DNA of 64,000 nt from Frankia alni (lineage in GTDB: Bacteria; Actinomycetota; Actinomycetes; Frankiales; Frankiaceae), in the NCBI GenBank assembly GCA_026225295.1, contig JAMFSN010000035.1, positions 1-64,000 of the forward strand, read 5' to 3'. The position numbers were made by a program, and so were the translations under genes. The notes under the pieces were generated by a model. The model saw nothing but the letters and a program-made list of their open reading frames with translations, searched no databases and had not been told where the DNA came from. Positions 1 to 64,000 of this stretch are shown here, piece by piece (positions within the stretch are counted from its first letter, which is position 1; every line of letters starts with the position of its first letter).

Positions 1-115
1 CACGGATGCGGACAGCCCGTCGCGCGACAGGTCCGGGATGTGTCATCGTCCGTGCGGGAACATCCGCCGGGCCGGCTCGTCGCCGGTTCCGGGCCCCCGA
101 CGAAGGGAGGCGGGC

Positions 116-1330
116 GTGGATTTCGCGCCGAGCCCGAAGGCCGCGGACTACCGCGAGCGGCTCACCGCGTTCATGGACGAGTTCGTCTACCCGGCCGAGC
201 CGCTGTACGAGGCCTACCGCCGTGAACACGGTCCCGACGATCACACCGTCCCGCCCGTCGTCGAGGAGTTGAAGATCGAGGCCCGCAAGCGGGGGCTGTG
301 GAATCTCTTCCTGCCCGACAACGACGACCCGGCCCACGGACTGTCGGTGCTCGACTACGCTCAGCTGGCCGAAATCACCGGTCGCAGCGCCTCGATCGCG
401 CCCGAGGCGTTGAACTGCGGCGCGCCCGACACCGGCAACATGGAGGTGCTGCACCTGTTCGGCACGAGCGCCCAGAAGGAACGGTGGCTGCGGCCCCTGC
501 TCGAGGGCGAGATCCGGTCCGCGTTCGCGATGACCGAGCCGGACGTGGCGTCGTCGGACGCGACCAACATCCAGACCTCGATCCGCCGCGCGGGCGACGA
601 GTACGTCATCAACGGCCGCAAGTGGTGGATCTCCGGGGTGGCCGACCCCCGCTGCCGGATCCTCATCGTGATGGGCAAGACCGACCCGGCGGCGCCGACC
701 TACCGGCAGCAGTCCAACGTCCTGGTGCCGATCGACACCCCGGGCGTCGAGATCGTCCGGCCCCTGCCCGTCTTCGGGTACTGGGACCAGCACGGGCACT
801 GCGAGCTGCGGTTCACCGATGTCCGGGTGCCGGTCGAGAACCTCATCGCCAACGAGGGTGACGGGTTCATGATCTCCCAGTCCCGCCTGGGCCCGGGCCG
901 GATCCACCACTGCATGCGGATGATCGGGACGGCCGAGCGGGCGTTGGAGTACCTGTGCCGGCGGGCGACCTCGCGGGTCGCGTTCGGCGGACCGCTGTCC
1001 GACCAGGGCGTCGTGCGCCAGCAGATCGCCGAGTCGCGGATGGAGATCGAGCAGGCCCGGCTGCTCACCCTGAAGACGGCCTGGCTCATCGACAACGTCG
1101 GGGTCAAGGGGGCCCGTACCGAGATCGCCGCGATCAAGGTGATCGCCCCCCGGGTCGCGCTGGCGGTCCTCGACCGGGCCATTCAGGTGCACGGCGGCGC
1201 CGGGGTGTCGGACGACTTCCCGCTCGCCTCGATGTGGGCCCACGCCCGCACCCTGCGGCTCGCCGACGGACCGGATGAGGTGCACGTACGAACCGTCGCC
1301 CGCCAGGAACTGGGCCGGTACCGCGACTGA
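116..1330 (+). CDS. acyl-CoA dehydrogenase
   Basis: FAD-dependent acyl-CoA dehydrogenase of 404 residues, expected to oxidise an acyl-CoA to the 2-enoyl-CoA in a cytosolic beta-oxidation-type pathway. Visible marks are the middle-domain motif [12 protein letters not shown], the substrate-side WWISGVAD segment, and the C-terminal helical domain with [15 protein letters not shown]. Length is normal for the family. I start at GTG 116 because GGAGG lies 6-7 bases upstream; the reading frame stays open upstream to base 38 without a ribosome site. The N-terminus ([21 protein letters not shown]) resembles ACAD10/11-type bacterial homologues, which act on hydroxyacyl-CoAs after phosphorylation. That specificity is inference. 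The next gene, an SDR, follows on the same strand after 184 bases. Confidence 0.9.
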
Positions 1331-1514
1331 GGCGGTGGCCGCCGGGCCGCGCTGGTACCGACCGGGCCCGAACGGCCCGGGACGGATCGCCGAGCGGGGT
1401 GGTGGGTACCCGCGCAAGTCCTGGAATGTGGTCCAGCGGGTATCTTGTCGCCCGTCGGGCCGGCGCCGTCAGCCGGTGCGGGACGTGCGCAGAAACCAGG
1501 AGGCACCAGCGGTG

Positions 1515-2555
1515 ATGTCGTCGGCACGCGATCGGGTCAGCCTCCCCGCGGGCCTCCCCGCCGCTCTCCCGGCGGGTCTGTCGGCCGGCCTGGGGCGCGC
1601 TGGTCGCCAGGTGGCTGGGTACTTCACCCGGGAGGTGGACCCGGGCGCGGGTGACCTGACCGGCAAGGTCATCGTCGTCACCGGCGCGGCCCGCGGGATC
1701 GGGGCGGCGGTCGCCCGGAACCTGGCCGGCCGGGGCGCCCGACTCGCGCTGCTCGGGCTCGAACCGGACGAGCTGAAGATCGTGGCGGAGGACTGTGGCG
1801 ACGGCGCGGCCTGGTGGGAGGTCGACGTGGCCAACGGCGAGGAGCTGGCCAAGGTCGCCCTCGGCGTCGCCGAACACTTCGGGGGCGTCGACGCCGCGGT
1901 GGTCAACGCCGGGATCGGCGGCGGCGGTCCGGTCGTGCTCGCCGACCCGACCGCCTTCGATCGGATCATCGAGGTCAACCTGCTGGGAAGCGTGCGAACG
2001 GCCCGGGCCTTCCTGCCCTACCTGGTGGACCGGCGCGGTTACCTTCTGCAGATCGCGTCCCTGGCGGCGATCGCGCACACCCCGATGATGTCGGCGTACT
2101 GCGCGAGCAAGGCGGGCGTCGAGGCGTTCGCCGACTGCCTGCGCACCGAGGTCGGGCACCACGGGGTCGGCGTCGGGGTCGCCTACCTGTCGTGGATCGA
2201 CACCGACATGGTGCGGGGTGGGGACGCGGTCGAGGGCCTGGGGAATCTGCGGGCTTCGGCGCCGTTCCCGCTCAACCGGACATATCCGATCGCGACGGCC
2301 GCTGACCAGATCGCGGCCGGGGTCGCCGCCCGCGCGACCCGGGTCTATGCGCCCCGGTGGGTCGCCGCGCTGCTGCGGAGCCGGGGCCTCCAGCCGACCC
2401 GGCTGCCCCGGCCCCTGACGCAGAAGATCGCCCGGATCGAGGAGATACTGCGCTCGAGCGGCACGGGCCGCTCCGCGTCGGTCGGGGCCGGCGGCGAGGC
2501 CGACGCCCGCGAGTACGCCCGCCCGGTCCCGGCCGAGGTCAGCGACTCCCGCTGA
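1515..2555 (+). CDS. short-chain dehydrogenase/reductase (SDR)
   Basis: NAD(P)-dependent oxidoreductase of 346 residues. The Rossmann motif is VTGAARGIGAA, the structural motif is VVNAGIGGGG (NAG), and the catalytic Ser and YxxxK appear as QIASLAAI and YCASK. A roughly 45-residue N-terminal extension and an 80-residue C-terminal tail make it longer than the usual 250 residues, as in the mycobacterial-type 'extended classical' SDRs. Start ATG 1515 is preceded by AGGAGG at 1498-1503; GTG 1512 is an in-frame alternative. The substrate cannot be read from sequence. Its 3' end overlaps the convergent membrane-protein gene by 17 bases. Confidence 0.85.
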   Translation: MSSARDRVSLPAGLPAALPAGLSAGLGRAGRQVAGYFTREVDPGAGDLTGKVIVVTGAARGIGAAVARNLAGRGARLALLGLEPDELKIVAEDCGDGAAWWEVDVANGEELAKVALGVAEHFGGVDAAVVNAGIGGGGPVVLADPTAFDRIIEVNLLGSVRTARAFLPYLVDRRGYLLQIASLAAIAHTPMMSAYCASKAGVEAFADCLRTEVGHHGVGVGVAYLSWIDTDMVRGGDAVEGLGNLRASAPFPLNRTYPIATAADQIAAGVAARATRVYAPRWVAALLRSRGLQPTRLPRPLTQKIARIEEILRSSGTGRSASVGAGGEADAREYARPVPAEVSDSR

Positions 2556-3756
2556 CCCGGATCGTCTTGTCGGCGGTCGCTCCGTTGCCGTTTGACGGAG
2601 CGTTGTTCGCGCCGGCCGCGCCCGAGCCGTTCGCGTTCTTCGAGGCGCCGCCGCCGGACCCGTTCGAGCCGTTGCCGTTCGTCGCCACCGTGACCGCGGA
2701 CGATGAGTTGGCCAACGTGTTCGGCAGCGTCAGCGGACCGGTGCCCGGCGCGTGGTCGTAGGCCCCGGAGCCGCCCGCGACCGCGATCGGGTCGCCACTG
2801 TCCCGCAGGCCCATGTCCTTCTGCTCGATGTCCAGGATGGCTGCCTCGACCTTGTAGAGCCGCTCGACCTTCGCGATCTCCGACTCGACGCCCTGGGCGA
2901 TGGCCCGCAGCTTCTTCTCGGCCTTGACCAGCCGCCGCTCCAGCTGGTGGTCGACGGCGTTCGGCCGCGGCTCGTCGCGCTCGGTCGGATCGTGCAGGTA
3001 CAGCTCGACCACGACCGACACCAGCGGGATGAGAGCCTGGAAGAACACCACGGCCATCGAGTTGGAGGTGGTACCGGCCCCGTTGACCCGGACCAGGACA
3101 CCGGCCACCGACAGGGCCGAGAAGATCGTCGCGGTCAGCAGCAACGCCAGGATCGACGGCCGCGATTCGACCAGCCGCTCCCGGACGAGCGGATCGATCT
3201 TCATCTTGCCGTCGGCCGCCTCCTTCAGCATCTCCCGCTGCGCGTGGGCCAGGATCGCGTCCTTGATCGCGTGCGCGAGAGCGAGCCCGGCGACGAACAC
3301 GGCCAGACCGAGCAGGCCGCCCAGCCACCACTGCACGCCGTAGCCGCCCACGTCGGCAACCACCGCGTAGGCCTGCGCGAACACGTAGAAGTCCAGGGAC
3401 GCGAGCAGGATCAGGGTGACGACCCGCAGCGACGAGGAGATCGCCATCGACGGAATCCGCTCCTGGACCCCGATGGCCCGCCACAGCCGGCCCTGCTCGA
3501 CCTTGTCCTTGACCATCTCGAGCTGGCGCTCGCGGCGCTCGGCCCGGGTATCCATCTCGAGGCGGAGCTCGGCGATCAGGGCCTCGACCGCGCGGGTGCC
3601 CGTGCGCGAGGACGCGCGGATCTTCTCGATCTCGGCGTCCTCGAGGCTCTTGAGCACCTTCGGACGCATCTCGGCGCCCGCGAGCGCGGTCCCAGCGTCC
3701 CCGACCTTGCGGATGAGCTGCTTGGCCAAACGGCCCTGCCGATGTCCCCTACGCAC
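2539..3756 (-). CDS. four-helix coiled-coil membrane protein (DUF4407-like)
   Basis: 405-residue membrane protein of unknown function. Residues 1-100 are charged and helical (likely coiled coil). Four hydrophobic segments follow at about 105-130, 142-165, 202-225 and 232-255. A second Lys/Glu-rich helix spans about 268-310, and the tail is rich in Gly, Asn and Ser. The arrangement resembles DUF4407 proteins; I assign that only tentatively. GTG start at 3756 with AAGGGG about 8 bases upstream. It is the third gene of a same-strand set with two lipoproteins, so it probably works at the cell envelope with them. Confidence 0.75.
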   Translation of the reverse strand: MRRGHRQGRLAKQLIRKVGDAGTALAGAEMRPKVLKSLEDAEIEKIRASSRTGTRAVEALIAELRLEMDTRAERRERQLEMVKDKVEQGRLWRAIGVQERIPSMAISSSLRVVTLILLASLDFYVFAQAYAVVADVGGYGVQWWLGGLLGLAVFVAGLALAHAIKDAILAHAQREMLKEAADGKMKIDPLVRERLVESRPSILALLLTATIFSALSVAGVLVRVNGAGTTSNSMAVVFFQALIPLVSVVVELYLHDPTERDEPRPNAVDHQLERRLVKAEKKLRAIAQGVESEIAKVERLYKVEAAILDIEQKDMGLRDSGDPIAVAGGSGAYDHAPGTGPLTLPNTLANSSSAVTVATNGNGSNGSGGGASKNANGSGAAGANNAPSNGNGATADKTIRVSGSR

Positions 3757-3778
3757 GTGAGAAGCCCCTTTTGTCTTT

Positions 3779-3815
3779 CGGTCGGTGCAGTGTGTTCGGT
3801 CGGTGCGGTGTCATT
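3779..3815. repeat. tandem repeat upstream of the membrane-protein gene
   Basis: Two imperfect copies of an 18-19 base unit beginning CGGTCGGTGC, followed by a third partial CGGTCG. They lie between the lipoprotein stop and the start of the downstream gene at 3756, in the leader of that gene if the three genes share a transcript. Slippage is the simplest origin. Confidence 0.6.
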
Positions 3816-3891
3816 CGGTCGTCAGGGGAAACGACCAGCAACGGTGCCGGGCCCAGGTGCCGCGGGCCCAGGTGCCCCGGGCCCCCGCGGC

Positions 3892-4716
3892 TCAGACACA
3901 ACTGGTGCTGATCCGCCGGCACAGCTCTCCCTCCAGGTAACGGGCCAGGTCCTGCTGGGGTCGGGTTCCCGTCGTCGCGTCGACGCCCAGGAAACGGACC
4001 GTGTCGGAGCCCAGCGAGGTGAGCTGGGCGGTGGCGAAGCAGCGACGCACGAGACCTTCGGCGAGGGCCGGCGAGGCCTGTTGGCCGTTGACGTTCAGGC
4101 AGTCGGGGCCGTTCGTCATGCCGAGCAGATCGCTCCAGACCAGGACGGTGACCTTGCCCAGGTGCAGACCGGGGGTGGAACGGACGGCCTGGATCTCGTG
4201 GTCGACCCCGGCCAGCACGTCGGTGACGCTGCCGGTCGGGTTCACGTGGACGCTCTGCACGGTGTGCTCGACCTGCGTCGCGAGAGCGCTGCTGGCGTGC
4301 ACGCGGTCCTTGCGCTCGCGGGTCTTGTTGGCCCGGTCGACCTTGAAGACGTTCTGCCCGGTGAAGCAGGGAGAGTAGGTCAGGCCGGAATCCTCGCCGC
4401 CGCTGGCCACCAGCCGCACGTACTCGCCGTCCTGGACGGCGACGTCCAGGTAGGGCCGCAGGGCGGCGGCGACCCGGCCGGCCGAGGCCGCCGAGTTGTC
4501 GTTGACGTCGAGCAGGATCAGCAGCAGCGGATAGGTGGTATCGCTGGTCGAGCCGCCGTCGAGCTGGTAGACGTCGCAGCCCCCGGACGCGGCGTCCGGG
4601 GCGGCGCCGGTCCGGCAGGCCCCGAGCACCGGGACCAGGGCGAGTGCGCCGACGGCGAGCAGCAGCGTCGCGCGGTTGCCGAAACGACGGTGACCGCTGC
4701 GGCGGGCCCGCATCAC
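3892..4716 (-). CDS. secreted lipoprotein, possibly VWA-like
   Basis: 274-residue predicted lipoprotein. After an Arg-rich start there is a hydrophobic stretch ending in the lipobox VLGAC (cleavage before Cys 34). The mature part begins with a beta-strand followed by ILLDVNDNSA, which could be the metal-site strand of a von Willebrand A-like fold, and has several Cys residues that could form disulfides. The family is not securely recognised. The GTG start overlaps the TGA of the upstream OmpA gene (GTGATG; 4 bases), so the two are translationally coupled. ATG 4713 is an alternative start. Confidence 0.75.
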   Translation of the reverse strand: MMRARRSGHRRFGNRATLLLAVGALALVPVLGACRTGAAPDAASGGCDVYQLDGGSTSDTTYPLLLILLDVNDNSAASAGRVAAALRPYLDVAVQDGEYVRLVASGGEDSGLTYSPCFTGQNVFKVDRANKTRERKDRVHASSALATQVEHTVQSVHVNPTGSVTDVLAGVDHEIQAVRSTPGLHLGKVTVLVWSDLLGMTNGPDCLNVNGQQASPALAEGLVRRCFATAQLTSLGSDTVRFLGVDATTGTRPQQDLARYLEGELCRRISTSCV

Positions 4717-5285
4717 GTGGTGCCCTTCAGGACGATCTCGACCCGGCGGGAGCGCGCGTCGGCGAGGTTCTTCTTCGCGCCGGCCTCGCCCTCTCCGCTG
4801 ACGACGATGCGCCGGGCCGAGATTCCCTGCGAGACCAGCCAGGTCTTTACCGACGCGGCCCGGGCCACCGACAGCCGAAGGTTGGTGGCGGCCGATCCCA
4901 GACCGTCGGTAAAGCCGATGACGCTGACCCTCCCGGCGCTGTTGCGGATCGCCGGGAGCACTTTCGACAAGGACGTTCGGGAGTCGGCCCGCAGCGTCGC
5001 GCTGTCGAGATCAAAAAGAAAGTCGGAACTCACGGTGGCCACCCGGTCCCCGTTGCTCATGGTCACAAAGGAACTCAACGGCGGGAGCGGGTTCGGCGCC
5101 ACGCTGGGTAGTCCACGGACGGCGGTCGGAGCCGGCACGAACACCGGACCGCTGCTCGCGCAGGCGGTCGCGAAAATCGCGACCAGTCCCAGTCCGGCCG
5201 TCACAGCCAGGCTCCGCGCGCGCAGAAACGCCCGGCCGCGCCGCGCGGCCGAGATCTTTGTGGCGGAGAGAATTGCCTGATGCAC
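4713..5285 (-). CDS. OmpA/MotB-domain lipoprotein
   Basis: 190-residue lipoprotein with a C-terminal OmpA-like peptidoglycan-binding domain. The N-terminus is basic, then hydrophobic, ending at the lipobox-like FATAC. The OmpA core is seen in SDFLFDLDSATLR, VIGFTDGLGSAATNLRLS and ADARSRRVEIVLK, which keep the Asp and Arg that bind diaminopimelate in known family members. Start GTG 5285 follows GGGGG by 5 bases; the frame is open further upstream to 5453 but without signal. It is the first gene of the envelope cassette and likely tethers it to the wall. Confidence 0.85.
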   Translation of the reverse strand: MHQAILSATKISAARRGRAFLRARSLAVTAGLGLVAIFATACASSGPVFVPAPTAVRGLPSVAPNPLPPLSSFVTMSNGDRVATVSSDFLFDLDSATLRADSRTSLSKVLPAIRNSAGRVSVIGFTDGLGSAATNLRLSVARAASVKTWLVSQGISARRIVVSGEGEAGAKKNLADARSRRVEIVLKGTT

Positions 5286-5466
5286 GAAGCCCCCATGGCG
5301 TACGAGGAGAACGATAACTGAGCCGGTCAGCCGCACCCACGCAGGCCTGGGGACCGTTGTGATTGTGATCGTCGCTCGTCGCTCCATTGCGAAAAGACCA
5401 TCGGGCGAGCAGTTCCGCGGATCGTCCGGAGTGATCCTTTGATTTCGGACCACCCTTCGGGACTGT

Positions 5467-7497
5467 TCAGTTCCGGGGGTTGAGCGGTAGCCAGGCCGAG
5501 ATCACGGTGCCGCCGGTGGCCGGGCTGTCCACGTCGGTGGTGCCGCCGAGGGCCCGCACGCGGTGCGCGATCCCGCTCAGGCCGTGCCCGCGCGGATCGG
5601 CCCCGCCCCGGCCGTCGTCGCTGACCACGATTTCCAGCACGCCGGAGGCCCCGGGCCCGTCCGGGCCGGCGCCCGGTTGGCCGGTGCTCGGTTCGGCGGC
5701 GCCCGGTTCGGCGGCGTCGTGGGCATCGGCGTCCGGGTCTGGCTCGGCGTCGCCATCGGCGTCGCCATCGGCGTCGCCATCGGCGTCGGCGCCGGTGGTG
5801 ACGACGATGGTGACGCGGTGGGCCCGGGCGTGCTTCACCGCGTTGGTGACCGTCTCGGCGATGACGAAGTACGCGGCCCGCTCGATCGGGCTGTCGAACC
5901 GGGCCGCGGGGATGTCGACCTCGATCGCGACGGATCCGCCCGCGCGGTCGGACGGCGGCGCCAGCCGCCCCACCAGGTCGCCGACCGCCGGCGCCAACCC
6001 GGCCTGCCCGAGAACCGGCGGCGCCTGCCCGCGGGCCAGCAGTTGGAGCTCGTAGCGGGTCTCCCGCACCTGACGGAGCGCTTCCCCGATCACCTCGCGG
6101 GCGGCCGGCGCCGCGACGTCGGTGTCGAGATCCCCCAACCGTTCCTCGAGCCCCTCGAGCCGCTGCTGGGTGCCCTCCTCGAGCGCGTGGGCGAAGCGGG
6201 CCTGTTCGGCGTCGACGGCCGTCGTCATCCGCGCCGTCGACCGGGAGACCCCGGCGATCTCGGCGTGCAGTCCGGCCTGCCGGCGCCCGTTCTCCATCGA
6301 GGCGGCCACCGCCCGGGCCGCGGTCTCGACCAGGGGGCGGTTGCGGGCCAGCGCCGGGTCCCCGGTCAGCAGGGCCAGTGTCGTGCCCTCCGCGCCCGCC
6401 ACCGCGTGGACGAACCGGCCGTCGGTGCCGTCCGGAGGGACTCCGGAGGTGCCGTCGGCATCCAGCCATTCGCCGGTCTCCTCGACCTGGTACCACAGCT
6501 GCGCGCTGGGGTCCGACAGCATCGCCCGCAGGGCCGACCGCACCTGCCCGATGTCGGAGGTGGCCCGCAACCGGTCCGCGAGTTCCGCGACCCGGCCGCC
6601 GTCGAGCCGCCGCCGGATCACCACCAGCAGGATGGCGGCCGGCACCCCGAGCAGGATGACCCCTTCGGCGTCGGAGAAGCCGTAGAGCACGCTCTCGGCG
6701 CCGCCGAACATCCAGATCAGACCGGTGACGGCGAAGGCGAGCCCGGCCGCGCCGGTCGCTCCGGCCACCGGGACGGCGTACCGCCGGTCGGGCCCGCTCA
6801 TCCAGATCGGTCGGATCACGAACAACGCACCGAAACCGACCGCGACCGCGGCCGTCCCCGCGTCGTAGAAGGAGGTCGCGGCGTGGAACGCCGTCCGGTC
6901 CGGCCACACCGTCGGCCACGCCTCGCCGGGCGGGAAGCTGTGCCAGGACGGTCGGGAAAAGATCACGATCGGCACGGTCCAGGTCGCGATGAAGACCAGC
7001 AGGGCCAGGATCGCTCGGCCGGCCCGGCCGGAGAACCACGGTCGCGGGAACCGCAGGAGTCCCCACACCCCGACGAGAACCGGGGCCGGCCCGATGAGCG
7101 TCGAGATCAACGGTAAGGGGCCGGTCTGCCATTCGTTGAGCCAGGCGGCCGGCCACAGGATCGCGGCGATCCCGAACGCCACCGCCGTGGCCCGCTGGCC
7201 CGGTTCGTCCCAGACGATGGCGCCGGCGGCCGAGAACGCCAGGGCGACCGCGAGGTTGACCGCGAACAGCAGGGGCTGGCGGGCCGCCAACGGCTCGATG
7301 AACAGCACGGCGAGCCCGCCGGTCACCAGCGTCCACCGGGCGGTCCGGCCGACGACCGCGTCGGCACTGGTCCGGCGGCCGGTCAGCCGGCCCGGTCCGT
7401 CGGTGGGCCGGGCGTCCGCCCGGCCCGACGCCGGGACCGGCCCCCGCGCACCGGGGCCGAGCCGCCGCCCGGCGGCCGGCGGCCGGCGCGGCGACAT
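5467..7497 (-). CDS. histidine-kinase-like membrane protein lacking the phospho-acceptor His
   Basis: 676-residue membrane sensor. Seven or so hydrophobic helices (about residues 50-290) are followed by a GAF-like region, a HisKA_3-like helix and an ATPase domain. The ATPase keeps its N-box (AETVTNAVKHA, Asn 552) and both glycine boxes (SDDGRGG and GHGLSG). The dimerisation helix, normally ELHDGxQQRL, reads ALEEGTQQRL: the acceptor His is Glu 440 (codon 6178-6180) and the next Asp is also Glu. An Asp/Ala/Pro-rich insert splits the ATPase domain between the N- and G1-boxes. Start ATG 7497 has GGAGGGAG upstream. It lies 74 bases after the response regulator of the same locus, so it may supply ATP-dependent kinase activity to a partner. 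Confidence 0.85.
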   Translation of the reverse strand: MSPRRPPAAGRRLGPGARGPVPASGRADARPTDGPGRLTGRRTSADAVVGRTARWTLVTGGLAVLFIEPLAARQPLLFAVNLAVALAFSAAGAIVWDEPGQRATAVAFGIAAILWPAAWLNEWQTGPLPLISTLIGPAPVLVGVWGLLRFPRPWFSGRAGRAILALLVFIATWTVPIVIFSRPSWHSFPPGEAWPTVWPDRTAFHAATSFYDAGTAAVAVGFGALFVIRPIWMSGPDRRYAVPVAGATGAAGLAFAVTGLIWMFGGAESVLYGFSDAEGVILLGVPAAILLVVIRRRLDGGRVAELADRLRATSDIGQVRSALRAMLSDPSAQLWYQVEETGEWLDADGTSGVPPDGTDGRFVHAVAGAEGTTLALLTGDPALARNRPLVETAARAVAASMENGRRQAGLHAEIAGVSRSTARMTTAVDAEQARFAHALEEGTQQRLEGLEERLGDLDTDVAAPAAREVIGEALRQVRETRYELQLLARGQAPPVLGQAGLAPAVGDLVGRLAPPSDRAGGSVAIEVDIPAARFDSPIERAAYFVIAETVTNAVKHARAHRVTIVVTTGADADGDADGDADGDAEPDPDADAHDAAEPGAAEPSTGQPGAGPDGPGASGVLEIVVSDDGRGGADPRGHGLSGIAHRVRALGGTTDVDSPATGGTVISAWLPLNPRN
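5746..5789. repeat. 12-bp tandem repeat inside the kinase ATPase domain
   Basis: Three full copies and one partial copy of GGCGTCGCCATC, in frame, encoding repeated Asp-Ala-Asp-Gly on the minus strand. They form part of the acidic insert between the N-box and the G1-box of the ATPase domain. The 12-base unit changes length without breaking the frame. Confidence 0.9.
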
Positions 7498-7571
7498 ACC
7501 GTCGCTCTCCCTCCGACCGCGGACCAAAGGGGGATCATTTCAGAGCGCGGTACCCGGTCGCGGTCGGCCGG

Positions 7572-8270
7572 TCAGGTGTAATGGATCTTACGTTCGGTCC
7601 CTTCGGTCGGGCCGGCTCCCGGATTGACCCGCAGCCACACGAGGGTGGCCAGGACCCGACGGTTGTCGTCGCCGGACGTCTGCAGGTTGAGTTTGGCGAA
7701 CAGGTTCGCGACGTGGGTCTCGACGGTCTTGGCCGAGAGGTTCATCAGCTGGCCGATGCCCGCGTTGGAGCGGCCCTCGGCCAGATGCCGCAGCGTCTCG
7801 TGCTCGCGGGGGGTCAACGCGCCGAGCTCGGTGTCGCGCCGGCGGGCGGCCAGCAGCCGGCCGACCACGTCGGCGTCCACCACCTGCTCGCCGGCGCTGA
7901 CCCGGCGCAGCGCGTCGCGCAGGATCTCGACGTTGCCGACCCGGTCCTTGAGCAGGTAGCCGACCCCCGGCAGACCGGGGGTGAGCAGGCGGATCGCGTA
8001 GATCGTCTCGACATAGGCCGACAGCACGAGAACCCCGAGGCGGGGGTACCGCTGCTTGAGGTCTTCGGCCGCGACCAGCCCCTCGTCGCGGAAGTCGGGC
8101 GGCATCCGGATGTCGAGGATCACCGCATCGGGCAGGTCGTCGCCGGCCAGCCGGGCGAGCAGTTCGTCGGCGGTGCCGACCGACAGCACGACCTCGAGAC
8201 CGGCCTGGCGCAGCAGCAGCTCGAGGCCTTCGCGGAACAGGGCGCCGTCCTCGGCGATCGCTACACGCAT
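7572..8270 (-). CDS. LuxR/NarL-type response regulator
   Basis: 232-residue two-component response regulator. The receiver has the acidic pair near the start (IAEDGALF), the phospho-acceptor Asp in VILDIRMPP, and the conserved Lys in YLLKDRVGN. The C-terminal LuxR helix-turn-helix reads LTPREHETLRHLAEG and NAGIGQLMNLSAKTVETHVANLF. ATG 8270 overlaps the end of the upstream kinase gene by 10 bases, and there is no strong ribosome site, so translation is probably coupled. It sits between two kinase-like genes and is the expected output of both; its targets are unknown. Confidence 0.93.
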   Translation of the reverse strand: MRVAIAEDGALFREGLELLLRQAGLEVVLSVGTADELLARLAGDDLPDAVILDIRMPPDFRDEGLVAAEDLKQRYPRLGVLVLSAYVETIYAIRLLTPGLPGVGYLLKDRVGNVEILRDALRRVSAGEQVVDADVVGRLLAARRRDTELGALTPREHETLRHLAEGRSNAGIGQLMNLSAKTVETHVANLFAKLNLQTSGDDNRRVLATLVWLRVNPGAGPTEGTERKIHYT

Positions 8271-10081
8271 GGGATCCGCGCCGTCACGACGACCGGGTCG
8301 TCCATTCCGACCGGGGCCGCGCGCGGCGCGGCGCCGCGCGGCGGGGCCGGCTCGAGCGCGCCGTCGAGGGCCCGCAGCCGGTCGTCGACGGCCGACAGCA
8401 GTCCGTCGCCGGCGGCCCGACCGTTGTGCTCGATCTGGAGCCATAGCCCGTTGTCCTGGTGCCAGGACCGGACCGTGCCGCGGGTCGCGCCGGCCCGGTC
8501 GGCGGCGTGGGTGAGGATGTCGATCACGGTCAGGTAAGCCGCCGTCTCCGTCGCTGCGTCGAACCGGTCGCCGGCCACCTCGACCGCGACCGGGATGGGA
8601 AAGTCTTCCATGGCCGCGTCCAACGCCACCGCGAGTCCGGCCTCCCCGAGCACCGCCGGGTAGATCCCGCGGGCCAGGGTCCGCAGCTCGCCGAGCGCGG
8701 CGGTCAGCTCGGCGCTCGCTTCGTCGATGGCGGTGGTCTGCTCGCCGGCGTGGATCCGGGCGATGCCGATCCGGGCCGCGACGGCCAGGAGCCGCTGCTG
8801 GGCCCCGTCGTGCAGATCCTGTTCGAGGCGGCGCCGCTCGGCCAGCGCCGTTTCGACGATCCGGGTCCGGGAGTCGCGCACCGCGGCCAGCCGGTACTGC
8901 AGCACGGCCTGCAGCCGGGCGTTCTCCAGCGCGAACCCGGCGGTGGCGAGAGCCGCGCCGACCAGGTCTTCGTGCCGGCGCAGCGCCCCGTCGGTGACCA
9001 GGAGCGCCACCTCGTCCCCGGTGCCGCTGGTCACCGGGACGAGCAGCCGATCGGCGGCGGTGGGCGGGTGGCGCGGCGTGCCGGCGCCGTCCACGTACAC
9101 CGCGGTGCCGTCCGCGGGCGGGCCGTCCGGGGAATCGGGATTCGGCACCCGGTAGAGCACGGTCATGGTCTCGTCGCCGAGCGCCTCGATCAGCGCGAGC
9201 TGGACCGATTCCACCGTTGGCGGGCTGGCCAGCCGGGCCAGCGTCTCGGCGGCGGCCGCCCGGACCAACTGCCGACGCAGTTCGCCGATGCCGATCGAGA
9301 TCGGCATGCCCAGCAGGGCGACCGCCATCGCCAGGTAGAACGGGTTCGCGCACCGCGCGGCGTGGTGGGAACCCAGGACCGTGGTGAGGAATGCGCAGAT
9401 ACCGGCCGCGGCGAGGGCCAGCCCGGTCGGGCCCTGGACCCGCCGGTCGACCATCGGCAGGCGCCGGAGCCGCTGCCGGAGCAGCACGATGAACGCGCCG
9501 GTCAGACCCAGGGCGGCGGCGGCGGTCAGGACCGTGATCACGTTCGCCGCGTCCCGGTCCGGGAACACCCCGGGCCACCATACGTCGCTGTGGTAGGCCT
9601 TCCACGACGCCCGGGAGGTCAGGATGTTCGCGGTGAGCAGCGCGGGCAGGATCACCAGCACGGCGGCCATGAAGATCCGCTCGGTACGCTCGGTGATCCG
9701 TCCGGTCGGATACTCCAGGACGGCGCCCAGCAGCAGAATCCAGAACACCGGCTGGACCTCGAAGGCCAGCGCCGGGATCGGGCCGACCTCCCAGAAGCCG
9801 GCCCAGGTGGCCGACCAGGCCAGACCCGCGCCGAGCAGCAGGGACGGACCGGTGCCCCGCCGGCCCGGACTGCGCGCGCCGACCCCCGCCGTGGCCGCGT
9901 ACGACATCGTGACCAGGGTGTTCAGCGTGGCCTGGGCCGGGATCGAGCGCAGCGCCGGCCATTGGCACAGGAGCGCCAACGCGCCCGACCCGAGGACCAG
10001 GGCGACCAGCGCGGCCGGTCGTCCGAGCCCGGCGCTGGCCGTCCGGCCCGCGGGTGTGCGCGGGATGACCCGCAGCTCCAC
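8261..10081 (-). CDS. histidine kinase with intact HisKA_3 but degenerate ATPase domain
   Basis: 606-residue membrane sensor related to the other kinase of this locus. Hydrophobic helices fill about residues 15-260, then a GAF-like region and the HisKA_3 helix ERRRLEQDLHDGAQQRL with the acceptor His 424 (codon 8810-8812). The ATPase domain is eroded: the N-box reads VIDILTHAADRAG, with Asn replaced by His 525 and Glu by Asp, and the G1 position reads IEHNGRAAGDG in place of DDGxGG. The G2 glycines are not recognisable. GTG 10081 has AAGGGG 5 bases upstream. It is the first gene of the kinase-regulator-kinase set. Confidence 0.88.
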   Translation of the reverse strand: MELRVIPRTPAGRTASAGLGRPAALVALVLGSGALALLCQWPALRSIPAQATLNTLVTMSYAATAGVGARSPGRRGTGPSLLLGAGLAWSATWAGFWEVGPIPALAFEVQPVFWILLLGAVLEYPTGRITERTERIFMAAVLVILPALLTANILTSRASWKAYHSDVWWPGVFPDRDAANVITVLTAAAALGLTGAFIVLLRQRLRRLPMVDRRVQGPTGLALAAAGICAFLTTVLGSHHAARCANPFYLAMAVALLGMPISIGIGELRRQLVRAAAAETLARLASPPTVESVQLALIEALGDETMTVLYRVPNPDSPDGPPADGTAVYVDGAGTPRHPPTAADRLLVPVTSGTGDEVALLVTDGALRRHEDLVGAALATAGFALENARLQAVLQYRLAAVRDSRTRIVETALAERRRLEQDLHDGAQQRLLAVAARIGIARIHAGEQTTAIDEASAELTAALGELRTLARGIYPAVLGEAGLAVALDAAMEDFPIPVAVEVAGDRFDAATETAAYLTVIDILTHAADRAGATRGTVRSWHQDNGLWLQIEHNGRAAGDGLLSAVDDRLRALDGALEPAPPRGAAPRAAPVGMDDPVVVTARIPCV

Positions 10082-10397
10082 GATGCCCCTTCGCCCCGAC
10101 CGCGATCCTAATGCAGCAGTTTCGCGGTCCGGGTCCGTCCGTGGACAGGGGGAAAACCCCCGCCGATTGGGGTGATGACCCCGGGGACGGGAGGGGCTAA
10201 CCGGACGAAGCTGTTCCTTGCTCGACTGCGAGCGGTCGGGCGTCCGTGGCGCAACGGGGGGCGCCGCGGAAGGGTGGGTGGGCCGCACGGGGGTGGCCCG
10301 CCCACCTGCCCCGCCGCTGCCGCTCCGGCGAGCTAGCACACAAGCCCTGTGGACAGCAAGGCGCGATCCACAGGGCTCCCGTGTGACCCTTCGCCCC
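10082..10397. other. divergent intergenic region
   Basis: This 316-base gap separates the two-component locus (minus) from the next plus-strand gene. It holds the ribosome site of the kinase gene and, at its right end, a long inverted repeat listed separately. I see no coding region, tRNA or clear sigma-70 boxes in it. Confidence 0.6.
10343..10377. promoter_or_regulatory. inverted repeat just before the start codon
   Basis: Perfect 11-base arms (AGCCCTGTGGA / TCCACAGGGCT) around a 13-base loop, with a further CACAC/GTGTG pairing outside. The right arm ends 20 bases before ATG 10398. It could be a regulator binding site or an mRNA hairpin that limits translation; the sequence does not decide between them. 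Confidence 0.6.
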
Positions 10398-10784
10398 ATG
10401 ACAACAACGATCATTCCTCCGCCGTTGACCGCCGAGGGCGCGGCGACGTGGCTCGTCCGGGCCCTGCTGGGGCCGGACGAGCGCTGGGCCGGGTGCCTGA
10501 TGGTGGTCATCTGCAGCGGGGTCACGCCCCTCCAGCCCTGCATCGTGGACGAACTGCCCCCTGAGGCGCCGGACGACGCGGAGCTGTTGTTCCGCCCGTT
10601 TGTCGACGTCTGCCGGGACGTCCCGGAGCCGGGCCTGCTGGCCGTGGTCGCCCGGCGCGGTGGCTTGTCGCCCCGCCCGTCCGACCAGCGGTGGCACGAC
10701 GCTTTTGTCGCCGCGTGCGCCGGTCAGGTCCGCATTGTCGGGGTCTGGCTGGCGACCCCGACCGGAGAACGGCCGTTGCCGTGA
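10398..10784 (+). CDS. conserved hypothetical protein
   Basis: 128-residue soluble protein that I do not recognise. It opens with Thr and Pro residues, then has alternating hydrophobic segments (CLMVVICSGV, GLLAVVARRG, VRIVGVWLAT) consistent with an alpha/beta fold and no membrane helix. ATG 10398 is the first Met in frame and has no good ribosome site; the strong inverted repeat lies just upstream. The gene stands alone, divergent from the kinase locus and followed by a TetR gene. Confidence 0.65.
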   Translation: MTTTIIPPPLTAEGAATWLVRALLGPDERWAGCLMVVICSGVTPLQPCIVDELPPEAPDDAELLFRPFVDVCRDVPEPGLLAVVARRGGLSPRPSDQRWHDAFVAACAGQVRIVGVWLATPTGERPLP

Positions 10785-10849
10785 TGGGAACGTCGGTGAT
10801 GTTCCGGGTCCGCTGGCCAGCTCGGCTCCGATGGACGGTTACCGGGCGG

Positions 10850-10855
10850 TACGTT
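10850..10855 (+). promoter_or_regulatory. TANNNT box for a leaderless start
   Basis: TACGTT ends 7 bases before GTG 10863. Together with the lack of a ribosome site this fits leaderless transcription starting at the GTG. The -35 region is not clear. Confidence 0.35.
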
Positions 10856-10862
10856 GACCTCC

Positions 10863-11498
10863 GTGGAAGCGACTCCGGCCGGCGAACAGCGCCGAGCGAT
10901 CATTTCCGCCGCCATCCGGCTGATGTCGCGCGAGGGGGTCGCGGCGGCGTCAACCCGGCGGGTGGCGACCGAGGCGGGCGTCCCCCTCAGCATGATCCAC
11001 TACGTCTTCGGAAAGAAGAATCAGCTTTTCCGGGCGGTCGTGGAGACTGTCTCGGCCCGACTCATCCGGGCGCTGTCCGAGGTGACGCCGGCGCCGGACT
11101 GGGACGACCACGTTTTCGACACCATCGAGTCGGTGTGGGACGTGGTGGCGGCCGACCCGGCCGCCGCGTTGTTCGTGATGGAACTGATGGCCTGGGCCCT
11201 GCGCGATCCCGAGCTGCGGGACCTGGCCGACGACCTGCACCGGGTCTACTACCTGGCCGCGGGCGACGCGGTCCAGCAGCTGCGGCGGACCAATCCCCAG
11301 ACGTCCTTCCGCCTCAGTTCCGAGGAAATGGCCTCGCTCTGCGTGGTCGCCATCAACGGGCTGATCGTCACGTTCCTCGTGCACGGCGACCGGGAGCGCA
11401 GCCGCCGGGAACTGGCCCACCTGATCGCGGCCCTGACGCGGTACGACATGGGCAGCCCGGCCCCGGTCGACGGTTCGGGCGTGCCTTACCACCCGTAG
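10863..11498 (+). CDS. TetR-family transcriptional regulator
   Basis: 211-residue repressor-type protein. The N-terminal helix-turn-helix is readable in IISAAIRLMSREGVAAAST, TRRVATEAGVPLSMIHYVFG and KKNQLFRAVVE, typical for TetR. The C-terminal part is helical and would bind a ligand. No ribosome site precedes it; a TACGTT box 7 bases before GTG 10863 suggests a leaderless message. TTG 10854 would add three residues. The sensed molecule is unknown. The stop codon is followed directly, in the same frame, by a LuxR-type remnant. Confidence 0.85.
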   Translation: MEATPAGEQRRAIISAAIRLMSREGVAAASTRRVATEAGVPLSMIHYVFGKKNQLFRAVVETVSARLIRALSEVTPAPDWDDHVFDTIESVWDVVAADPAAALFVMELMAWALRDPELRDLADDLHRVYYLAAGDAVQQLRRTNPQTSFRLSSEEMASLCVVAINGLIVTFLVHGDRERSRRELAHLIAALTRYDMGSPAPVDGSGVPYHP

Positions 11499-11750
11499 CA
11501 CGCGGGCTACCACCGCGCCGGCGAGATCAGCAGGCTGACCAAGCGTGAGCGTGACGTTCTGGAGCTGATGGCCCAGGATCTGTCGAATAGCGGGATCGGC
11601 GCCCGGTTGTTTCTATCGACCCGTACGGCGGAGACCCACGGAGCCAGCATCTTCGGCAAGTCGGGGCTGCCCACCGGCCCCGCGGGCAATCGGCGGGTGC
11701 TGGCCTGCGCTCACCTGGTCGAGGAGCGGAAACGCGCACTGACCGGCGAT
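11499..11750 (+). pseudogene. remnant of a LuxR C-terminal DNA-binding domain
   Basis: Right after the TetR stop, in the same frame, the sequence reads LTKRERDVLELMAQ, NSGIGARLFLSTRTAETH, IFGKSGL and NRRVLACAHL. This is the C-terminal helix-turn-helix of a NarL/LuxR regulator. Receiver and linker are missing and there is no start codon before the motif. Substitutions such as Ala-Glu-Thr-His for Val-Glu-Thr-His and Ser for Leu fit decay. I call it the surviving end of a deleted regulator gene. Continuation of the TetR protein through its TAG is possible but has no support. Confidence 0.7.
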
Positions 11751-11966
11751 TCGTCGGGGGTCCGGAAAAGGACCTCCGAGGGGCTCGACGGTCGGTCCCG
11801 CATCATTGAACCCCCTTCAGGGGTCAATTGTTCGAAATCTTGCACGGGAAAACTCTTATCCCGGTCGCGGAAGCCACGGGTATTTCATCCCGGGCGGCGC
11901 GGGCGACTCACCGTCGGGCGTCCGCGATAGTCTTACGGTGAAACGATCTACGGCTTCGGGGGGCTG

Positions 11967-12431
11967 GTGTTCGTCGTGCGCACAAACGTCTATCACATAA
12001 CGACCTATCGAGACTACGGGTTTCGCGGTCCGACCGTCTGGCGGGGCAGTCATTGGTCGGTCGCGCTGGCCGTGACCGGGGCGGCCCTGGAACTCTTCCT
12101 GCTGCCTACGCTGCATGAGTCCGGAACGGCGCCGCGGTCGTTGAAGCCGTCCCAGCCCATGGTCGTGACCACCGGAGTGAATGAACCGTCGGCCGGCCCG
12201 TCGGCCGCGACGGCCGCGTCGGCCGTCGGCGGGCCCGGTCCCGGCGTGGTCGGTCCGGTACCGCGCCCGGGCCGTCGACCCGGACCGGGCGCCCGGCGGG
12301 CCGTTGCTTCGCCGGCGGTCCAGGTGCCCGGATTCGGTGGACAGGGCTTCCGGGTGCCGGTCGAACCGTGGTCCACCTTCCTGGCCCTGGCCGCGGTCCC
12401 GGTCCCGGCCCCGATCGCGGCCAGCGGGTAG
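11967..12431 (+). CDS. hypothetical protein with one membrane segment
   Basis: 154 residues beginning at GTG 11967, with a G-run just upstream as a possible ribosome site. A hydrophobic stretch (SVALAVTGAALELFLLPTL) at about 29-47 could be a signal anchor; the rest is rich in Pro, Gly, Ala and Arg. No family is recognised. The low-complexity composition means it could also be a chance open frame. Confidence 0.35.
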   Translation: MFVVRTNVYHITTYRDYGFRGPTVWRGSHWSVALAVTGAALELFLLPTLHESGTAPRSLKPSQPMVVTTGVNEPSAGPSAATAASAVGGPGPGVVGPVPRPGRRPGPGARRAVASPAVQVPGFGGQGFRVPVEPWSTFLALAAVPVPAPIAASG

Positions 12432-12446
12432 CCGTCGGCTGGCGCC

Positions 12447-12481
12447 CGCGATCCGCGATCCGCGATCCGCGATCCGCGATC
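12447..12481. repeat. five tandem copies of CGCGATC
   Basis: Five exact head-to-tail copies of the 7-base unit CGCGATC, running up to the stop codon of the glycosylase gene on the minus strand. A 7-base unit does not keep frame, and the run lies essentially outside coding sequence between two gene ends. Confidence 0.95.
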
Positions 12482-13415
12482 AATGGTGGCGATGGTCCTG
12501 AATTGTCATCCGGGGTCCGAACCGGGGCTTGCGGGCCCGCGGGCTGAGTTCCAGCAGCCGCACCACCCGGTAGCGATGCGGTCGCCAGGGGTTCAGGAAA
12601 TCGACCATGCCGGCGTCGTCGAGTGGCCGGCCCAGCAGCGACCACCCGACGAACCCGGCCAGGTGGTAGTCGCCGACCGAGAGGGCGTCAGCGTTACCCC
12701 ACGCGCGTTGGGCCACCTCGGCGGCCGTCCAGACACCGACTCCGGGCATCAGTCGGAGCCGGTGTTCGGCCTCGGCCGGGGGCAGGTCGACGCATTCCTC
12801 CAGCCGGGCGGCCACCCGGGCGCAGGCGACAATGGTTGCCGACCGGCTCGGTTCGACCCCGGCCCGGTGCCAGTCCCAGGACGGGATCCGGCGCCAGCCC
12901 TCCGGACCGGGTGGCAGGCGCAGCCCGGGCGGCACCGGGCCGGGAGCGGGTGTTCCGTACCGGCCGACCAGCCAGCGCCAGGCCGCCCGGGCCTGGCGTC
13001 CGGTGACCTTCTGCTCAAGCACCGCCGGAACCAGGGCTTCGAAGACCCGGCCGGTCCGCGGCACCCGCAGGCCGGGATGGTGGCGGTGGGCCTCGTGCAG
13101 CAGGGGGTGGCCGGGCTCGAACCCGGCCGGGTCGTCGCGCCCGCCGAGCAGCTCGGGCAGACCGGTGACCAGCTCGGGAGCGCCCGGTCCCCACGCCTCA
13201 CAGAAGATCGTCCGGGGCCCACGCTGAAGCAGGCGGTAGGACACCGGGCCGGTCGGGAGGCGGCTGGCCCGCCACAGCGCGCCGTCGGGGGTCGCGCGGT
13301 GGCAGGGGTCGCCCCGCCCGCGGCCCAGTGGCGCGAGTGTGGTCCCGACGTCCACCGGGTGATCAGGCCGCCAGGTCGTCGCCGCGTCCGGGACCGGGCG
13401 CGTCGTGACGGTCAC
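12480..13415 (-). CDS. DNA-3-methyladenine glycosylase-like (HhH-GPD)
   Basis: 311-residue base-excision repair enzyme of the AlkA/HhH-GPD superfamily, expected to remove alkylated bases from DNA. The core is visible in FEALVPAVLEQKVTGRQA, the helix-hairpin-helix LMPGVGVWTAAEVAQ, and the downstream VGDYHLAGFVG with the presumed catalytic Asp. GTG 13415 starts an unambiguous open frame. It is close to, and convergent with, the hypothetical gene before it, and divergent from the GH16 gene. A second alkylation-repair candidate (AlkC-like) occurs at 29.9-31.0 kb. Confidence 0.85.
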   Translation of the reverse strand: MTVTTRPVPDAATTWRPDHPVDVGTTLAPLGRGRGDPCHRATPDGALWRASRLPTGPVSYRLLQRGPRTIFCEAWGPGAPELVTGLPELLGGRDDPAGFEPGHPLLHEAHRHHPGLRVPRTGRVFEALVPAVLEQKVTGRQARAAWRWLVGRYGTPAPGPVPPGLRLPPGPEGWRRIPSWDWHRAGVEPSRSATIVACARVAARLEECVDLPPAEAEHRLRLMPGVGVWTAAEVAQRAWGNADALSVGDYHLAGFVGWSLLGRPLDDAGMVDFLNPWRPHRYRVVRLLELSPRARKPRFGPRMTIQDHRHH

Positions 13416-13958
13416 CCGCTCAGCGTAGGAGCGCGGCCGGCGGCGAGGCCGGCGGTCGGCCGGTGGGGCTGGTTTCCGGCGTCCGAGGTTGGACAAAAGC
13501 GCAGCTTGCCGACAAGCTGGGCTCTGGTTGTACCGCATATCCGCCGCCTCGCGCGGGGGGTGGGAGGGGACGGGCGACCAGCGGCGCCCCGAGCGCCGTA
13601 CTTCGACGTCGGCCCGACGTCCGCCCGCCGGTCCACCGGGGCGGTCGGACAGCAGCGAAAGGCGATTGCCCCGCGGATGTCCCCGCCGCCCGAACCCCGC
13701 CGTACCTCCCACCGCGGCGCCGCGCCGCCGGCGGCCCGCGTGACGCTCCGCCGGTCCGCCGCCCGGTCGGCCGGCGCGAAATCCGCCGTCGCCCGGCCCG
13801 TCGCCCGGCCGCCGGTCCCTCGCCTACCTGCGCTACCCCCACCGGTCTCTCGTTCGTCCGGCCCCGGGTCGTCCCGTGCTCCGGGACCGGACGGTGCGAC
13901 CTCCGGCGCGCGGCCGGTCGGCGCGCGGCCGGTCGGCGCGCGGCCGGTCGGGACCCGG
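13416..13958. other. long region before the GH16 gene
   Basis: This 543-base stretch is mostly Pro/Arg/Ala-type codons in the GH16 frame and stays open from far upstream. It may hold a longer N-terminus (ATG 13677) or be a non-coding leader. A 15-base tandem repeat ends 9 bases before ATG 13959. No other gene was recognised. Confidence 0.4.
13905..13949. repeat. three tandem copies of a 15-bp unit
   Basis: Three exact copies of GGCGCGCGGCCGGTC. In the GH16 frame they would encode Gly-Ala-Arg-Pro-Val repeats. The 15-base unit keeps the frame, which slightly favours translation from the upstream ATG 13677. Confidence 0.9.
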
Positions 13959-15185
13959 ATGTCCGGGTCGGGGGCGCGCCACCGGTCCGGTCAGCGCCGG
14001 CACGGTCGGTCCCACTCGACGGCCCAGCGGCTGGCCGTCGGGGTGCTCCTCGGTCTGGCCGGTGTCCTGGCCCTGGTCGTCGGTCTGACCAGGGGCGGAC
14101 CGGGCGGCGGGACCCAGAGCCTCACGGCCGGGTCCGACCCGGCGTCGATCGCCAGCGCGGTCGTGCAGGCGGGTGTGCCGAGCGGCGGATCGCCGACGCC
14201 CGAGCCCGCCGCCGGCGCGGTCCGGGCCCAGTCCGGCCAGGTCGCCGCGGCGGTCGGTTCGGCCGGCGGCCCGGCCCCGGCCACCCGGAAAGCGGCGCCT
14301 CCTACGGCCGCCGGGACCCGGCGCGCGGCCGTTCCGCCGCCGGCTCCGGTCGCGGTGGTGCCGTCGGCCCCGGTGACGGTCGATCCGGGCGCGGCGGGGC
14401 CGGGAATTCCGGGCTCCTGGAAGTTGGCGTTCGGGGACACCTTCAACGGGCCGGGGCTGGATCTGACCCGCTGGCAGTTGTGTAACCCGTCGTTCCGGGC
14501 CATGTGTCTGCCGTACAACGACGAGAAGGAAACGTTCAACACCGCGACGGTCGGCAATCCCAATGTGACCGTGGCCGGCGGGCAATTGCACCTGACCGCG
14601 ACCCGCACCGGCGGGCAGATTCGTTCCGGAATGGTCTCGACCGGACCCTGGCCGGCCATTTTCGGCCCGAAGCCGGCCGGCTACACCGGCTTCCACTACA
14701 CCTACGGCTATTACCAGGGCCGGGTCCGGATTCCCGCCGGCGACGGCTACTGGCCATCGCTGTGGGAACTTCCCCAGCAACAGCAACAAGGTGGGAAGGC
14801 CTGGCCCGACACCGGTGAGTACGACGTTTTCGAGATCCCCGGGAACAATCCCTCGGACTACCATTTCACCGCCCACTGGGGCGGTGGCGGCGGGTCCTGC
14901 GGTCATCCGTGTTCGCCGCAGGTCGCCACTATCAGCAGCGCCGCGACCAATTGGCACGTCTATGGTCTGGACTGGGAGCCCACCGGCCTGACCTGGTATC
15001 TCGACGGCCACAAAATGGGAAACACCGTCACCACCCCGGGGGCGATCAAGAATTATCCGTTTTACATCATCGCGAACCTCTCGGTCGGTGGAAGCTGGGG
15101 ACCGCTGAACGGCGGTATCACCGGTAGCACCCCCTTCCCGGCCACCATGGATATCGACTACCTCAACGTCTGGCAACACCCCTAG
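13959..15185 (+). CDS. secreted glycoside hydrolase family 16 enzyme
   Basis: 408-residue exported enzyme likely to cleave beta-1,3 or beta-1,3/1,4 glucans or related polysaccharides. A basic N-region is followed by the hydrophobic segment LAVGVLLGLAGVLALVVGL (signal peptide or anchor). A Pro/Ala-rich linker runs to about residue 145, and then comes the GH16 fold. The catalytic signature ExDxxE is present as TGEYDVFEIPG. Other landmarks are WQLCNPSF near the start of the domain and DGHKMGN near its end. ATG 13959 gives a normal signal peptide; ATG 13677 would add 94 residues. A strong hairpin follows the gene. Confidence 0.85.
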   Translation: MSGSGARHRSGQRRHGRSHSTAQRLAVGVLLGLAGVLALVVGLTRGGPGGGTQSLTAGSDPASIASAVVQAGVPSGGSPTPEPAAGAVRAQSGQVAAAVGSAGGPAPATRKAAPPTAAGTRRAAVPPPAPVAVVPSAPVTVDPGAAGPGIPGSWKLAFGDTFNGPGLDLTRWQLCNPSFRAMCLPYNDEKETFNTATVGNPNVTVAGGQLHLTATRTGGQIRSGMVSTGPWPAIFGPKPAGYTGFHYTYGYYQGRVRIPAGDGYWPSLWELPQQQQQGGKAWPDTGEYDVFEIPGNNPSDYHFTAHWGGGGGSCGHPCSPQVATISSAATNWHVYGLDWEPTGLTWYLDGHKMGNTVTTPGAIKNYPFYIIANLSVGGSWGPLNGGITGSTPFPATMDIDYLNVWQHP

Positions 15186-15263
15186 CCGCGCGGTGTCGTC
15201 GTCCGGGGACCTGACCTGGGCTTTTCCGGAGTGGCGGGTAGTCACCCACTCCTCTGTACACAA

Positions 15264-15307
15264 CTGTATTGCTGAACGGCTACCAGCCCGGCCGTTCAGC
15301 AATACAG
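15264..15307. terminator. 17-bp perfect inverted repeat between convergent genes
   Basis: Arms CTGTATTGCTGAACGGC and its exact complement enclose a 10-base loop; TGTACA-like sequence flanks both sides and extends the symmetry. It lies 79 bases after the GH16 stop and before the end of the convergent monooxygenase gene, so a two-way terminator is the likely role. There is no T-run, as usual for actinobacterial terminators. Confidence 0.75.
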
Positions 15308-15392
15308 CTGTACACGGACCAACCCGAGCACCGACCCGAGCAGCCGACCCGAGCGGTCACCCATCGCGCCGGCCGAACGCGGGACCGGTACC

Positions 15393-16703
15393 TCAGCCGG
15401 TACCCCATTCGGCGGCCAGCAGTTCGTAGCTGCGGACCCGGTCGGCGTGATCGTGGGTCATGGTCGTCACCAGCAGTTCGTCAGCATCGGTGGCGTCGCG
15501 GAGGACCTCCAGCCGGTCAACCACGGTGGTGGGTGACCCGACGAACTGGGTGTCGATCCGGTCGGCGACCAGGCGTCGGTCCTCGTCGGTCCAGGTTGGG
15601 CGGCCCGGGTCGGCGGCACTCGGATAGGGGATGGCCCCGGCGCCGGTCCGGATGCTGTGGACCCACCGGCCGTAGCCGGCGGCCAGCTTCCGCGCGGTGT
15701 CGTCGTCCGGGGCGACGACCGCGTCGGCGGAAACGATCACGTGCGGTCGGTCCAGCGTCGCCGACGGGCGGAACGCGGCCCGGTAGGCGTCCACCGCCTC
15801 GAGCACGGTGGCCGGCGCGACGTGGTAGTTCGCGGCGAAGGGGAGGCCGTGTCGCCCCGCCACCGACGCGCTGACGCCGGCGCTGCTGCCCAGGACCCAG
15901 ACCTCCGCGCCGGCCCCCTCGCCGGGCACGATCTGGGCCACGGCGCCGTTGGCGGCCCGGTACGTGCCGGCCAGCAGGGCCAGAATGTCCGCGACCTGCT
16001 CGCCGTAGTCGGCCGTTTCGGCCCCGGTCTGGGTCAGCAGCTCCTTGTGGAGGGCGAAGCGCGGCGACCGCAGAAGCTGGCGGATGTCGAACGGCGGCGG
16101 GATGAGCAGCCCGTCGATCCACTGGCCGCGGCCGTCCGGGTCGGGCGCGGCCGTCCGGACCCGGACCGGCGCCCGGGCGGCTGCCCCCGACTCCGGCTGG
16201 CCGGAGTCGGGGGCGCCGGACCCGGAGCCAGGTGCGACGGGGCCTGAATCGCCGGACCCGGACCCGGCGCCGTCGGTCACCGCCGGCTTTTTCGCCGGCG
16301 GAGGTCCGGCTGACCGACCCAGCCCCAGATCGATCCGACCGGGATAAGCGGCATCGAGCAGCCCGAACTCCTCGACCACGGCCAGGGCCGTCCGGTGCCC
16401 CAGCTGCATGCCTCCGGAGCCGAGCCGGATCGACCGGGTCGCCGCCGCCACCAGGGCGATCAGGATGGGTGGCGACGTGCCGGCCACGCCCGGGTTGAGG
16501 TGGTGCTCGGCGAACCAGTAACGGCGATAGCCGAGCGCCTCGGCCCGCTGGGCGAGGTCGACGGTGTTGACCAGGGCCTGGGCCGCGCTCGACCCGGACG
16601 CCACCGGTACGAGGTCGAGCACCGACAGCGGCACCCGACCGTCCCGTCCCCGGGCCGCCGGAGCAGGAGGGCCCGGGGACGGGACGGCGCTCTCGGCTGC
16701 CAT
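15393..16703 (-). CDS. luciferase-like flavin monooxygenase
   Basis: 436-residue LLM-class FMN/F420-dependent oxidoreductase of the MsnO8-like group. The N-terminal strand SVLDLVPV, the segment GYRRYWFAEHH, and SIRLGSGGMQLGHR are characteristic of the bacterial luciferase fold; the end contains FVGSPTTVVDRLE, as expected. A Gly/Ser/Pro-rich insertion at about residues 145-190 (GSGSGDSGPVAPGSGSG) is unusual for the family. ATG 16703 has GAGGTGG 6 bases upstream. The substrate is unknown. Confidence 0.88.
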   Translation of the reverse strand: MAAESAVPSPGPPAPAARGRDGRVPLSVLDLVPVASGSSAAQALVNTVDLAQRAEALGYRRYWFAEHHLNPGVAGTSPPILIALVAAATRSIRLGSGGMQLGHRTALAVVEEFGLLDAAYPGRIDLGLGRSAGPPPAKKPAVTDGAGSGSGDSGPVAPGSGSGAPDSGQPESGAAARAPVRVRTAAPDPDGRGQWIDGLLIPPPFDIRQLLRSPRFALHKELLTQTGAETADYGEQVADILALLAGTYRAANGAVAQIVPGEGAGAEVWVLGSSAGVSASVAGRHGLPFAANYHVAPATVLEAVDAYRAAFRPSATLDRPHVIVSADAVVAPDDDTARKLAAGYGRWVHSIRTGAGAIPYPSAADPGRPTWTDEDRRLVADRIDTQFVGSPTTVVDRLEVLRDATDADELLVTTMTHDHADRVRSYELLAAEWGTG

Positions 16704-16983
16704 GGCCACCTCACGTCCGGCTCGTCGTAGGGGTGCCGTCACCGTAGCCGCGGCCCACCCGATCGCGCGCCCCTCCGACAAAGCCGGTCGACGATCAGCC
16801 CGGTGGGGACCGGGCAGACGTGACGTTGACCGCCGTCCCGTCCCCGCCGGACCGTCGGCGCCCGCCATCGTCGTCGGGGGCATACCGTCGAGTCGGAACA
16901 CGCGTGATTTTTCCGGACAGACCGGCGCCGGGCACGGTAACGGGCGGGTGGCGACGGGCGGGTGGCAACGGGTGGAGGCAGTT

Positions 16984-17310
16984 GTGCGACTGGGTTGGCG
17001 GCGCGGCAACGGACCCGGCGATCGGACGGCCGCGGATCAGACGCGCTCCGATCAGGTCCCCGGCGGGGTCGATGACGCGACCCAGCCGTCCCGGTCGGAG
17101 CCGCCCGGCACCGCCGTCCCCTTGACGTTGACGACCCGGGCCGAGGCCGAGCGGGTCGTCGCCCCGGCGCCCGAGGCCGGGCCGGCGCCGCGCCAGATCG
17201 TGCGGGTCCGACCGACCCGGGGCGCGTTCACCAGCCTGCCGACGTTCGACCTCGCCGGTGAACCGGCGGCCGGCGGCTGCGGCTGCGGTTCCGGCACCTG
17301 CGGCTGCTGA
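16984..17310 (+). CDS. small protein with a Cys/Gly tail
   Basis: 108-residue protein I cannot assign. Its last ten residues are CGCGSGTCGC, four cysteines separated by Gly, Ser and Thr. This could bind a metal or cofactor, or form disulfides. The preceding part has PTRGAFTSLPTFDLAGE, and the N-terminal half is polar and Arg-rich. GTG 16984 has GGAGG 6 bases upstream, which supports real translation. It runs toward the convergent phosphotransferase gene 44 bases away and is divergent from the monooxygenase gene. Confidence 0.65.
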   Translation: MRLGWRRGNGPGDRTAADQTRSDQVPGGVDDATQPSRSEPPGTAVPLTLTTRAEAERVVAPAPEAGPAPRQIVRVRPTRGAFTSLPTFDLAGEPAAGGCGCGSGTCGC

Positions 17311-17354
17311 CGACGGCCGCGTGGCCCGGCCCCCGCCGGAGCGATCGCGACCGC

Positions 17355-18395
17355 TCAGCCGAAGCGGGCCAGGCCGGCCAGGGCCGCCCGGGCCTGGCCG
17401 TCAATGGGATCCGGCCGGGCCTCGTCGGCCAGCCCGTCGCCCATCACCCCGGCCCGGTAGCGGGCGGTCACGCCGTGCCAGATGCAGGCGCTGCGCCAGC
17501 GGGCGAAGGCGAGGTAGTACGGCAGAGCCGCAATGTCGCGCCCGGACCGTTCGGCGTACCGGGTGGCCAGGTGGTCGGCGTCCGGGAAGCCCGGGGCGGT
17601 GCTCGGCGCGGCGGTGGTGGCCGCGTCCGGGTCGCCCGGCCGGCTCCAACCCGACACCAACCAGCCCAGGTCGGCCAGCGCGTCCCCAAGAGTGGCCAGC
17701 TCCCAGTCGAACACGCCGCGCACCTGCCCGGTCTGGTCGACCGCGAGGTTGCCGGCCCGGTAGTCCCCGTGGGCGATCACCGTTCCGGCCGAGGGCGGAA
17801 GCAGCGCGACCAGGCGGGCGTGCACCTCGTCCAGCAGGGCGAGCTGCTTCTCGTCGCCGCCGGTCGCGTGAATCTGGCGGTGCCAGCGCCGCAACTGCCG
17901 TTCCAGGAACGATCCGGGCCGGGCCAGCGAGTCGAGCCCGACGGCGACCGGATCGACGGCGTGCAGCTCGATGAGCGTGTCGACGATGCTGTCGGCGGCC
18001 GCGCCCCGGGCCGCGAGCGGCAGCGCCAGGCCGTCCTCCTCGGTCGCGAGCACCGTCCCCGCGACGAAGCCCATCAGGTAGAAAGGCGCGCCGGTCACGG
18101 TCGCGTCGTCACACATCGCGACCGGCTCGGCAACCGGGACCGCCGTGGGGTGCAGCGCGGTGAGAAAGCGGTACTCACGGCCCATGTCGTGGGCCGTGGC
18201 GAGGACCTGACCGGTGGGCGGCCGGCGCAGCACCCAGGCCGCGCCGCGCGCGTCGGTCACCCGGTAGGTCAGGTTGCTCCGGCCGCCGGCGACGAACGAG
18301 AACGACAACGGAGCCACCGCGTCCGGGACGGCGGCCAGGATCCAGGTCGTCACCGCGCCCGGATCGATGCCCGGCAGCGCCGCTTGCGTCGACAT
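17355..18395 (-). CDS. APH-family phosphotransferase
   Basis: 346-residue kinase of the aminoglycoside phosphotransferase/ACAD10-11 kinase type. The catalytic loop is HGDYRAGNL and the metal-binding segment is FDWELATLGDALADLGWL. The N-terminal glycine loop region reads FVAGGRSNLTYRV. Homologues of this branch phosphorylate hydroxyacyl-CoAs or similar alcohols, and resistance to antibiotics is not implied. ATG 18395 has GGGAG about 11 bases upstream. The divergent neighbour is an ECF sigma factor gene. Confidence 0.88.
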   Translation of the reverse strand: MSTQAALPGIDPGAVTTWILAAVPDAVAPLSFSFVAGGRSNLTYRVTDARGAAWVLRRPPTGQVLATAHDMGREYRFLTALHPTAVPVAEPVAMCDDATVTGAPFYLMGFVAGTVLATEEDGLALPLAARGAAADSIVDTLIELHAVDPVAVGLDSLARPGSFLERQLRRWHRQIHATGGDEKQLALLDEVHARLVALLPPSAGTVIAHGDYRAGNLAVDQTGQVRGVFDWELATLGDALADLGWLVSGWSRPGDPDAATTAAPSTAPGFPDADHLATRYAERSGRDIAALPYYLAFARWRSACIWHGVTARYRAGVMGDGLADEARPDPIDGQARAALAGLARFG

Positions 18396-18553
18396 GATGA
18401 TCCACTCCCTGGTTCTCCCGGGTTCGGTGCGGTCGGGTCGGTGCATTCGGGAGACTATTTGCACCGGGTCCGGGGCGCGCGGGTCGGCCGTGCGACCGGG
18501 CCGGCCGGTGGTGGCCCGACAATCGCGTCGCCGGTTTTGTCGGAGGGCGGTCG

Positions 18554-18559
18554 TACCAT
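18554..18559 (+). promoter_or_regulatory. TANNNT box for a leaderless start
   Basis: TACCAT ends 7 bases before ATG 18567. No ribosome site has proper spacing, so a leaderless transcript is likely. Confidence 0.35.
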
Positions 18560-18566
18560 CAGCCCC

Positions 18567-19565
18567 ATGTCGGTCCACGAGGCAACGGGAACCATCGAGA
18601 TCCGGCCGGAAGATCTTGAGCTGCACCGCCGTGAGCTCACCGGTTACTGCTACCGGATGCTCGGGTCCGGGTTCGATGCCGATGACGCCGTCCAGGAGAC
18701 GATGGTGCGGGCCTGGAAGGGAATCCCGGGCTTCGAGGGGCGGTCGGCCGCCCGGTCCTGGATGTACCGCATCGCCACGAACGTGTGCCTCGACATGCTG
18801 CGCAGCGGTCAGCGTCGGGCCCGGCCGATGGATCTCGGACCAGCCTCGACCGCGGACGCGACGCTCGCTCCGATGACGGAGGAGAACCGGTGGGTCTCGC
18901 CGATCGGGGACACCCGGGCCCTCCCGGCCACCGGTGATCCGGCCGAGCTGGCGGTGGCCCGCGAGACGATCCGGCTCGCGTTCGTCGCGGCTCTGCAGCA
19001 CCTGCCCCCGCGCCAGCGGGCCGTGCTGATCCTGCGGGAGGTCCTGCGCTGGCCGGCATCCGAGGTCGCGGAGCTGCTCGACACCACCGTCGCGTCGATC
19101 AACAGCGCGCTCCAGCGGGCCCGGGCCACTCTTTCCGCCCGCGACGTCGACGCGACCCGGATGCATCCGGCCGAATCGGCGGGCGAGGTCGACGCCGAGC
19201 ACCGGGTGCTGCTCGACCGGTATGTGGACGCGTTCGAGCGGTACGACATCTCCCGGTTGGTGACGTTGCTGCACGACGACGCGGTGCAGTCGATGCCGCC
19301 GTACGAGCTGTGGCTGCGGGGCTCCGACCAGATCGGCGCCTGGTTGCTCGGCCCGGGCGCCGGGTGCCGCGGCTCGCGGCTGGTGGCGACCGCGGCGAAC
19401 GGGTGCCCGGCGTTCGGTCAGTACCGGGTCGATCCGGCCGGCGGCCACGCGCCGTGGGCCCTGCAGGTGCTGGAGATCACCGGCGACCGGATCAGTGGTT
19501 TCAACGCCTTTCTGGACGTCAACCTGTTCGCCGCCTTCGGTCTGCCGGCGCACCTCGACGCCTGA
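18567..19565 (+). CDS. ECF sigma factor with SnoaL-like C-terminus
   Basis: 332-residue RNA polymerase sigma factor. Region 2 is seen in LTGYCYRMLGSGFDADDAVQ and SWMYRIATNVCLDMLR, and region 4 in LPPRQRAVLILREVL and ASEVAELLDTTVASINSALQ. The final 130 residues form a SnoaL-like domain (DRYVDAFERYDISRLVTLLH), as in SigG-type factors of the TIGR02960 kind. Such factors lack a classical anti-sigma partner, and the extra domain is thought to regulate them. A TACCAT box directly upstream suggests leaderless expression. Confidence 0.92.
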   Translation: MSVHEATGTIEIRPEDLELHRRELTGYCYRMLGSGFDADDAVQETMVRAWKGIPGFEGRSAARSWMYRIATNVCLDMLRSGQRRARPMDLGPASTADATLAPMTEENRWVSPIGDTRALPATGDPAELAVARETIRLAFVAALQHLPPRQRAVLILREVLRWPASEVAELLDTTVASINSALQRARATLSARDVDATRMHPAESAGEVDAEHRVLLDRYVDAFERYDISRLVTLLHDDAVQSMPPYELWLRGSDQIGAWLLGPGAGCRGSRLVATAANGCPAFGQYRVDPAGGHAPWALQVLEITGDRISGFNAFLDVNLFAAFGLPAHLDA

Positions 19566-19585
19566 ACCGAGGCGAGGGAGACGCG

Positions 19586-19699
19586 ATGACCACCGCATCC
19601 ACCGGCGACACCCGGCCGGCTGATCCACTGTCCGCCGTTCCGCGGGACACTGGCTGGATGGTCAACCGCTGTTCCGCGGGACGGCGGGCTCAGCTGTAG
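19586..19699 (+). CDS. short ORF after the sigma factor, perhaps a truncated gene
   Basis: 37 codons (MTTASTGDTRPADPLSAVP...) starting 20 bases after the sigma-factor stop, with GAGGGAG 5 bases before the ATG. It overlaps the end of the convergent NADH dehydrogenase gene by 10 bases. No family is recognised. The good ribosome site and abrupt end suggest the start of a partner gene that has been lost, or a genuine small protein. Confidence 0.35.
   Translation: MTTASTGDTRPADPLSAVPRDTGWMVNRCSAGRRAQL
19637..19682. repeat. 12-bp direct repeat, 34 bp apart
   Basis: GTTCCGCGGGAC occurs at 19637-19648 and again at 19671-19682, with similar flanks (CCGCC/CCGCT before). It lies inside the short ORF after the sigma factor. 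It could be a paired protein site or the scar of a deletion. Confidence 0.55.
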
Positions 19700-21072
19700 A
19701 TGTCGGTTTTCTCGGCCGCCACGATCGAGGAGTCCCGCGGCCGCAGGAAACCGAGCTGCACGATCTGGGTCGGCGACAGGGCTGACAGGGCCCAGTCCGA
19801 GGCCACCCGGATCTGGTTGGTGAAGCTGCCGATCGAGTACAGGTGGTAGGCGCGGGTGACCGCCGCCGCCGGTAGCCCCGACAGCGTGACGCCGAGCGGG
19901 TTGGCGACCGCGTCCGTGCCGCCCAGGTCGACCACGAAGCCCAGATCGCGGTGCCTGTACTGCCGGGCCTGGCCGTAGCCGAGCGATGCGGCCACGTTCC
20001 GACCAGCGGCGATGCCCTGGCGCAGGGCGTTCTGGGCGGTCTGGCCGGCCGGTTCGCCGTCCTTCGTGACGTCCGGCACGGTCGCCGCGTCGCCGAGCGC
20101 GAACACGCCGTCGGCCCCCGGGACCCGCAGCATGTCATCGACGTCGAGCCGGCCCTTGGTGGTCGGCCGGCCCAGCGTGGCCATGAGCGGGCTGGGCGTG
20201 ATCCCGGCGCACCAGACCACGGTGTGGGTCGGCACGGTGGTGCCGTCGGTCAGGGTGACGGAATCGCCGGTGACCTCGGCCAGCGAGAGGCCCAGCCGGA
20301 CGTCGACCTGGCGCTCGGCCAGCACCCCGGCGGCTTTGGTACCGAGCGCCTCGGCGAGCTCCGGCAGCACCCGGGGCTTGAGGTCGAGCAGGATCCAGCG
20401 GATCTCGTCCGGATCCAGGCGGGGGAAGTGCCGGGCTTCGCGCCGGGTGAAGCGCGACATCTGGGCGGCCAGTTCGGTCCCGGTGTAGCCGGCTCCGACG
20501 ACCACGAACGTGCAGCGTGCGCGCCTTTGCGCCGGGTCATCGCAGGCGTCCGCGTCCTCCATCTGCCGGATGACGTGGTCGCGCAGATACGCGGCCTCGG
20601 CGAGGTTCTTCAACCCGACCGCGTGCTCGGCGAGCCCGGGAATGTCGAACGTCCGGGTGATCGCCCCCGGCGCGAGCACCAGCCGGTCCCAGCCGAGCCT
20701 CGCGGGCTCCGCCCCGATGTGATCGGCGCACGTCACCGTGCGATCGGCCAGGTTGACCGAGACCGCGTGCCCGAGCCGCAGCACCGTCCGCTTGAGGACG
20801 CCGCGGATGGCGACGGCCAGGTGGCGCGGTTCCACGACACCGGCGCAGACTTCGGGCAGCAACGAGGTGTACAACAGGTGGTCGGTCGGGGAGAGCAGGG
20901 TCAGATCCGCGGCGCCGCTCGGGAGGCGGGCCTCCAGAAAACGCAGGGCCTGGATCCCCGCGTAGCCGCTGCCGACCACGACGACCCGCGGCCGGTGGTC
21001 CGGCGACTGCCGGGTGGCGGGTGACCTACCAAATCGACGTCGGGCGCGGGCTCCTACCAGCAGGTCAGTCAC
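19690..21072 (-). CDS. ndh: type II NADH dehydrogenase
   Basis: 460-residue NAD(P)/FAD oxidoreductase of the NDH-2 type, passing electrons from NADH to menaquinone at the inner face of the membrane without pumping protons. The FAD motif is VVVVGSGYAGIQALRFLE, the second dinucleotide motif is VVVGAGYTGTELAAQM, and the FAD-contacting GVFALGDAATVP is present. Length fits the family. GTG 21072 has CGGAG upstream. The C-terminal QLGFLRPRDSSIV probably contributes to membrane contact. The gene is divergent from a coiled-coil gene. Confidence 0.9.
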   Translation of the reverse strand: MTDLLVGARARRRFGRSPATRQSPDHRPRVVVVGSGYAGIQALRFLEARLPSGAADLTLLSPTDHLLYTSLLPEVCAGVVEPRHLAVAIRGVLKRTVLRLGHAVSVNLADRTVTCADHIGAEPARLGWDRLVLAPGAITRTFDIPGLAEHAVGLKNLAEAAYLRDHVIRQMEDADACDDPAQRRARCTFVVVGAGYTGTELAAQMSRFTRREARHFPRLDPDEIRWILLDLKPRVLPELAEALGTKAAGVLAERQVDVRLGLSLAEVTGDSVTLTDGTTVPTHTVVWCAGITPSPLMATLGRPTTKGRLDVDDMLRVPGADGVFALGDAATVPDVTKDGEPAGQTAQNALRQGIAAGRNVAASLGYGQARQYRHRDLGFVVDLGGTDAVANPLGVTLSGLPAAAVTRAYHLYSIGSFTNQIRVASDWALSALSPTQIVQLGFLRPRDSSIVAAEKTDIYS

Positions 21073-21176
21073 ACGCTCCGAGACTACCCGCCGGTGGATC
21101 GCCGGGCGGGTGTGCGCGGGGGTTCGTCGGGTAGACAGGGTTATCAACGGATGTACGCCGAATCGAGGGGAGAATC

Positions 21177-21656
21177 ATGACGAACTCCGATAAGGGCGGC
21201 CCGCGCGACGTCGTCTCCGAGGTCGACCGCCGTCGGACCGGGGCCCAGGGCGCCGCCGCCCAGGAGGCTGACCGGGCGGCCCGCCTCGAGGAGACGAAGG
21301 CGGCGCTGGCCGCCCACGATGCCCGGGTGCGCGAACACGAGCGGGCGATCATCGGCGCCGAGCAGGTGCTGGCCAGTCACAAGGCGGCGTTGAAGGGTTC
21401 GGGCCGAGCCCGGGAAGCGCTGCTGGGGGACATCCGCCAGGCCCGTAAGGCCAGCACCAGGGCGGCCCGCCAGGCCCGCCAGGCCGACGCCGCTTACGAC
21501 CGGGCAGTGCTGGCCAACCTGATTGAGAAGGAGAAGTCGGCCGATCAGCGGGCCCACCCGGAGCCGGGCGCGAAGCCGCCGGCCCGGGCCCGGCGCGGCA
21601 AGGTCAACCGCGAGGAGACCTCGACCGGGGAGCGCATCACAATCGACCAGGGCTGA
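21177..21656 (+). CDS. coiled-coil hypothetical protein
   Basis: 159-residue charged helical protein with GGGGAGA before ATG 21177. From about residue 18 to 120 nearly every segment is Ala/Arg/Glu-rich with heptad spacing (LEETKAALAAHDARVREHER), implying a long coiled coil. The C-terminus is basic (ARARRGKVNREE). No signal peptide or membrane helix is visible. Function unknown; the neighbours give no direct clue. Confidence 0.75.
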   Translation: MTNSDKGGPRDVVSEVDRRRTGAQGAAAQEADRAARLEETKAALAAHDARVREHERAIIGAEQVLASHKAALKGSGRAREALLGDIRQARKASTRAARQARQADAAYDRAVLANLIEKEKSADQRAHPEPGAKPPARARRGKVNREETSTGERITIDQG

Positions 21657-21763
21657 CCGGCTCTGGCCGACCGGGCAGCACGGGCACCGGCCGCGTCGAG
21701 GTGCGTCGGGACGAGGTCCGCGCCCTGCGGCTGAACCCGGTCGGCACCTGAGCGCCGGTCCCT

Positions 21764-21798
21764 CCGAAAACCTCGTCCCACCGAAAACCTTGGTCCCA
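21764..21798. repeat. tandem duplicated 17-18 bp unit
   Basis: CCGAAAACCTCGTCCCA is followed by CCGAAAACCTTGGTCCCA. It lies in the 158-base gap between two convergent genes and is probably a slippage product. Confidence 0.7.
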
Positions 21799-21814
21799 CC
21801 GTGGCGATGGCCGG

Positions 21815-22738
21815 TCACATGCGCCGGTAGCGGCCTTCGGCGAAGGAGTAGACGCCGAACAGCACCAGTCCGGCGGCCACCAGACCCAGCAGGTACGGAC
21901 CGTAGGCCAGGTGCACGAGGCTCTTCAGGGACTGATCGATGCCTTTGGCCTGGTCCGGGTCGAACGTGATGGCCGCCTTGATGAGGAAGGTGCCGACCAG
22001 CGCGTACACGACCCCGCGGGCCACCTGGCCGCCGACGCCGGCCGCCACGACCGCCTTGCGGGTGGTCGGGCTCATGTCGCCGGTCTTGAGCTTCTTGAGG
22101 AACTTCCGCGCGATCCCGCGGTAGGCCAGGACCGCGCCGGCGCCCACCAGCACCACCCCGACCGCGCCGACCAGGACCCGCCCGCCGGTGTGCTTCATCA
22201 GGCGGGCCGTCCACGGCTCCGGGTTGCTTCCGCCGCCGCCCCGCCCCGAGACCAGGAACTCGACGGTGGTGGCGGCGAAGCCGACATACAGGACGGCCCG
22301 GGCGGCCGACGCCAACCGCTGGCCCCACTTTTCCTCGCGGGCCGCCTCGGTGGCCCGCCAGGCCGCGTAGCCGAGGAAACCGATCACGAGCAGGATGAGC
22401 AGCGCCGTTCCGAAGGGGCGGGCGGCGATCTGCCCGAGGGCCCCCCGTCGGTCGGTCTCGGCGCGGCTGCGACCGGCCGCGACCGCGATGGCCAGGACGC
22501 CGATGATCACGTAGACGAGACCCCGGCACGCGAAGCCGAGCCGGCCGGCCGCCTCGACCGCGCCGTCGGCCTTCCGGGTGCCGTGCGCCGTCCTGGTGCC
22601 ACGGGCGTGGCTGGTGCCGTTGCCGCCCGTTCGACCGGAACCCGACCGGGCGGAACCACGGCGCCGCGCCGGGCCGCCCGTCGAACCCGAGCCCGGCGCG
22701 GGCCTGCGCCCGGCCAGTGCCGCGCCTCTGCGTGCCAT
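21815..22738 (-). CDS. DUF1206 membrane protein
   Basis: 307-residue integral membrane protein. After a 60-residue Arg/Gly/Ser-rich N-terminus there are three similar pairs of helices. Each begins with a G(R)xxARG/CRG-type motif (RLGFACRGLVYVIIG, SAARAVLYVGFA, QVARGVVYALVGTF), which matches the triple-repeat architecture of DUF1206. ATG 22738 has AAGGGG 8 bases upstream. The family role is unknown. Confidence 0.85.
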   Translation of the reverse strand: MARRGAALAGRRPAPGSGSTGGPARRRGSARSGSGRTGGNGTSHARGTRTAHGTRKADGAVEAAGRLGFACRGLVYVIIGVLAIAVAAGRSRAETDRRGALGQIAARPFGTALLILLVIGFLGYAAWRATEAAREEKWGQRLASAARAVLYVGFAATTVEFLVSGRGGGGSNPEPWTARLMKHTGGRVLVGAVGVVLVGAGAVLAYRGIARKFLKKLKTGDMSPTTRKAVVAAGVGGQVARGVVYALVGTFLIKAAITFDPDQAKGIDQSLKSLVHLAYGPYLLGLVAAGLVLFGVYSFAEGRYRRM

Positions 22739-22876
22739 AAATGTCCCCTTCGGTTCGGCCGGGCCTCTGGGGTGATCGTTGCCCGGTCGTCGGCGTCGGC
22801 AAACCCGGCCAAGGTGGGGCAGGCCGCCCGGACCAGGGCCTCCCGGCTGGGCGGGCGATGACCGCCGGCCGGACGG

Positions 22877-23665
22877 CTACCGGGGGTAGCGTTCCGGCCG
22901 GCCGATCCGGACATGGACGCCGGGGGAGTAGTGGGCCAGCGGCGGCCCCTGGGGACGGGGCAGGCCGGCGGCGACGATCAGATCGTCGTCGGCGGTCAGG
23001 ACCTCGACCCGGTGCAGGGGCCACGGCTCGTGGGCGGCCCGGGCGAAGCGCCGACGGTCGCCAGCCGTGCTGAACAGGATCCACCGGCCGGTCAGGAAGT
23101 GGTCGCGTTCATCCAGGTCGGCCAGCGCGATCGGATCGCCCACCGCGATCCGGACGCGGCTGGTGGCCGTGCGGGGGCCCGGCCAGCGCCGGATGCAGTC
23201 GTAGGTGAGCTCGTGACGGGCCGGCTCGTCGCCGGACTCGGACAGCCGCATCGACGACCAGAAGTACGGCAGGCGGTAACCGGCCCGGGCCGCGGTTACC
23301 GCGCCCAGGCGGGACGCGTCCAGGGAGAAGAACCAGATCCCGGGACGGCCCTCGTGGTCGATGACGTAGGTGCGCACGTTGGTTTCGCAGAACGTCGACG
23401 CCCACGGGGCCAGATGACCGCCCGGGCTGCCGGCCCGCATGAGGAACGGCACCAGGCCGACCCAGGCCGACCCGTCCCACGGGTCGACCCGCAGGCCGGG
23501 CGGCAGCAGGGCCTGGACCGCGGCCCGGTCGAAGCGCCAGTGCAGGAACGTCAGGCGTTCCCACCGCTGCTGCATGATCGGCCGCTCGATGGTGAACGGG
23601 CAGGTCGGCCCGGTCGGATAGAGCCGGTCGGGGGGTGGTGCCTCGGCGCGGTCCACCTGGTCCAT
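22877..23665 (-). CDS. DUF2071 (YqjF-like) protein
   Basis: 262-residue protein matching the DUF2071 family. It has QQRWERLTFLHWRFD near the start, then LLPPGLRVDPWDGSAWVGLV, and the conserved ETNVRTYV. In this family the fold resembles acetoacetate decarboxylase, but the activity is unknown. ATG 23665 has only a weak ribosome site. The gene starts directly where a cutinase remnant ends, and its expression signals may come from that former gene. Confidence 0.82.
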   Translation of the reverse strand: MDQVDRAEAPPPDRLYPTGPTCPFTIERPIMQQRWERLTFLHWRFDRAAVQALLPPGLRVDPWDGSAWVGLVPFLMRAGSPGGHLAPWASTFCETNVRTYVIDHEGRPGIWFFSLDASRLGAVTAARAGYRLPYFWSSMRLSESGDEPARHELTYDCIRRWPGPRTATSRVRIAVGDPIALADLDERDHFLTGRWILFSTAGDRRRFARAAHEPWPLHRVEVLTADDDLIVAAGLPRPQGPPLAHYSPGVHVRIGRPERYPR

Positions 23666-23980
23666 GATGCGTCGCTGGCGCTGACCGGGGCGCTCGCGGC
23701 GCCCAGGCCGGCGACCCCGCCGCCCCCGCCGAGGACGTCCCCGACGAGCTGAGCGCCCTGGGAGTAGCCGACCAGCACGATCTTCTGGTTCGGGCACTGC
23801 TGCACCTGGGCGGTGAGCGCACTCTTGATGGCCGTGTCACCGGCGGTGGTGCTGGTGTCGTAGGGGAACGGCAGGGCCGGACAGGTGACCGACGAGGTCG
23901 ACACCGTCTGCCGGCTACCGTTTCTGGATCTTGGTGACGAGGCTCTTGATGACACCCGGGCCGGCATTTACGTGTAGACG
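23666..23980 (-). pseudogene. cutinase-family esterase remnant
   Basis: Minus-strand fragments of a secreted cutinase. One frame reads NAGPGVIKSLVTKIQKR and then stops; the adjacent frame continues with GSRQTVSTSSVTCPALPFP and the nucleophile motif CPNQKIVLVGYSQGAQLVG. Signal peptide, N-terminal part and the Asp/His part of the triad are missing. The fragment is thus truncated at both ends and shifted once near 23927. Its 3' end joins directly to the DUF2071 start. Confidence 0.75.
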
Positions 23981-24003
23981 ATTCGTACAGTGATGATTCC
24001 GGG

Positions 24004-24939
24004 TCAGTCGATGACGTCGGAGGTCAGCCCCACGGTGAGCCAGTCGTCGTAGGACAGGCCCGTGAGCTGCTCGAGCCGGGCGATGTCGGCCGCGAAATAC
24101 GGCAGCACCGCGCGCCGCTCGGCCGGCGTCAGGGTCGGTCGACCGCCGTGCTCGCGTTGCAGCGCCGTGAGCAGGGGGCCGCGGGCCAGCCGCCGGACCG
24201 GGGCCGGGAAGTGGTGGCCGATCTGCCCGCCCGTCCGCAGCGCCGTCCGCAGGACGGCATTGACCCGGGTGTCGGCGACGTACGGTGTCACGTTGGAGGA
24301 CGGTACCGCGTCGAGCAGGCCGGTCTCGACGCCCAGGAATGTGCAGACCCGGTCGAGCGTCGCCACCGGCTCGTCGCGCAGGTCCCGGTAGCGCATCACC
24401 AGCACCTGATCGGGCGAGAACAGGCCGAACAGGTGCTCCAGCTGGTCGCCGTACAGACCCTGGGAAACGTAGTGCCAGAAATCGGCCCAGCCGGCCGTCT
24501 TGCGCTCCTCCTCGAGGGCGCACGCACGCACGAAGTCACGCTCGGGTTCCAGGCCCGCCGCCCACAGATGCGTCCAGTTCGAGTGGGCCCGGTCGACCGG
24601 GTTGCGCAGCAGCACGATCAGCTTCGCCTTGGGGACCAGCCGCTTGATCCGGTTCTGGGCGTCGAGGTCGTACAGATAGAACGGCGTTGCCTCCCCACGC
24701 AGGGTGTCGGCCGGTGCGGGGTCGAAGAGGGCCTCGTAGTCGGCCCGCCGCCAGACGTGCTCCTGGTACGTCTGCGCGTCCCCCGGGCCACCGGCGGCCG
24801 GCGGTCGCCCGTCGGACAGGAAGAACTTCGGCTCTTTCACCGCCGGGAGGAACAGCTCCGGATGCCGGGTGAGCGCGGCGTGCAGGGCGGTGGTGCCGGC
24901 CTTCGGCACTCCGATGACCAGAAAATCGGGCAGGGACAT
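24004..24939 (-). CDS. sulfotransferase
   Basis: 311-residue PAPS-dependent sulfotransferase, moving a sulfate group to an unidentified acceptor such as a lipid, glycan or metabolite. The 5'-phosphosulfate loop is VIGVPKAGTTAL and the 3'-phosphate motif is LIVLLRNPVDRAHSNW; LVMRYRDLRDEP follows as expected. Length is normal for the family. ATG 24939 has GGAGGAG 6 bases upstream, and a perfect TATAAT lies about 70 bases upstream on the minus strand. Confidence 0.92.
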   Translation of the reverse strand: MSLPDFLVIGVPKAGTTALHAALTRHPELFLPAVKEPKFFLSDGRPPAAGGPGDAQTYQEHVWRRADYEALFDPAPADTLRGEATPFYLYDLDAQNRIKRLVPKAKLIVLLRNPVDRAHSNWTHLWAAGLEPERDFVRACALEEERKTAGWADFWHYVSQGLYGDQLEHLFGLFSPDQVLVMRYRDLRDEPVATLDRVCTFLGVETGLLDAVPSSNVTPYVADTRVNAVLRTALRTGGQIGHHFPAPVRRLARGPLLTALQREHGGRPTLTPAERRAVLPYFAADIARLEQLTGLSYDDWLTVGLTSDVID

Positions 24940-25015
24940 CGGTTGCTCCTCCGGGTTCGGGGCGGCTGAAGCAAGCGTCCGGGACCGGTCGTCTTAATCG
25001 ACGATACCAATCGAC

Positions 25016-25021
25016 ATTATA
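25016..25021 (-). promoter_or_regulatory. TATAAT -10 box for the sulfotransferase
   Basis: The minus strand reads TATAAT in an AT-rich island that stands out in this GC-rich DNA. Transcription would start near 25009, giving a leader of about 70 bases. No good -35 was found. Confidence 0.45.
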
Positions 25022-25096
25022 GAATTCAGCTGGTTGACCGGTGCGTTCGGGTTCGGGCGGGGCTCGCTGGTCGACCCGCCTTGTTCACTCGTTCAG

Positions 25097-25102
25097 TAGG
25101 CT
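25097..25102 (+). promoter_or_regulatory. TANNNT box for a leaderless start
   Basis: TAGGCT lies 6 bases before GTG 25109, with no ribosome site. This fits a leaderless transcript. Confidence 0.3.
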
Positions 25103-25108
25103 TCGCCC

Positions 25109-26035
25109 GTGGTCACGTCGCAAACACACCTCGCCGCCCCGGCGGCGCCCCTGCCGCGGCTGGACAACGCGCTGACCGCGGTGCCGCCCCCGGGCGACGG
25201 GCCCGGATTCTGGTCCGGTGCCCCGAGCGCGGTGCTGGTCGACGGCATCTTCTACCTCGCTTACCGGCTGCGGCGGCCGATCGGGAAGGGCCGCGGTTAC
25301 GCGGTCGTGATCGCCCGATCGCCCGACGGGGAACACTTCACCGAGGTCACCCGGTTCGCCCGGGATCCTTTCGGCGCCGAGTCGCTCGAGCGTCCGGCGT
25401 TGGTGATGACGCCCCAGGGACGTTGGCGGCTCTACGTGAGTTGCGCAACCGCGGGCAGCGCCCACTGGTGGGTGGACCTTATCGAGGCCGACACGCTGGC
25501 CGGCCTGGACCCGGCGCGGCGGCGGACGGTGCTGCCCGGCGACGCCCGGACGGCCGTCAAGGACCCGGTCGTCGTGTGGTTGGACGGGCAGTGGCACCTG
25601 TGGGCGTCCGTCCACCCGCTCACCGACCCGACCGCCACCGACCGGATGGACACCCGCTACGCCACCAGCCCGGACGGCGTGACCTGGACCTGGCGGGGCA
25701 GCGCGCTGTCGCCCCGGCCCGGCGCCTGGGACGCGCGCGGCGTCCGGATCAGCTCGGTGCTGACCGACGGCCCCCGCCCGGTCGCCTTCTACGACGGCCG
25801 GGCCAGCGCGCTGGAGAACTGGCGGGAGCGCACCGGCCTCGCGGTCGGCGCGACCCTCGACCGGTTCGAGGCGGTCGGTGACGCCCCGGTCGCGACGGCC
25901 CGCGAGGGCGACGGGGCGTGCCGCTACCTCACGGTGGTCGCGCTGCCCGACGGCGGCCACCGGCTCTACTACGAATCGTCCCGGGCCGACGGCGCGCACG
26001 AACTGCGGACCGAGCTGTGCCCGGCGACCGGGTAG
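25109..26035 (+). CDS. five-bladed beta-propeller glycosidase-like protein
   Basis: 308-residue protein of the GH43/GH32-type beta-propeller fold. Blade-like repeats are seen in FWSGAPSAVLVDGIFYLAYR, ERPALVMTPQGRWRLYVS, VKDPVVVWLDGQWHLWAS and DARGVRISSVL. Acidic residues occur at blade starts, but the full catalytic triad of a GH43 enzyme could not be assigned with confidence. There is no signal peptide, so it would act inside the cell. The start is supported only by the upstream TANNNT box. Confidence 0.72.
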   Translation: MVTSQTHLAAPAAPLPRLDNALTAVPPPGDGPGFWSGAPSAVLVDGIFYLAYRLRRPIGKGRGYAVVIARSPDGEHFTEVTRFARDPFGAESLERPALVMTPQGRWRLYVSCATAGSAHWWVDLIEADTLAGLDPARRRTVLPGDARTAVKDPVVVWLDGQWHLWASVHPLTDPTATDRMDTRYATSPDGVTWTWRGSALSPRPGAWDARGVRISSVLTDGPRPVAFYDGRASALENWRERTGLAVGATLDRFEAVGDAPVATAREGDGACRYLTVVALPDGGHRLYYESSRADGAHELRTELCPATG

Positions 26036-26136
26036 CCGAAGGGTTGGCGCGGGTCGGACGGGCAGGCGACGGGGGACAGCCTTCCCCCGGTCGCCAGCCC
26101 CGGAAGGTCAATCTGCGCGCACTCAAGGGCCTCCGG

Positions 26137-26407
26137 ATGGGCACCGGTCAGGCGAACGTGAAGGCCTGCAACCGCCAGCGGCGGGATCTCATCGCCGCGG
26201 ACAGGGCCCAGCCGTCGTTCCAGGTGTCACACAACCCTGGTGTCACACAACCTCGGCCTGGACGCGGCGCCGGACGCCGACCGGCACTTCGATGACCGGG
26301 ACCAGGGCTGGACGAAGGTCGTCCTCGACCCGGTCAGCGGCTGGCCGGGGGGCCGGCGGCTGATCCGGGCCGGCGGCCCGATGCCGTACGGTCGGCGGTG
26401 TGGATGA
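26137..26407 (+). pseudogene. small gene broken by a 16-bp tandem duplication
   Basis: From ATG 26137 the frame reads MGTGQANVKACNRQRRDLIA... up to PSFQVSHN. The bases GGTGTCACACAACC are then repeated. Removing one 16-base unit restores one continuous frame: VSHNLGLDAAPDADRHF, then WTKVVLDPVSGWPGGRR, ending at TGA 26405. The present sequence is frameshifted. The family is not recognised. The restored frame would overlap the start of pheA by 8 bases. Confidence 0.5.
26387..26392 (+). promoter_or_regulatory. TANNNT box for a leaderless start
   Basis: TACGGT ends 7 bases before GTG 26400 of prephenate dehydratase; no ribosome site is present. Confidence 0.35.
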
Positions 26408-27380
26408 ACAGGCCGGGCCGCCGACCCCGGAGCCGGACGTGGTCGCGCACCTTGATCCCGAATCCGTGGGTACGGGATCCGTGGGTACGGGATCCGCGCG
26501 ACCGGTCACCCGGATCTCCTATCAGGGTGAACCGGGATCCAATTCCGATACGGCGTGTCGAGAGGTCCGGCCCGGCACCGCCCAGCTCCCCTCGACGACC
26601 TTCGAGGCCGCGCTCGACGCGGTGACCGACGGCTCGGTCGAGCTGGCCGTGATCCCGGTCGACAACTCGATCGCCGGGCGCGTCGCCGACATCCACCACC
26701 TGCTGCCCGAATCGGGGCTGCACATCGTCGGGGAACACTTCCTGCCCATTCACTTCCAGCTCATGGCGGTGCCCGGCGCGACGATCGACGACATCCGCAC
26801 GATCCGCAGCCACAGCCACGCGTTCTGGCAGTGCCGCCGCATCATCCGGGACCACGGCTGGGCGGGCGCGGTCGCCGACGACACGGCCGGGGCCGCCCGG
26901 GAGGTCGCCGAACTGGGCGACCCGAGTATCGCCGCGCTCGCCCCGCGCCTGGCCGCCGATCTGCACGGCCTGCAGATCCTGGCCGAGGACGTCGAGGACG
27001 AGCACCACAACACGACCCGGTTCCTGCTGCTGGCCCGCGAGCCGTGGGAGCCGCCGGACGATGGTCGTCCGGTGATCACGAGTTTGGTGTTCCGGGTCCG
27101 TAACGTCTCCGCCGCGCTCTACAAGGCGATCGGCGGGTTCGCCACCAACGGCGTCAACATGACCAAGCTGGAGAGCTACCAGTTGGGCGGCACCTTCTTC
27201 GCGACCCAGTTCTACGCCGACATCGAGGGCCACCCGAAGGACGCGGCGGTCGCCCTGGCCCTGGAGGAACTGGCGTTCTTCAGCGTCCGGGTCCGCATCC
27301 TGGGCACGTATCCCGCCCATCCGTTCCGGGCCGAGATCGCCGAACCCCGCGAGAACCGCGCGCTGACGCCCCGCCGGTGA
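26400..27380 (+). CDS. pheA: prephenate dehydratase
   Basis: 326-residue enzyme converting prephenate to phenylpyruvate in phenylalanine synthesis. The substrate-binding part is visible in VELAVIPVDNSIAGRV, IHFQLMA and the catalytic EHHNTTRFLLL. The C-terminal ACT domain, which binds phenylalanine for feedback control, is seen in ALYKAIGGFATNGVNMTKLE followed by SYQLGGTFFATQF. The first 40 residues are poorly conserved and contain a short GSVGTGS repeat, so the true start could lie later than GTG 26400. Confidence 0.88.
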   Translation: MDEQAGPPTPEPDVVAHLDPESVGTGSVGTGSARPVTRISYQGEPGSNSDTACREVRPGTAQLPSTTFEAALDAVTDGSVELAVIPVDNSIAGRVADIHHLLPESGLHIVGEHFLPIHFQLMAVPGATIDDIRTIRSHSHAFWQCRRIIRDHGWAGAVADDTAGAAREVAELGDPSIAALAPRLAADLHGLQILAEDVEDEHHNTTRFLLLAREPWEPPDDGRPVITSLVFRVRNVSAALYKAIGGFATNGVNMTKLESYQLGGTFFATQFYADIEGHPKDAAVALALEELAFFSVRVRILGTYPAHPFRAEIAEPRENRALTPRR

Positions 27381-27761
27381 CCTCCCTCGGATGACCCCCA
27401 CCCGCTGAGCGTCGGCGACCCTGGTCTCCGTCGGGACGCTGACGCGGGTCGGGCCGGTGTGCCCGCGCGTCACGCGCTGCCGGCGGCGCGGCTACCGCCA
27501 CAGCGCGCGGCGACGCCGACGGCGGGCCACTCGCCGGGTCCGGGCCGGGGGTTGGCAGTCTCAATGAAGATCCACGGTGCGTGGATGCTGACGCTTGCGG
27601 ATTTGACGGTGGCGGGAGCATCAGCGGGCGCTCCGGCGCGCGCCAGCAACGACACTCGGCCGACGTCCGGGCCGGGGTCAGCAAGTGGCGGCGTCGGCCG
27701 GCGCTGGGACGTGCGCTCGCGATGTCACTTAGGGGAAACCGGCCGGCCCGCATCGGCCCGC
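27381..27761. other. intergenic region, no gene recognised
   Basis: 381 bases between prephenate dehydratase and the convergent sugar-transferase gene. Open frames here read as low-complexity Ala/Pro/Arg and carry no motif. A small hairpin, ATCCAC-5 nt-GTGGAT, is present near 27570 and may end transcription. Confidence 0.5.
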
Positions 27762-29345
27762 TCAGTAAGCGCCTTCCCGGCGGATGACGGCCGCGACCGT
27801 GCGCCAGATGATCGTGAAGTCGAAGGCCAGGGACCAGTTCTCCACGTAGCCGAGATCCAACCGGACCGACTCTTCCCAGCTCAGGTCGGACCGTCCGCTG
27901 ACCTGCCAGATACCGGTGATCCCGGGCTTGACCATGAGCCGTCGACGGGTGTCGTCGCCGTACCGGTCGACCTCATCGGGCAACGGCGGGCGCGGCCCGA
28001 CCAGGGACATCGTGCCGTTCGCGACATTGAGCAGCTGGGGTAGCTCGTCGAGGGACCATTTGCGCAGGAACCGGCCGGTCGGTGTGACCCGGGGATCGGT
28101 GCGGATCTTGAACAGCAGGTTGTCGGGATCGTCGACCAGCACCCGGACCTCCTCGCGCCGGGCCTCGGCGTCGACGTACATCGAACGGAACTTGTACATG
28201 GTGAAGCGGCGGCCCTTGCGGCCGGCCCGGGTCTGCCGGAAGAACGCCGGTCCGGGGGTGCGGAGGCGGACCGTCAGCGCGATCGCCGCGAAGACCGGGG
28301 CCAGCATGATGACCGCCAGCGAGCCGACGATCCGGTCGAACGACGCCTTCACCAGGCGCCGGGTCCCGGTCAGCTCGGGCTCCTCGACCTTGATGAGGGG
28401 GAGCCCGGCGACGGGTTGCATGGAGACCCGGGGGCCGGTCACGTCGGTCAGCGCCGACGCGACCAGTACGTGGACCGAGCTGCCCTCCAGCTCCCACATC
28501 AGCCGCCGCAACCGGGCACCGTCGAGGTCGGCGGCGCCGGCGACGGCCATGGCGGTCGCGTCGACCTTGCTGATCGCGTCCGAGACGTCGTCCAACGTTC
28601 CGATCACCGGAACGTCGAGCAGGTCGGGTCCGCTGCCTTCCGGCCGGTCGCTGCGCCGCCGACCGGTGTGGCGGTCCAGGCAGACCCCGACGACGTCCCA
28701 ACCGGCGGCCGGCGACCGCCGGACCAGGCCGATCAGCGTCGTCACGGCTTCCGCGGAACCGACCACCAGCACCCGGTGCCGGCACCGGCCGTGCCGCCGC
28801 AACCGGTTGAGCGTCCACTGCGCCCCTACCCGACCGGCCAGGGTCAGCACCGCGGCCGCCGGCAGGGCGACCACGACCCCGTTCCGCAGCGACATCGCTT
28901 CGGCGGCGTAACAAACGAACGCCGCGCTGCCGGTGACCGACACGGTCGCGATGCCGACCCGGTGCAGTTCGGTGCCCCCGGCCCCCAGGTAGCGCGTCTG
29001 GTAGCCCCGGCAGAACGAGATGGCCAGGGTCCAGGCCGGGAGGGCCAGCGCCGCGGCCACCGCCATCTCGGTCGCCGACCCCTGCCGGTAGCGGACCTCG
29101 AACGCGGCGACCAGTCCGACCGCCAGCGCGATGCCGGTCAGGTCGAGGGCCCACACGCTGACCAGATAGCGGCGTTCCCAACGCGGGTTGGCCCGGTACA
29201 CCGGCCGGTCCGACTCCCGAGGTCGGCTGCGCCGGTCCGGGGCGTCCGGCGGCCGTTCCGGACCGGAACGGATCCTCGCCATCAGCCCGCCCCCGGCGCG
29301 GTCGGCCGGCGGCGAGCGGTTCGCGGCCCACGGTTTTCCGCTCAT
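27762..29345 (-). CDS. polyprenyl-phosphate sugar-1-phosphate transferase
   Basis: 527-residue membrane enzyme of the WbaP/exopolysaccharide glycosylphosphotransferase type, starting synthesis of a surface glycan by loading sugar-1-phosphate on a lipid carrier. The N-terminal half has four to five helices and a CoA-binding-like domain (HRVLVVGSAEAVTTL). The C-terminal catalytic domain shows FFRQTRAGRKGRRFTMYKF, SLDELPQLLNV, MSLVGPRPPLPDEV and KPGITGIWQVSGRSDL. ATG 29345 and ATG 29282 are both possible starts. No other glycan genes follow. Confidence 0.9.
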   Translation of the reverse strand: MSGKPWAANRSPPADRAGGGLMARIRSGPERPPDAPDRRSRPRESDRPVYRANPRWERRYLVSVWALDLTGIALAVGLVAAFEVRYRQGSATEMAVAAALALPAWTLAISFCRGYQTRYLGAGGTELHRVGIATVSVTGSAAFVCYAAEAMSLRNGVVVALPAAAVLTLAGRVGAQWTLNRLRRHGRCRHRVLVVGSAEAVTTLIGLVRRSPAAGWDVVGVCLDRHTGRRRSDRPEGSGPDLLDVPVIGTLDDVSDAISKVDATAMAVAGAADLDGARLRRLMWELEGSSVHVLVASALTDVTGPRVSMQPVAGLPLIKVEEPELTGTRRLVKASFDRIVGSLAVIMLAPVFAAIALTVRLRTPGPAFFRQTRAGRKGRRFTMYKFRSMYVDAEARREEVRVLVDDPDNLLFKIRTDPRVTPTGRFLRKWSLDELPQLLNVANGTMSLVGPRPPLPDEVDRYGDDTRRRLMVKPGITGIWQVSGRSDLSWEESVRLDLGYVENWSLAFDFTIIWRTVAAVIRREGAY

Positions 29346-29732
29346 GTCCCATGAGAATGCCGGGTCGGGGTACGCCGCGCGAATCAGACTATCGAAAGAT
29401 ACCCGTATGCCCCGCCGCCGGCCGCCGGCCACCGACCGCGGGTCTCCGACCGGGGCAGATTTCCCCCGATCCGCGCGGAATGCGCGGTTCCCACCTGTTT
29501 TACCGGTCGGCGAGACCGAATTTTCGTCACGGCCCGGTCACATTCCCGTGACGGTGCCGGAAACCGGTTTGATGGCCACCCATTGTGGGTGACACTGAAA
29601 ACGCGGGACACGCCAGCCTCATCGTCGAAGGTGGATGTCCGTTTCCGGGGTCAACGGCCCGGGGCGGGGGCCGACCGGCCCGAAGAACCGTGTCGCGCGA
29701 GTCGGGATGTTCTGGGGTCGGGAGCCGCGCAG

Positions 29733-29870
29733 ATGAAGACGATCGGTGAGTACACGGCATTTCTCATAGCGGTCGCGGCCGCCGGGGTGGTCGCCGCCAA
29801 CTGGCGCTATGTGCGCCGCCGGATGACGGGTGGGTCGGCTCGTATCACCGCCCGCCGGCCGCGGGGTTAG
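29733..29870 (+). CDS. small single-helix membrane protein
   Basis: 45 residues with one clear membrane helix (FLIAVAAAGVVAANW) followed by a basic tail. GGGAG lies about 10 bases before ATG 29733. The frame is open upstream too, but without a ribosome site. It is convergent with the AlkC-like gene. No function can be assigned. Confidence 0.5.
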   Translation: MKTIGEYTAFLIAVAAAGVVAANWRYVRRRMTGGSARITARRPRG

Positions 29871-29911
29871 TCAATTCGGCCGGCGGGCGACCGACTTCGA
29901 GCAGGCCGGTT

Positions 29912-31036
29912 TCAGATCACCGTGAACGGCGTCCGATGGAAACGGGTGCCGTTGATCTGCAGCTCGATCGCGTGCGCGCCGGGATAGTGGACCCGGGTGG
30001 TAATCGGTCGGAACGAATGCCGTTTGGTGAGGTCGAGCTTCTCGTCGGGCGCAAGCGTCCTGATCGTCAGTTTGAAGACCTTCGGCGCCAGCGTGCCGTT
30101 GGCCTTCTGGAACCACAGCACGTAGTCGATCGCCACCCGGGCCGGGTTCCGGCCGTGATTGACCACGGTGGCGTCGAACCGCAGGTCACCGCCGAGGGTC
30201 ACCGTCGACGCGGCCAGGCGGGGGCCGTCGACCGCGACGTCGGCCAGGGGCCGAAAGCCCAGCAGGGTCAGCGCGCCGGGGTCGGCCTGCTTCACGAGGG
30301 TCCGCAGCGCGTGCCGGACGAGCCGGGCCATGGTCGGGTCGGGTGGGTCGGGTGGGTCGGTCGGGCCGGACGGATGGCTCCAGCGGGTGGCGGTCGCGAC
30401 GGCCAGCTCCGGATCGAGCCGGCTGACGTCGTTGAGGTGGTTGGCCACCGACCGGCGGACGTCGTCCGACGGGTCGCGGACCAGGGCATCGAGGATCCCC
30501 ACGGTGGCGGCCGGCCGGCGCTTGATCTCCGGTACCGAGCGGGCCCAGGGCAGCCGCGGCCGGGTGCCCTCGCTGGCCAGGCGCCGGACGGCCGGATCGG
30601 GGTGGGTGGTCCACCCGGTCACCGTGGCCAGGGTGCGGTCGAGGTCGGCGTTGAGGAACGACCGGAGGGCGAACTCGGCGGTCAGCCGGGGGGTGAGGTC
30701 GGCCAGCAGAGCCAGCCCGGCCTCGAAATCGCCGTCCCGGGGGGAGTCGAGCGCGCGGACCGCGACCGCCTCGGTGACCGGCCAGATCATCCAGCCCGCG
30801 AAGGCCGGGTCCTTTAGGGCGGCCCGCACCGTGACCTCGACCGGCGGGTAGCCGGGTGGCAGGTCGGCCAACAGGGCGTCGCGGACCGCCCGGCCCCGTT
30901 CGCCGAAGGCCTGCCCGGCCAGCGTCCCGGCGCTGGCCCGCACGGTGGACCACGACTGTCCCGGGGCGGCCCCGGTCAGGCGGTCGGCCAGGTTCCGGAC
31001 GACGCTCGGGCCGATCAGTTCGTCAGCGGTCGGCAT
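29912..31036 (-). CDS. AlkC-like DNA alkylation-repair protein
   Basis: 374-residue HEAT-like helical repeat protein (for example TTHPDPAVRRLASEGTRPRL, DPSDDVRRSVANHLNDVS) followed by a beta-rich C-terminal domain (LRFDATVVNHGRNPARVAID). This arrangement matches the AlkC branch of the AlkD/AlkC glycosylases, in which an Ig-like domain follows the repeats. It would remove 3-methyladenine-type lesions. ATG 31036 has GAGGAG about 9 bases upstream. It follows the SDR gene by 12 bases and is probably co-transcribed with it. Confidence 0.82.
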   Translation of the reverse strand: MPTADELIGPSVVRNLADRLTGAAPGQSWSTVRASAGTLAGQAFGERGRAVRDALLADLPPGYPPVEVTVRAALKDPAFAGWMIWPVTEAVAVRALDSPRDGDFEAGLALLADLTPRLTAEFALRSFLNADLDRTLATVTGWTTHPDPAVRRLASEGTRPRLPWARSVPEIKRRPAATVGILDALVRDPSDDVRRSVANHLNDVSRLDPELAVATATRWSHPSGPTDPPDPPDPTMARLVRHALRTLVKQADPGALTLLGFRPLADVAVDGPRLAASTVTLGGDLRFDATVVNHGRNPARVAIDYVLWFQKANGTLAPKVFKLTIRTLAPDEKLDLTKRHSFRPITTRVHYPGAHAIELQINGTRFHRTPFTVI

Positions 31037-31048
31037 GGTGGGCGCTCC

Positions 31049-31858
31049 TCAGCCCGACCGACCGGGGCGCCCCGGGGCCGCCGGTCCGGCCGGCAGCGGG
31101 GTGTCGGACAGGTCCGCGCAGTAGGCGAGCAGGGCGTCCTGAGCGGCGACCGACCGGGCCGCGGGGACGACGTCCTTCGGTTGCTGATGGAAGAAGTAGC
31201 CCCCGGTGCCGGTCGCGGCCGGATCGTCGCTGACCGCCAGCCAGGCCTGCGTCACCGGACCGAGCGACAGATCGCCCGGCGCTCCCGGGCCGCCCATCCT
31301 CGTCGCCACCCAGCCGGGCTCGACCGCGTTGGACCGCACCCCCGGCCACCGCCGGGCCACCGCGAAGGCCAGCACCACGTCGAACAGCTTGCTGTCCGAG
31401 TAGGCCTGGGCGGCGTTCCAGGGCCGCCGGCCCCACTGGGGATCGCTCAGGTCGAGGTCGCCGCCCCGGTGCATTCCCGAGCTCAGGTACACGAGCCGGT
31501 CGGGCGGAGTGATCAGCGTGGTCAGCAGGTACGGGGCCAGGACGTTGATCGCAAAGACATGGTTGAGACCGTCCGGGGTGGCGATCCCGTGCGGTTCCCG
31601 GTAGCCGACGCCGACGTTGTGGATGACCGCGTCGTAGCGGCCGAGCGCATTGGCCTGCTCGGCGACGGACCGCATCCCGGCAATGAGCGACACGTCCCCG
31701 ACGACCACGGCGGCGGCCTTCGGCACGGCGGACCGGGCGTCGGCGGACCGGGCGTCAGTGCGCGCGTGCAGCGTCACCTCGTGCCCCTGGTCGGTGAGCA
31801 GACCGGCCGCCAGGAGGCCGAGCCCGTCGGCGGACCCGGTGATGAAGATGCGTGCCAT
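31049..31858 (-). CDS. short-chain dehydrogenase
   Basis: 269-residue SDR. The Rossmann motif is FITGSADGLGLLAAG, the mid-domain has VIHNVGVG in place of NAG, the active-site Ser lies in LVYLSSGMH, and YSDSK is the YxxxK. GGGAGGG lies 5 bases before ATG 31858. The C-terminus ends in a low-complexity Gly/Pro/Arg tail. The substrate is unknown. It is followed by the AlkC-like gene and is divergent from the ABC exporter. Confidence 0.85.
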   Translation of the reverse strand: MARIFITGSADGLGLLAAGLLTDQGHEVTLHARTDARSADARSAVPKAAAVVVGDVSLIAGMRSVAEQANALGRYDAVIHNVGVGYREPHGIATPDGLNHVFAINVLAPYLLTTLITPPDRLVYLSSGMHRGGDLDLSDPQWGRRPWNAAQAYSDSKLFDVVLAFAVARRWPGVRSNAVEPGWVATRMGGPGAPGDLSLGPVTQAWLAVSDDPAATGTGGYFFHQQPKDVVPAARSVAAQDALLAYCADLSDTPLPAGPAAPGRPGRSG

Positions 31859-31917
31859 CGGCCCTCCCTGGTCAAAAATCAGATGCGGATCTCGCCCCTG
31901 CCCTTCATCATTCTCCT

Positions 31918-33756
31918 ATGGTCAGCACATCCGGGGCCGGCCCGCCCGGCCCGGAGCGGCCCACCCCAGCAGTCAAAGATCGCGGCGGTCGGCACCCCGC
32001 GATCGGCTCGTACCTGCGGTTCATTGCCACGTTCAAGGGGCCGGCGCTGCTGGTCGGCACTGTTTTCGGCTTGTCCAGCGTGCTGCTGGCGGTTATTCCG
32101 TTCTTTGTCGGCCGCCTGGTTCAGGCGTTGGCGGCCACGCCGGCGCACGCCGGCCGGGCCGACCGGTACGTGGTGGCCCTCATTGTCTGCAGCGTCGGCC
32201 ACGACCTGGTGTGGCGATGTGGGGAGCTGCTGTATACCCGCCTGCTCATCCACCGTGGGTACGAGTACGAGAACGTCCTGTTCCACAATGTGATCACCGA
32301 GCCGTACCCGTACTTCGTCGGAAAATCCACCGGAAAGATCAGCAGTTACGTGGGGACGTTGGGGCGGGAGTTCCGTGACTTCCTCGAGAACTCCTGCTTC
32401 ACCTACGTCGAGCAACTGGTCAAGCTGCCCAGCATTGCTTTGATCATGTTCACGGTGAACCTGCCGTCGGGACTGTTGTTCACCTTCTCGGTGATGCTCA
32501 TGCTGGTCATCGGTCGGGTGACCGTCCGGCGGGCCTCCCAGGAGGAGAAACGGTGGGCCGACACCGCATCGGAGCTGGACGGCTATCTCATCGACGTCAT
32601 CGCCAATTTCGTCAGCGTGAAGTCCTTCCTGCGCGAGGACGCCGAGGTCGCGCAGGTGCGGCAGCGCCGCCGGGGCGTTATCGCGGCGGCCAACCGTTCG
32701 TCGATGTGGAACATCGTGTTCTGGTCGTCGATGAGTCTGGTGGTCCGCTACCTGGTCTGGCCGGCCACCATCGTGCTCAACGTGCACCTGTACCTGCGGG
32801 GGGAGCTGAGCCTGGCCGAGCTGACCACGTTCCTGTCGGCGCTGGTGGTCTTCTCGGACTACATCTGGGGCACGGTCTGGCAGATTTCGCGGCTCAACCT
32901 GCAACTGGCCCGGGTCGAAGAGGCGTACCGGTATCTGTTCGGGCGGCGCGACATCCTCGCCGGCCCGGCGCCCCGGATCCGGATCGCGCCGCCCCGCCGG
33001 TCGGTCGAGGCGCCCCGCACGCTGGCCTTCCGCAATCTGTCTTTCGCGTATCCCGACAACGTCGATGAGCCGGTCCTGGCCGGTATCAACCTCGAGGTCG
33101 GCGGGAAGGAGAAGGTCGGCATCGTGGGCCGCAGCGGCAGCGGCAAGACGACCTTCATCAAGCTGCTGCTCGGGTACTACCCGCTGCCGATGGGGATGGT
33201 GGCCCTCGACGGGCGGGTGGTCGCGAACCGGCAGCTGGCCGAGGGAATCTCCTATGTCCCGCAGGACACGACCCTGTTCCACCGGTCGATCCGGGACAAC
33301 ATCACCTACGGCGCGGCCCCGGACGTGACTCAGGCGCAGGTGGAGGCGGCGGCGGTGCGGGCCCACGCCCACGGCTTCATTTCCCGCACCATCGAGGGCT
33401 ACGACACGCTGGTCGGCGAGCGGGGCATCAAACTGTCGACCGGCCAGCGACAGCGGATCGCGATCGCCCGGGCGTTCCTGGACGACAAGCCGATCCTGAT
33501 TCTCGACGAGGCGACCAGCGCGTTGGACAGCGAGAGTGAGGTGCTCGTCCAGAACGCGCTGGAGGATCTCTGGCTGGACAAAACGGTGATCGCGGTCGCC
33601 CACCGCCTGTCCACGCTGCTGCACATGGACCGGATCGTGGTCCTGGAGGGCGGCCACATCGTCGAGCAGGGCTCCCACCGGGAACTGCTCGAACGGGAAG
33701 GCCGCTACCACCGGCTCTGGCAGCGGCAGACCGGGGGCATGATCCCCGCCGAATAG
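31918..33756 (+). CDS. ABC exporter half-transporter
   Basis: 612-residue fused membrane-ATPase protein that works as a dimer to export an unknown substrate. Six helices lie in residues 30-330. The ATPase has Walker A IVGRSGSGKTTF, Q-loop SYVPQDTTL, signature KLSTGQRQRIAIARAF, Walker B ILILDEATSALD and the switch AHRLSTLL. No ribosome site precedes ATG 31918, which begins MVSTSGAGPPGPERP. Because the family homodimerises or pairs with another half, and no second half is adjacent, a homodimer is likely. Confidence 0.92.
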   Translation: MVSTSGAGPPGPERPTPAVKDRGGRHPAIGSYLRFIATFKGPALLVGTVFGLSSVLLAVIPFFVGRLVQALAATPAHAGRADRYVVALIVCSVGHDLVWRCGELLYTRLLIHRGYEYENVLFHNVITEPYPYFVGKSTGKISSYVGTLGREFRDFLENSCFTYVEQLVKLPSIALIMFTVNLPSGLLFTFSVMLMLVIGRVTVRRASQEEKRWADTASELDGYLIDVIANFVSVKSFLREDAEVAQVRQRRRGVIAAANRSSMWNIVFWSSMSLVVRYLVWPATIVLNVHLYLRGELSLAELTTFLSALVVFSDYIWGTVWQISRLNLQLARVEEAYRYLFGRRDILAGPAPRIRIAPPRRSVEAPRTLAFRNLSFAYPDNVDEPVLAGINLEVGGKEKVGIVGRSGSGKTTFIKLLLGYYPLPMGMVALDGRVVANRQLAEGISYVPQDTTLFHRSIRDNITYGAAPDVTQAQVEAAAVRAHAHGFISRTIEGYDTLVGERGIKLSTGQRQRIAIARAFLDDKPILILDEATSALDSESEVLVQNALEDLWLDKTVIAVAHRLSTLLHMDRIVVLEGGHIVEQGSHRELLEREGRYHRLWQRQTGGMIPAE

Positions 33757-33810
33757 CGGGGGTTGCTCACCAGGGGACCCCGTCAGTGGTCGCCCGGGTG
33801 CCCTTCCGCC

Positions 33811-33816
33811 TAGCGT
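33811..33816 (+). promoter_or_regulatory. TANNNT box for a leaderless leader peptide
   Basis: TAGCGT lies 6 bases before ATG 33823, the start of an 8-codon frame. Transcription may therefore begin at that ATG. Confidence 0.35.
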
Positions 33817-33822
33817 CGGGGC

Positions 33823-33849
33823 ATGGCGGTCAGGCGGGTCCGGCGGTGA
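33823..33849 (+). CDS. Arg-rich leader peptide, MAVRRVRR
   Basis: Eight codons, MAVRRVRR, ending in TGA 33847-33849. The stop overlaps GTG 33846, the likely start of the LPG-synthase-like gene, so the two would be translated together. The start lies 6 bases after a TAGCGT box and has no ribosome site, as expected for a leaderless message. Such a short frame could arise by chance; the position of both ends makes it worth noting. Confidence 0.4.
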   Translation: MAVRRVRR

Positions 33850-35021
33850 GCCGCGTTCGGGTGCCCGTCTGGCTGCGGCGCGGCGTCGGGCTGGTCGTGG
33901 TGATCCTGCTGGTCGAGTACGTGCTGCTGCCCCAGATCGCCGGGGCCCGCAACGCGCTCCACGTCCTGTCGGACGTGCATCCGGGCTACCTGGCGTTGGG
34001 CATCGGGCTCGAGGCCGGTTCCCTGGCGGCTTATGCGCTGCTGACCCGCAGCGTGCTGCCGACGCCGGGGCGGCCGTCGCTGTGGACGCTGGCCCGGATC
34101 GATCTCACCACCCTGGGCGTCAGCCACGTCGTGCCCGGGGGCGCGGCCACGGCCGCGACGCTGCGCTACCGGCTGTTGACCGACGCGGGTGTGCGACCGC
34201 CCGACGCGGTGTCCGGTGAGGCGATCCAGGGGGTCGGCTCGGCGGTGGTGCTCAACGTCATGCTGTGGGTCGGGCTGCTGATCTCGTTGCCGACCCACGG
34301 CGGCAACGCGCTCTACGTGACGGTCACGGCCCTGGGGACCGGGCTGATCGCCGCGGTGGCGGCGGTCGTCGTCCTGGTCACCCGGAACAGCGCCGGCACG
34401 GTCCGGGCGGTCCGCGCGGTGGCCGGCCGGATCCCCGGTGTGCCTCCCGACGGGGTGGAGAGTCTGGTCCGGGCCTTCGGCGACCGGCTCCGGGCGCTCG
34501 GCACCGACCGGCCGCTGCTGGCCCGGGCGGCCCTGTGGGCGGCCGCGAACTGGCTGCTGGACGCGGCGTCGCTGTGGGTTTTTCTCGCCGCGTACGGCCA
34601 TCACACCGATGTGGTCGGCCTCCTCGTCGCGTACGGCCTGGCCAATGTGCTGGCCGCGGTCCCCATCACCCCGGGCGGGCTGGGCATCGTCGAGGGGGTG
34701 CTGGTCCCGACCCTGGTCGGGTTCGGGTCGCCCCGGTCCATCGCGATCCTCGGCGTCGTCACCTACCGGTTGGCCAATTTCTGGCTGCCGATCCCGATTT
34801 CCGCGTTGACCTACCTCTCGCTGCGCACCGGCCGGCTGCGACACCACCGCCTGCCGGCGGCCCGGCCCTGGAACCATTCCAGAGACCCGGACCATTCCAG
34901 AGACGTGGACCATCCCGGAGACGTGGACCATTCCAGCCACGTGGACCATCGTCGACCCGATGCCGGGGCGCCGGCCGGCGCGGCCCGCGAACGGCAGCCG
35001 GACCCGACCCTCGAAGCGTGA
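33846..35021 (+). CDS. LPG-synthase-like membrane protein (UPF0104)
   Basis: 391-residue membrane protein with about eight helices, of the lysylphosphatidylglycerol-synthase TM/flippase type. The motif SHVVPGGAATAATLRYRLL and the later AVPITPGGLGIVEGVL are typical for this family, which moves or modifies lipids. The soluble synthase domain of MprF is absent. GTG 33846 overlaps an 8-codon leader. GTG 33786 (with AGGGGA 9 bases upstream) is an alternative start. An 18-base repeat gives a His/Asp-rich C-terminal tail. It lies just after the ABC exporter. Confidence 0.85.
   Translation: MSRVRVPVWLRRGVGLVVVILLVEYVLLPQIAGARNALHVLSDVHPGYLALGIGLEAGSLAAYALLTRSVLPTPGRPSLWTLARIDLTTLGVSHVVPGGAATAATLRYRLLTDAGVRPPDAVSGEAIQGVGSAVVLNVMLWVGLLISLPTHGGNALYVTVTALGTGLIAAVAAVVVLVTRNSAGTVRAVRAVAGRIPGVPPDGVESLVRAFGDRLRALGTDRPLLARAALWAAANWLLDAASLWVFLAAYGHHTDVVGLLVAYGLANVLAAVPITPGGLGIVEGVLVPTLVGFGSPRSIAILGVVTYRLANFWLPIPISALTYLSLRTGRLRHHRLPAARPWNHSRDPDHSRDVDHPGDVDHSSHVDHRRPDAGAPAGAARERQPDPTLEA
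34874..34945. repeat. four 18-bp tandem repeats in the C-terminus
   Basis: Four copies of a unit like CCATTCCAGAGACGTGGA, in frame, encoding HSRDPD, HSRDVD, HPGDVD and HSSHVD. They form a His/Asp-rich cytoplasmic tail of the membrane protein. Confidence 0.9.
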
Positions 35022-35041
35022 ACCCGCGGGTCAGCCCGGGA

Positions 35042-36526
35042 TCAGCCGCGGCCGGCGGGTGATCGGGGCGCCCGGCGCAGGGCGTTCATCTCCTCGATGA
35101 ACAGCGCGGCGAACCGTTCCGCGGCCGGACGCTCGAAGAGCGCCCGCGAGCAGCCGAAGTTGAGCCAGGTCCGGCCGCCGTAGCCGGCCACCCCGACCGC
35201 CAGCCCCTGCGGCGGACCGGCGAATGTCGCGAAGAACAGCGACGTCACCGTGGGCCCGTCGGTCCCGAACGTCCACGGCTCGGTGACGCGGGAGAGCTTC
35301 GACAACGTGGTGGTCGGCATCAGCCAGTGCCGGCTCAGGCCGATGCCGGCCCGCACCACCCACATCCGCACCCGGGCGGGCAGCACGGCCAGCACGCCGC
35401 GCGGGCCGACGACCGCGGCCGGCCCCTTGGCCATCGAGTCGGTGTCCTTGATCCGGCTGGTCTGGTCGACGACCGACGTCAACAGGCGGCGCGGGTTGAC
35501 CCGGTCCGCGGGCGAACTGAGCACGATGGCCTGCCGGTTGGCGTTGCCGACGCCGTCCAGCCGGGCCGCGCGCGGCCGCTTGTTGACCGGGATCCGGATG
35601 CGGATCTGGCGGGACGGGCGGCCCTGCTCCCCGTTCCAGCGGGCCACCGTGGCGTGCAGCGCCGCGACCAGGACGTCATTGGTGGTGGCCGCCGCCCACG
35701 GGTCGCCGCCGGCCGGCCGGTCGGCCGGCGCGTGGGTCGCCGCGTCACCGGAACCCGGCGACGGGTCGTCCGGCGCGGCGGGCGGTAGCTCGGTCTGGAC
35801 GACGAGGTAGCCGCGCCCCGGGCCACTCGTCAGGCCGGCCGCGGCCGGCGCGATCCGGGTCGGTGGACGGTGCCAGGCTGACGCGAGGGTCTCGGCGACC
35901 GTGCCGTCGGGCAGGGCCGCCACGAGCGCGTGATCGTGGTCGGGCGCCGGGTCAACCGGCCCCCCGTCCGGAATCGGAACCGGAACCGGGTCCGGCGCGT
36001 TGTCCGACGGCGTGGACGTTCCCAGCCGCGCGGTCCCGCCGTAGGCCTCGACGATCGCGCGGGTCAGTTGCAGCGCGCCCGTCCCGTCCATTGCGACGTG
36101 ATGCGCGACGACGGCGAGGGCGTCGCAGGTCGGAAGCCGGGCCAGCAGGAACCGGACCGGGGCGGTGACGGCGAGGTTCATCGGGCGGGCGCACAGCGCC
36201 GCGAACACCTCCCGCATCTCCTCCTCGTCGGCGCACCCGACGCAGCTCAGGAGATCGGCGCCGGTCCCGCGCCCGGGGCCGGCGAGGAAGCTCCAACGGG
36301 GGGCCCGGCCCGCGCCCACGACGAGCCGGGCCCGGGCCATCCGATGGCGCTGGGCGGCGGCGTCGATCGCGGTCCGCAGCTGTCGCGGGTCGAGCCGGCC
36401 GTCGATGCGGACCAGCAGCGCGACCACCTTGGGGGCCTGCGTCCGGTCGGAGGCCAGGATTTCTTCCTCCTGGGCCGACAGGTCACGATCCCGGGTCGGG
36501 GGTTCCGGGCTGCGGGTGATCGTCAT
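35042..36526 (-). CDS. condensation/WS-DGAT-like acyltransferase
   Basis: 494-residue acyltransferase-fold protein. The active-site motif HHxxxDG is present as VAHHVAMDGTGALQL. A Pro/Asp-rich insert at about 175-200 and another at 240-275 lengthen the linker. Further landmarks are RIRIPVNKRPR and PTVTSLFFATFAGPP. The family includes wax-ester/diacylglycerol acyltransferases and related condensation enzymes; which lipid or amide it makes is unknown. ATG 36526 has GAGGAGG upstream. It is convergent with the membrane-protein gene. Confidence 0.8.
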   Translation of the reverse strand: MTITRSPEPPTRDRDLSAQEEEILASDRTQAPKVVALLVRIDGRLDPRQLRTAIDAAAQRHRMARARLVVGAGRAPRWSFLAGPGRGTGADLLSCVGCADEEEMREVFAALCARPMNLAVTAPVRFLLARLPTCDALAVVAHHVAMDGTGALQLTRAIVEAYGGTARLGTSTPSDNAPDPVPVPIPDGGPVDPAPDHDHALVAALPDGTVAETLASAWHRPPTRIAPAAAGLTSGPGRGYLVVQTELPPAAPDDPSPGSGDAATHAPADRPAGGDPWAAATTNDVLVAALHATVARWNGEQGRPSRQIRIRIPVNKRPRAARLDGVGNANRQAIVLSSPADRVNPRRLLTSVVDQTSRIKDTDSMAKGPAAVVGPRGVLAVLPARVRMWVVRAGIGLSRHWLMPTTTLSKLSRVTEPWTFGTDGPTVTSLFFATFAGPPQGLAVGVAGYGGRTWLNFGCSRALFERPAAERFAALFIEEMNALRRAPRSPAGRG

Positions 36527-36776
36527 CCGTCCTCCTCGCGGGGCCCCCACGACCAGGGGCGATCACCTTCCGGCCGACGTGTGGAGATCAGCGCCACTGG
36601 TCCCGCCCGGTGTGGTCCGGAAAGTCTGAATCGTACCGTCAGGGCCGGTTGACGCGTCGTAACAGGGATCGGAAGGGGGCCCATAAGGGCCCTCGCGCGA
36701 TGGTCGGTGGGGGCACCGGGGAAGATGGGTTCAAGCGAAGGCGGGGTGGACGGCACTGGTGGCAGCAGGAGGGGTG

Positions 36777-36959
36777 ATGGTGCGGCTACGCCGCGTGGCT
36801 AGTAGGGGCGGCTACCAGGTCGCCTGTCCGGAGTGCCGGACGCCGGGAACGGCGCCGCATCCGAAGCCGGAGGCGACCTATCTCAAGGGCGTCCACGACG
36901 GTCTGCACCACCGGGGCGTCTCGACCGCGACCCTCAAGCGGACGCGGCGGCCCGGATAG
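36777..36959 (+). CDS. small basic protein with a CPEC motif
   Basis: 60 residues including GGYQVACPECRTPGT, which has a single CxxC pair, and an Arg/Lys-rich end. AGGAGGGG lies close before ATG 36777 (spacing 2) and GTG 36780 (spacing 5), so the GTG may be the real start. The stop TAG abuts the first copy of a 23-base direct repeat. A single CxxC is too little to claim a zinc finger. Confidence 0.5.
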   Translation: MVRLRRVASRGGYQVACPECRTPGTAPHPKPEATYLKGVHDGLHHRGVSTATLKRTRRPG

Positions 36960-36980
36960 TCGGTACCCGCGTACATCGAA
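36958..36980. repeat. left copy of a 23-bp direct repeat
   Basis: AGTCGGTACCCGCGTACATC plus GAA. It matches 22 of 23 bases at 37902-37924, where the same sequence forms the last codons of the HD-domain gene. The single difference would be a silent GCC/GCG change if read as that gene. The two copies enclose the secreted-protein gene. Confidence 0.85.
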
Positions 36981-37080
36981 TCGCGATCCGGCCGATTAAA
37001 GACCTTCGCCCCCGTCCGGGTGCTAGCATCTTTTTTCCTGGCCCTTTTTGGGAGGCCGGGCTACCCGGGGGAGTAGAACA

Positions 37081-37872
37081 ATGGTACTAGCCACGATGAT
37101 GCGCAGGCGGCTCAGGCTGGCCGCGGTGGCCGTTGCATTACTCGTCATGTCGTTTCTCGGTATGGCGCCGGTCAGTGCCGCTCAACACCAGAACGCCAAC
37201 CTCTACGTCAACTGGAACTTCGGCTCCGCAAGTGGGTTCTGGAACGTCGATCAAGTGATGTGGTTGGGCCAGGAGGCACCGGCCACCTTCTGGGCGATGA
37301 ATTGGGTGTGGCAGGACGACCCGTCCACCGGCGGCTATCTGGGCCTGCAGACCTCCGGCAACCGTTTCGACGGTACCACCGGTGACACGGCTATCTTTTC
37401 GCTCTGGGGATCCAACGCCTACCAGGGTCCGTCCTGCGGAAAGTTCCCCGCGGAAAGTGGCGGTACCGGATACAGCTGTCGGCTGCCCGTCACCATCTAC
37501 TCTTCGCACCAGTACAAATACCGCGTATGGAGGCTGGGTGCCGACAGCGGCGGCCAGTGGTGGGGGGGCTGGGTCATCAATGTGGACGACGGGACCGAAA
37601 CCTACCTCGGCGCGCTGCGGGTGCCGGCTTCCCACACGCTCATGCGACCCCCGATGAACTTCACGGAATATTACGGCACGGCGGTCGCCTGCAATAAGGT
37701 TCCGGTTTCTACCGTCTATTGGACACAGCCGGCCGCCAATTCGCTCGGCGGTGGCGCCTACCAGTACGGTTCCGAATACAGTTCCTATGTCAAGGGTGCC
37801 TGTACCGACGGTACGGTAACGACCGAGAACCTACATTGGACCACGGCCGCCTTCGTACGCATGGGCGGCTGA
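37081..37872 (+). CDS. secreted protein (possibly DUF3472-like)
   Basis: 263-residue exported protein. The signal peptide is basic (MMRRRLRLAAV), then hydrophobic (AVALLVMSFLGMA), with cleavage near VSAAQ. The mature part is rich in Trp, Tyr, Gly and Ser and reads GGYLGLQTSGNRFDG, AIFSLWGSNAYQG and YRVWRLGADSGGQWWGGW, suggesting a beta-sandwich. It resembles DUF3472 proteins, which I state with caution. GGGGGAG lies 8 bases before ATG 37081. It looks somewhat less GC-rich than its neighbours, and it is flanked by the 23-base direct repeat, which together hint at acquisition. Confidence 0.75.
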   Translation: MVLATMMRRRLRLAAVAVALLVMSFLGMAPVSAAQHQNANLYVNWNFGSASGFWNVDQVMWLGQEAPATFWAMNWVWQDDPSTGGYLGLQTSGNRFDGTTGDTAIFSLWGSNAYQGPSCGKFPAESGGTGYSCRLPVTIYSSHQYKYRVWRLGADSGGQWWGGWVINVDDGTETYLGALRVPASHTLMRPPMNFTEYYGTAVACNKVPVSTVYWTQPAANSLGGGAYQYGSEYSSYVKGACTDGTVTTENLHWTTAAFVRMGG

Positions 37873-37899
37873 CCGCCCGGCGGGGGAGGCGCCGCGCGG

Positions 37900-38502
37900 T
37901 CAGTCGGTACCGGCGTACATCGAACGCTTCGGGCGGCTCATCAGGTCGCGGATGAGTGGCTCGTAGTGCTCGAGGGAGTGCGTCGGATGATCGGGGTCGA
38001 AGGAGTTCTGGTCGTACTCGGCGCAGAACTCGGCGGTCAGATCGAAGCGGGGGTCGTCCCGGTAGCGGTCCCGCCGATCGCGGTCGAGCCCGACGAAATG
38101 GAAGAAGTAATAGCCCTGGAACTCGCCGTGGTGTTCGACCAGCCAGTGCAGGTCGGGGTCGACGAACGGCTTGACGATCGCGGCGGCCACATCGGCGTGG
38201 TTGTGGGGGCCGAGGGTGTCCCCGATGTCGTGCAGCAGGGCGCACAGGAGGTATTCGTCGCTGCGACCGGCCCGCTCGGCGCGGGTGGCGGTCTGCAGGC
38301 TGTGGGTGAGCCGATCGACCGCGAAACCCCCGAAGTCACCGCCCAGCAGGCGCAGGTGGGTGAGGACCCGGTCGGGCAGAGCGGCGCCGAACTCGTGGTT
38401 GGCGGCCCCGATGACCAGCCAGTCCTCCGGGGTTCCGTCGGTCATCGCGTGGAATGAGGCCCGGGTACGGGACGGTGCCGTGGACGTGACAGGTTGGTTC
38501 AT
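37900..38502 (-). CDS. HD-domain hydrolase
   Basis: 200-residue metal-dependent HD-superfamily protein. The metal ligands are seen in VDRLTHSLQTATRAERAG (first His), ALLHDIGDTLGPHNHADV (HD pair) and the later VEHHGEFQGYYFFH. The pattern resembles PhnZ and related mixed-valent di-iron oxygenases as much as phosphohydrolases, so the reaction is open. GGAGG lies 6 bases before ATG 38502. Its last codons form the right copy of the 23-base direct repeat. It is divergent from the hydroxylase. Confidence 0.82.
   Translation of the reverse strand: MNQPVTSTAPSRTRASFHAMTDGTPEDWLVIGAANHEFGAALPDRVLTHLRLLGGDFGGFAVDRLTHSLQTATRAERAGRSDEYLLCALLHDIGDTLGPHNHADVAAAIVKPFVDPDLHWLVEHHGEFQGYYFFHFVGLDRDRRDRYRDDPRFDLTAEFCAEYDQNSFDPDHPTHSLEHYEPLIRDLMSRPKRSMYAGTD
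37902..37924. repeat. right copy of the 23-bp direct repeat
   Basis: AGTCGGTACCGGCGTACATC plus GAA, encoding the end of the HD protein (SMYAGTD). The partner lies at 36958-36980, about 944 bases to the left. Confidence 0.85.
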
Positions 38503-38702
38503 CGGTGCCTCCGCGGGTGGCCGGGACGGGATGGTGCCACCCTCCACCATCCGCCGCCGCCGGGCCCGATGCGCCTCCTTCGGAAGAATCGCGTTTCCTA
38601 TCGGAGCAGCCGGCCGGGCGTGGGTCCGGCGTGCCACCATGGCCGTCGGGGCCGGGCCGGGCCGGCGGCCCCGCCGAACCGACGATCGGCTGGCCAGGCG
38701 CC

Positions 38703-40277
38703 ATGACCAACCCGAACGAATCCGGCGCCGACCAGCCGGGCGCCGAACCGGTCGACGGGCTGCCCGACGGGGCGGTCGTGCCGGTCGTCGTGGTCGGGGC
38801 CGGTCCGACCGGACTGACCGCGGCGGCGCTGCTGGCCGGCCGGGGGGTCGACGGGCTGGTGGTGGAGAGCCGGCCCGGTCCCTACCCGTTACCCCGCGCC
38901 GTTCATCTCGACGACGAGGTGCTGCGGATCCTGCAGCGGGTCGGCATCGCCGAGCAGTTCGCCCGGGTCAGCCGGCCGGCCGAGGGCTTGCGGCTGGTCG
39001 GGCCGACGCTGGCCCCGATCGCGGAGTTCCGGCGCGACCGGCCGGTCGGCGAGCACGGGTGGCCCCAGGCCAACATGTTCGATCAGCCTGACCTGGAACG
39101 GCTGCTGCGCGCCACCCTGGCCGACCGGCCCGGGATCGAGGTGCGCTACGGGACCCGGTTCGACGCGGCCCGGCCGGCGCCGGACGGACCCGCGCCCCTC
39201 CGCGTCGGGCTGACCGACCTGGTCAGCGGCCGCCGGATCCATCTGTGGACCCACGCCGTCCTGGGCTGTGACGGTGCGAACAGCGCGGTCCGCACGACGA
39301 TCGGGGCCCGGCTGCGACCGAACCGGTTCGCGGAACGGTGGCTGGTCGTCGATGTGCGCAGCCGGCGGCCGCTGCCGCACTGGAACGGCGTCCATCAGGT
39401 CTGCGACCCGGACGCGGCCGCCACCTACATGCGGGTCGGGCCCGACCGCTACCGCTGGGAGTTCCGTCTGGCCGACGGCCAGGCCGGGACCGACGTGGAC
39501 GTGCCCGCCCGGCTGGCGCCGTGGGCGGGCGACGTTCCGGTCGACGAGCTGGAGATCGTCCGGCAGGCCGAATACACGTTCCGGGCCCAGATCGCCGACC
39601 GGTGGCACTGCGGGCGGGTGTTTCTGCTGGGGGACGCCGCCCACCTCACCCCGCCGTTCATCGGGCAGGGGCTGGGCGCCGGGCTGCGTGACGCGGCCAA
39701 CCTGACCTGGAAGCTCGACCTGGTGCTGGCCGGTCGGGCCGACGAACGGGTGCTGGAGACCTACCAGAGCGAACGGCGGCCGCAGGTGGCGATGGTCATC
39801 CGCCTGGCCGTTGCGGTCGGGTGGCTGATGACCGGCCGGCACCCGGCCGCGCGGTGGGGGCGCCGGGCGTTGCCGGCGCTGGCCCGCCCGCGACTGGCGG
39901 CGCGGGTGCTGGCCACCATCTCGCCCCGACTGCGGCGCGGGCCGCTGGTGGAGCGGCGGCGCGGCGACCGGCTGGCCGGCACGTTGTGCCCGCAGCCGAC
40001 GGTGGTCCGCGACGGGGTGCCCCAGCGACTCGACGACGTGCTCGGCGACCGGTTCGCGGTGATCCACAACCGGCCGCTGGACGAGGCAGCCCGGGCGCTG
40101 GCCGACGCCCTGGAGGCCGTTCGCCTGCCGGTGGCGGCCGACGACGAACTGGGGCGGTGGCTGGCCCGGGGCCGGGCCACGGCGGCGGTCGTCCGACCCG
40201 ACCGGGTGGTCATGGCCAGTGTCCGGGAGTCGGCGGCGAGGGGCCGTTGCCTGCTCCGTGTAGAGCGGTATGCCTGA
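38703..40277 (+). CDS. FAD-dependent aromatic hydroxylase (MhpA-like)
   Basis: 524-residue flavin monooxygenase resembling 3-(3-hydroxyphenyl)propionate hydroxylases. The FAD motif is VVVVGAGPTGLTAAALL, the DG motif is VLGCDGANSAVRTTIGA, and the GD motif is FLLGDAAHLTPPFIGQGLGA followed by LRDAANLTWKLDLVL. The thioredoxin-like C-terminal domain is short. It would add a hydroxyl to an aromatic ring using NAD(P)H and oxygen; the substrate is not known. No ring-cleavage gene is adjacent. Confidence 0.88.
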   Translation: MTNPNESGADQPGAEPVDGLPDGAVVPVVVVGAGPTGLTAAALLAGRGVDGLVVESRPGPYPLPRAVHLDDEVLRILQRVGIAEQFARVSRPAEGLRLVGPTLAPIAEFRRDRPVGEHGWPQANMFDQPDLERLLRATLADRPGIEVRYGTRFDAARPAPDGPAPLRVGLTDLVSGRRIHLWTHAVLGCDGANSAVRTTIGARLRPNRFAERWLVVDVRSRRPLPHWNGVHQVCDPDAAATYMRVGPDRYRWEFRLADGQAGTDVDVPARLAPWAGDVPVDELEIVRQAEYTFRAQIADRWHCGRVFLLGDAAHLTPPFIGQGLGAGLRDAANLTWKLDLVLAGRADERVLETYQSERRPQVAMVIRLAVAVGWLMTGRHPAARWGRRALPALARPRLAARVLATISPRLRRGPLVERRRGDRLAGTLCPQPTVVRDGVPQRLDDVLGDRFAVIHNRPLDEAARALADALEAVRLPVAADDELGRWLARGRATAAVVRPDRVVMASVRESAARGRCLLRVERYA

Positions 40278-40308
40278 ACGCTGTCACGTCGGAAGCCGAC
40301 CCCGACGG

Positions 40309-42222
40309 CTATCCGAAGGTGAACGAGTAGGCGTTCAGACCCGGCGACAGGGAAATGGTCATCGTGCCCCGTTCCTCGGTGTCGCGGGAAAGCACGGTGT
40401 AAATGTCGGGCGCCCCCGATACCCGGTAGGTGGTTGTCTTCCCGTCGACCGTCACGGTCATCGTTCCGGTGCCCCCGACATCGAGATAGACGTCGTCGGC
40501 CGCGTAGTTGAGTCGGAGGCCGGCGCCCCGGCCGGTGGTGAGCGACTCGGCGCCGACCGTCCAGGCCCCCGAGAGGGCGAACTCGTCGGCCGGCAGGCTC
40601 GAGGGATAAGTAAAGGTTCGCGGACCGGGGGTCAGGATTCCACCGGCAAAGCTGTTGGCCCGGGTCGCACCCAGATAGGTCTCCGGGGTCTGGTCGGCCG
40701 AGGTGGGCGTCAGATCGGCGGTGTTCGTGGCCGGCGGCAGCGCCACCTTGTCGTTCGCCGTGGTCAGGAGCTGCCGGATGAGCGCTTCGGTCGTCGGGTA
40801 GGCACCTTCGCCGATCGAGACGTAGCGCACGGCGCCGGTCGCGTCGATCAGGTAGTCGGCCGGCCACGACTGGTTTCCGTAGTTGTTCCAGGTCGTGTAC
40901 CTGTTGTCCAGGGCGACGGGATAGTGGATTCCGAGCCGCTTCGTTCCGGCCGCGACATCGCTCGGGACGTGCTCGAAGGCGTACTCCGGGGTATGTACGC
41001 CGATGACCTCGAAACCGTCCGAACGGTAGTCCGAATACCAGGCGTTGACGTGCTTGATGGCCCGCTGGCAGTTGATGCAGGAGTAGGCCCAGAAGTCGAC
41101 GAGCACCACTTTCCCGCGTAGTCCGGCCAGACTCAGCGGCGCTCCGTTCGGGGTGTTCAGCCACTGCTGGATGCCCCCGATGGCCGGTGCCGGACCGCAG
41201 TCCTGCAACGTCGTCGTGGCCCCGGCGTTCTCCGAGCAGGACATCAGCTCCGGACTCTGGCTCCCGCCCAGGGCCTGGCTCACCGTTTTCTTGCCGTTCA
41301 GGGCGTTGTTCAACGACGTCGTGTAGTCGGGCACGGCCCGTTGCAGCGCGTCGGTGACGTTGAAGGTCAGCGCGACCGCCAGCCCGATCACGACCACACC
41401 GGCCACGGTCCGGACGGTCCGCTGACGACGGCGGAACGCCCGCACCCGCCCGGTGATGCCCTGGCCGGCGAGGGCGAAGGCCAGGAGCGGAATGGCCGTC
41501 CCGACCGCGAAGGCGAGGGTCAGCGCCAACGTCTTCGTGCCGATCTGCCCGGTCGCGCCGGCCACGGTGATGGCGGCCAGGACCGGACCCGCGCACGGCA
41601 CGTAGACCGCGCCCAGCGCCAGCCCGAGAACAAACGCGCCGTGATCGGCCCCGACCCCGCGTTGCGGGATCCGGGCGAACGGCTTCTCCAGCACGGCCTC
41701 GACCCGCGGGACGATCATCCCGATGCCGAGCAGCAGCAGCGTGACCAGCCCGGCCCACCGGATGACGTTCCCGGGCAGGTCCAGCGCGTCCAGCAGGACC
41801 GCGCCGAGCAGCGTGAAAAGGCTGAAGCTGAGCGTCAGGCCGGCGACCACCAGGTACGGCCGCCGGCGGTCCCGGCGGTCCCGGGCCGCGGCGCTCGCCG
41901 TCGGCCGGGCCGGTGCCGCCCCGGGCCGCCGGGTCGCGCGACCCGCGTTCCGGACCGGCCGGTCCGGTCCGCCCACCCGCCGCTGCCCGGTCCGCGCGGC
42001 GCCCACCAGGGCCTGGTCGTCCGCGCCGACGGCGGCCGTCGGGACGGCGCCGGTCGGCGAGGTGGCCGCGGTCGGCGAGGTGGCTACGGTCGGCGCGGAG
42101 GGCCGGTTTCCGGCCGCCTGGGCGCCGGCCGAAAAGAAGATCACCGAGAGGACCGGCAGCACGCAGGGCGAGATCCCGGTGATAAGCCCCCCGACGAACC
42201 CGATCACGATCAACGCGATCAC
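40309..42222 (-). CDS. dipZ: DipZ: CcdA-thioredoxin fusion
   Basis: 637-residue membrane protein joining a CcdA/DsbD-type electron-transfer domain, a thioredoxin-like domain and a C-terminal beta-sandwich. The CcdA part begins [16 protein letters not shown] and contains [15 protein letters not shown], with the two redox Cys. The thioredoxin motif is [17 protein letters not shown]. The C-terminus, from about residue 510, resembles a carbohydrate-binding fold. It carries reducing power across the membrane. GTG 42222 has GGGAGG 6 bases upstream. A low-complexity linker lies at 40-115. Confidence 0.92.
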
Positions 42223-42298
42223 TGGTGCCTCCCGGGCGTCGGTCGGACCGGCCGTCCCCGGCCCCGGCGGGACGGGGCGTTCACCAGTACCACGGGCC

Positions 42299-43072
42299 TC
42301 AGACCCGGCCGGTTCGGACGGGGTCCTTCTCGAAGATCAACGTCTGGACCACCACGATGCCCGGGCGCGGCTGGTCCGGGTTCGGCAGGCGCCGCAGGGC
42401 CCCGATGGCCGGCTCGACGACGCGGGCCCACTGGTCGGCCGGAACGTCCCAGAGGCTGGACCACAGCCGGTCCTCGACCAGGCGCGCCGCGGCGGTGGGG
42501 GTGGTCGGCGGGGCCGGGGTCCGTAGCTCCAGGTCCTCGACCAGGGTCAGACCCACCGGCCCGGCCAGCGGCGCGAGGACCGCCGGTTCGTCCGTCCGCG
42601 GCCGGTCGCCGACCAGGGCCCGGGCCATGGGCCCGATCAGGTCGGAGATGTCGCTCGCCTCCGGCTGGCCGGTGCCGACCACCGCCAGCCGGCCACCGGG
42701 GCGCAGGGCCCGGGCCACCTCGGACAGCACGGCGCCCGGCTCGTCGACCAGATGCAGCACGTGGACGGCCAGGGCGGCGTCGACGGTGGCGTCGCGGACC
42801 GGCAGGGCGCTGACGTTCCCGAGCACGAGCCGGCCCGGTACCCGCGCCGCCGCGCGGGCCAGCATGGCCGGCGCGATATCGAACCCGGTCACCCGCCAAC
42901 CACGGTCCGCGAACGCCACCGCGATCAGTCCGGTGCCGACCCCGAGCTCGATCAACTCGCCGGGCGGCAGATGGGGCGCCAGGTGGGCGGCGACGGCGCG
43001 GCCCCGTTCCTCACCGCCGCGGGTCTCGTCGTAGCGGTCCGCAACCCGGTCGAAACTGCCCCGTGAAGCCAC
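42299..43072 (-). CDS. class I SAM-dependent methyltransferase
   Basis: 257-residue methyltransferase. The SAM-binding motif I is [19 protein letters not shown], followed by [15 protein letters not shown] and [12 protein letters not shown], as in ubiE/Methyltransf_11 proteins. GTG 43072 starts [18 protein letters not shown]. The substrate is unknown. It is divergent from an SDR gene 70 bases away, sharing a short promoter region, and downstream on the minus strand of nothing obvious. Confidence 0.87.
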
Positions 43073-43142
43073 GGCTCGAGGCTACCCCGCCCGGGGCGGG
43101 GTTCCGGTGACGGATCGGCCCGGCCGTGGCATCGTCGCCGGG

Positions 43143-43964
43143 GTGACCGAATCACCCGTCATCCTCATCACCGGAGCCACCGACGGTCTCGGCCGGGCCC
43201 TCGCCCAGCGTCTCGCCGACCAGGGGGCGCGGCTGATCCTGCACGGTCGGGACCCGGCCCGGCTGGAGAGCACGGTGGAACAGCTCGGCGGCCCGCGACC
43301 CCGCACCCTGATCGCCGATCTGGCCGATCTGGCCCAGGTCCGCCGGCTGGCCGCCGAGGTGCGCAGTGGCACCGACCGGCTCGACGTGCTGGTCAGCAAC
43401 GCCGGGATCGGTTCGGGTGAGCCCGACGGGCGGACCCGCCGGACCAGCGCCGACGGGTACGAGCTGCGGTTCGCGGTGAACTACCTGGCCGGCTTCCTGC
43501 TCACGCTGGAACTGTTCGACCTGCTGGTCGCCTCGGCGCCGGCCCGGGTCGTCAACGTCGCCTCGCTCGGCCAGTACCCGCTCGACTTCGAGGACCTCAT
43601 GCTGGAGCGGGCCTACGACGGTGGCCGGGCCTACGCGCAGAGCAAGCTGGCCCAGATCATGTCCGGCTTCGAACTGGCCGGGCGGGTACCGGCCAGCCAG
43701 GTCACGGTCAACAGCCTGCACCCGGCGACCTATATGCCGACCAAGATGGTGATGCAGGAGATCGGGCACAGCGTGCACAGCATCGAGGACGGGGTGGTGG
43801 CGACCGCCCGGCTGGCGACCGACCCCGCGCTGGCCGGCCCGACCGGCCGCTTCTTCGACCGGACCCGGGACGCCCGGGCCGCCGACCAGGCCTATGACGC
43901 GGCCGCGCGGGCCGAGCTGTGGAAGCGCAGCCTGCGGCTCGTCGACCACGACGACGTGCCCTGA
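43143..43964 (+). CDS. short-chain dehydrogenase
   Basis: 273-residue SDR starting VTESPVILITGATDGLGRAL at GTG 43143. It has the VSNAGIG motif, VVNVASLGQ for the active Ser, and AYAQSKLAQIMS for YxxxK (Tyr-Ala-Gln-Ser-Lys). Homologues are annotated as retinol-dehydrogenase-like, with no proven substrate. GTG 43107 is a longer alternative start. It ends 37 bases from the convergent TetR gene. Confidence 0.85.
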   Translation: MTESPVILITGATDGLGRALAQRLADQGARLILHGRDPARLESTVEQLGGPRPRTLIADLADLAQVRRLAAEVRSGTDRLDVLVSNAGIGSGEPDGRTRRTSADGYELRFAVNYLAGFLLTLELFDLLVASAPARVVNVASLGQYPLDFEDLMLERAYDGGRAYAQSKLAQIMSGFELAGRVPASQVTVNSLHPATYMPTKMVMQEIGHSVHSIEDGVVATARLATDPALAGPTGRFFDRTRDARAADQAYDAAARAELWKRSLRLVDHDDVP

Positions 43965-44001
43965 CCGGTCCGGCCGCCTGGTGGCCCCGTCGGACCGCCG
44001 G

Positions 44002-44727
44002 TCAGCGACCGGCCGGGGTGGTCGTTCCGTAGATCGCCCGGAGCCAGACCGTGGCCAGCGAATCGACCACGGTGCTCTCGGGTACGGCCGGTCCGTCGCC
44101 GGTGAGCGTGCCGTACAGCACCCGCTCGTTGGTCGAGTTGAGGATGACGGCCAGGTCATGGGCGGGGATGCCGTCCGGGGCGGCGCCGCGGGCCCGCTCG
44201 GCCTCGATGGCGGCGGCTGTCCGGCCGGTCCACAGGTTCATGACGCCGGCCCACAACCGGCGGCCCTCGCTGTGGCTGCCCCGCAACGCGGCCGCCGCGA
44301 CGACCACGGTCCGATGCTCGCGGAACGTCTCGTAGAAGATGCGGATCGCCGACCGCCAGTGGGTGGCCGGGTCGCTCCCGACGTCGTCCAGTACCGTCCG
44401 GGCGGTCGCATTGACCTGGGCGATCACCCGGTCCAGCAACGCGAGCAGCACGGCGTCCTTGGACGCGAAATAGAAGTAGAACGTCGGCCGGGAGATGCCG
44501 GCCCCCCGGGCCAGGTCGTCGATGGAGATCGCGGTCAACGGCTGCTCGGCGAGCAACCGTTCCGCCGTGGTCAGGATCGCGAGTTCCCGCTCGTCACCGG
44601 ATGGTCGCGCCGTCCGGCGGCCCCGGGGCGACGGGGCCCGGCCGGTCGCCGCCGTCGGGGTCGCCGCCGTCGGGGTTCTCGCCGCCGGGCCCGGGCCGGG
44701 CGCGGGGGTCGGCGCCGGCCGGCTCAT
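44002..44727 (-). CDS. ethR: EthR-like TetR regulator
   Basis: 241-residue TetR-family repressor. After a 40-residue Pro/Ala-rich extension, the DNA-binding part (ERELAILTTAERLLAEQPL, SIDDLARGAGISRPTFYFYF and SKDAVLLALLDRVI) is strongly like mycobacterial EthR. So is the C-terminal part with NSTNERVLYGTLTGD. EthR controls the Baeyer-Villiger monooxygenase EthA. Here ATG 44727 overlaps the ethA stop by 4 bases, giving co-transcription rather than the divergent arrangement of Mycobacterium. The orthology is inferred from sequence. Confidence 0.88.
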   Translation of the reverse strand: MSRPAPTPAPGPGPAARTPTAATPTAATGRAPSPRGRRTARPSGDERELAILTTAERLLAEQPLTAISIDDLARGAGISRPTFYFYFASKDAVLLALLDRVIAQVNATARTVLDDVGSDPATHWRSAIRIFYETFREHRTVVVAAAALRGSHSEGRRLWAGVMNLWTGRTAAAIEAERARGAAPDGIPAHDLAVILNSTNERVLYGTLTGDGPAVPESTVVDSLATVWLRAIYGTTTPAGR

Positions 44728-46220
44728 GGGACCGGCCCGGCGGCCGCGCGGGCGGGCGGGGCCGGGGGTGTGGAGAACCGCAGCGCCGGGTCCGTCACCG
44801 GACCGAACCGCAGCCCCATGAAGTCCGCCGCGTAACTCATCTTCAGCCGCCAGGGCGCCCGGTCGCCCTGCTTGGGCAGGTCGCCGAGCGAGCGTTCGAT
44901 GTACCCCGAGGACAGGTCGAGCATCGGCCGTTCACCGGTCCCGGGACCGTCGTCGCGGGCCACGCACTGACGGTAGCCGTGCGCGTCCATATACCGCAGC
45001 AGCCGGCCGACGTACAAGCCGGTGAGGTCGGTTTTGAGCGTCCAGGACGCGTTGGTGTAGCCGGTGGTGACGGCGAAATTCGGGACGTCGCTGAGCATCA
45101 TTCCTTTGAACGTCTTGTGGTCGCCGAGCCGGATCGGCCGCCCGTCCACGGTCAGTTCCACCCCGCCGACCATCAACATGGTCAGCCCGGTGGCGGTGAC
45201 GATGAGGTCGGCGGGCAGTTCCGCGCCCGACTCCAGCCGGACCCCGGCGCGGGTGAACCGGTCGATCCGGTCGGTGATCACCGAGGCTTGACCGGCCCGG
45301 ATCGCCCGGAACAGTTCGCCGTTCGGGGTGACGCACATCCGTTGGTCCCACGGCGCGTACCGGGGCGTGAAATGCCGGGCGATGTCGTAGCCGGACGGAA
45401 GCTGCGCCCGCAGCTTGCGGTGCAGGTAGCCCGAGACGAACCGGGGCCACTTTCGGCTGATCCGGTAAAAGAACTGTTGGCGCAGGATGTTCTTCCACCG
45501 GATCGAGAAGTTGGCCCGCCGGGTCGGCAGGATCCGGTGGACCCGTTCGGCGAACCGGTCCCGGCCCGGCCGCGCGACGATGTACGTCGGGGACCGCTGC
45601 AGCATCGTGACGTGCGCGGCCTTCTCGACCAGGGCCGGCACGAGGGTCACGGCGGTCGCGCCGCTGCCGATCACGACGACCCGTTGCCCGGTCCAGTCGA
45701 GATCGGCCGGCCAGTCCTGCGGGTGGACGACCGGGCCGGCAAAGTCCGCGCGCCCGGCGAACGAAGGCGAATACCCCTGGTCGTAGCGGTAGTAGCCGGT
45801 GCAGGCGAGCAGGAAGCCGCAGGTCAGCTGGGTGATCTCCCCGCCGTCGGCCGGCTCGACGTCCACCGTCCAGCGGGCGTCGGCGCTCGACCAGCGGGCG
45901 GCCACGACCCGCCGGCCGAACCGGATCTTCCGGTCGACGCCGAACTGCGCGGCCGTCTCGTGCAGGTACCGCAGGATCGACGGGCCGTCCGCGAGCGCCG
46001 TCCGGCCCGGCCAGGGCCGGAACGCGTACCCGAGGGTGTGCATGTCGGAGTCCGACCGGACGCCCGGGTAGCGGAACAGGTCCCACGTCCCGCCGAGCGC
46101 GGCCCGCGACTCCAGGATCGCGTAGCTCTTGCCCGGGCAGCCGGTCTGGAGGTGGAAGGCGCAGCCGATCCCGGACAGTCCCGCTCCGATGATCAGTACG
46201 TCGAGATGTTCCACCGGCAC
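44724..46220 (-). CDS. ethA: EthA-like Baeyer-Villiger monooxygenase
   Basis: 498-residue flavin monooxygenase inserting oxygen next to a carbonyl with NADPH and O2. FAD motif VLIIGAGLSGIGCAFHLQ, Baeyer-Villiger fingerprint FAGPVVHPQDWP, and NADPH motif VVVIGSGATAVTLVPAL are clear. Long stretches match mycobacterial EthA (GGTWDLFRYPGVRSDSDM, SPTYIVARPGRDR). GTG 46220 has GGGGGGAG 8-9 bases upstream; GTG 46214 is an alternative. In Mycobacterium the enzyme activates ethionamide; its natural substrate is uncertain. Neighbours are a SadH-like SDR and EthR. Confidence 0.9.
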   Translation of the reverse strand: MPVEHLDVLIIGAGLSGIGCAFHLQTGCPGKSYAILESRAALGGTWDLFRYPGVRSDSDMHTLGYAFRPWPGRTALADGPSILRYLHETAAQFGVDRKIRFGRRVVAARWSSADARWTVDVEPADGGEITQLTCGFLLACTGYYRYDQGYSPSFAGRADFAGPVVHPQDWPADLDWTGQRVVVIGSGATAVTLVPALVEKAAHVTMLQRSPTYIVARPGRDRFAERVHRILPTRRANFSIRWKNILRQQFFYRISRKWPRFVSGYLHRKLRAQLPSGYDIARHFTPRYAPWDQRMCVTPNGELFRAIRAGQASVITDRIDRFTRAGVRLESGAELPADLIVTATGLTMLMVGGVELTVDGRPIRLGDHKTFKGMMLSDVPNFAVTTGYTNASWTLKTDLTGLYVGRLLRYMDAHGYRQCVARDDGPGTGERPMLDLSSGYIERSLGDLPKQGDRAPWRLKMSYAADFMGLRFGPVTDPALRFSTPPAPPARAAAGPVP

Positions 46221-46309
46221 CGCGACCAGCTCCCCCCGGGGCTCGTTTTCGATACCGTATCGACGGTTCGTCGAGCCAGTCAACGCGGTGTTGAGTGAAG
46301 GAGCTGGTC

Positions 46310-47167
46310 GTGAGCGGTTTCCGTGGGCGGGTCGCGGTTGTGACCGGGGCCGGCTCGGGCATCGGCCGGGCGTTGGGCCTCGCGCTCGCCCGGCGCGGCG
46401 CCCGCCTGGCGCTCTCGGACGTTGACGAGGACGGGCTGGCCGAGACCGGCCGGGCCGCCGGGGAACTCGGGGCGGAGACGTTCCGCCAGCGGGTCGACGT
46501 CACCGACCGGGCCGCGGTCATCGATTTCGCCGAGGTCGTCGCGGACCGGTTCGGCGCCGTCAACCAGATCTACAACAATGCCGGTATCGCCCTCGGCCGG
46601 CCCATCGTCGAATCCAGTTTCGAGGATTACGACCGGGTGCTGGCGGTGAACCTGTGGGGGGTCATCCACGGCACGAAAGCATTTCTCCCGCACCTGATCG
46701 CCTCCGGTGACGGTCACGTCGTGAACATCTCGAGCCTTAACGGATTCATGGCGATGGGGGAACTCAGCCACTACTGCACCTCCAAGTACGCCGTCCGCGG
46801 ATTCACCGAGACGTTACGGATCGAAATGCGCGCGGCCCGCCACCCGGTGAAAGTGACCTGCGTGCATCCGGGCGGGGTGCGGACCGCCATTGCCGATCGC
46901 GCGATCGACCAGGAACTGGCCAACGGTCGGATCATCTCGGCCGCCCAGGAAGCCCAGCGGCGCCGGCAGGCCGCGTTCGCGCTCCGGATGAGCCCGGACG
47001 TCGCCGCGGCCACCATTCTCACCGGCGTCGGCCGTAACCGCGGCCGGGTGCTCGTCGGGCGGGACGCCAAGCTCGTCGACGCCGCCGTGCGCTTCTTCCC
47101 GGGCGGCTACACCCGCGCACTGGGGACCGCCGGCCGGCTGAGCGGCCGGTCCGGTTCCGCCGCGTAG
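46310..47167 (+). CDS. SadH-like short-chain dehydrogenase
   Basis: 285-residue SDR beginning VSGFRGRVAVVTGAGSGIGR. The NAG motif is IYNNAGIAL, the catalytic Ser is in VVNISSLNG, and YCTSKYAVRGFTETLR holds YxxxK. It closely resembles mycobacterial SadH (Rv3085) of the mymA operon, for example in AFLPHLIASGDGHVV and ARHPVKVTCVHPGG. AAGGAG lies 7 bases before GTG 46310. Divergent from ethA and convergent with a fadD gene. Confidence 0.88.
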   Translation: MSGFRGRVAVVTGAGSGIGRALGLALARRGARLALSDVDEDGLAETGRAAGELGAETFRQRVDVTDRAAVIDFAEVVADRFGAVNQIYNNAGIALGRPIVESSFEDYDRVLAVNLWGVIHGTKAFLPHLIASGDGHVVNISSLNGFMAMGELSHYCTSKYAVRGFTETLRIEMRAARHPVKVTCVHPGGVRTAIADRAIDQELANGRIISAAQEAQRRRQAAFALRMSPDVAAATILTGVGRNRGRVLVGRDAKLVDAAVRFFPGGYTRALGTAGRLSGRSGSAA

Positions 47168-47214
47168 CCCCGGCCGGCCGGTCGGTCCACCCCTGCGAGC
47201 GGGGAAACCGGCGA

Positions 47215-48684
47215 CTAGTCGGCCAGCAGGGCCGCGCGTACCTCGCGCCGGACGACCTTGCCGGTCGGGGTGAGCGGCAGCTCCGGCCACAGGGCGATCT
47301 CGCGGGGCGTCTTGAGTGAACCGATCCGCTCCGCCAGCCAGGCCCGCAGGTCGGCGGCGGAGATGACTTCGCCCTCGCGCAGGGTCACGGCCGCGCCGAC
47401 CCGCTCGCCCCAGTCCGCGTCCGGGATGCCGACCACCGCCGCCGCGGCGACCGCCGGGTGGCGCAGCAGCATGTCCTCGACCTCGGTCGGGGAGATGTTC
47501 TCGCCACCGCTGATGATCATGTCGTCGAGCCGGCCCTCGAGGAAGAGGTAACCGTCCGGGTCGAGCCGGCCCACGTCGCCGGTCTTCAACCAGCTCGCCT
47601 CGTCCAGGCGGGAGCCCTGGGTCAGGTATTCGCCCGCGACCTGACCGCCCCGGACCCAGATCTCGCCGGGCGCGTCCCCGACGACCGGCTCGCCACCGTC
47701 GGCCACGACGATGATCTCGATGCCGGGCACCGGCCGGCCGACCGAGGCCAGCCGGGCCCGGATGGCCGGGTCGTCGGACGCGATCGCCGCGCGGTGGTCG
47801 TCCGGGCCGAGGACGCAGATCGTCGAGCTGGTCTCGGTCAGCCCGTAGGCGTTGACGAAGTTGACGTTCGGGAACACCTCGAGCGCGCGCTCCAGCACCG
47901 GCGCCGGCATCCGGGCCCCGCCGTAGGCGATGCTGCGCAGGTGGGGCAGGTCGGGGCCGCCCGGCGGGAGGGCGTTGACGATCCGGGCCAGCATCGTCGG
48001 CACGACCATCGCGTGGGTGACCCGCTGCTCGCGGGCGGTGTTCAACCACAGGTCCGGCGCGAAGGACGGCATCGGCACCAGCCGACGACCGGTGTAACAC
48101 GCCGACAGCAGGGCGGCGACCCCGGCGACGTGGAACGGCGGCACACAGACCAGGCTGGCCTCGTCCTCTTCGGCCGACCCGAACTCGGTGGTGTTCACGA
48201 TGTAGTTGAACAGTGCCTCGTGCCGCAGCAACGCCGCCTTCGGCGCGCTCGAGGTACCGCTGGTGAACAGCATGACCGCCACCGCGCGCGGGTCGTCCGC
48301 GGCCTCGAACCCGGTCCCGGTCAGCCCGTCGGCGGTTTCGCCGGCCTTCGCCACCCAGTCGTCGATGTTCTCGGTGTCGGGCCCGACGACCACCGCCGGG
48401 TCAATCGTCGCGAGCAGCTCCTTGCGGGCCGTCTCGGGCAGCCGGTAGTTCAGCGGCGCATACGTCCAGCCGGCGGTGGCCGCCGCGAACAGGCCGACGG
48501 CCGGGAAGATCCCGTTGGGCGCCAGGGCGGCCAGCACACCGGGGCTGGCCGACCCGAGCCGGGCCGCGCCCCCGTCCGCGAGCCGCCGCCACTGGGCAAA
48601 GGTGAGCCCGTCGGCGCGGTCCCCGATCGCCACCCGGTCCGGGAAACCGTCAGCCGCCATCGACAGCAGCATCGCGATGTTCAT
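47215..48684 (-). CDS. fatty-acyl-CoA/AMP ligase (FadD13-like)
   Basis: 489-residue adenylate-forming ligase. The P-loop is MLFTSGTSSAPKAAL, the adenine-side motif is NAYGLTETSS, and the hinge region reads WLKTGDVGRLDPDGYLFLEG followed by RLDDMIISGGENISPTEVE. The catalytic Lys is in LTPTGKVVRREV. Residues resemble FadD13, which belongs to the mymA operon. GAGGATC lies 5 bases before ATG 48684. It would activate a fatty or aromatic acid as its CoA ester. The small gene upstream may be co-transcribed. Confidence 0.9.
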   Translation of the reverse strand: MNIAMLLSMAADGFPDRVAIGDRADGLTFAQWRRLADGGAARLGSASPGVLAALAPNGIFPAVGLFAAATAGWTYAPLNYRLPETARKELLATIDPAVVVGPDTENIDDWVAKAGETADGLTGTGFEAADDPRAVAVMLFTSGTSSAPKAALLRHEALFNYIVNTTEFGSAEEDEASLVCVPPFHVAGVAALLSACYTGRRLVPMPSFAPDLWLNTAREQRVTHAMVVPTMLARIVNALPPGGPDLPHLRSIAYGGARMPAPVLERALEVFPNVNFVNAYGLTETSSTICVLGPDDHRAAIASDDPAIRARLASVGRPVPGIEIIVVADGGEPVVGDAPGEIWVRGGQVAGEYLTQGSRLDEASWLKTGDVGRLDPDGYLFLEGRLDDMIISGGENISPTEVEDMLLRHPAVAAAAVVGIPDADWGERVGAAVTLREGEVISAADLRAWLAERIGSLKTPREIALWPELPLTPTGKVVRREVRAALLAD

Positions 48685-48828
48685 GAGATCCTCGCAACGA
48701 TCGGTTCGGTAGAAGCGCTCTTCCGAAAACGACACTAATAGCCACCCACCCCGGGTGCCCGGTTCCGAGCCGGGTCGGCGGCCCCGGCCGCGGTCGGCCC
48801 GGCGGCCCGGGACCAGGCGGCCGGCGGG

Positions 48829-49158
48829 TCAGTCGCTGGCCGGCAGCGGCTTGGCGGACTTCAGTACCAGGGGGGTGCTTCCCTCGGCCAGCGTGCCCTT
48901 GCCCGGCTTGGTGACCAGCACCTCGAGGCTGCCGTCGTCCACGGCCAGCGTGTAGCGCTTGCCGAGCTGCGCGCCGCCGGACAGGTCCGGGTCGAGCGAG
49001 AGGCCCTCGGTCACCGGGGCGCCGATCTCGATCATCGGTGCCCCACCGCAGGTCAGGGTGACGGGCTGGGCCGGCGGTCGGACGACGATGATCTGGGCGT
49101 CGCACACCTGGCTGCGAAGCCGGGTACCGGTGGCCAGGACGGTGCTGTTCTCGCTCAT
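48829..49158 (-). CDS. conserved small protein upstream of fadD
   Basis: 109-residue protein starting MSENSTVLATGTRLRSQVCD. It is beta-rich and contains VTLTCGGAPMI and KRYTLAVDDGSLEVLVTKPG. Two Cys at about 19 and 38 are possible ligands, but no known zinc motif is seen. AAAGGA lies 9 bases before ATG 49158. It is 144 bases upstream of the FadD13-like ligase on the same strand, so a shared transcript is likely. Function unknown. Confidence 0.7.
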   Translation of the reverse strand: MSENSTVLATGTRLRSQVCDAQIIVVRPPAQPVTLTCGGAPMIEIGAPVTEGLSLDPDLSGGAQLGKRYTLAVDDGSLEVLVTKPGKGTLAEGSTPLVLKSAKPLPASD

Positions 49159-49369
49159 GGTCAGGATCCTTTCGGTGGCGTGCCCGCGTTCGTCGGGCCG
49201 CGGTGCGGGTCGGCTGGCGGGCGGCGCCGGCTGCTCAGGCGCGACCGGGCGTGATTCCAATATGCCGGCCGGCGCGCTGTGGTGCCCGGGGAGGACCGGC
49301 CCGGGACCACACCATATCGAGGGGAGCCCGGGTGCCGCAGCCGACAACGGGTCCCGGACCGCCCGTCGG

Positions 49370-50200
49370 TCAGCGGAATTCGTCGGCGTGGGCGCTCACC
49401 CAGGCGGAGAACGGACGGGGCGGCCGGCCGAGGACCTGTTCGATGGTCAGCACCACCCGCGACTCGTCCAGGGTGCCGTCGGCGTAGAAGCTGAACATCG
49501 CCTCGACGTACTCCGGCGGCATCTGCCCGCTCATCCGGCGCCGGGCCTCGTCCCGACTGAGCGCCTCAAGCCGCAGGTCCCGGCCCAGGGCGGCGCCCAG
49601 CATGGCCAGCCGTTCGCCCGGCAGCAGGACGTCGGGTCCGCTGAGCAGGTAGGCCTGTCCCTCGTGGGCGTCAGAGCGCAGGGCGGCCGCCGCCACCGCG
49701 GCGATGTCGTACGGGTCGATCACGCCGATCGCGACGTCGGCGAACGGCTCGCTCACCACGTCGCCGGCCTGCAGTTCGGGCAACCAGCGCAGGGTGTTCG
49801 ACATGAACCCGAACGGCCGTAGGAAGGTCGCCGGCAGCCCCGACTCCCGCACGGCGCGTTCGGACCGGATCATGTACGCGGAGACGGCGTTGCTCTCGTC
49901 GCCCCCGGCGGCCGAGCTGCCGGAGAGCAGGACGACCCGCTCCGCCCCGGCCCGACGGACCTCGGCCAGCACCCCGGGCATGTCCTGGTAGCCGGGCAGC
50001 AGGAACATCCCGCTCACCCCGACCAGGGCCTTGCTCAGCGTCTCGGGCCGGTCGAGGTCGCCGTGGACCACCTCGACGCCGTCCGGAGCGTCGGGGAGCC
50101 CGCCGCTGCGGGTGAGCGCGCGGACCGGTTCGCCGGCGCCGGCCAGGGCCCGGACGAGTTCCGCGCCGATGTTGCCGCGCGATCCGCAGACCAGATACAT
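49370..50200 (-). CDS. NmrA-like NAD(P)-binding protein
   Basis: 276-residue atypical SDR. It begins MYLVCGSRGNIGAELVRAL, with the GxxGxxG-type dinucleotide loop, then VEVVHGDLDRPETLSKAL and VVLLSGSSAAGG. No catalytic YxxxK is present, as is usual for NmrA-type redox sensors and quinone-linked reductases. AGGTGG lies 8-9 bases before ATG 50200. It stands alone between small genes and has no obvious partner. Confidence 0.85.
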   Translation of the reverse strand: MYLVCGSRGNIGAELVRALAGAGEPVRALTRSGGLPDAPDGVEVVHGDLDRPETLSKALVGVSGMFLLPGYQDMPGVLAEVRRAGAERVVLLSGSSAAGGDESNAVSAYMIRSERAVRESGLPATFLRPFGFMSNTLRWLPELQAGDVVSEPFADVAIGVIDPYDIAAVAAAALRSDAHEGQAYLLSGPDVLLPGERLAMLGAALGRDLRLEALSRDEARRRMSGQMPPEYVEAMFSFYADGTLDESRVVLTIEQVLGRPPRPFSAWVSAHADEFR

Positions 50201-50329
50201 GATCGACCACCTGTGCCCGTTCGGGTTGGCAAGATCGAGGGGTTGGCGGCTGGCGTTCCCCGGCCGGGCCGCCGGCAAACGCCGACCGGATCCCGACGGC
50301 CGGCGGCCCCGGTTCGCCGGCCTCGGGCA

Positions 50330-50545
50330 TCAGCCCGCCGTTTCGGCCAGCCCGGCCGTTTCCTCGTTCCCGCCGGCCAGCGCCTCGATCCGCTCCAGGT
50401 GCAGGTTGACGGTTTTCACCGCTTCGGTGGAGACCGGCCCGCTGAACTGGGCGGCCGCCCGCCGGGCGACGAGCACCTCGACCGTGCGGAGCAGCGCGAC
50501 GCCCTCCCGACGCCGCGCCGGCCGGTCCCCGACCGTCAGTGTCAC
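50330..50545 (-). CDS. small hypothetical protein after the glutamate dehydrogenase gene
   Basis: 71 residues starting GTG 50545 (MTLTVGDRPARRREGVALL...), with an amphipathic helix, LLRTVEVLVARRAAAQFSG, and a second one, VNLHLERIEALAGG. No family is recognised. It lies 75 bases after the NAD-GDH stop, beyond an 18-base repeat array. The absence of a strong ribosome site keeps confidence moderate. Confidence 0.45.
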   Translation of the reverse strand: MTLTVGDRPARRREGVALLRTVEVLVARRAAAQFSGPVSTEAVKTVNLHLERIEALAGGNEETAGLAETAG

Positions 50546-50570
50546 CCCGCGGCCCGGCGCCGATGCGGTA

Positions 50571-50633
50571 ATTCGGGTCCGGGTTCAGTTCCGGGTCCGG
50601 GTTCAGTTCCGGGTCCGGGTTCAGTTCCGGGTC
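50571..50633. repeat. 18-bp tandem repeat spanning the GDH stop codon
   Basis: Three copies of TTCCGGGTCCGGGTTCAG (the first with AT for TTC at its start) and a partial fourth. The array includes the last codons and stop of the dehydrogenase gene on the minus strand. Confidence 0.9.
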
Positions 50634-53600
50634 AGAGTGCGGAACGTGCGCAGCGCCACCGACAGCGTGGCCAGGTCGAAGACGTTGCCGGTCATGATCT
50701 CGTTCAGCGTGCCCCGGGCCCGGGCCAGGCCTTCCCCGTTGGCCGCCTCCCAGGCGGTGATCCGGCTGGTCGTGGTGCCGGGTGGGGTGGTGGCCAGCAC
50801 GTCGGTGGTGAGCCCGGCGAGCGCCGCGTAGAGGTCGTACCGCAGCGCGGCGCGGGCCAGGGCCTGCCACCGGTCGGTGATCGGCAGGGCGGTGATCCAC
50901 CCCAGCAGCCGGTCGACGCCGAACTGCTCGGACAGCGAGAAGTGCAACCGGGCCACGTCCTGCGCCGGCTGCCGGGTCCGCCCGGCGATCTCGCTGATGT
51001 CGAGCAGGGCGAAGCTGCTGAGCAGGCCGGCCGCCCGCAGCGCGAGATCCTCGGGCACCCCTTCGGTGGCCAGGTCCTTGGCCTGGACCCGGAGTCGTTC
51101 GGCCTCCGAGCCCTCGAGCAGGTCGGGGATCCGGGGCGCGAGCCGCTCGATGTCGGTCCCGAACCGGGCCAGCTCGGCCTCGACGTCGATCGGGAGCCGC
51201 CGGTTCTGCAACAGCCAGCGGATGACCTGGTCGGTCAGTTGCCGGCCCTTGATCCACAACAGGGTCTGGGTCCGGGTCGGTACCTCGTGATCGAGGTCGT
51301 GGATCCGCTGCCAATAGTCCTCGAGGCCGAAGACCTCCCGGGCCACCGTGTAGGCGACGACCACCTCGGCGGAGGAGGCGCCGGTCTCCTCCCGGGCGCG
51401 GAACGCGCAACTGGTGCCGGCCCGGTTCACCATGTCGTTGACGACGCAGGTGGTCACCAGTTCGCGGCGCAGCGGATGGCTGTCGAACCGATCCTGGTAC
51501 CGCTCGGTGAGAGTGGCGGGGAAGTAGCTGCGCAGAGCCCGGCTGTACCACGCCGAATCGGGCAGGTTCGAGGCAAGCAGCTGCTGGGTGAGGCTGCTTT
51601 TGGCGTAGGCCAGCAGCACGGCGTATTCCGGGGACGTCAACCCGGCGCCGTCCGCGATGCGCTGTTCGATTTCGGCGTCGGTCGGCAGGAATTCCAAGGT
51701 CCGGTCGAGGACCCCGTCCTGTTCGAGTTCCCGGATGAGTCGACGCTGGGTCGGCAGGGTCGTCGGCGCCTGATCCCGCGCGATGCCGATGACGACGTTC
51801 TGCTCGTAGTTGTCCCGCAGCACGTCCCGGCCGACCTCGTCGGTCATTTCGGCGAGCAACGTGTTGCGTTGCCCACCGGTCAGATCGCCGTCGGCGACCA
51901 CCCGGTCGAGCAGGATCTTGATGTTCACCTCGTGGTCGGAACAGTCCACCCCGGCCGAATTGTCGATCGCGTCGGTATTGACGTGCACGCCCGCGCCGGC
52001 CGCCTCGATACGGCCGAGCTGGGTGAGCCCGAGGTTGCCGCCTTCGCCGATCACCCGGCAGCGCAGATCCGCGCCGTCGACCCGGATCCCGTCGTTGGCT
52101 TTGTCGCCCACCTCGGCGTTGCGTTCCCGGGACGCTTTCACATAGGTGCCGATCCCGCCGTTCCACAGGAGATCGACCGGCGCGGTGAGAATCGCGCCGA
52201 TGAGGCGGGCCGGCGTCAGCTCGACCTCGTCGGAAGGCAGGCCGAGGCCGGCCCGCACCGTCGCGCTCACCGGGACGGATTTCGCCGACCGGGGATACAC
52301 CCCACCCCCGGCCGAGACCAGGTCCGCGTTGTAGTCGGCCCACGACGAGCGGGGTAGTTCGAACAACCGGCGACGTTCCGCGAACGACCGCCGGGGATCC
52401 GGATCGGGATCGAGGAAAATGTGCCGGTGATCGAATGCGGCCACCAGCCGGATGTGCTCGGACAGCAACATCCCGTTCCCGAACACGTCGCCCGACATGT
52501 CGCCGATACCGATGACGGTGAAGTCGTCGCGGGCGGTGTCGACCCCCAGTTCGCGGAAATGCCGGCTCACCGATTCCCAGGCCCCCCGGGCGGTGATCCC
52601 CATGGCTTTGTGGTCGTAGCCGACCGAACCGCCGGACGCGAACGCGTCGCCCAGCCAGTAGCCGTATTCGACGGCCAGCGCATTGGCGATGTCGGAGAAC
52701 GTGGCGGTGCCCTTGTCGGCGGCGACGACCAGATAGGGATCGTCCCCGTCGTGGCGGACCACCCCGGCCGGCGGCACGACCGTTTCCTTCACCAGGTTGT
52801 CGGTCAGATCGAGCAGACCCCGGATGAAGGTCTGGTAGCCGGCGACCCCTTCGGCGAGCCAGGCGTCGGGACTGCTGGCCGGGTTCGGCAGCCGTTTGGC
52901 GAAGAACCCGCCCTTGGCTCCGACCGGGACAATGACCGCGTTCTTGACTGTCTGCGCCTTGACCAGGCCGAGCACCTCGGTGCGGAAATCCTCCGGCCGG
53001 TCCGACCATCGCAGGCCACCCCGGGCCACCGGACCGAACCGCAGATGCACGCCTTCCACCCGGGGCGAGTAGACCCAGATCTCCGACCAGGGCCGGGGCT
53101 GCGGCAGGTCCGGCAGCCGGCGGGGATCGAGTTTGATGGACAGATGTGGCTTGGCCGTGCCGTCCGGCTGGCGCTGGAAGAAGTTGGTGCGGGTGGTGGC
53201 CCGGATCGCGGCCAGGAACGAGCGCAGGATGCGGTCCGAGTCGAGGCTCGCAACGTGGTCGATGGCCACCTTGAGCTGCGTGACGAGCTGTTCCTCGGCG
53301 GCCGCCCGCTCCGGCCCGTCGGGCCCGGCCGGGTCGAAGCGGACCTCGAACAACTCCACCAGCAGCCGGACCGCTTCCACGTTGGCGGCCAGGCTGCGTT
53401 CCACATAACCCTGGCTGAAGGCCGACCCGGTCTGCCGCAGGTAGCGGGAGTAGGCGCGCAGCATCATCACCTGCCGCCATTCGAGACCGCCCCGCAGCAC
53501 GAGCACGTTGAACCCGTCGCTTTCGGCCGTCCCGGACCAGACCGCCGCGCAGGCCTCCTGGAACCGACGCCGCACGTCGTCGTCACTGCGGGCCAGGTCG

Positions 53601-55528
53601 TCATCGTGACGCAGGCCGAAGTCGTAGAGGTAGGTGAGTTTCCCGTCCCCGCGCAGGATCTCGTACGGGCGTTCGTCGAGGACTTCCACGCCCAGTTTCT
53701 GCAGGACCGGCAGGACGTCGGACAACGAAACCGGGCCGTCCCGGTAGACCTTGAACCGCGGCGTACCGAGCCCGGATTCGAAGGGCTGGTAGAGACTCAT
53801 CGCCAGGCCGGCTTCCGCGTCCAGCCCGGCTATCCGGACGAGATCGGTGACCGCCACCGAGGCCGGGAACTCATCCTTGTAGGCGGCCGGGAAAGGGTCG
53901 GGATAGTTGGCCAGCAGGTGGGTCGCGGCCTCGTCGCCGACCTTGGCGCGCAGCGCCTCGGCCACGTCGTCGACCCAGGACCGGGACGCGTCGACCAGCA
54001 GGGCTTCGATATCGGCGGCGGCCACGTCGGGAATGCCCCGCGACCGGTCCGTCCAGACCACGAAATGCAGCCGGGCCAGCACCGATTCGGAGACCCGGGC
54101 GGTGTAGTCGACGCTGGTTCCGCGCAGCTGGGCCCGCAGGATGCCTTCGATGCGCTGGTGGACCTCGGTTGTGTAACGGTCGCGGGGCAGATACACCAGG
54201 CAGGACATGAACCGCCCGTAGTCGTCGCGGCGCAGGAACAACCGCAGCCGTCGACGTTCCTGCAGATGCAGTACCGCCCAGGTCACCGGGAGCAGATCGT
54301 CCACGGAGATCTGGAACAGTTCGTCGCGGGGATAGGTCTCCAGGATTTCCAGCAGGTCCTTGCCGGAATGACCCACGGGGTCGACCCCCGAGCGCCGGAC
54401 CACCTCGGCGGCTTTCTGCCGCAGGACCGGGACATGCCGGACGCCCTCGGTGTAGGCGCCCCGGGAGAAAAGCCCGAGGAAACGCCGTTCACCGATGACC
54501 CGACCCTGGTCGTCGAACTTTCGGATGCCGACGTAATCCATGTAGGCCGGCCGGTGGACCGTCGCCCGGGAACTGGCCTTGGTCACCACCAGCAGGGGCG
54601 GCCCCTGGTCGGCGCGCCGTCGTTCCGGGGGGATGGCATTGAAACTTGACGACAATGCCTGGTCGGAGCGCAGCACGCCGAGTCCGGCGCCCGGAATTCC
54701 GCGGAACGTGCTGGTGCCGTCCTCGGTGACCAGTTCCGCCTCCCGGTAACCGAGGAACGTGAAGTGGTCCCGGGCCAGCCAGCGCAGGAGTTCCTGGGCT
54801 TCGTCGTTCTCCCCGGGCGGCACGGCCGGGGACGGGTGGGCGGCCAGTTCGCCGGCGGTGCGGACCGCCGCCTCCCGCATCTTCTGCCAGTCCTCGACCG
54901 CCTCCCGGACGTCGCGCAGGACGCGGACGAGGTTCGCGGCCAGCCGGTCCTGCCCGTCCGGGCGGCTCTCGCGGTCGATCTCGCACCGGATCCACGATTC
55001 GACCGTCGACCCGTCGTGGCTGCCGGTGTGCGGGCCCGGGGCCGCGTCGAGCACCGCGCGCAGCCCGCCGAGCACGTCGCGCACGACCCGCCAGGACGGA
55101 TGGATGACCAGCCCGATCCCGCGGCCGAGGCGGGTCAGCTCGGCGGCGATGGAGTCGACGAGGAACGGCATGTCATCGGTGACGACCTCGACGACCGTGC
55201 CGGGCGAGGTCCAGCCGTGCTCGGCCAGGGTCGGGTTGAACACGCGGACCCGGGCGGTGCCTTGTGGTCGGCGGGCGGCCAGGGCCCGGTGCGACACCGC
55301 GGCCCCGTACAGATCCGCCGGGTCCCGTCCGAGCAGGTCCTCGGCGGCGACGTGGTGGTAGTACCCGAGCAGGTATCCGGTCAGGTCCCCGCGACCGTCG
55401 AGCGTCGGGCCGGGGGTCGGGCCGGCTTCCGGATCCGCGGTCCGGTCACGCCGACGGCCCAGGTCGGCGACCTGCGCGAGCAGCGCGGCCCGGGCGGTGT
55501 CGGCGGCCTCCCCGATCGGCGATTCCAC
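50621..55528 (-). CDS. gdh: NAD-specific glutamate dehydrogenase, large type
   Basis: 1635-residue enzyme of the L_180 class, converting glutamate to 2-oxoglutarate and ammonia with NAD. The N-terminal half carries ACT-like regulatory sections. The catalytic core near residues 830-1100 shows VRFGPVARGGLRWSDRPEDF in near form (HLRFGPVARGGLRWSDRPED), then VIVPVGAKGGFFAKRLP with the active-site Lys, and IGIGDMSGDVFGNGML. Length is typical (about 1600). GTG 55528 has AGGAGG 7 bases upstream. It is 125 bases from the GH65 gene, on the same strand. Confidence 0.95.
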   Translation of the reverse strand: MESPIGEAADTARAALLAQVADLGRRRDRTADPEAGPTPGPTLDGRGDLTGYLLGYYHHVAAEDLLGRDPADLYGAAVSHRALAARRPQGTARVRVFNPTLAEHGWTSPGTVVEVVTDDMPFLVDSIAAELTRLGRGIGLVIHPSWRVVRDVLGGLRAVLDAAPGPHTGSHDGSTVESWIRCEIDRESRPDGQDRLAANLVRVLRDVREAVEDWQKMREAAVRTAGELAAHPSPAVPPGENDEAQELLRWLARDHFTFLGYREAELVTEDGTSTFRGIPGAGLGVLRSDQALSSSFNAIPPERRRADQGPPLLVVTKASSRATVHRPAYMDYVGIRKFDDQGRVIGERRFLGLFSRGAYTEGVRHVPVLRQKAAEVVRRSGVDPVGHSGKDLLEILETYPRDELFQISVDDLLPVTWAVLHLQERRRLRLFLRRDDYGRFMSCLVYLPRDRYTTEVHQRIEGILRAQLRGTSVDYTARVSESVLARLHFVVWTDRSRGIPDVAAADIEALLVDASRSWVDDVAEALRAKVGDEAATHLLANYPDPFPAAYKDEFPASVAVTDLVRIAGLDAEAGLAMSLYQPFESGLGTPRFKVYRDGPVSLSDVLPVLQKLGVEVLDERPYEILRGDGKLTYLYDFGLRHDDDLARSDDDVRRRFQEACAAVWSGTAESDGFNVLVLRGGLEWRQVMMLRAYSRYLRQTGSAFSQGYVERSLAANVEAVRLLVELFEVRFDPAGPDGPERAAAEEQLVTQLKVAIDHVASLDSDRILRSFLAAIRATTRTNFFQRQPDGTAKPHLSIKLDPRRLPDLPQPRPWSEIWVYSPRVEGVHLRFGPVARGGLRWSDRPEDFRTEVLGLVKAQTVKNAVIVPVGAKGGFFAKRLPNPASSPDAWLAEGVAGYQTFIRGLLDLTDNLVKETVVPPAGVVRHDGDDPYLVVAADKGTATFSDIANALAVEYGYWLGDAFASGGSVGYDHKAMGITARGAWESVSRHFRELGVDTARDDFTVIGIGDMSGDVFGNGMLLSEHIRLVAAFDHRHIFLDPDPDPRRSFAERRRLFELPRSSWADYNADLVSAGGGVYPRSAKSVPVSATVRAGLGLPSDEVELTPARLIGAILTAPVDLLWNGGIGTYVKASRERNAEVGDKANDGIRVDGADLRCRVIGEGGNLGLTQLGRIEAAGAGVHVNTDAIDNSAGVDCSDHEVNIKILLDRVVADGDLTGGQRNTLLAEMTDEVGRDVLRDNYEQNVVIGIARDQAPTTLPTQRRLIRELEQDGVLDRTLEFLPTDAEIEQRIADGAGLTSPEYAVLLAYAKSSLTQQLLASNLPDSAWYSRALRSYFPATLTERYQDRFDSHPLRRELVTTCVVNDMVNRAGTSCAFRAREETGASSAEVVVAYTVAREVFGLEDYWQRIHDLDHEVPTRTQTLLWIKGRQLTDQVIRWLLQNRRLPIDVEAELARFGTDIERLAPRIPDLLEGSEAERLRVQAKDLATEGVPEDLALRAAGLLSSFALLDISEIAGRTRQPAQDVARLHFSLSEQFGVDRLLGWITALPITDRWQALARAALRYDLYAALAGLTTDVLATTPPGTTTSRITAWEAANGEGLARARGTLNEIMTGNVFDLATLSVALRTFRTLTRN

Positions 55529-55652
55529 GGCGTTCCTCCTGGCCCGGGCCTGCGCCCCGGGGTGAGGCGGTCCGGTCTCGTCCCCATCCTGCCCGCCCGC
55601 CGTCGCCCCCCGGACATCGGCGGGGGATCCTCCTCGTTCCCGGCGGGTCGGC

Positions 55653-58037
55653 TCAGCCGTCGGGCGGCGAGCCGGCCGCCTTGGTGGTGGGCAGGTGGAG
55701 GGTCGGGGCGCGGCCGGCCGGCTGGGTGGCCCGGGGTGGCGATGACGCCAGCCGGGGGATGCCGACGGTGGTCCGCCGGTCGGCCGTCACGGTGATGGGC
55801 GTGCCGTGGTGCTCGAAGGTCAGCGGGTCGCCGTCGGCGATCGAGTAGGTCGCCGACGTGGCGCCGATGTCGACCCGCAGCCGGCGACCCTGGTGGGATA
55901 CGCCGAACACGAGCCGGGTGAGGCGGTCGGGCAGGCGGGGTTTGAAGCTCATTTCCCCGTTGTGCGTGCGCAGTCCGCCGAACCCGCCGACCAGCGCGAT
56001 CCAGCTGCCGGCCAGCGAGGCGATGTGCAGGCCGTCCCGGGTGTTGTTCTCGAGGTCGTGGAGGTCCATGAGCGCGGCTTCGCCGAGGTAGTCGTGGGCC
56101 AGCGCCAACTGGCCCACCTCGGCGGCGATGACGGCCTGGCAGCAGGCCGACAAAGATGAGTCGCGGACCGTGATCGCCTCGTAGTAGGCGAAGTTCCGGG
56201 CTTTTTGTTCGTCGGTGAACGCGTCGCCCCGCAACTGCATCGCGAGCACCAGATCGGCCTGCTTGACGACCTGCTTGCGGTACAGGTCGAAATAGGGGTA
56301 GTGCAGCAGCAGGGGATAGTGCTCGGCCGGGGTGTTCGCGAAATCCCACGTCTGGTGCCGGGTGAAACCCTCCGACTGCTGGTGGACGCCGAGTGCCTCG
56401 TCGTAGGGAATGAACATGGTTTCGGCGGCGTCCCGCCACCCGGCGGTTTCCTCGTCGTTGACCCCCAGGGCGTGCGCCTCCTTCGGATGGCGGGCCGCCG
56501 CGTCGGCGGCGCCCCGTAGATTCCGCTGGGCCATGAGGTTCGTGTAGACGTTGTTGTCGGCGATCGCGCTGTACTCATCGGGCCCGGTGACGCCGTCGAT
56601 CCGGAAGGCGCCCTCACGATCGTGATGGCCGAGCGACCGCCACATCCGCGCGGTTTCCACCAGCAGCTCGAGGCCGATCTCCCGCTCGAAGTCGGCGTCA
56701 CCGGTGACCCCGACATAGCGGATGACCGCGTCGGCGAGGTCGGCGTTGACGTGAAAGGCGGCGGTGCCGGCCGGCCAGTACCCGGAGCATTCTTCACCGT
56801 GAATTGTCCGCCAGGGAAATGCGGCGCCGGCCAACCCGAGCTGCGCCGCGCGTTCCTGCGCCATGGGCAGGGTGGAGTGGCGCCACCGCAGCGCGTCCCC
56901 GGCGGCCTGGGGAACGGTGCAGGTGAGGACGGGCAGGACGAATGTCTCGGTGTCCCAGAAGGAATGACCGTCGTAGCCGGGCCCGGTCAGACCCTTGCCG
57001 GGAATGGCGCGCCGCTCAGCTCGGGCGCCGGCCTGCAGGACGTGGAAAAGCGCGAACCGGACGGCTTGTTGAATCTGGGTGTCGCCCTCCACTTCGACAT
57101 CGGCCCGGGCCCAGAAGTCGTCGAGGAACTCCCGCTGTTCGGCCAGCATGCCGTCCCAGCCGGTCCGGCGGGCGCCCACCAGGGCCGCGGCGACCTGGTC
57201 GCTGACGGCCGGCAGGGACCGGGTCGCCGACCAGCCGTAGGCGAGGAACTTCACCACCCGCAGCGACTGCCCGGGGGCCAGGGTCACGGCGACCGTCACC
57301 CGGGCCGAGTCGTCGGTGCTTTCCGATTCGACCACCGCTCCGGGGGGCGCCTCGATGATGTGGTCCATCGCCACGCCGACCCGGATCCCGCTGTGTCGGG
57401 TGCTGTGGACCAGCTCGGCCCGGGTGCCGTGGGAGGAGTGCTGCTCGGCCATCAGCGGCGCGTCGAGGGTGGCCGCCGCGCGCGGGTCGTCGGTGCTGCT
57501 CGCCGATTCCTCGTTCGTGACCAGCTCGGACTGGACCACGACGCGGATCGGACGGTCGACCGGGGATACCGTGTAGCAGATCGCCACGGCCGACCGCTGG
57601 ACGAACGAGACGAGCCGTTGGGACGACACCCGGACCGACGGGCCGGCCGGAGAGGTCCACTCCAAGGTCCGGTGCAGGAAGCCGCCCCGCAGGTCGAGGA
57701 CCCGCTCGTGGGACTTCAGGTCGCCGTAGCGGACGTCGAACGGCTCGTCGTCGACCAGCAGGCGGATGAGCTTCCCGTTGGTGACGTTGATGACCGTCTG
57801 GCCCGACTCGGGGTAGCCGTAACCGCTCTCCGCGTAGGGGAGTGGACGGAGCTCGTGGACGGAGTTGAGGTAGGTCCCCGGCAGGCCGTGCGGTTCGCCT
57901 TCGTCGAGGTTGGCCCGCATGCCGATGTGCCCATTCGACAATGCGAATACCGACTCGGTCTGGGCAAGAATGTCCAGGTTGAGTTCGGTCTCGCGGACGC
58001 ACCATGGTTCGACCGGGAAAACACCCTGCTTGATCAT
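55653..58037 (-). CDS. glycoside hydrolase family 65 enzyme
   Basis: 794-residue GH65 protein, acting on a disaccharide such as maltose, trehalose or kojibiose by phosphorolysis or hydrolysis. The general acid Glu lies in RIDGVTGPDEYSAIADNN. Other marks are YDGHSFWDTETFVLPVL, the (alpha/alpha)6-barrel SLSACCQAVIAAEVGQLALA, and the final beta-domain LTRLVFGVSHQGRRLRVDI. Phosphate-binding residues were not checked, so hydrolase versus phosphorylase is open. No beta-phosphoglucomutase is adjacent. ATG 58037 has GGTGAG upstream. Confidence 0.92.
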   Translation of the reverse strand: MIKQGVFPVEPWCVRETELNLDILAQTESVFALSNGHIGMRANLDEGEPHGLPGTYLNSVHELRPLPYAESGYGYPESGQTVINVTNGKLIRLLVDDEPFDVRYGDLKSHERVLDLRGGFLHRTLEWTSPAGPSVRVSSQRLVSFVQRSAVAICYTVSPVDRPIRVVVQSELVTNEESASSTDDPRAAATLDAPLMAEQHSSHGTRAELVHSTRHSGIRVGVAMDHIIEAPPGAVVESESTDDSARVTVAVTLAPGQSLRVVKFLAYGWSATRSLPAVSDQVAAALVGARRTGWDGMLAEQREFLDDFWARADVEVEGDTQIQQAVRFALFHVLQAGARAERRAIPGKGLTGPGYDGHSFWDTETFVLPVLTCTVPQAAGDALRWRHSTLPMAQERAAQLGLAGAAFPWRTIHGEECSGYWPAGTAAFHVNADLADAVIRYVGVTGDADFEREIGLELLVETARMWRSLGHHDREGAFRIDGVTGPDEYSAIADNNVYTNLMAQRNLRGAADAAARHPKEAHALGVNDEETAGWRDAAETMFIPYDEALGVHQQSEGFTRHQTWDFANTPAEHYPLLLHYPYFDLYRKQVVKQADLVLAMQLRGDAFTDEQKARNFAYYEAITVRDSSLSACCQAVIAAEVGQLALAHDYLGEAALMDLHDLENNTRDGLHIASLAGSWIALVGGFGGLRTHNGEMSFKPRLPDRLTRLVFGVSHQGRRLRVDIGATSATYSIADGDPLTFEHHGTPITVTADRRTTVGIPRLASSPPRATQPAGRAPTLHLPTTKAAGSPPDG

Positions 58038-58320
58038 TGCTCACCTGCCAGTTCGGCCGTACCGGCTATGCAAACATGATCAGGGATTCCCAGCATGCGG
58101 CAATCGTAACGGTCGACGACAGCGTCGGCTGTCTGCCGCCCGCTGGACAGTCGGCCCGTCCAATAACGTTCACCGAGAATTATGATCCCGGTCGCACGTC
58201 GGCTCAGCGGCGTTTAATCTCGGCGCGGCGGGGAATAGCGTCGGCGGTCGCCGCCGTCGGTGTCTCCTTGCCATAGTCCGGTTTACCGTTCGGGCTTTGC
58301 TTTCGCCTCGACGGCCCCTC

Positions 58321-58520
58321 TTAGGGGTCGGGTTGCGGTTCGTAGAGGGTGTGGGGGTCGCGGGCTGCGCGGATGTGGTTGGTTCGCCAGGCCTGGTCGG
58401 GGTCGATGGCGGGTGGGGCACGCCATTGGATCCGGCCGTCGGGGCCGAGGCGTAGGTCGTATCCGCCGTAGTGGGCGACATCGTGGTGGAAACCGCAGGC
58501 CAGGGCCATGTTGTCGGCGC
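58321..58520 (-). pseudogene. C-terminal remnant of an HNH endonuclease (DUF222 type)
   Basis: The minus strand encodes ADNMALACGFHHDVAHYGGY, then DLRLGPDGRIQWRAPP and the end DPHTLYEPQPDP. This is the final part of the HNH motif and tail seen in DUF222/13E12-type genes. The upstream DUF222 domain and the first half of the HNH motif are missing; instead the frame runs into recombinase-side DNA within a few codons. The gene was apparently cut at about 58.51-58.53 kb. Confidence 0.8.
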
Positions 58521-58531
58521 TTACATCTTGG

Positions 58532-58537
58532 TACACT
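58532..58537 (+). promoter_or_regulatory. TANNNT box for the recombinase
   Basis: TACACT ends 6 bases before ATG 58544, with TTGTCG at 58511-58516 as a possible -35 (15 base spacing). No ribosome site is seen, so a leaderless message is likely. Confidence 0.4.
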
Positions 58538-58543
58538 GGGATC

Positions 58544-60088
58544 ATGGTTAACGGAGTGCTCGACCGTGATGCCCGGACCGCCCGCCGACGCCGTGACCAG
58601 GCCGAACAGGGCCAATTCCGGACCCGCCGCGCGGTGCTCTACCTGCGGATTTCCGCCGATCCGAAGAACGACGAGCTGGGAGTGCGGCGGCAGGAGAAGG
58701 AACTCCGAGCGCTGGCGGAGCGGCTGGGGTGGGAGATCATCCCGGGGGTGGCGGGGGTGTACTCCGACGACGACCGGTCCGCCTACAACGGGAAACCCCG
58801 GGAGCGGTTCGAGGACCTCCTGGCCGACCTGCGGCTGGGGGTGGTGGACGGGGTGTTGTGCTGGCATTCCGACCGGCTGTACCGCCGGCCCCGGGACCTG
58901 GACCGGTTGATCGACGTGCTGGAGGTGCACGACACCCAGGTCCAGACGGTCAAGAGCGGCATCGTTGATCTATCGAACGCGACCGGGCGGGCGGTCGCGA
59001 AGACGATCGCGGTGTGGTCAGAACACGAATCGGCACTCAAGGCGGAACGGTTGATGAGTAAGCACGACCAGATGCGCCAGGCCGGTCAGCCGGTCGGCGG
59101 GGGGCCCCGGGCCTACGGCTGGCGATCGGCCACGATCAACGGCACCAAAACATCGGTCCTGGAGCCGACCGAGGCGCAAGTGCTACGCGACGCCGCGACC
59201 CGGATCCTGCACGGGGAGAAGCTGGGCACGATCACCCGCGATCTCAACGAGCGGGGGGTGGCCACCGCGACCGGGGCCCCGTGGAACCCGTCCTCACTCA
59301 AAGCGATGTTGGTCCGCCCCCGCGTCGTGGCTCTGGCCGGGAGCGGCAAGGACGGGATGGTTCCGGTCATCAGCGAGGAGACCGGCGAACCGGTCCGGGC
59401 CGCCTGGCCGGCAATCCTCGATATGGACACCTGGCAGTCGGTCCGCGCGATCCTGCTGGACGCCGACCGCCGAACCAACACCGGCCGGGTCCATACCCGC
59501 CTGTTGCCCGGGTTCCTGTTCTGCACGACCTGTGCGGGGCCGATGCAGGGCCGTCCGCCGCGTGCCCGCCGGATGAGTCCCCACGGCCGGTGGGAGTCAG
59601 GCCGCGCGGCGAAGTACGGCTGTGTCAACCCGAAGTGTCGGGTCAAGGCGAACACGTTGCAGGACGAGACCGAGAAACTGGTGACGTCGCTGGTCGCGGT
59701 GTGGTTGGCCGAGCAGGAGTTCCCCGACCAGGCCCCGCCGGCCGACGACCCGATCGCCGCCGACATCACCGCGTTTGAGGCCCAAGCCGCCCACTACCGG
59801 GAATTGATGGTCACCCGGGCGATGGCCGAGGAAGACGCCCTGCCCGCGATCAACCTGGTCCGGGCGAAAATCCAGGCGTTGAAAGCCAAGCAGGCCCAGA
59901 CCGCGAAACGCCGGACCCGGCCCCTACCCAGCGCCGAACAGTGGCTCAACCTGCACGGGCTCACCGAACGCCGCGCCGTCCTCAGCGACGTCATCACCCG
60001 CATCGACGTCAAACCCGGCCCCTGGGGAGACGCCTACCACCCCGACCGCATCCACATCACCTTCCGCGACGACACCCACGGGAGATAG
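58544..60088 (+). CDS. large serine recombinase (integrase)
   Basis: 514-residue site-specific recombinase. The resolvase domain has the catalytic Ser in AVLYLRISADP, then GVVDGVLCWHSDRLYRRPRD with the conserved Arg residues. A recombinase domain follows (GGGPRAYGWRS, LNERGVATATGAPWNPSSLK). The zinc ribbon reads FLFCTTCAGPM ... YGCVNPKCRV, and a coiled coil comes after it (FEAQAAHYRELMVTRAMAEE). Such enzymes integrate phages and other elements and are usually next to one attachment site. The ATG lies about 20-30 bases from the truncated HNH gene. Confidence 0.93.
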   Translation: MVNGVLDRDARTARRRRDQAEQGQFRTRRAVLYLRISADPKNDELGVRRQEKELRALAERLGWEIIPGVAGVYSDDDRSAYNGKPRERFEDLLADLRLGVVDGVLCWHSDRLYRRPRDLDRLIDVLEVHDTQVQTVKSGIVDLSNATGRAVAKTIAVWSEHESALKAERLMSKHDQMRQAGQPVGGGPRAYGWRSATINGTKTSVLEPTEAQVLRDAATRILHGEKLGTITRDLNERGVATATGAPWNPSSLKAMLVRPRVVALAGSGKDGMVPVISEETGEPVRAAWPAILDMDTWQSVRAILLDADRRTNTGRVHTRLLPGFLFCTTCAGPMQGRPPRARRMSPHGRWESGRAAKYGCVNPKCRVKANTLQDETEKLVTSLVAVWLAEQEFPDQAPPADDPIAADITAFEAQAAHYRELMVTRAMAEEDALPAINLVRAKIQALKAKQAQTAKRRTRPLPSAEQWLNLHGLTERRAVLSDVITRIDVKPGPWGDAYHPDRIHITFRDDTHGR

Positions 60089-60175
60089 CCCACCGGACGC
60101 CCGCGCCAGACTGGCGGGGCCTGTTCGGGCCGTGGAACGCCGCATAACCTCTGCGGCTATGGAGAGAAGGAGATC

Positions 60176-60424
60176 ATGATCTCTCGGTATTTCTCCTGGG
60201 TCCGGAACCTGTCCGGGCCGGCCGCATGGTTGTTCCCCGGTGCGATCTTCACGGTCGGGATCTTCATTGCTCAGCTGGTCTTCGATCACGAGCCCGCTAG
60301 CCGCACCGTGGTCCACTCACTCATCGCAGGTGCAGCGTGGACGCTGGCGATGTTCATCATCATCGGGGTGATCCTTCCGGCGATCTCGCGGCGCCGCCCC
60401 GACCGGACTCGGCCCGACGGCTGA
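60176..60424 (+). CDS. small two-helix membrane protein
   Basis: 82 residues with two hydrophobic segments (WLFPGAIFTVGIFIAQLVF and HSLIAGAAWTLAMFIIIGV) and a basic C-terminus. GAAGGAG lies just before ATG 60176. No family is recognised. It lies 87 bases after the recombinase gene on the same strand, so it may belong to the element. A minus-strand open frame overlaps its 3' third. Confidence 0.65.
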   Translation: MISRYFSWVRNLSGPAAWLFPGAIFTVGIFIAQLVFDHEPASRTVVHSLIAGAAWTLAMFIIIGVILPAISRRRPDRTRPDG

Positions 60425-60745
60425 CTCTCCTCCGGATCTGACCTGGCTTACGTCAGGTCCCGCGTCCCCCCGGGCCAGGATCGCCGCAATCCGGAGCAGC
60501 TGCTTGTCCGACGCCGCCGGGGCCTCCGCGACCCGGGCCGCCACCCACGCCCGCTCCCGGTCCGACAGACCCAGCCGGTCCCACAACCACCCGTGCCGGT
60601 CCGCCACCGACAGCGACTCCGGGGAACAGGCGGCCCACCCGCCCACCCCCTCCGGGGACCCAGCCCGCGCATCGCCAGTTGAGTCCTCAATTTTAGGCGG
60701 GTCACCGTTACCGCCACAGACCAAAGCCGAAGGATCGGAACTCAT
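60317..60745 (-). CDS. hypothetical protein
   Basis: 142 residues from ATG 60745. The middle segment WLWDRLGLSDRERAWVAARV, then AEAPAASDKQLLRIAAILA, resembles a conserved helical motif found in small actinobacterial proteins. The rest is low-complexity, and the last third is antisense to the membrane protein gene and may not be conserved. No strong ribosome site is present; ATG 60763 is an alternative start. Confidence 0.5.
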   Translation of the reverse strand: MSSDPSALVCGGNGDPPKIEDSTGDARAGSPEGVGGWAACSPESLSVADRHGWLWDRLGLSDRERAWVAARVAEAPAASDKQLLRIAAILARGDAGPDVSQVRSGGESAVGPSPVGAAPRDRRKDHPDDDEHRQRPRCTCDE

Positions 60746-61215
60746 CTCAAAGGACGCGGCCATCAGCCCGGGCCGTCCTGTGCTTGGATTGCGGCTTTCC
60801 GCACGGGAGCGACTTGATCACCAAGATCATATGATCGGCCGCAGCAGGCATGTATAGCCTGCAAATCCAGGGCCTGCGACAAGGAGCCCAGCGTTGCACC
60901 GCGCATGAAACTCACCCACGCCCTAACGTGGGAAAGGAAACGCGGACAAGCAGAACACGGCCCAGGACATCGGGCACTCTCCTCTACTGAAGAGAACAGG
61001 GACGCATACCGCACCATGGCATGAGCAGCCATGATGCGGGTGCGACGCCCGAGCCCGTTCCTAGCCGGATGGCTCCGATAAGTGGCGTGCGCAGTACGGA
61101 TATGGCGGGAAAGCGTAGTTTCAACCGTCCCTATGAATATACCATCCGAACCCGGGTCGGATCGACAGAATCCGTCTTCCGGTTCCCCGGGCGGTTGGAT
61201 CTCCAGGGTGGGGTT
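60746..61215. other. intergenic region of the element
   Basis: 470 bases between the hypothetical gene and the end of the XRE gene. It is less GC-rich than its surroundings. It holds a small hairpin (GCAGGC-7 nt-GCCTGC near 60845) and a 39-codon plus-strand frame at 60905-61024 (MKLTHALTWERKRGQAEHG...) with AAGGAG too far upstream to support it. No certain gene or RNA was identified. Confidence 0.4.
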
Positions 61216-62421
61216 CTACTCGTCTATCCCGATCCAGGCAGCCAACCCCCGCAGCGTTTCGGAGGAACGCTTTTCCTCAAGCGCGAGGGTGTGCACGGTT
61301 TCGCGGACCATCGGGTGGTGCCGGACCTGCTGAGGGCTGATCCGGCGGGCGGTCAGCAACGCATCCAAAGCCGCGTGACGATGACCCGCCAGCAGGTGAC
61401 CCCGGGCCAGGTCGATGTAGTGATGCCCGACCCGGTTGGGTGGGGTGGCCGGATCAATACGGAGGTCCCGGGCCCGGGCAACAGCGCGGGGGCCGTCCGC
61501 CAGTTCGACCGCGAGACCCACCGTCCAGATCCCGACATTGCTCGGGCCGAACGACAGGCCGTAGTCATTGCGACCCGCGTCGACCCGCCCCGCAAGTTCT
61601 TCCGCCTCACCCAGATGTGCTCCGGTGGCATCCGCGTTCCCGGCCCGGGCCGCCACGAGCGCGGACCGTAGATGCAGATAGCCGTACACGGCCAACGTGG
61701 CCGGATCCTCCCGATCCACCGCCGGTTCAAGGCCACCCCGGGCCCGGGTAAGGATCTGCTCGGCGCCCTCGAAGTCCCCGGCGGCCAACAGGTCCTGGGC
61801 CCGTTTCGTATCTCCGAGTGTCGCGACCAGCGGGTCCCCGCAGACCGCCGCCACTTCGTCATACCTGTCCGCGATCATCGTCGCGAGATCGGAGTACCCG
61901 AGGTTGAGCGCGAACCCGCGTCCCACCGCGTAGGCGTGCGCCCACAGTCGCATCACCCGTTCACGGTCAGCGTCCCCGCCATAGCTGTGAGAGGCCAGCC
62001 GCACATCGGCCAGCAGTTCCGGCAGGACCGTGCCCATCACCATCAGGTCGACCCGGTCACCCGCGCCCGCCACCGCCGCGACCGCGCCCTCCAACTCGTC
62101 GAGCGCCCGGACCGGACGGTCGCGGTCCGGAGAAAGACGATGGGCGAGAACGTCCCGGCGCAACGCCGGAACCAGGTCATGCACGGCGTCGTCCCGCCGG
62201 TCAGCGAACCGGTACGGCTGACCCGTCAGGCGGGACCGGTCGACCCGAAGAGCCCGCCCCACCGCCGCGACCATCGCAGGCGACGCCGGCCGCCGGCCCT
62301 GCTCGACCTTGGTGATCAGACTGTGCGAGACGAAGGCCCGCTGAGCGAGCTGCTGCTGACTAAGGCCACGCAGCTTGCGTTCCGTGGCGATCCGCGCGCC
62401 GATGTGAACGTCATCGCTCAT
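61216..62421 (-). CDS. XRE-family regulator with TPR-like C-terminus
   Basis: 401-residue DNA-binding protein. The N-terminal helix-turn-helix reads IATERKLRGLSQQQLAQRAF, then VSHSLITKVEQGRRPASP. The remaining 320 residues are helical pairs (DLLAAGDFEGAEQILTRARG, ALDALLTARRISPQQVRHHP) as in TPR-type sensors. Such regulators are often paired with DUF397 proteins in actinomycetes, as in the WhiJ/AbaA type loci, and a DUF397 gene is present nearby. It is divergent from the small gene at 62596. Confidence 0.88.
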   Translation of the reverse strand: MSDDVHIGARIATERKLRGLSQQQLAQRAFVSHSLITKVEQGRRPASPAMVAAVGRALRVDRSRLTGQPYRFADRRDDAVHDLVPALRRDVLAHRLSPDRDRPVRALDELEGAVAAVAGAGDRVDLMVMGTVLPELLADVRLASHSYGGDADRERVMRLWAHAYAVGRGFALNLGYSDLATMIADRYDEVAAVCGDPLVATLGDTKRAQDLLAAGDFEGAEQILTRARGGLEPAVDREDPATLAVYGYLHLRSALVAARAGNADATGAHLGEAEELAGRVDAGRNDYGLSFGPSNVGIWTVGLAVELADGPRAVARARDLRIDPATPPNRVGHHYIDLARGHLLAGHRHAALDALLTARRISPQQVRHHPMVRETVHTLALEEKRSSETLRGLAAWIGIDE

Positions 62422-62595
62422 GACGGGACCATTCTCATCTCGCCGTATCTCTGTCCGCTTTCCGTAAGCGTACCGGGGCGCTCCGTGTGCCTGTCCTGTG
62501 TCACTTCACGCATCTGAATCTTCCTACCTTGAGGACTGCCGGAACGATCACAGCGTCCGCTACCCAACCCCGGCACAGGCGCAAGGAGACGACAG

Positions 62596-62889
62596 ATGCA
62601 CCCAGTCCTTGAGGCCGCGGACGCGATACGCGTTCCGACCGGCCGGCAACCGGTACGGGTGCAACCCGACCGGCACGACAGCCCGCCGGTCCGGTCGGCG
62701 GTGCTCTTCGGGCTGGTGGTCTACGAAGGCAGGAACCGGGTCCCGGCCCGGGTGGTGGTGGCGTTTCCGCACCAAAGCGACGCCGATGAGCACGCCCGAC
62801 GCGAGCACCTGGACGACTACACGGTCGTCCCGCTGGCGTTCCTGTCCGTCGATCCACCTCCCGGACCGGGGCTACGCCGGCTGCGTTGA
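62596..62889 (+). CDS. small hypothetical protein near DUF397
   Basis: 97 residues starting MHPVLEAADAIRVPTGRQP. It is beta-rich in the middle (SAVLFGLVVYEGRNRVPARV, VVAFPHQSDADEHARREHL). AAGGAG lies 7-8 bases before ATG 62596. It is divergent from the XRE gene, and 345 bases of structured DNA separate it from the DUF397 set. No family is recognised. Confidence 0.7.
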   Translation: MHPVLEAADAIRVPTGRQPVRVQPDRHDSPPVRSAVLFGLVVYEGRNRVPARVVVAFPHQSDADEHARREHLDDYTVVPLAFLSVDPPPGPGLRRLR

Positions 62890-63234
62890 TCGTGGCCGGG
62901 TCGGGTGCAACGGGGAACCCGGCCCGGTCTGCCCGGGGCCGCGCCCGGCCATCAGGAAGCCCCCCTCGACGCCGGCCAGCGAGATGAGGGTGTGTGCGTT
63001 ACCGGGCCGGGCGCGGCCCCCCTTCCAGACCAGCCCCGGTCGAGCGCGTCTCTCACTGACCACCCCCAAGGGTGAGGGCCGTCATCCACAACTCGGCCGG
63101 GGCTGCACCAGCGCCCTGGTTGGCGGGTGCTCACCAGGACTGGCAGGGGCCTCCTGGGAGAACCCCCACCCGCCAGCCAGGGCCCCCGCTTTCCCCCATC
63201 CATCCCGCAGTCCCGTTTGCGAAGGAGAGCTGTG
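62890..63234. other. structured leader region before the DUF397 genes
   Basis: 345 bases with no convincing gene. GC-rich palindromic stretches occur (for example GGGCCGGGCGCGGCCCC), and a long hairpin is at 63113-63183. It ends with AAGGAG at 63222-63227 before the 19-codon frame. Confidence 0.55.
63113..63183 (+). promoter_or_regulatory. long RNA hairpin in the DUF397 leader
   Basis: Arms GCCCTGGTTGGCGGGTG and CACCCGCCAGCCAGGGC pair over 17 positions, with one G-T pair, around a 37-base loop. The loop can form its own stem CCAGGA/TCCTGG. The structure ends about 39 bases before the ribosome site. It could be an attenuator or a regulatory leader; the sequence alone does not decide. Confidence 0.6.
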
Positions 63235-63294
63235 ATGCCCGAAGAATGGTTGGCATTCCCAGCCGGAGCCGACGAAATTCGGTTCACCTGGTGA
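63235..63294 (+). CDS. 19-codon gene coupled to DUF397
   Basis: MPEEWLAFPAGADEIRFTW and a TGA that overlaps the GTG start of the DUF397 gene (GTGA). AAGGAG lies 7-8 bases before ATG 63235 (GTG 63232 is out of the coupled frame). This short gene has its own ribosome site, while the DUF397 gene does not, so it is probably translated and needed for expression of the next gene. Confidence 0.6.
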   Translation: MPEEWLAFPAGADEIRFTW

Positions 63295-63599
63295 CCGGCA
63301 CCCCGCACGACCCGACCCCACCGATCGTCCCTCGGTTGCCACGCCGCACGGCGGCCGACCCCAGCCGCGACGCCATCCCGGTCTCGACCCACCTTGACCT
63401 AACCGCGCTGGAATGGCGGACCTCCACCTACAGCAACAGACACCACCCAGACGAACTCCAGGTCGCGATGGTCCCCGGTGGTGGCGTGGCGATCCGTAAC
63501 GGCGCTTTCCCGGACCGGGCGGTGGTGACCTGCTCGCACCGGGCCTGGAATGCCCTCGCCCAGGCGTTCATGGTCGGCGAGAATCTAGTCCGGCTATGA
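63291..63599 (+). CDS. DUF397 protein
   Basis: 102-residue protein whose second half matches DUF397: ALEWRTSTYSNRHHPDELQV, then VAIRNGAFPDRAVVT and WNALAQAFMVGEN. In actinomycetes such proteins work with XRE regulators such as WhiJ, and the XRE gene here is about 0.9 kb away. Start GTG 63291 overlaps the preceding 19-codon gene by 4 bases, and the stop overlaps the next ATG by 4 bases, so three genes are translationally coupled. Confidence 0.78.
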   Translation: MTGTPHDPTPPIVPRLPRRTAADPSRDAIPVSTHLDLTALEWRTSTYSNRHHPDELQVAMVPGGGVAIRNGAFPDRAVVTCSHRAWNALAQAFMVGENLVRL

Positions 63600-63922
63600 A
63601 CGTCCCCGAACAACGCCCCGGAGAAGCAGGCCCAGACCCAGACCAGGCGCCAGCACACGTGCCGGTCTGGACGTTCGGCGGATCGCCGTACGTCGGCGCG
63701 GGCCCGAATCTGTACCTGGTCGTGGAAACCGACGACGACAAACCGCCCCGGCTGCTGCGGGGGGTCGGCGGGTTCGACACGATCGACCGCGCCGAGCAAT
63801 GGGCTGAGGAATACCTCGCCGGCAGCTACGCCGTGATCCCATTCGAGATCGCGCCCGGCGAGGACACCGAAGACGTGGCAGCCGACGAGGAGACAGCCGC
63901 CGACCGGAACACCCAGGCGTAG
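63596..63922 (+). CDS. small acidic hypothetical protein
   Basis: 108 residues. ATG 63596 overlaps the DUF397 stop (ATGA). The middle has VPVWTFGGSPYVGAGPNLYL, then VVETDDDKPPRLLRGVGG and a helix DRAEQWAEEYLAG; the ends are acidic. I do not recognise the family. Coupling to DUF397 suggests related work. The next gene begins 4 bases after its stop. Confidence 0.7.
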   Translation: MNVPEQRPGEAGPDPDQAPAHVPVWTFGGSPYVGAGPNLYLVVETDDDKPPRLLRGVGGFDTIDRAEQWAEEYLAGSYAVIPFEIAPGEDTEDVAADEETAADRNTQA

Positions 63923-63925
63923 CCC

Positions 63926-64000
63926 GTGGCAGACCCCGACGGAGCCGTCCACGCCGCCGCGTTCACCGCCGGGGCCGGACAGCGCCGACCGGTCGGCTAC
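63926..64000 (+). CDS. partial gene at the window end
   Basis: An open frame from GTG 63926 reads VADPDGAVHAAAFTAGAGQR and runs off the right edge. It starts 4 bases after the preceding stop, which fits the tightly packed set. No family can be named from 25 codons. Confidence 0.45.
   Translation, partial: MADPDGAVHAAAFTAGAGQRRPVGY

Follow-up and report, generated by a model that had tools for sequence, protein, structure and literature searches.

Histidine kinases act as homodimers as a rule, and to our knowledge few well-characterised natural kinases are divided between two proteins. In Mycobacterium tuberculosis, also an actinobacterium, two kinase proteins (Rv0601c and Rv0600c) cooperate with one regulator, TcrA. 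CheA3 and CheA4 of Rhodobacter sphaeroides show no autophosphorylation alone and are phosphorylated only when mixed (PMC3591291). In group A Streptococcus, a two-hybrid assay showed FasB and FasC to pair with each other but not with themselves; the acceptor His comes from one partner, whose own ATPase domain is dispensable, and the kinase activity from the other (PMC12675982). In Synechocystis, Hik36-Hik43 acts with one regulator, Rre6, and is termed a split histidine kinase (PMC7656254). Furthermore, EnvZ mutants with complementary defects regain phosphorylation in mixed dimers (PMC4734776).

The window analysed here, a stretch of 64,000 nucleotides from Frankia alni (family Frankiaceae), carries on its minus strand three tightly spaced genes for the membrane sensor kinase P0003, the response regulator P0002 and a second membrane sensor kinase, P0001. 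A first-pass annotation had proposed that two kinases with complementary defects flank a single NarL-type regulator and form an obligate pair; re-checking on the sequence confirmed its coordinates, strand and reading frames. P0002 matched both PF00072 and PF00196 above cut-off, which agrees with the NarL-type assignment, and its Asp 53 lies within VILDIRMPP. The start of P0002 overlaps the end of P0003 by 10 nt, and GGAGGGAG is found upstream of the P0001 ATG. The features are collected in Table 1.

Table 1. Genes and sequence motifs of the three-gene locus, in window positions
Feature	Position	Strand	Remark
P0003, membrane sensor kinase, His-only	8261..10081	-	GTG start; HisKA_3 acceptor/dimerisation domain intact beside a degenerate ATPase domain
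Acceptor His 424 of P0003	8810..8812	-	DLHDGAQQRL in sequence
Degenerate N-box of P0003, DILTHAADRA	8492..8521	-	Asn replaced by His 525
Degenerate G1 of P0003	8414..8428	-	HNGRA replaces DDGxG
Surviving G2 of P0003, GDGL	8399..8410	-	Sequence and alignment; called lost in the first-pass annotation
P0002, NarL-type response regulator	7572..8270	-	Receiver and LuxR/GerE DNA-binding domains; phospho-Asp 53 retained
P0001, membrane sensor kinase, ATPase-only	5467..7497	-	ATG start; Glu 440 replaces acceptor His; HATPase_c motifs retained
Glu 440 at the acceptor position of P0001	6178..6180	-	ALEEGTQQRL in sequence
Intact N-box of P0001, ETVTNAVKHA	5827..5856	-	Sequence
Acidic low-complexity insert in P0001 ATPase domain	5644..5784	-	Predicted disordered loop, between two strands
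Intact G1 of P0001, DDGRG	5605..5619	-	Sequence (DDGRGG)
Intact G2 of P0001, GHGL	5578..5589	-	Sequence (GHGLSG)

Neither kinase has both HisKA_3 (PF07730) and HATPase_c (PF02518) above the curated cut-offs: Pfam recognised only HisKA_3 in P0003 (32.5 bits, cut-off 24) and only HATPase_c in P0001 (27.6 bits, cut-off 26.4). The DHp/ATPase domain scores were reciprocal, with 88.5/47 bits for P0003 and 41/86 bits for P0001, against a reference of 94±16/127±23 bits for 191 intact-like entries; the below-average ATPase score of P0001 (86 vs 127 bits) is partly due to its acidic insert. By motifs and domain scores, the acceptor and catalytic functions lie on separate proteins that are encoded jointly, as in a split kinase.

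At residue level, the N-box of P0003 is without its Asn (and shows a Glu to Asp change), G1 lacks both its Asp and its second Gly, and the GGGT region at the C-terminus is gone; position 525 is His in P0003 and Asn in 45 intact homologues. The annotation was right about the retained acceptor His and the lost N-box Asn and G1, but loss of G2 (GxGL) could be ruled out, as alignment located GDGL directly after a lid that is four residues shorter. An AlphaFold model of the P0003 DHp-ATPase region (pLDDT 88.9) found its best structural matches in DesK; the overall TM to DesK structures was low (about 0.45) and the rmsd high, which we read as a differing placement of the two domains in the model. 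In P0001, the Glu at the acceptor position and the intact N-box, G1 and G2 were all found as described, and its predicted model has the same order of structural elements as that of P0003. The acidic stretch inserted into the ATPase domain of P0001, some 47 residues long, had previously gone unmentioned.

At the orthologous locus in relatives, one intact kinase adjoins a regulator about 56-61% identical to P0002, so the split in the window is the derived state. The annotation had named homologues that occupy the same locus and keep both motifs as evidence against an obligate pair; these single-kinase orthologues are literally such homologues, but the partner is absent there and they represent the ancestral state. 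When wider synteny with the orthologous locus was looked for in one relative (G001), only the kinase and regulator matched.

A census of this sensor-kinase family in 35 Frankiaceae genomes ruled out motif loss as its general trait. All three key residues are kept in 55 of 62 lone kinases, and the seven exceptions comprise one fully degenerate lineage of four (L182, L183, L187, L192) and three genes, L195, L210 and L211, whose apparent motif loss turned out to stem from split reading frames. By this count, the losses in P0003 and P0001 are more than chance. Partial loss in the census was restricted to loci with two adjoining kinases, and each two-kinase locus with unbroken frames retains at least one acceptor His and at least one intact ATPase domain. 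In one related locus (L138, genome G030) a His-less kinase stands next to an intact one, so the absence of the His from one copy need not mean an obligate pair. Tandem kinase pairs sampled outside Frankiaceae were all intact; the further searches covered a 60-genome class sample and a second family, and on inspection other apparent partial pairs outside Frankiaceae (L101, L105, L107, L108; L250/L260) gave no clear reciprocal pair. A plasmid search gave no match.

The proposed search of other genomes for loci with both losses did find reciprocal pairs, one in each of two Frankia genomes, G029 and G030. Their DHp/ATPase scores were 65/29 with 18/103 bits in G029 and 66/13.5 with 47/97 bits in G030. 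A Frankia pair of a named strain, Frankia nepalensis CN7, lies at 6665-8527 and 8434-9699 of locus L065. AU tests rejected shared ancestry of the window and Frankia pairs, for the His-less proteins (p = 0.003) as well as the His-only proteins (p = 3e-6), so reciprocal pairs evolved independently at least twice. Within the window, the same kind of origin test neither rejected nor proved that P0001 and P0003 are sisters, both of which stand on long branches. Between G029 and G030, conservation of the His-only protein is 52% in DHp vs 38% in the ATPase domain, and that of the ATPase-only protein is 30% vs 55%, compared with 66-80% vs 61% in intact kinases; constraint in the Frankia pair has moved to complementary halves of the two proteins. 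No membrane segment is predicted in the ATPase-only protein of G029. Because the window pair occurs in one genome only, selection on its own losses lies beyond demonstration.

Considering these results, we regard it as rather probable that P0003 and P0001 are the two obligate parts of one split kinase: P0001 would phosphorylate P0003, and P0003 would pass the phosphate to P0002. Such a three-part system would have started from an ordinary kinase-regulator pair, whose kinase gene was duplicated or joined by a recruited related copy, the copies then shedding opposite halves of the catalytic cycle. The two membrane proteins would heterodimerise via their DHp helices; P0001 would bind ATP and phosphorylate His 424 of P0003 in trans, the mode that any heterodimer reaction requires, and the phosphate would pass on to Asp 53 of P0002. 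Activation would need both kinases, and two input signals could be combined. As the same split has arisen independently in Frankia relatives, P0003 and P0001 probably function only as a pair. Of the readings weighed, the originally proposed trans pair is the best supported, by the intact orthologues, the two or more reciprocal origins and the complementary constraint in Frankia, while the interaction and phosphotransfer are what we infer from these. The accompanying remark that an obligate split is inference overlooked the precedents of CheA3/CheA4 (PMC3591291), FasBC (PMC12675982) and Hik36-Hik43 (PMC7656254).

An unlikely alternative is that P0001 is a modulator or dedicated phosphatase and that another intact HisKA_3 kinase, of which the same genome has at least 12, phosphorylates P0003. 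P0001 might then bind nucleotide and either dephosphorylate P0002 or fix the state of P0003 as RetS does that of GacS, and modulation by heterodimers is known from RetS/GacS and ChrS/HrrS (PMC9491836). The EEGTQQ of P0001 retains the Gln at the HisKA_3 phosphatase position; HisKA_3 kinases depend for this activity on that Gln but not on the His, and a His to Glu change in DesK was used for crystals of a phosphotransfer-like state (PDB 3gif, 3gie; PMC7005713). Yet the full ATP-binding motif set of P0001 beside a decaying DHp would be left unexplained, the ATPase half of the Frankia pair is under strong constraint, and the phosphatase Gln is gone from the ATPase-only protein of G030, which reads ERDLATGLAS. 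More doubtful still is a decaying locus, with random loss in both copies after duplication and coincidental complementarity: the fully degenerate kin in the same family and the long branches of P0001 and P0003 fit it, whereas the full-length frames of both kinases, their normal codon-position GC, intact membrane regions and tight spacing do not, nor do two origins of reciprocal loss and its retention in two Frankia genomes with reversed constraint. That the adjacency is a duplication relic of two separate regulators, P0001 phosphorylating the acceptor of another kinase and P0003 serving as a shared phosphotransfer protein, is very improbable. Paralogous HisKA_3 systems such as ChrSA and HrrSA do show cross-talk (PMC9491836), but here both genes adjoin one regulator, P0003 and P0002 overlap, and both losses recur coupled within one locus.

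Returning to the split kinase, we tentatively propose that tandem copies in Frankiaceae may repeatedly become obligate heterodimeric two-input kinases, the acceptor His being lost from one copy and the ATP site from the other. The lineage holds intact kinases, half-degraded intermediates (loci where the neighbour of an intact kinase is His-less or is truncated after the acceptor domain) and reciprocal pairs side by side, and these coexisting stages would allow tracing how an obligate heterodimer evolves following duplication. One could then also ask if dividing the kinase brings in a further input or makes switching sharper, as predicted for split kinases (PMC3591291). If the proposal is true, these are two-input sensors active only with both proteins present, and nature has run the classical kinase-dimer complementation test more than once. 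A literature search on tandem kinases in Frankia gave nothing relevant among the titles.

Among known systems, Rv0601c/Rv0600c differ from P0003/P0001 in having their domains on separate polypeptides and in belonging to another kinase class. AbrC1/AbrC2/AbrC3 of Streptomyces coelicolor similarly encode two kinases and a regulator together (PMC4428217), but in the HisKA_3 tandem pairs sampled outside Frankiaceae both kinases are complete, with no split, unlike P0003/P0001. Rv0601c/Rv0600c/TcrA is mentioned in passing in PMC9274095. RetS/GacS and the ChrS pseudokinase with HrrS are likewise heterodimers, or proposed as such, with one impaired or inhibitory partner (PMC9491836, PMC12189002); in contrast to the present pair, their active partner is complete. 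Hik36-Hik43/Rre6 resembles our locus as a split kinase with one regulator, a likeness at the level of the published description. FasB-FasC-FasA also combines two kinase-like proteins with one regulator, and the degenerate ATPase domain of P0003 fits this arrangement; it differs in its ComE-type regulator, in the candidate His still present in FasB (one-sided loss), and in not being a HisKA_3/NarL system. CheA3/CheA4 are alike in carrying acceptor and catalysis on separate proteins, but they are cluster-held chemotaxis kinases with whole-domain loss, whereas P0003/P0001 are nearly full-length membrane sensors with loss at residue level. Split kinases such as CheA3/CheA4, FasBC and Hik36/Hik43 are therefore already known, and what would be new and notable here is the recurring reciprocal loss after duplication.

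Both kinases, P0003 and P0001, have several membrane segments by prediction, together with a linker that reads as GAF-like by position only, a DHp (dimerisation/acceptor) domain and an ATPase domain. The P0003 gene overlaps that of the response regulator P0002 by 10 nt, and P0001 starts with an ATG 74 nt past the end of P0002, with GGAGGGAG upstream. Codon-position GC of all three follows the pattern of real genes (third positions, 91-94%), and P0002 is a receiver and LuxR/GerE protein with Asp 53 within VILDIRMPP. An OmpA-domain protein gene lies directly downstream of P0001, and might be co-transcribed with the locus or be its target.

Coordinates of the three-gene locus, its neighbor and the independent reciprocal pairs
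Feature	Position	Strand	Remark
P0003 kinase	8261-10081	minus	first of three consecutive genes
P0002 regulator	7572-8270	minus	between the two kinase genes
P0001 kinase	5467-7497	minus	last of three consecutive genes
Acidic low-complexity insert, P0001 ATPase domain	5644-5784		repeated DADGDADG, then Pro/Ala/Glu-rich
OmpA-domain protein gene	4713-5282	minus	same strand as P0001
Frankia nepalensis CN7 reciprocal pair	L065 6665-8527 and 8434-9699		NarL-type regulator adjoining
G030 reciprocal pair	L139 4749-6830 and 6728-8680		NarL-type regulator adjoining

Pfam reported HisKA_3 in P0003 only and HATPase_c in P0001 only. In an alignment with 17 orthologous intact kinases, P0003 kept the acceptor motif DLHDGAQQRL, its N-box read DILTHAADRA in place of EALTNTVKHA, its G1 was HNGRA where the intact kinases read DDGKG, and the lid after G1 was four residues shorter; G2, which the first-pass annotation had listed as lost, survives as GDGL. 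In P0001, ALEEGTQQRL replaced DLHDGAQQRL, and ETVTNAVKHA, DDGRGG and GHGLSG were all intact, with the acidic insert, predicted to be disordered, lying between two ATPase-domain strands. Motifs and Pfam agree on the two complementary defects around one regulator that the annotation had described, and its Glu 440 (P0001) and His 525 (P0003) were numbered correctly. The AlphaFold model of the P0003 DHp-ATPase region (pLDDT 88.9) best matched DesK.

A family search with profile A1 (sensor region), after which loci were fetched and read, found the family in 30/35 Frankiaceae genomes; the counts below refer to loci rather than to evolutionary events. Of 62 single-kinase entries, 55 kept all three key residues (the acceptor His, the Asn of the N-box and the Asp of G1); the other seven were three split frames (L195, L210, L211) and four kinase-like proteins (L182, L183, L187, L192) from a single lineage in which both halves have degenerated, likely pseudokinases with another role. 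Each of these four has a divergent regulator gene nearby, along with another frame that resembles a regulator, and two have ELDDG at the acceptor. Partial loss was confined to two-kinase loci, and every such locus with unbroken frames held at least one acceptor His and at least one intact ATPase domain. The tandem of genus g5 (L132-L137) pairs an intact kinase with a copy truncated after DHp, which kept the acceptor His in two genomes and had Asn, Gly or Glu in four; in L137 the first kinase has a broken frame. One locus of genome G030 (L138) holds an intact and a His-less kinase. Besides that of the window, reciprocal pairs were present in G029 (L218; a contig of this genome matches Frankia nepalensis CN7 in content) and G030 (L139), each joining a protein that keeps the acceptor His and has a degenerate ATPase domain to a His-less one with an intact ATPase domain. 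The census motif table shows the P0001 N-box as a gap because the insert splits the profile match; alignment and locus reading show it intact.

The window genome is itself a member of Frankiaceae, and the orthologous locus in its relatives holds a single intact kinase and a regulator 56-61% identical to P0002. Together with the identity of P0003 to these kinases, 59-63% in the acceptor domain versus 34-37% in the ATPase domain, this points most simply to an ancestral intact kinase and a derived split. No close relative of P0001 was found elsewhere in Frankiaceae (best, 35% identity, 200 bits), and the data neither established nor rejected P0001 and P0003 as sisters (p = 0.38). The tree of the sensor region grouped the Frankia pair (G029 and G030) with the g5 tandem kinases in a clade (100/99) that left both window proteins outside. 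Forcing together the His-less proteins (p = 0.0033) or the His-only proteins (p = 3.4e-6) was rejected, with the usual caution on these values because of long branches. The acceptor substitutions of the His-less proteins differ too (Glu, Ala, Leu), and the reciprocal split appears to have recurred independently.

DHp and ATPase profile scores were reciprocal in 3/3 pairs (window, G029 and G030). Between G029 and G030, the His-only protein was more conserved in DHp (52%) than in ATPase (38%), and the ATPase-only protein more in ATPase (55%) than in DHp (30%); in intact kinases, DHp is the more conserved. This shift of constraint, seen in one orthologous genome pair, is the strongest evidence and suggests that the complementary halves are used, not decaying. 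No membrane segment is predicted in the ATPase-only protein of G029, which is what one would expect if it were a catalytic subunit working on a partner anchored in the membrane.

The loci around 79 related regulators of other genomes yielded a single clear reciprocal pair, that of Frankia, and the tandem kinases found in other actinobacteria (L240-L244) had both copies intact. Four loci of Actinophytocola, Actinokineospora and Saccharopolyspora (L101, L105, L107, L108) carry short proteins with an LHDG or LHHG acceptor motif and a degenerate ATPase region adjoining a NarL-type regulator; an intact kinase lies nearby, as does a longer protein whose two halves are both degenerate.

For two kinases with a single regulator, AbrC1/AbrC2/AbrC3 is the named example (PMC4428217). 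Complementary EnvZ mutants, deficient in ATP binding or His, show phosphorylation in mixed dimers (PMC4734776), FasB and FasC heterodimerise, with the His from FasC, whose kinase domain is dispensable (PMC12675982), and CheA3 and CheA4 are active only together (PMC3591291). By analogy with the latter three, we infer a P0001-P0003 heterodimer in which P0001 would phosphorylate P0003 on His 424, and P0003 would hand the phosphate on to P0002. The leading alternative casts P0001 as a phosphatase or modulator, and it does retain the Gln that serves phosphatase activity in HisKA_3 kinases (PMC7005713). The reciprocal split of a NarL-class sensor kinase is, as judged from sequence, real and recurrent, and would be a new variation on a kind of split kinase already known.
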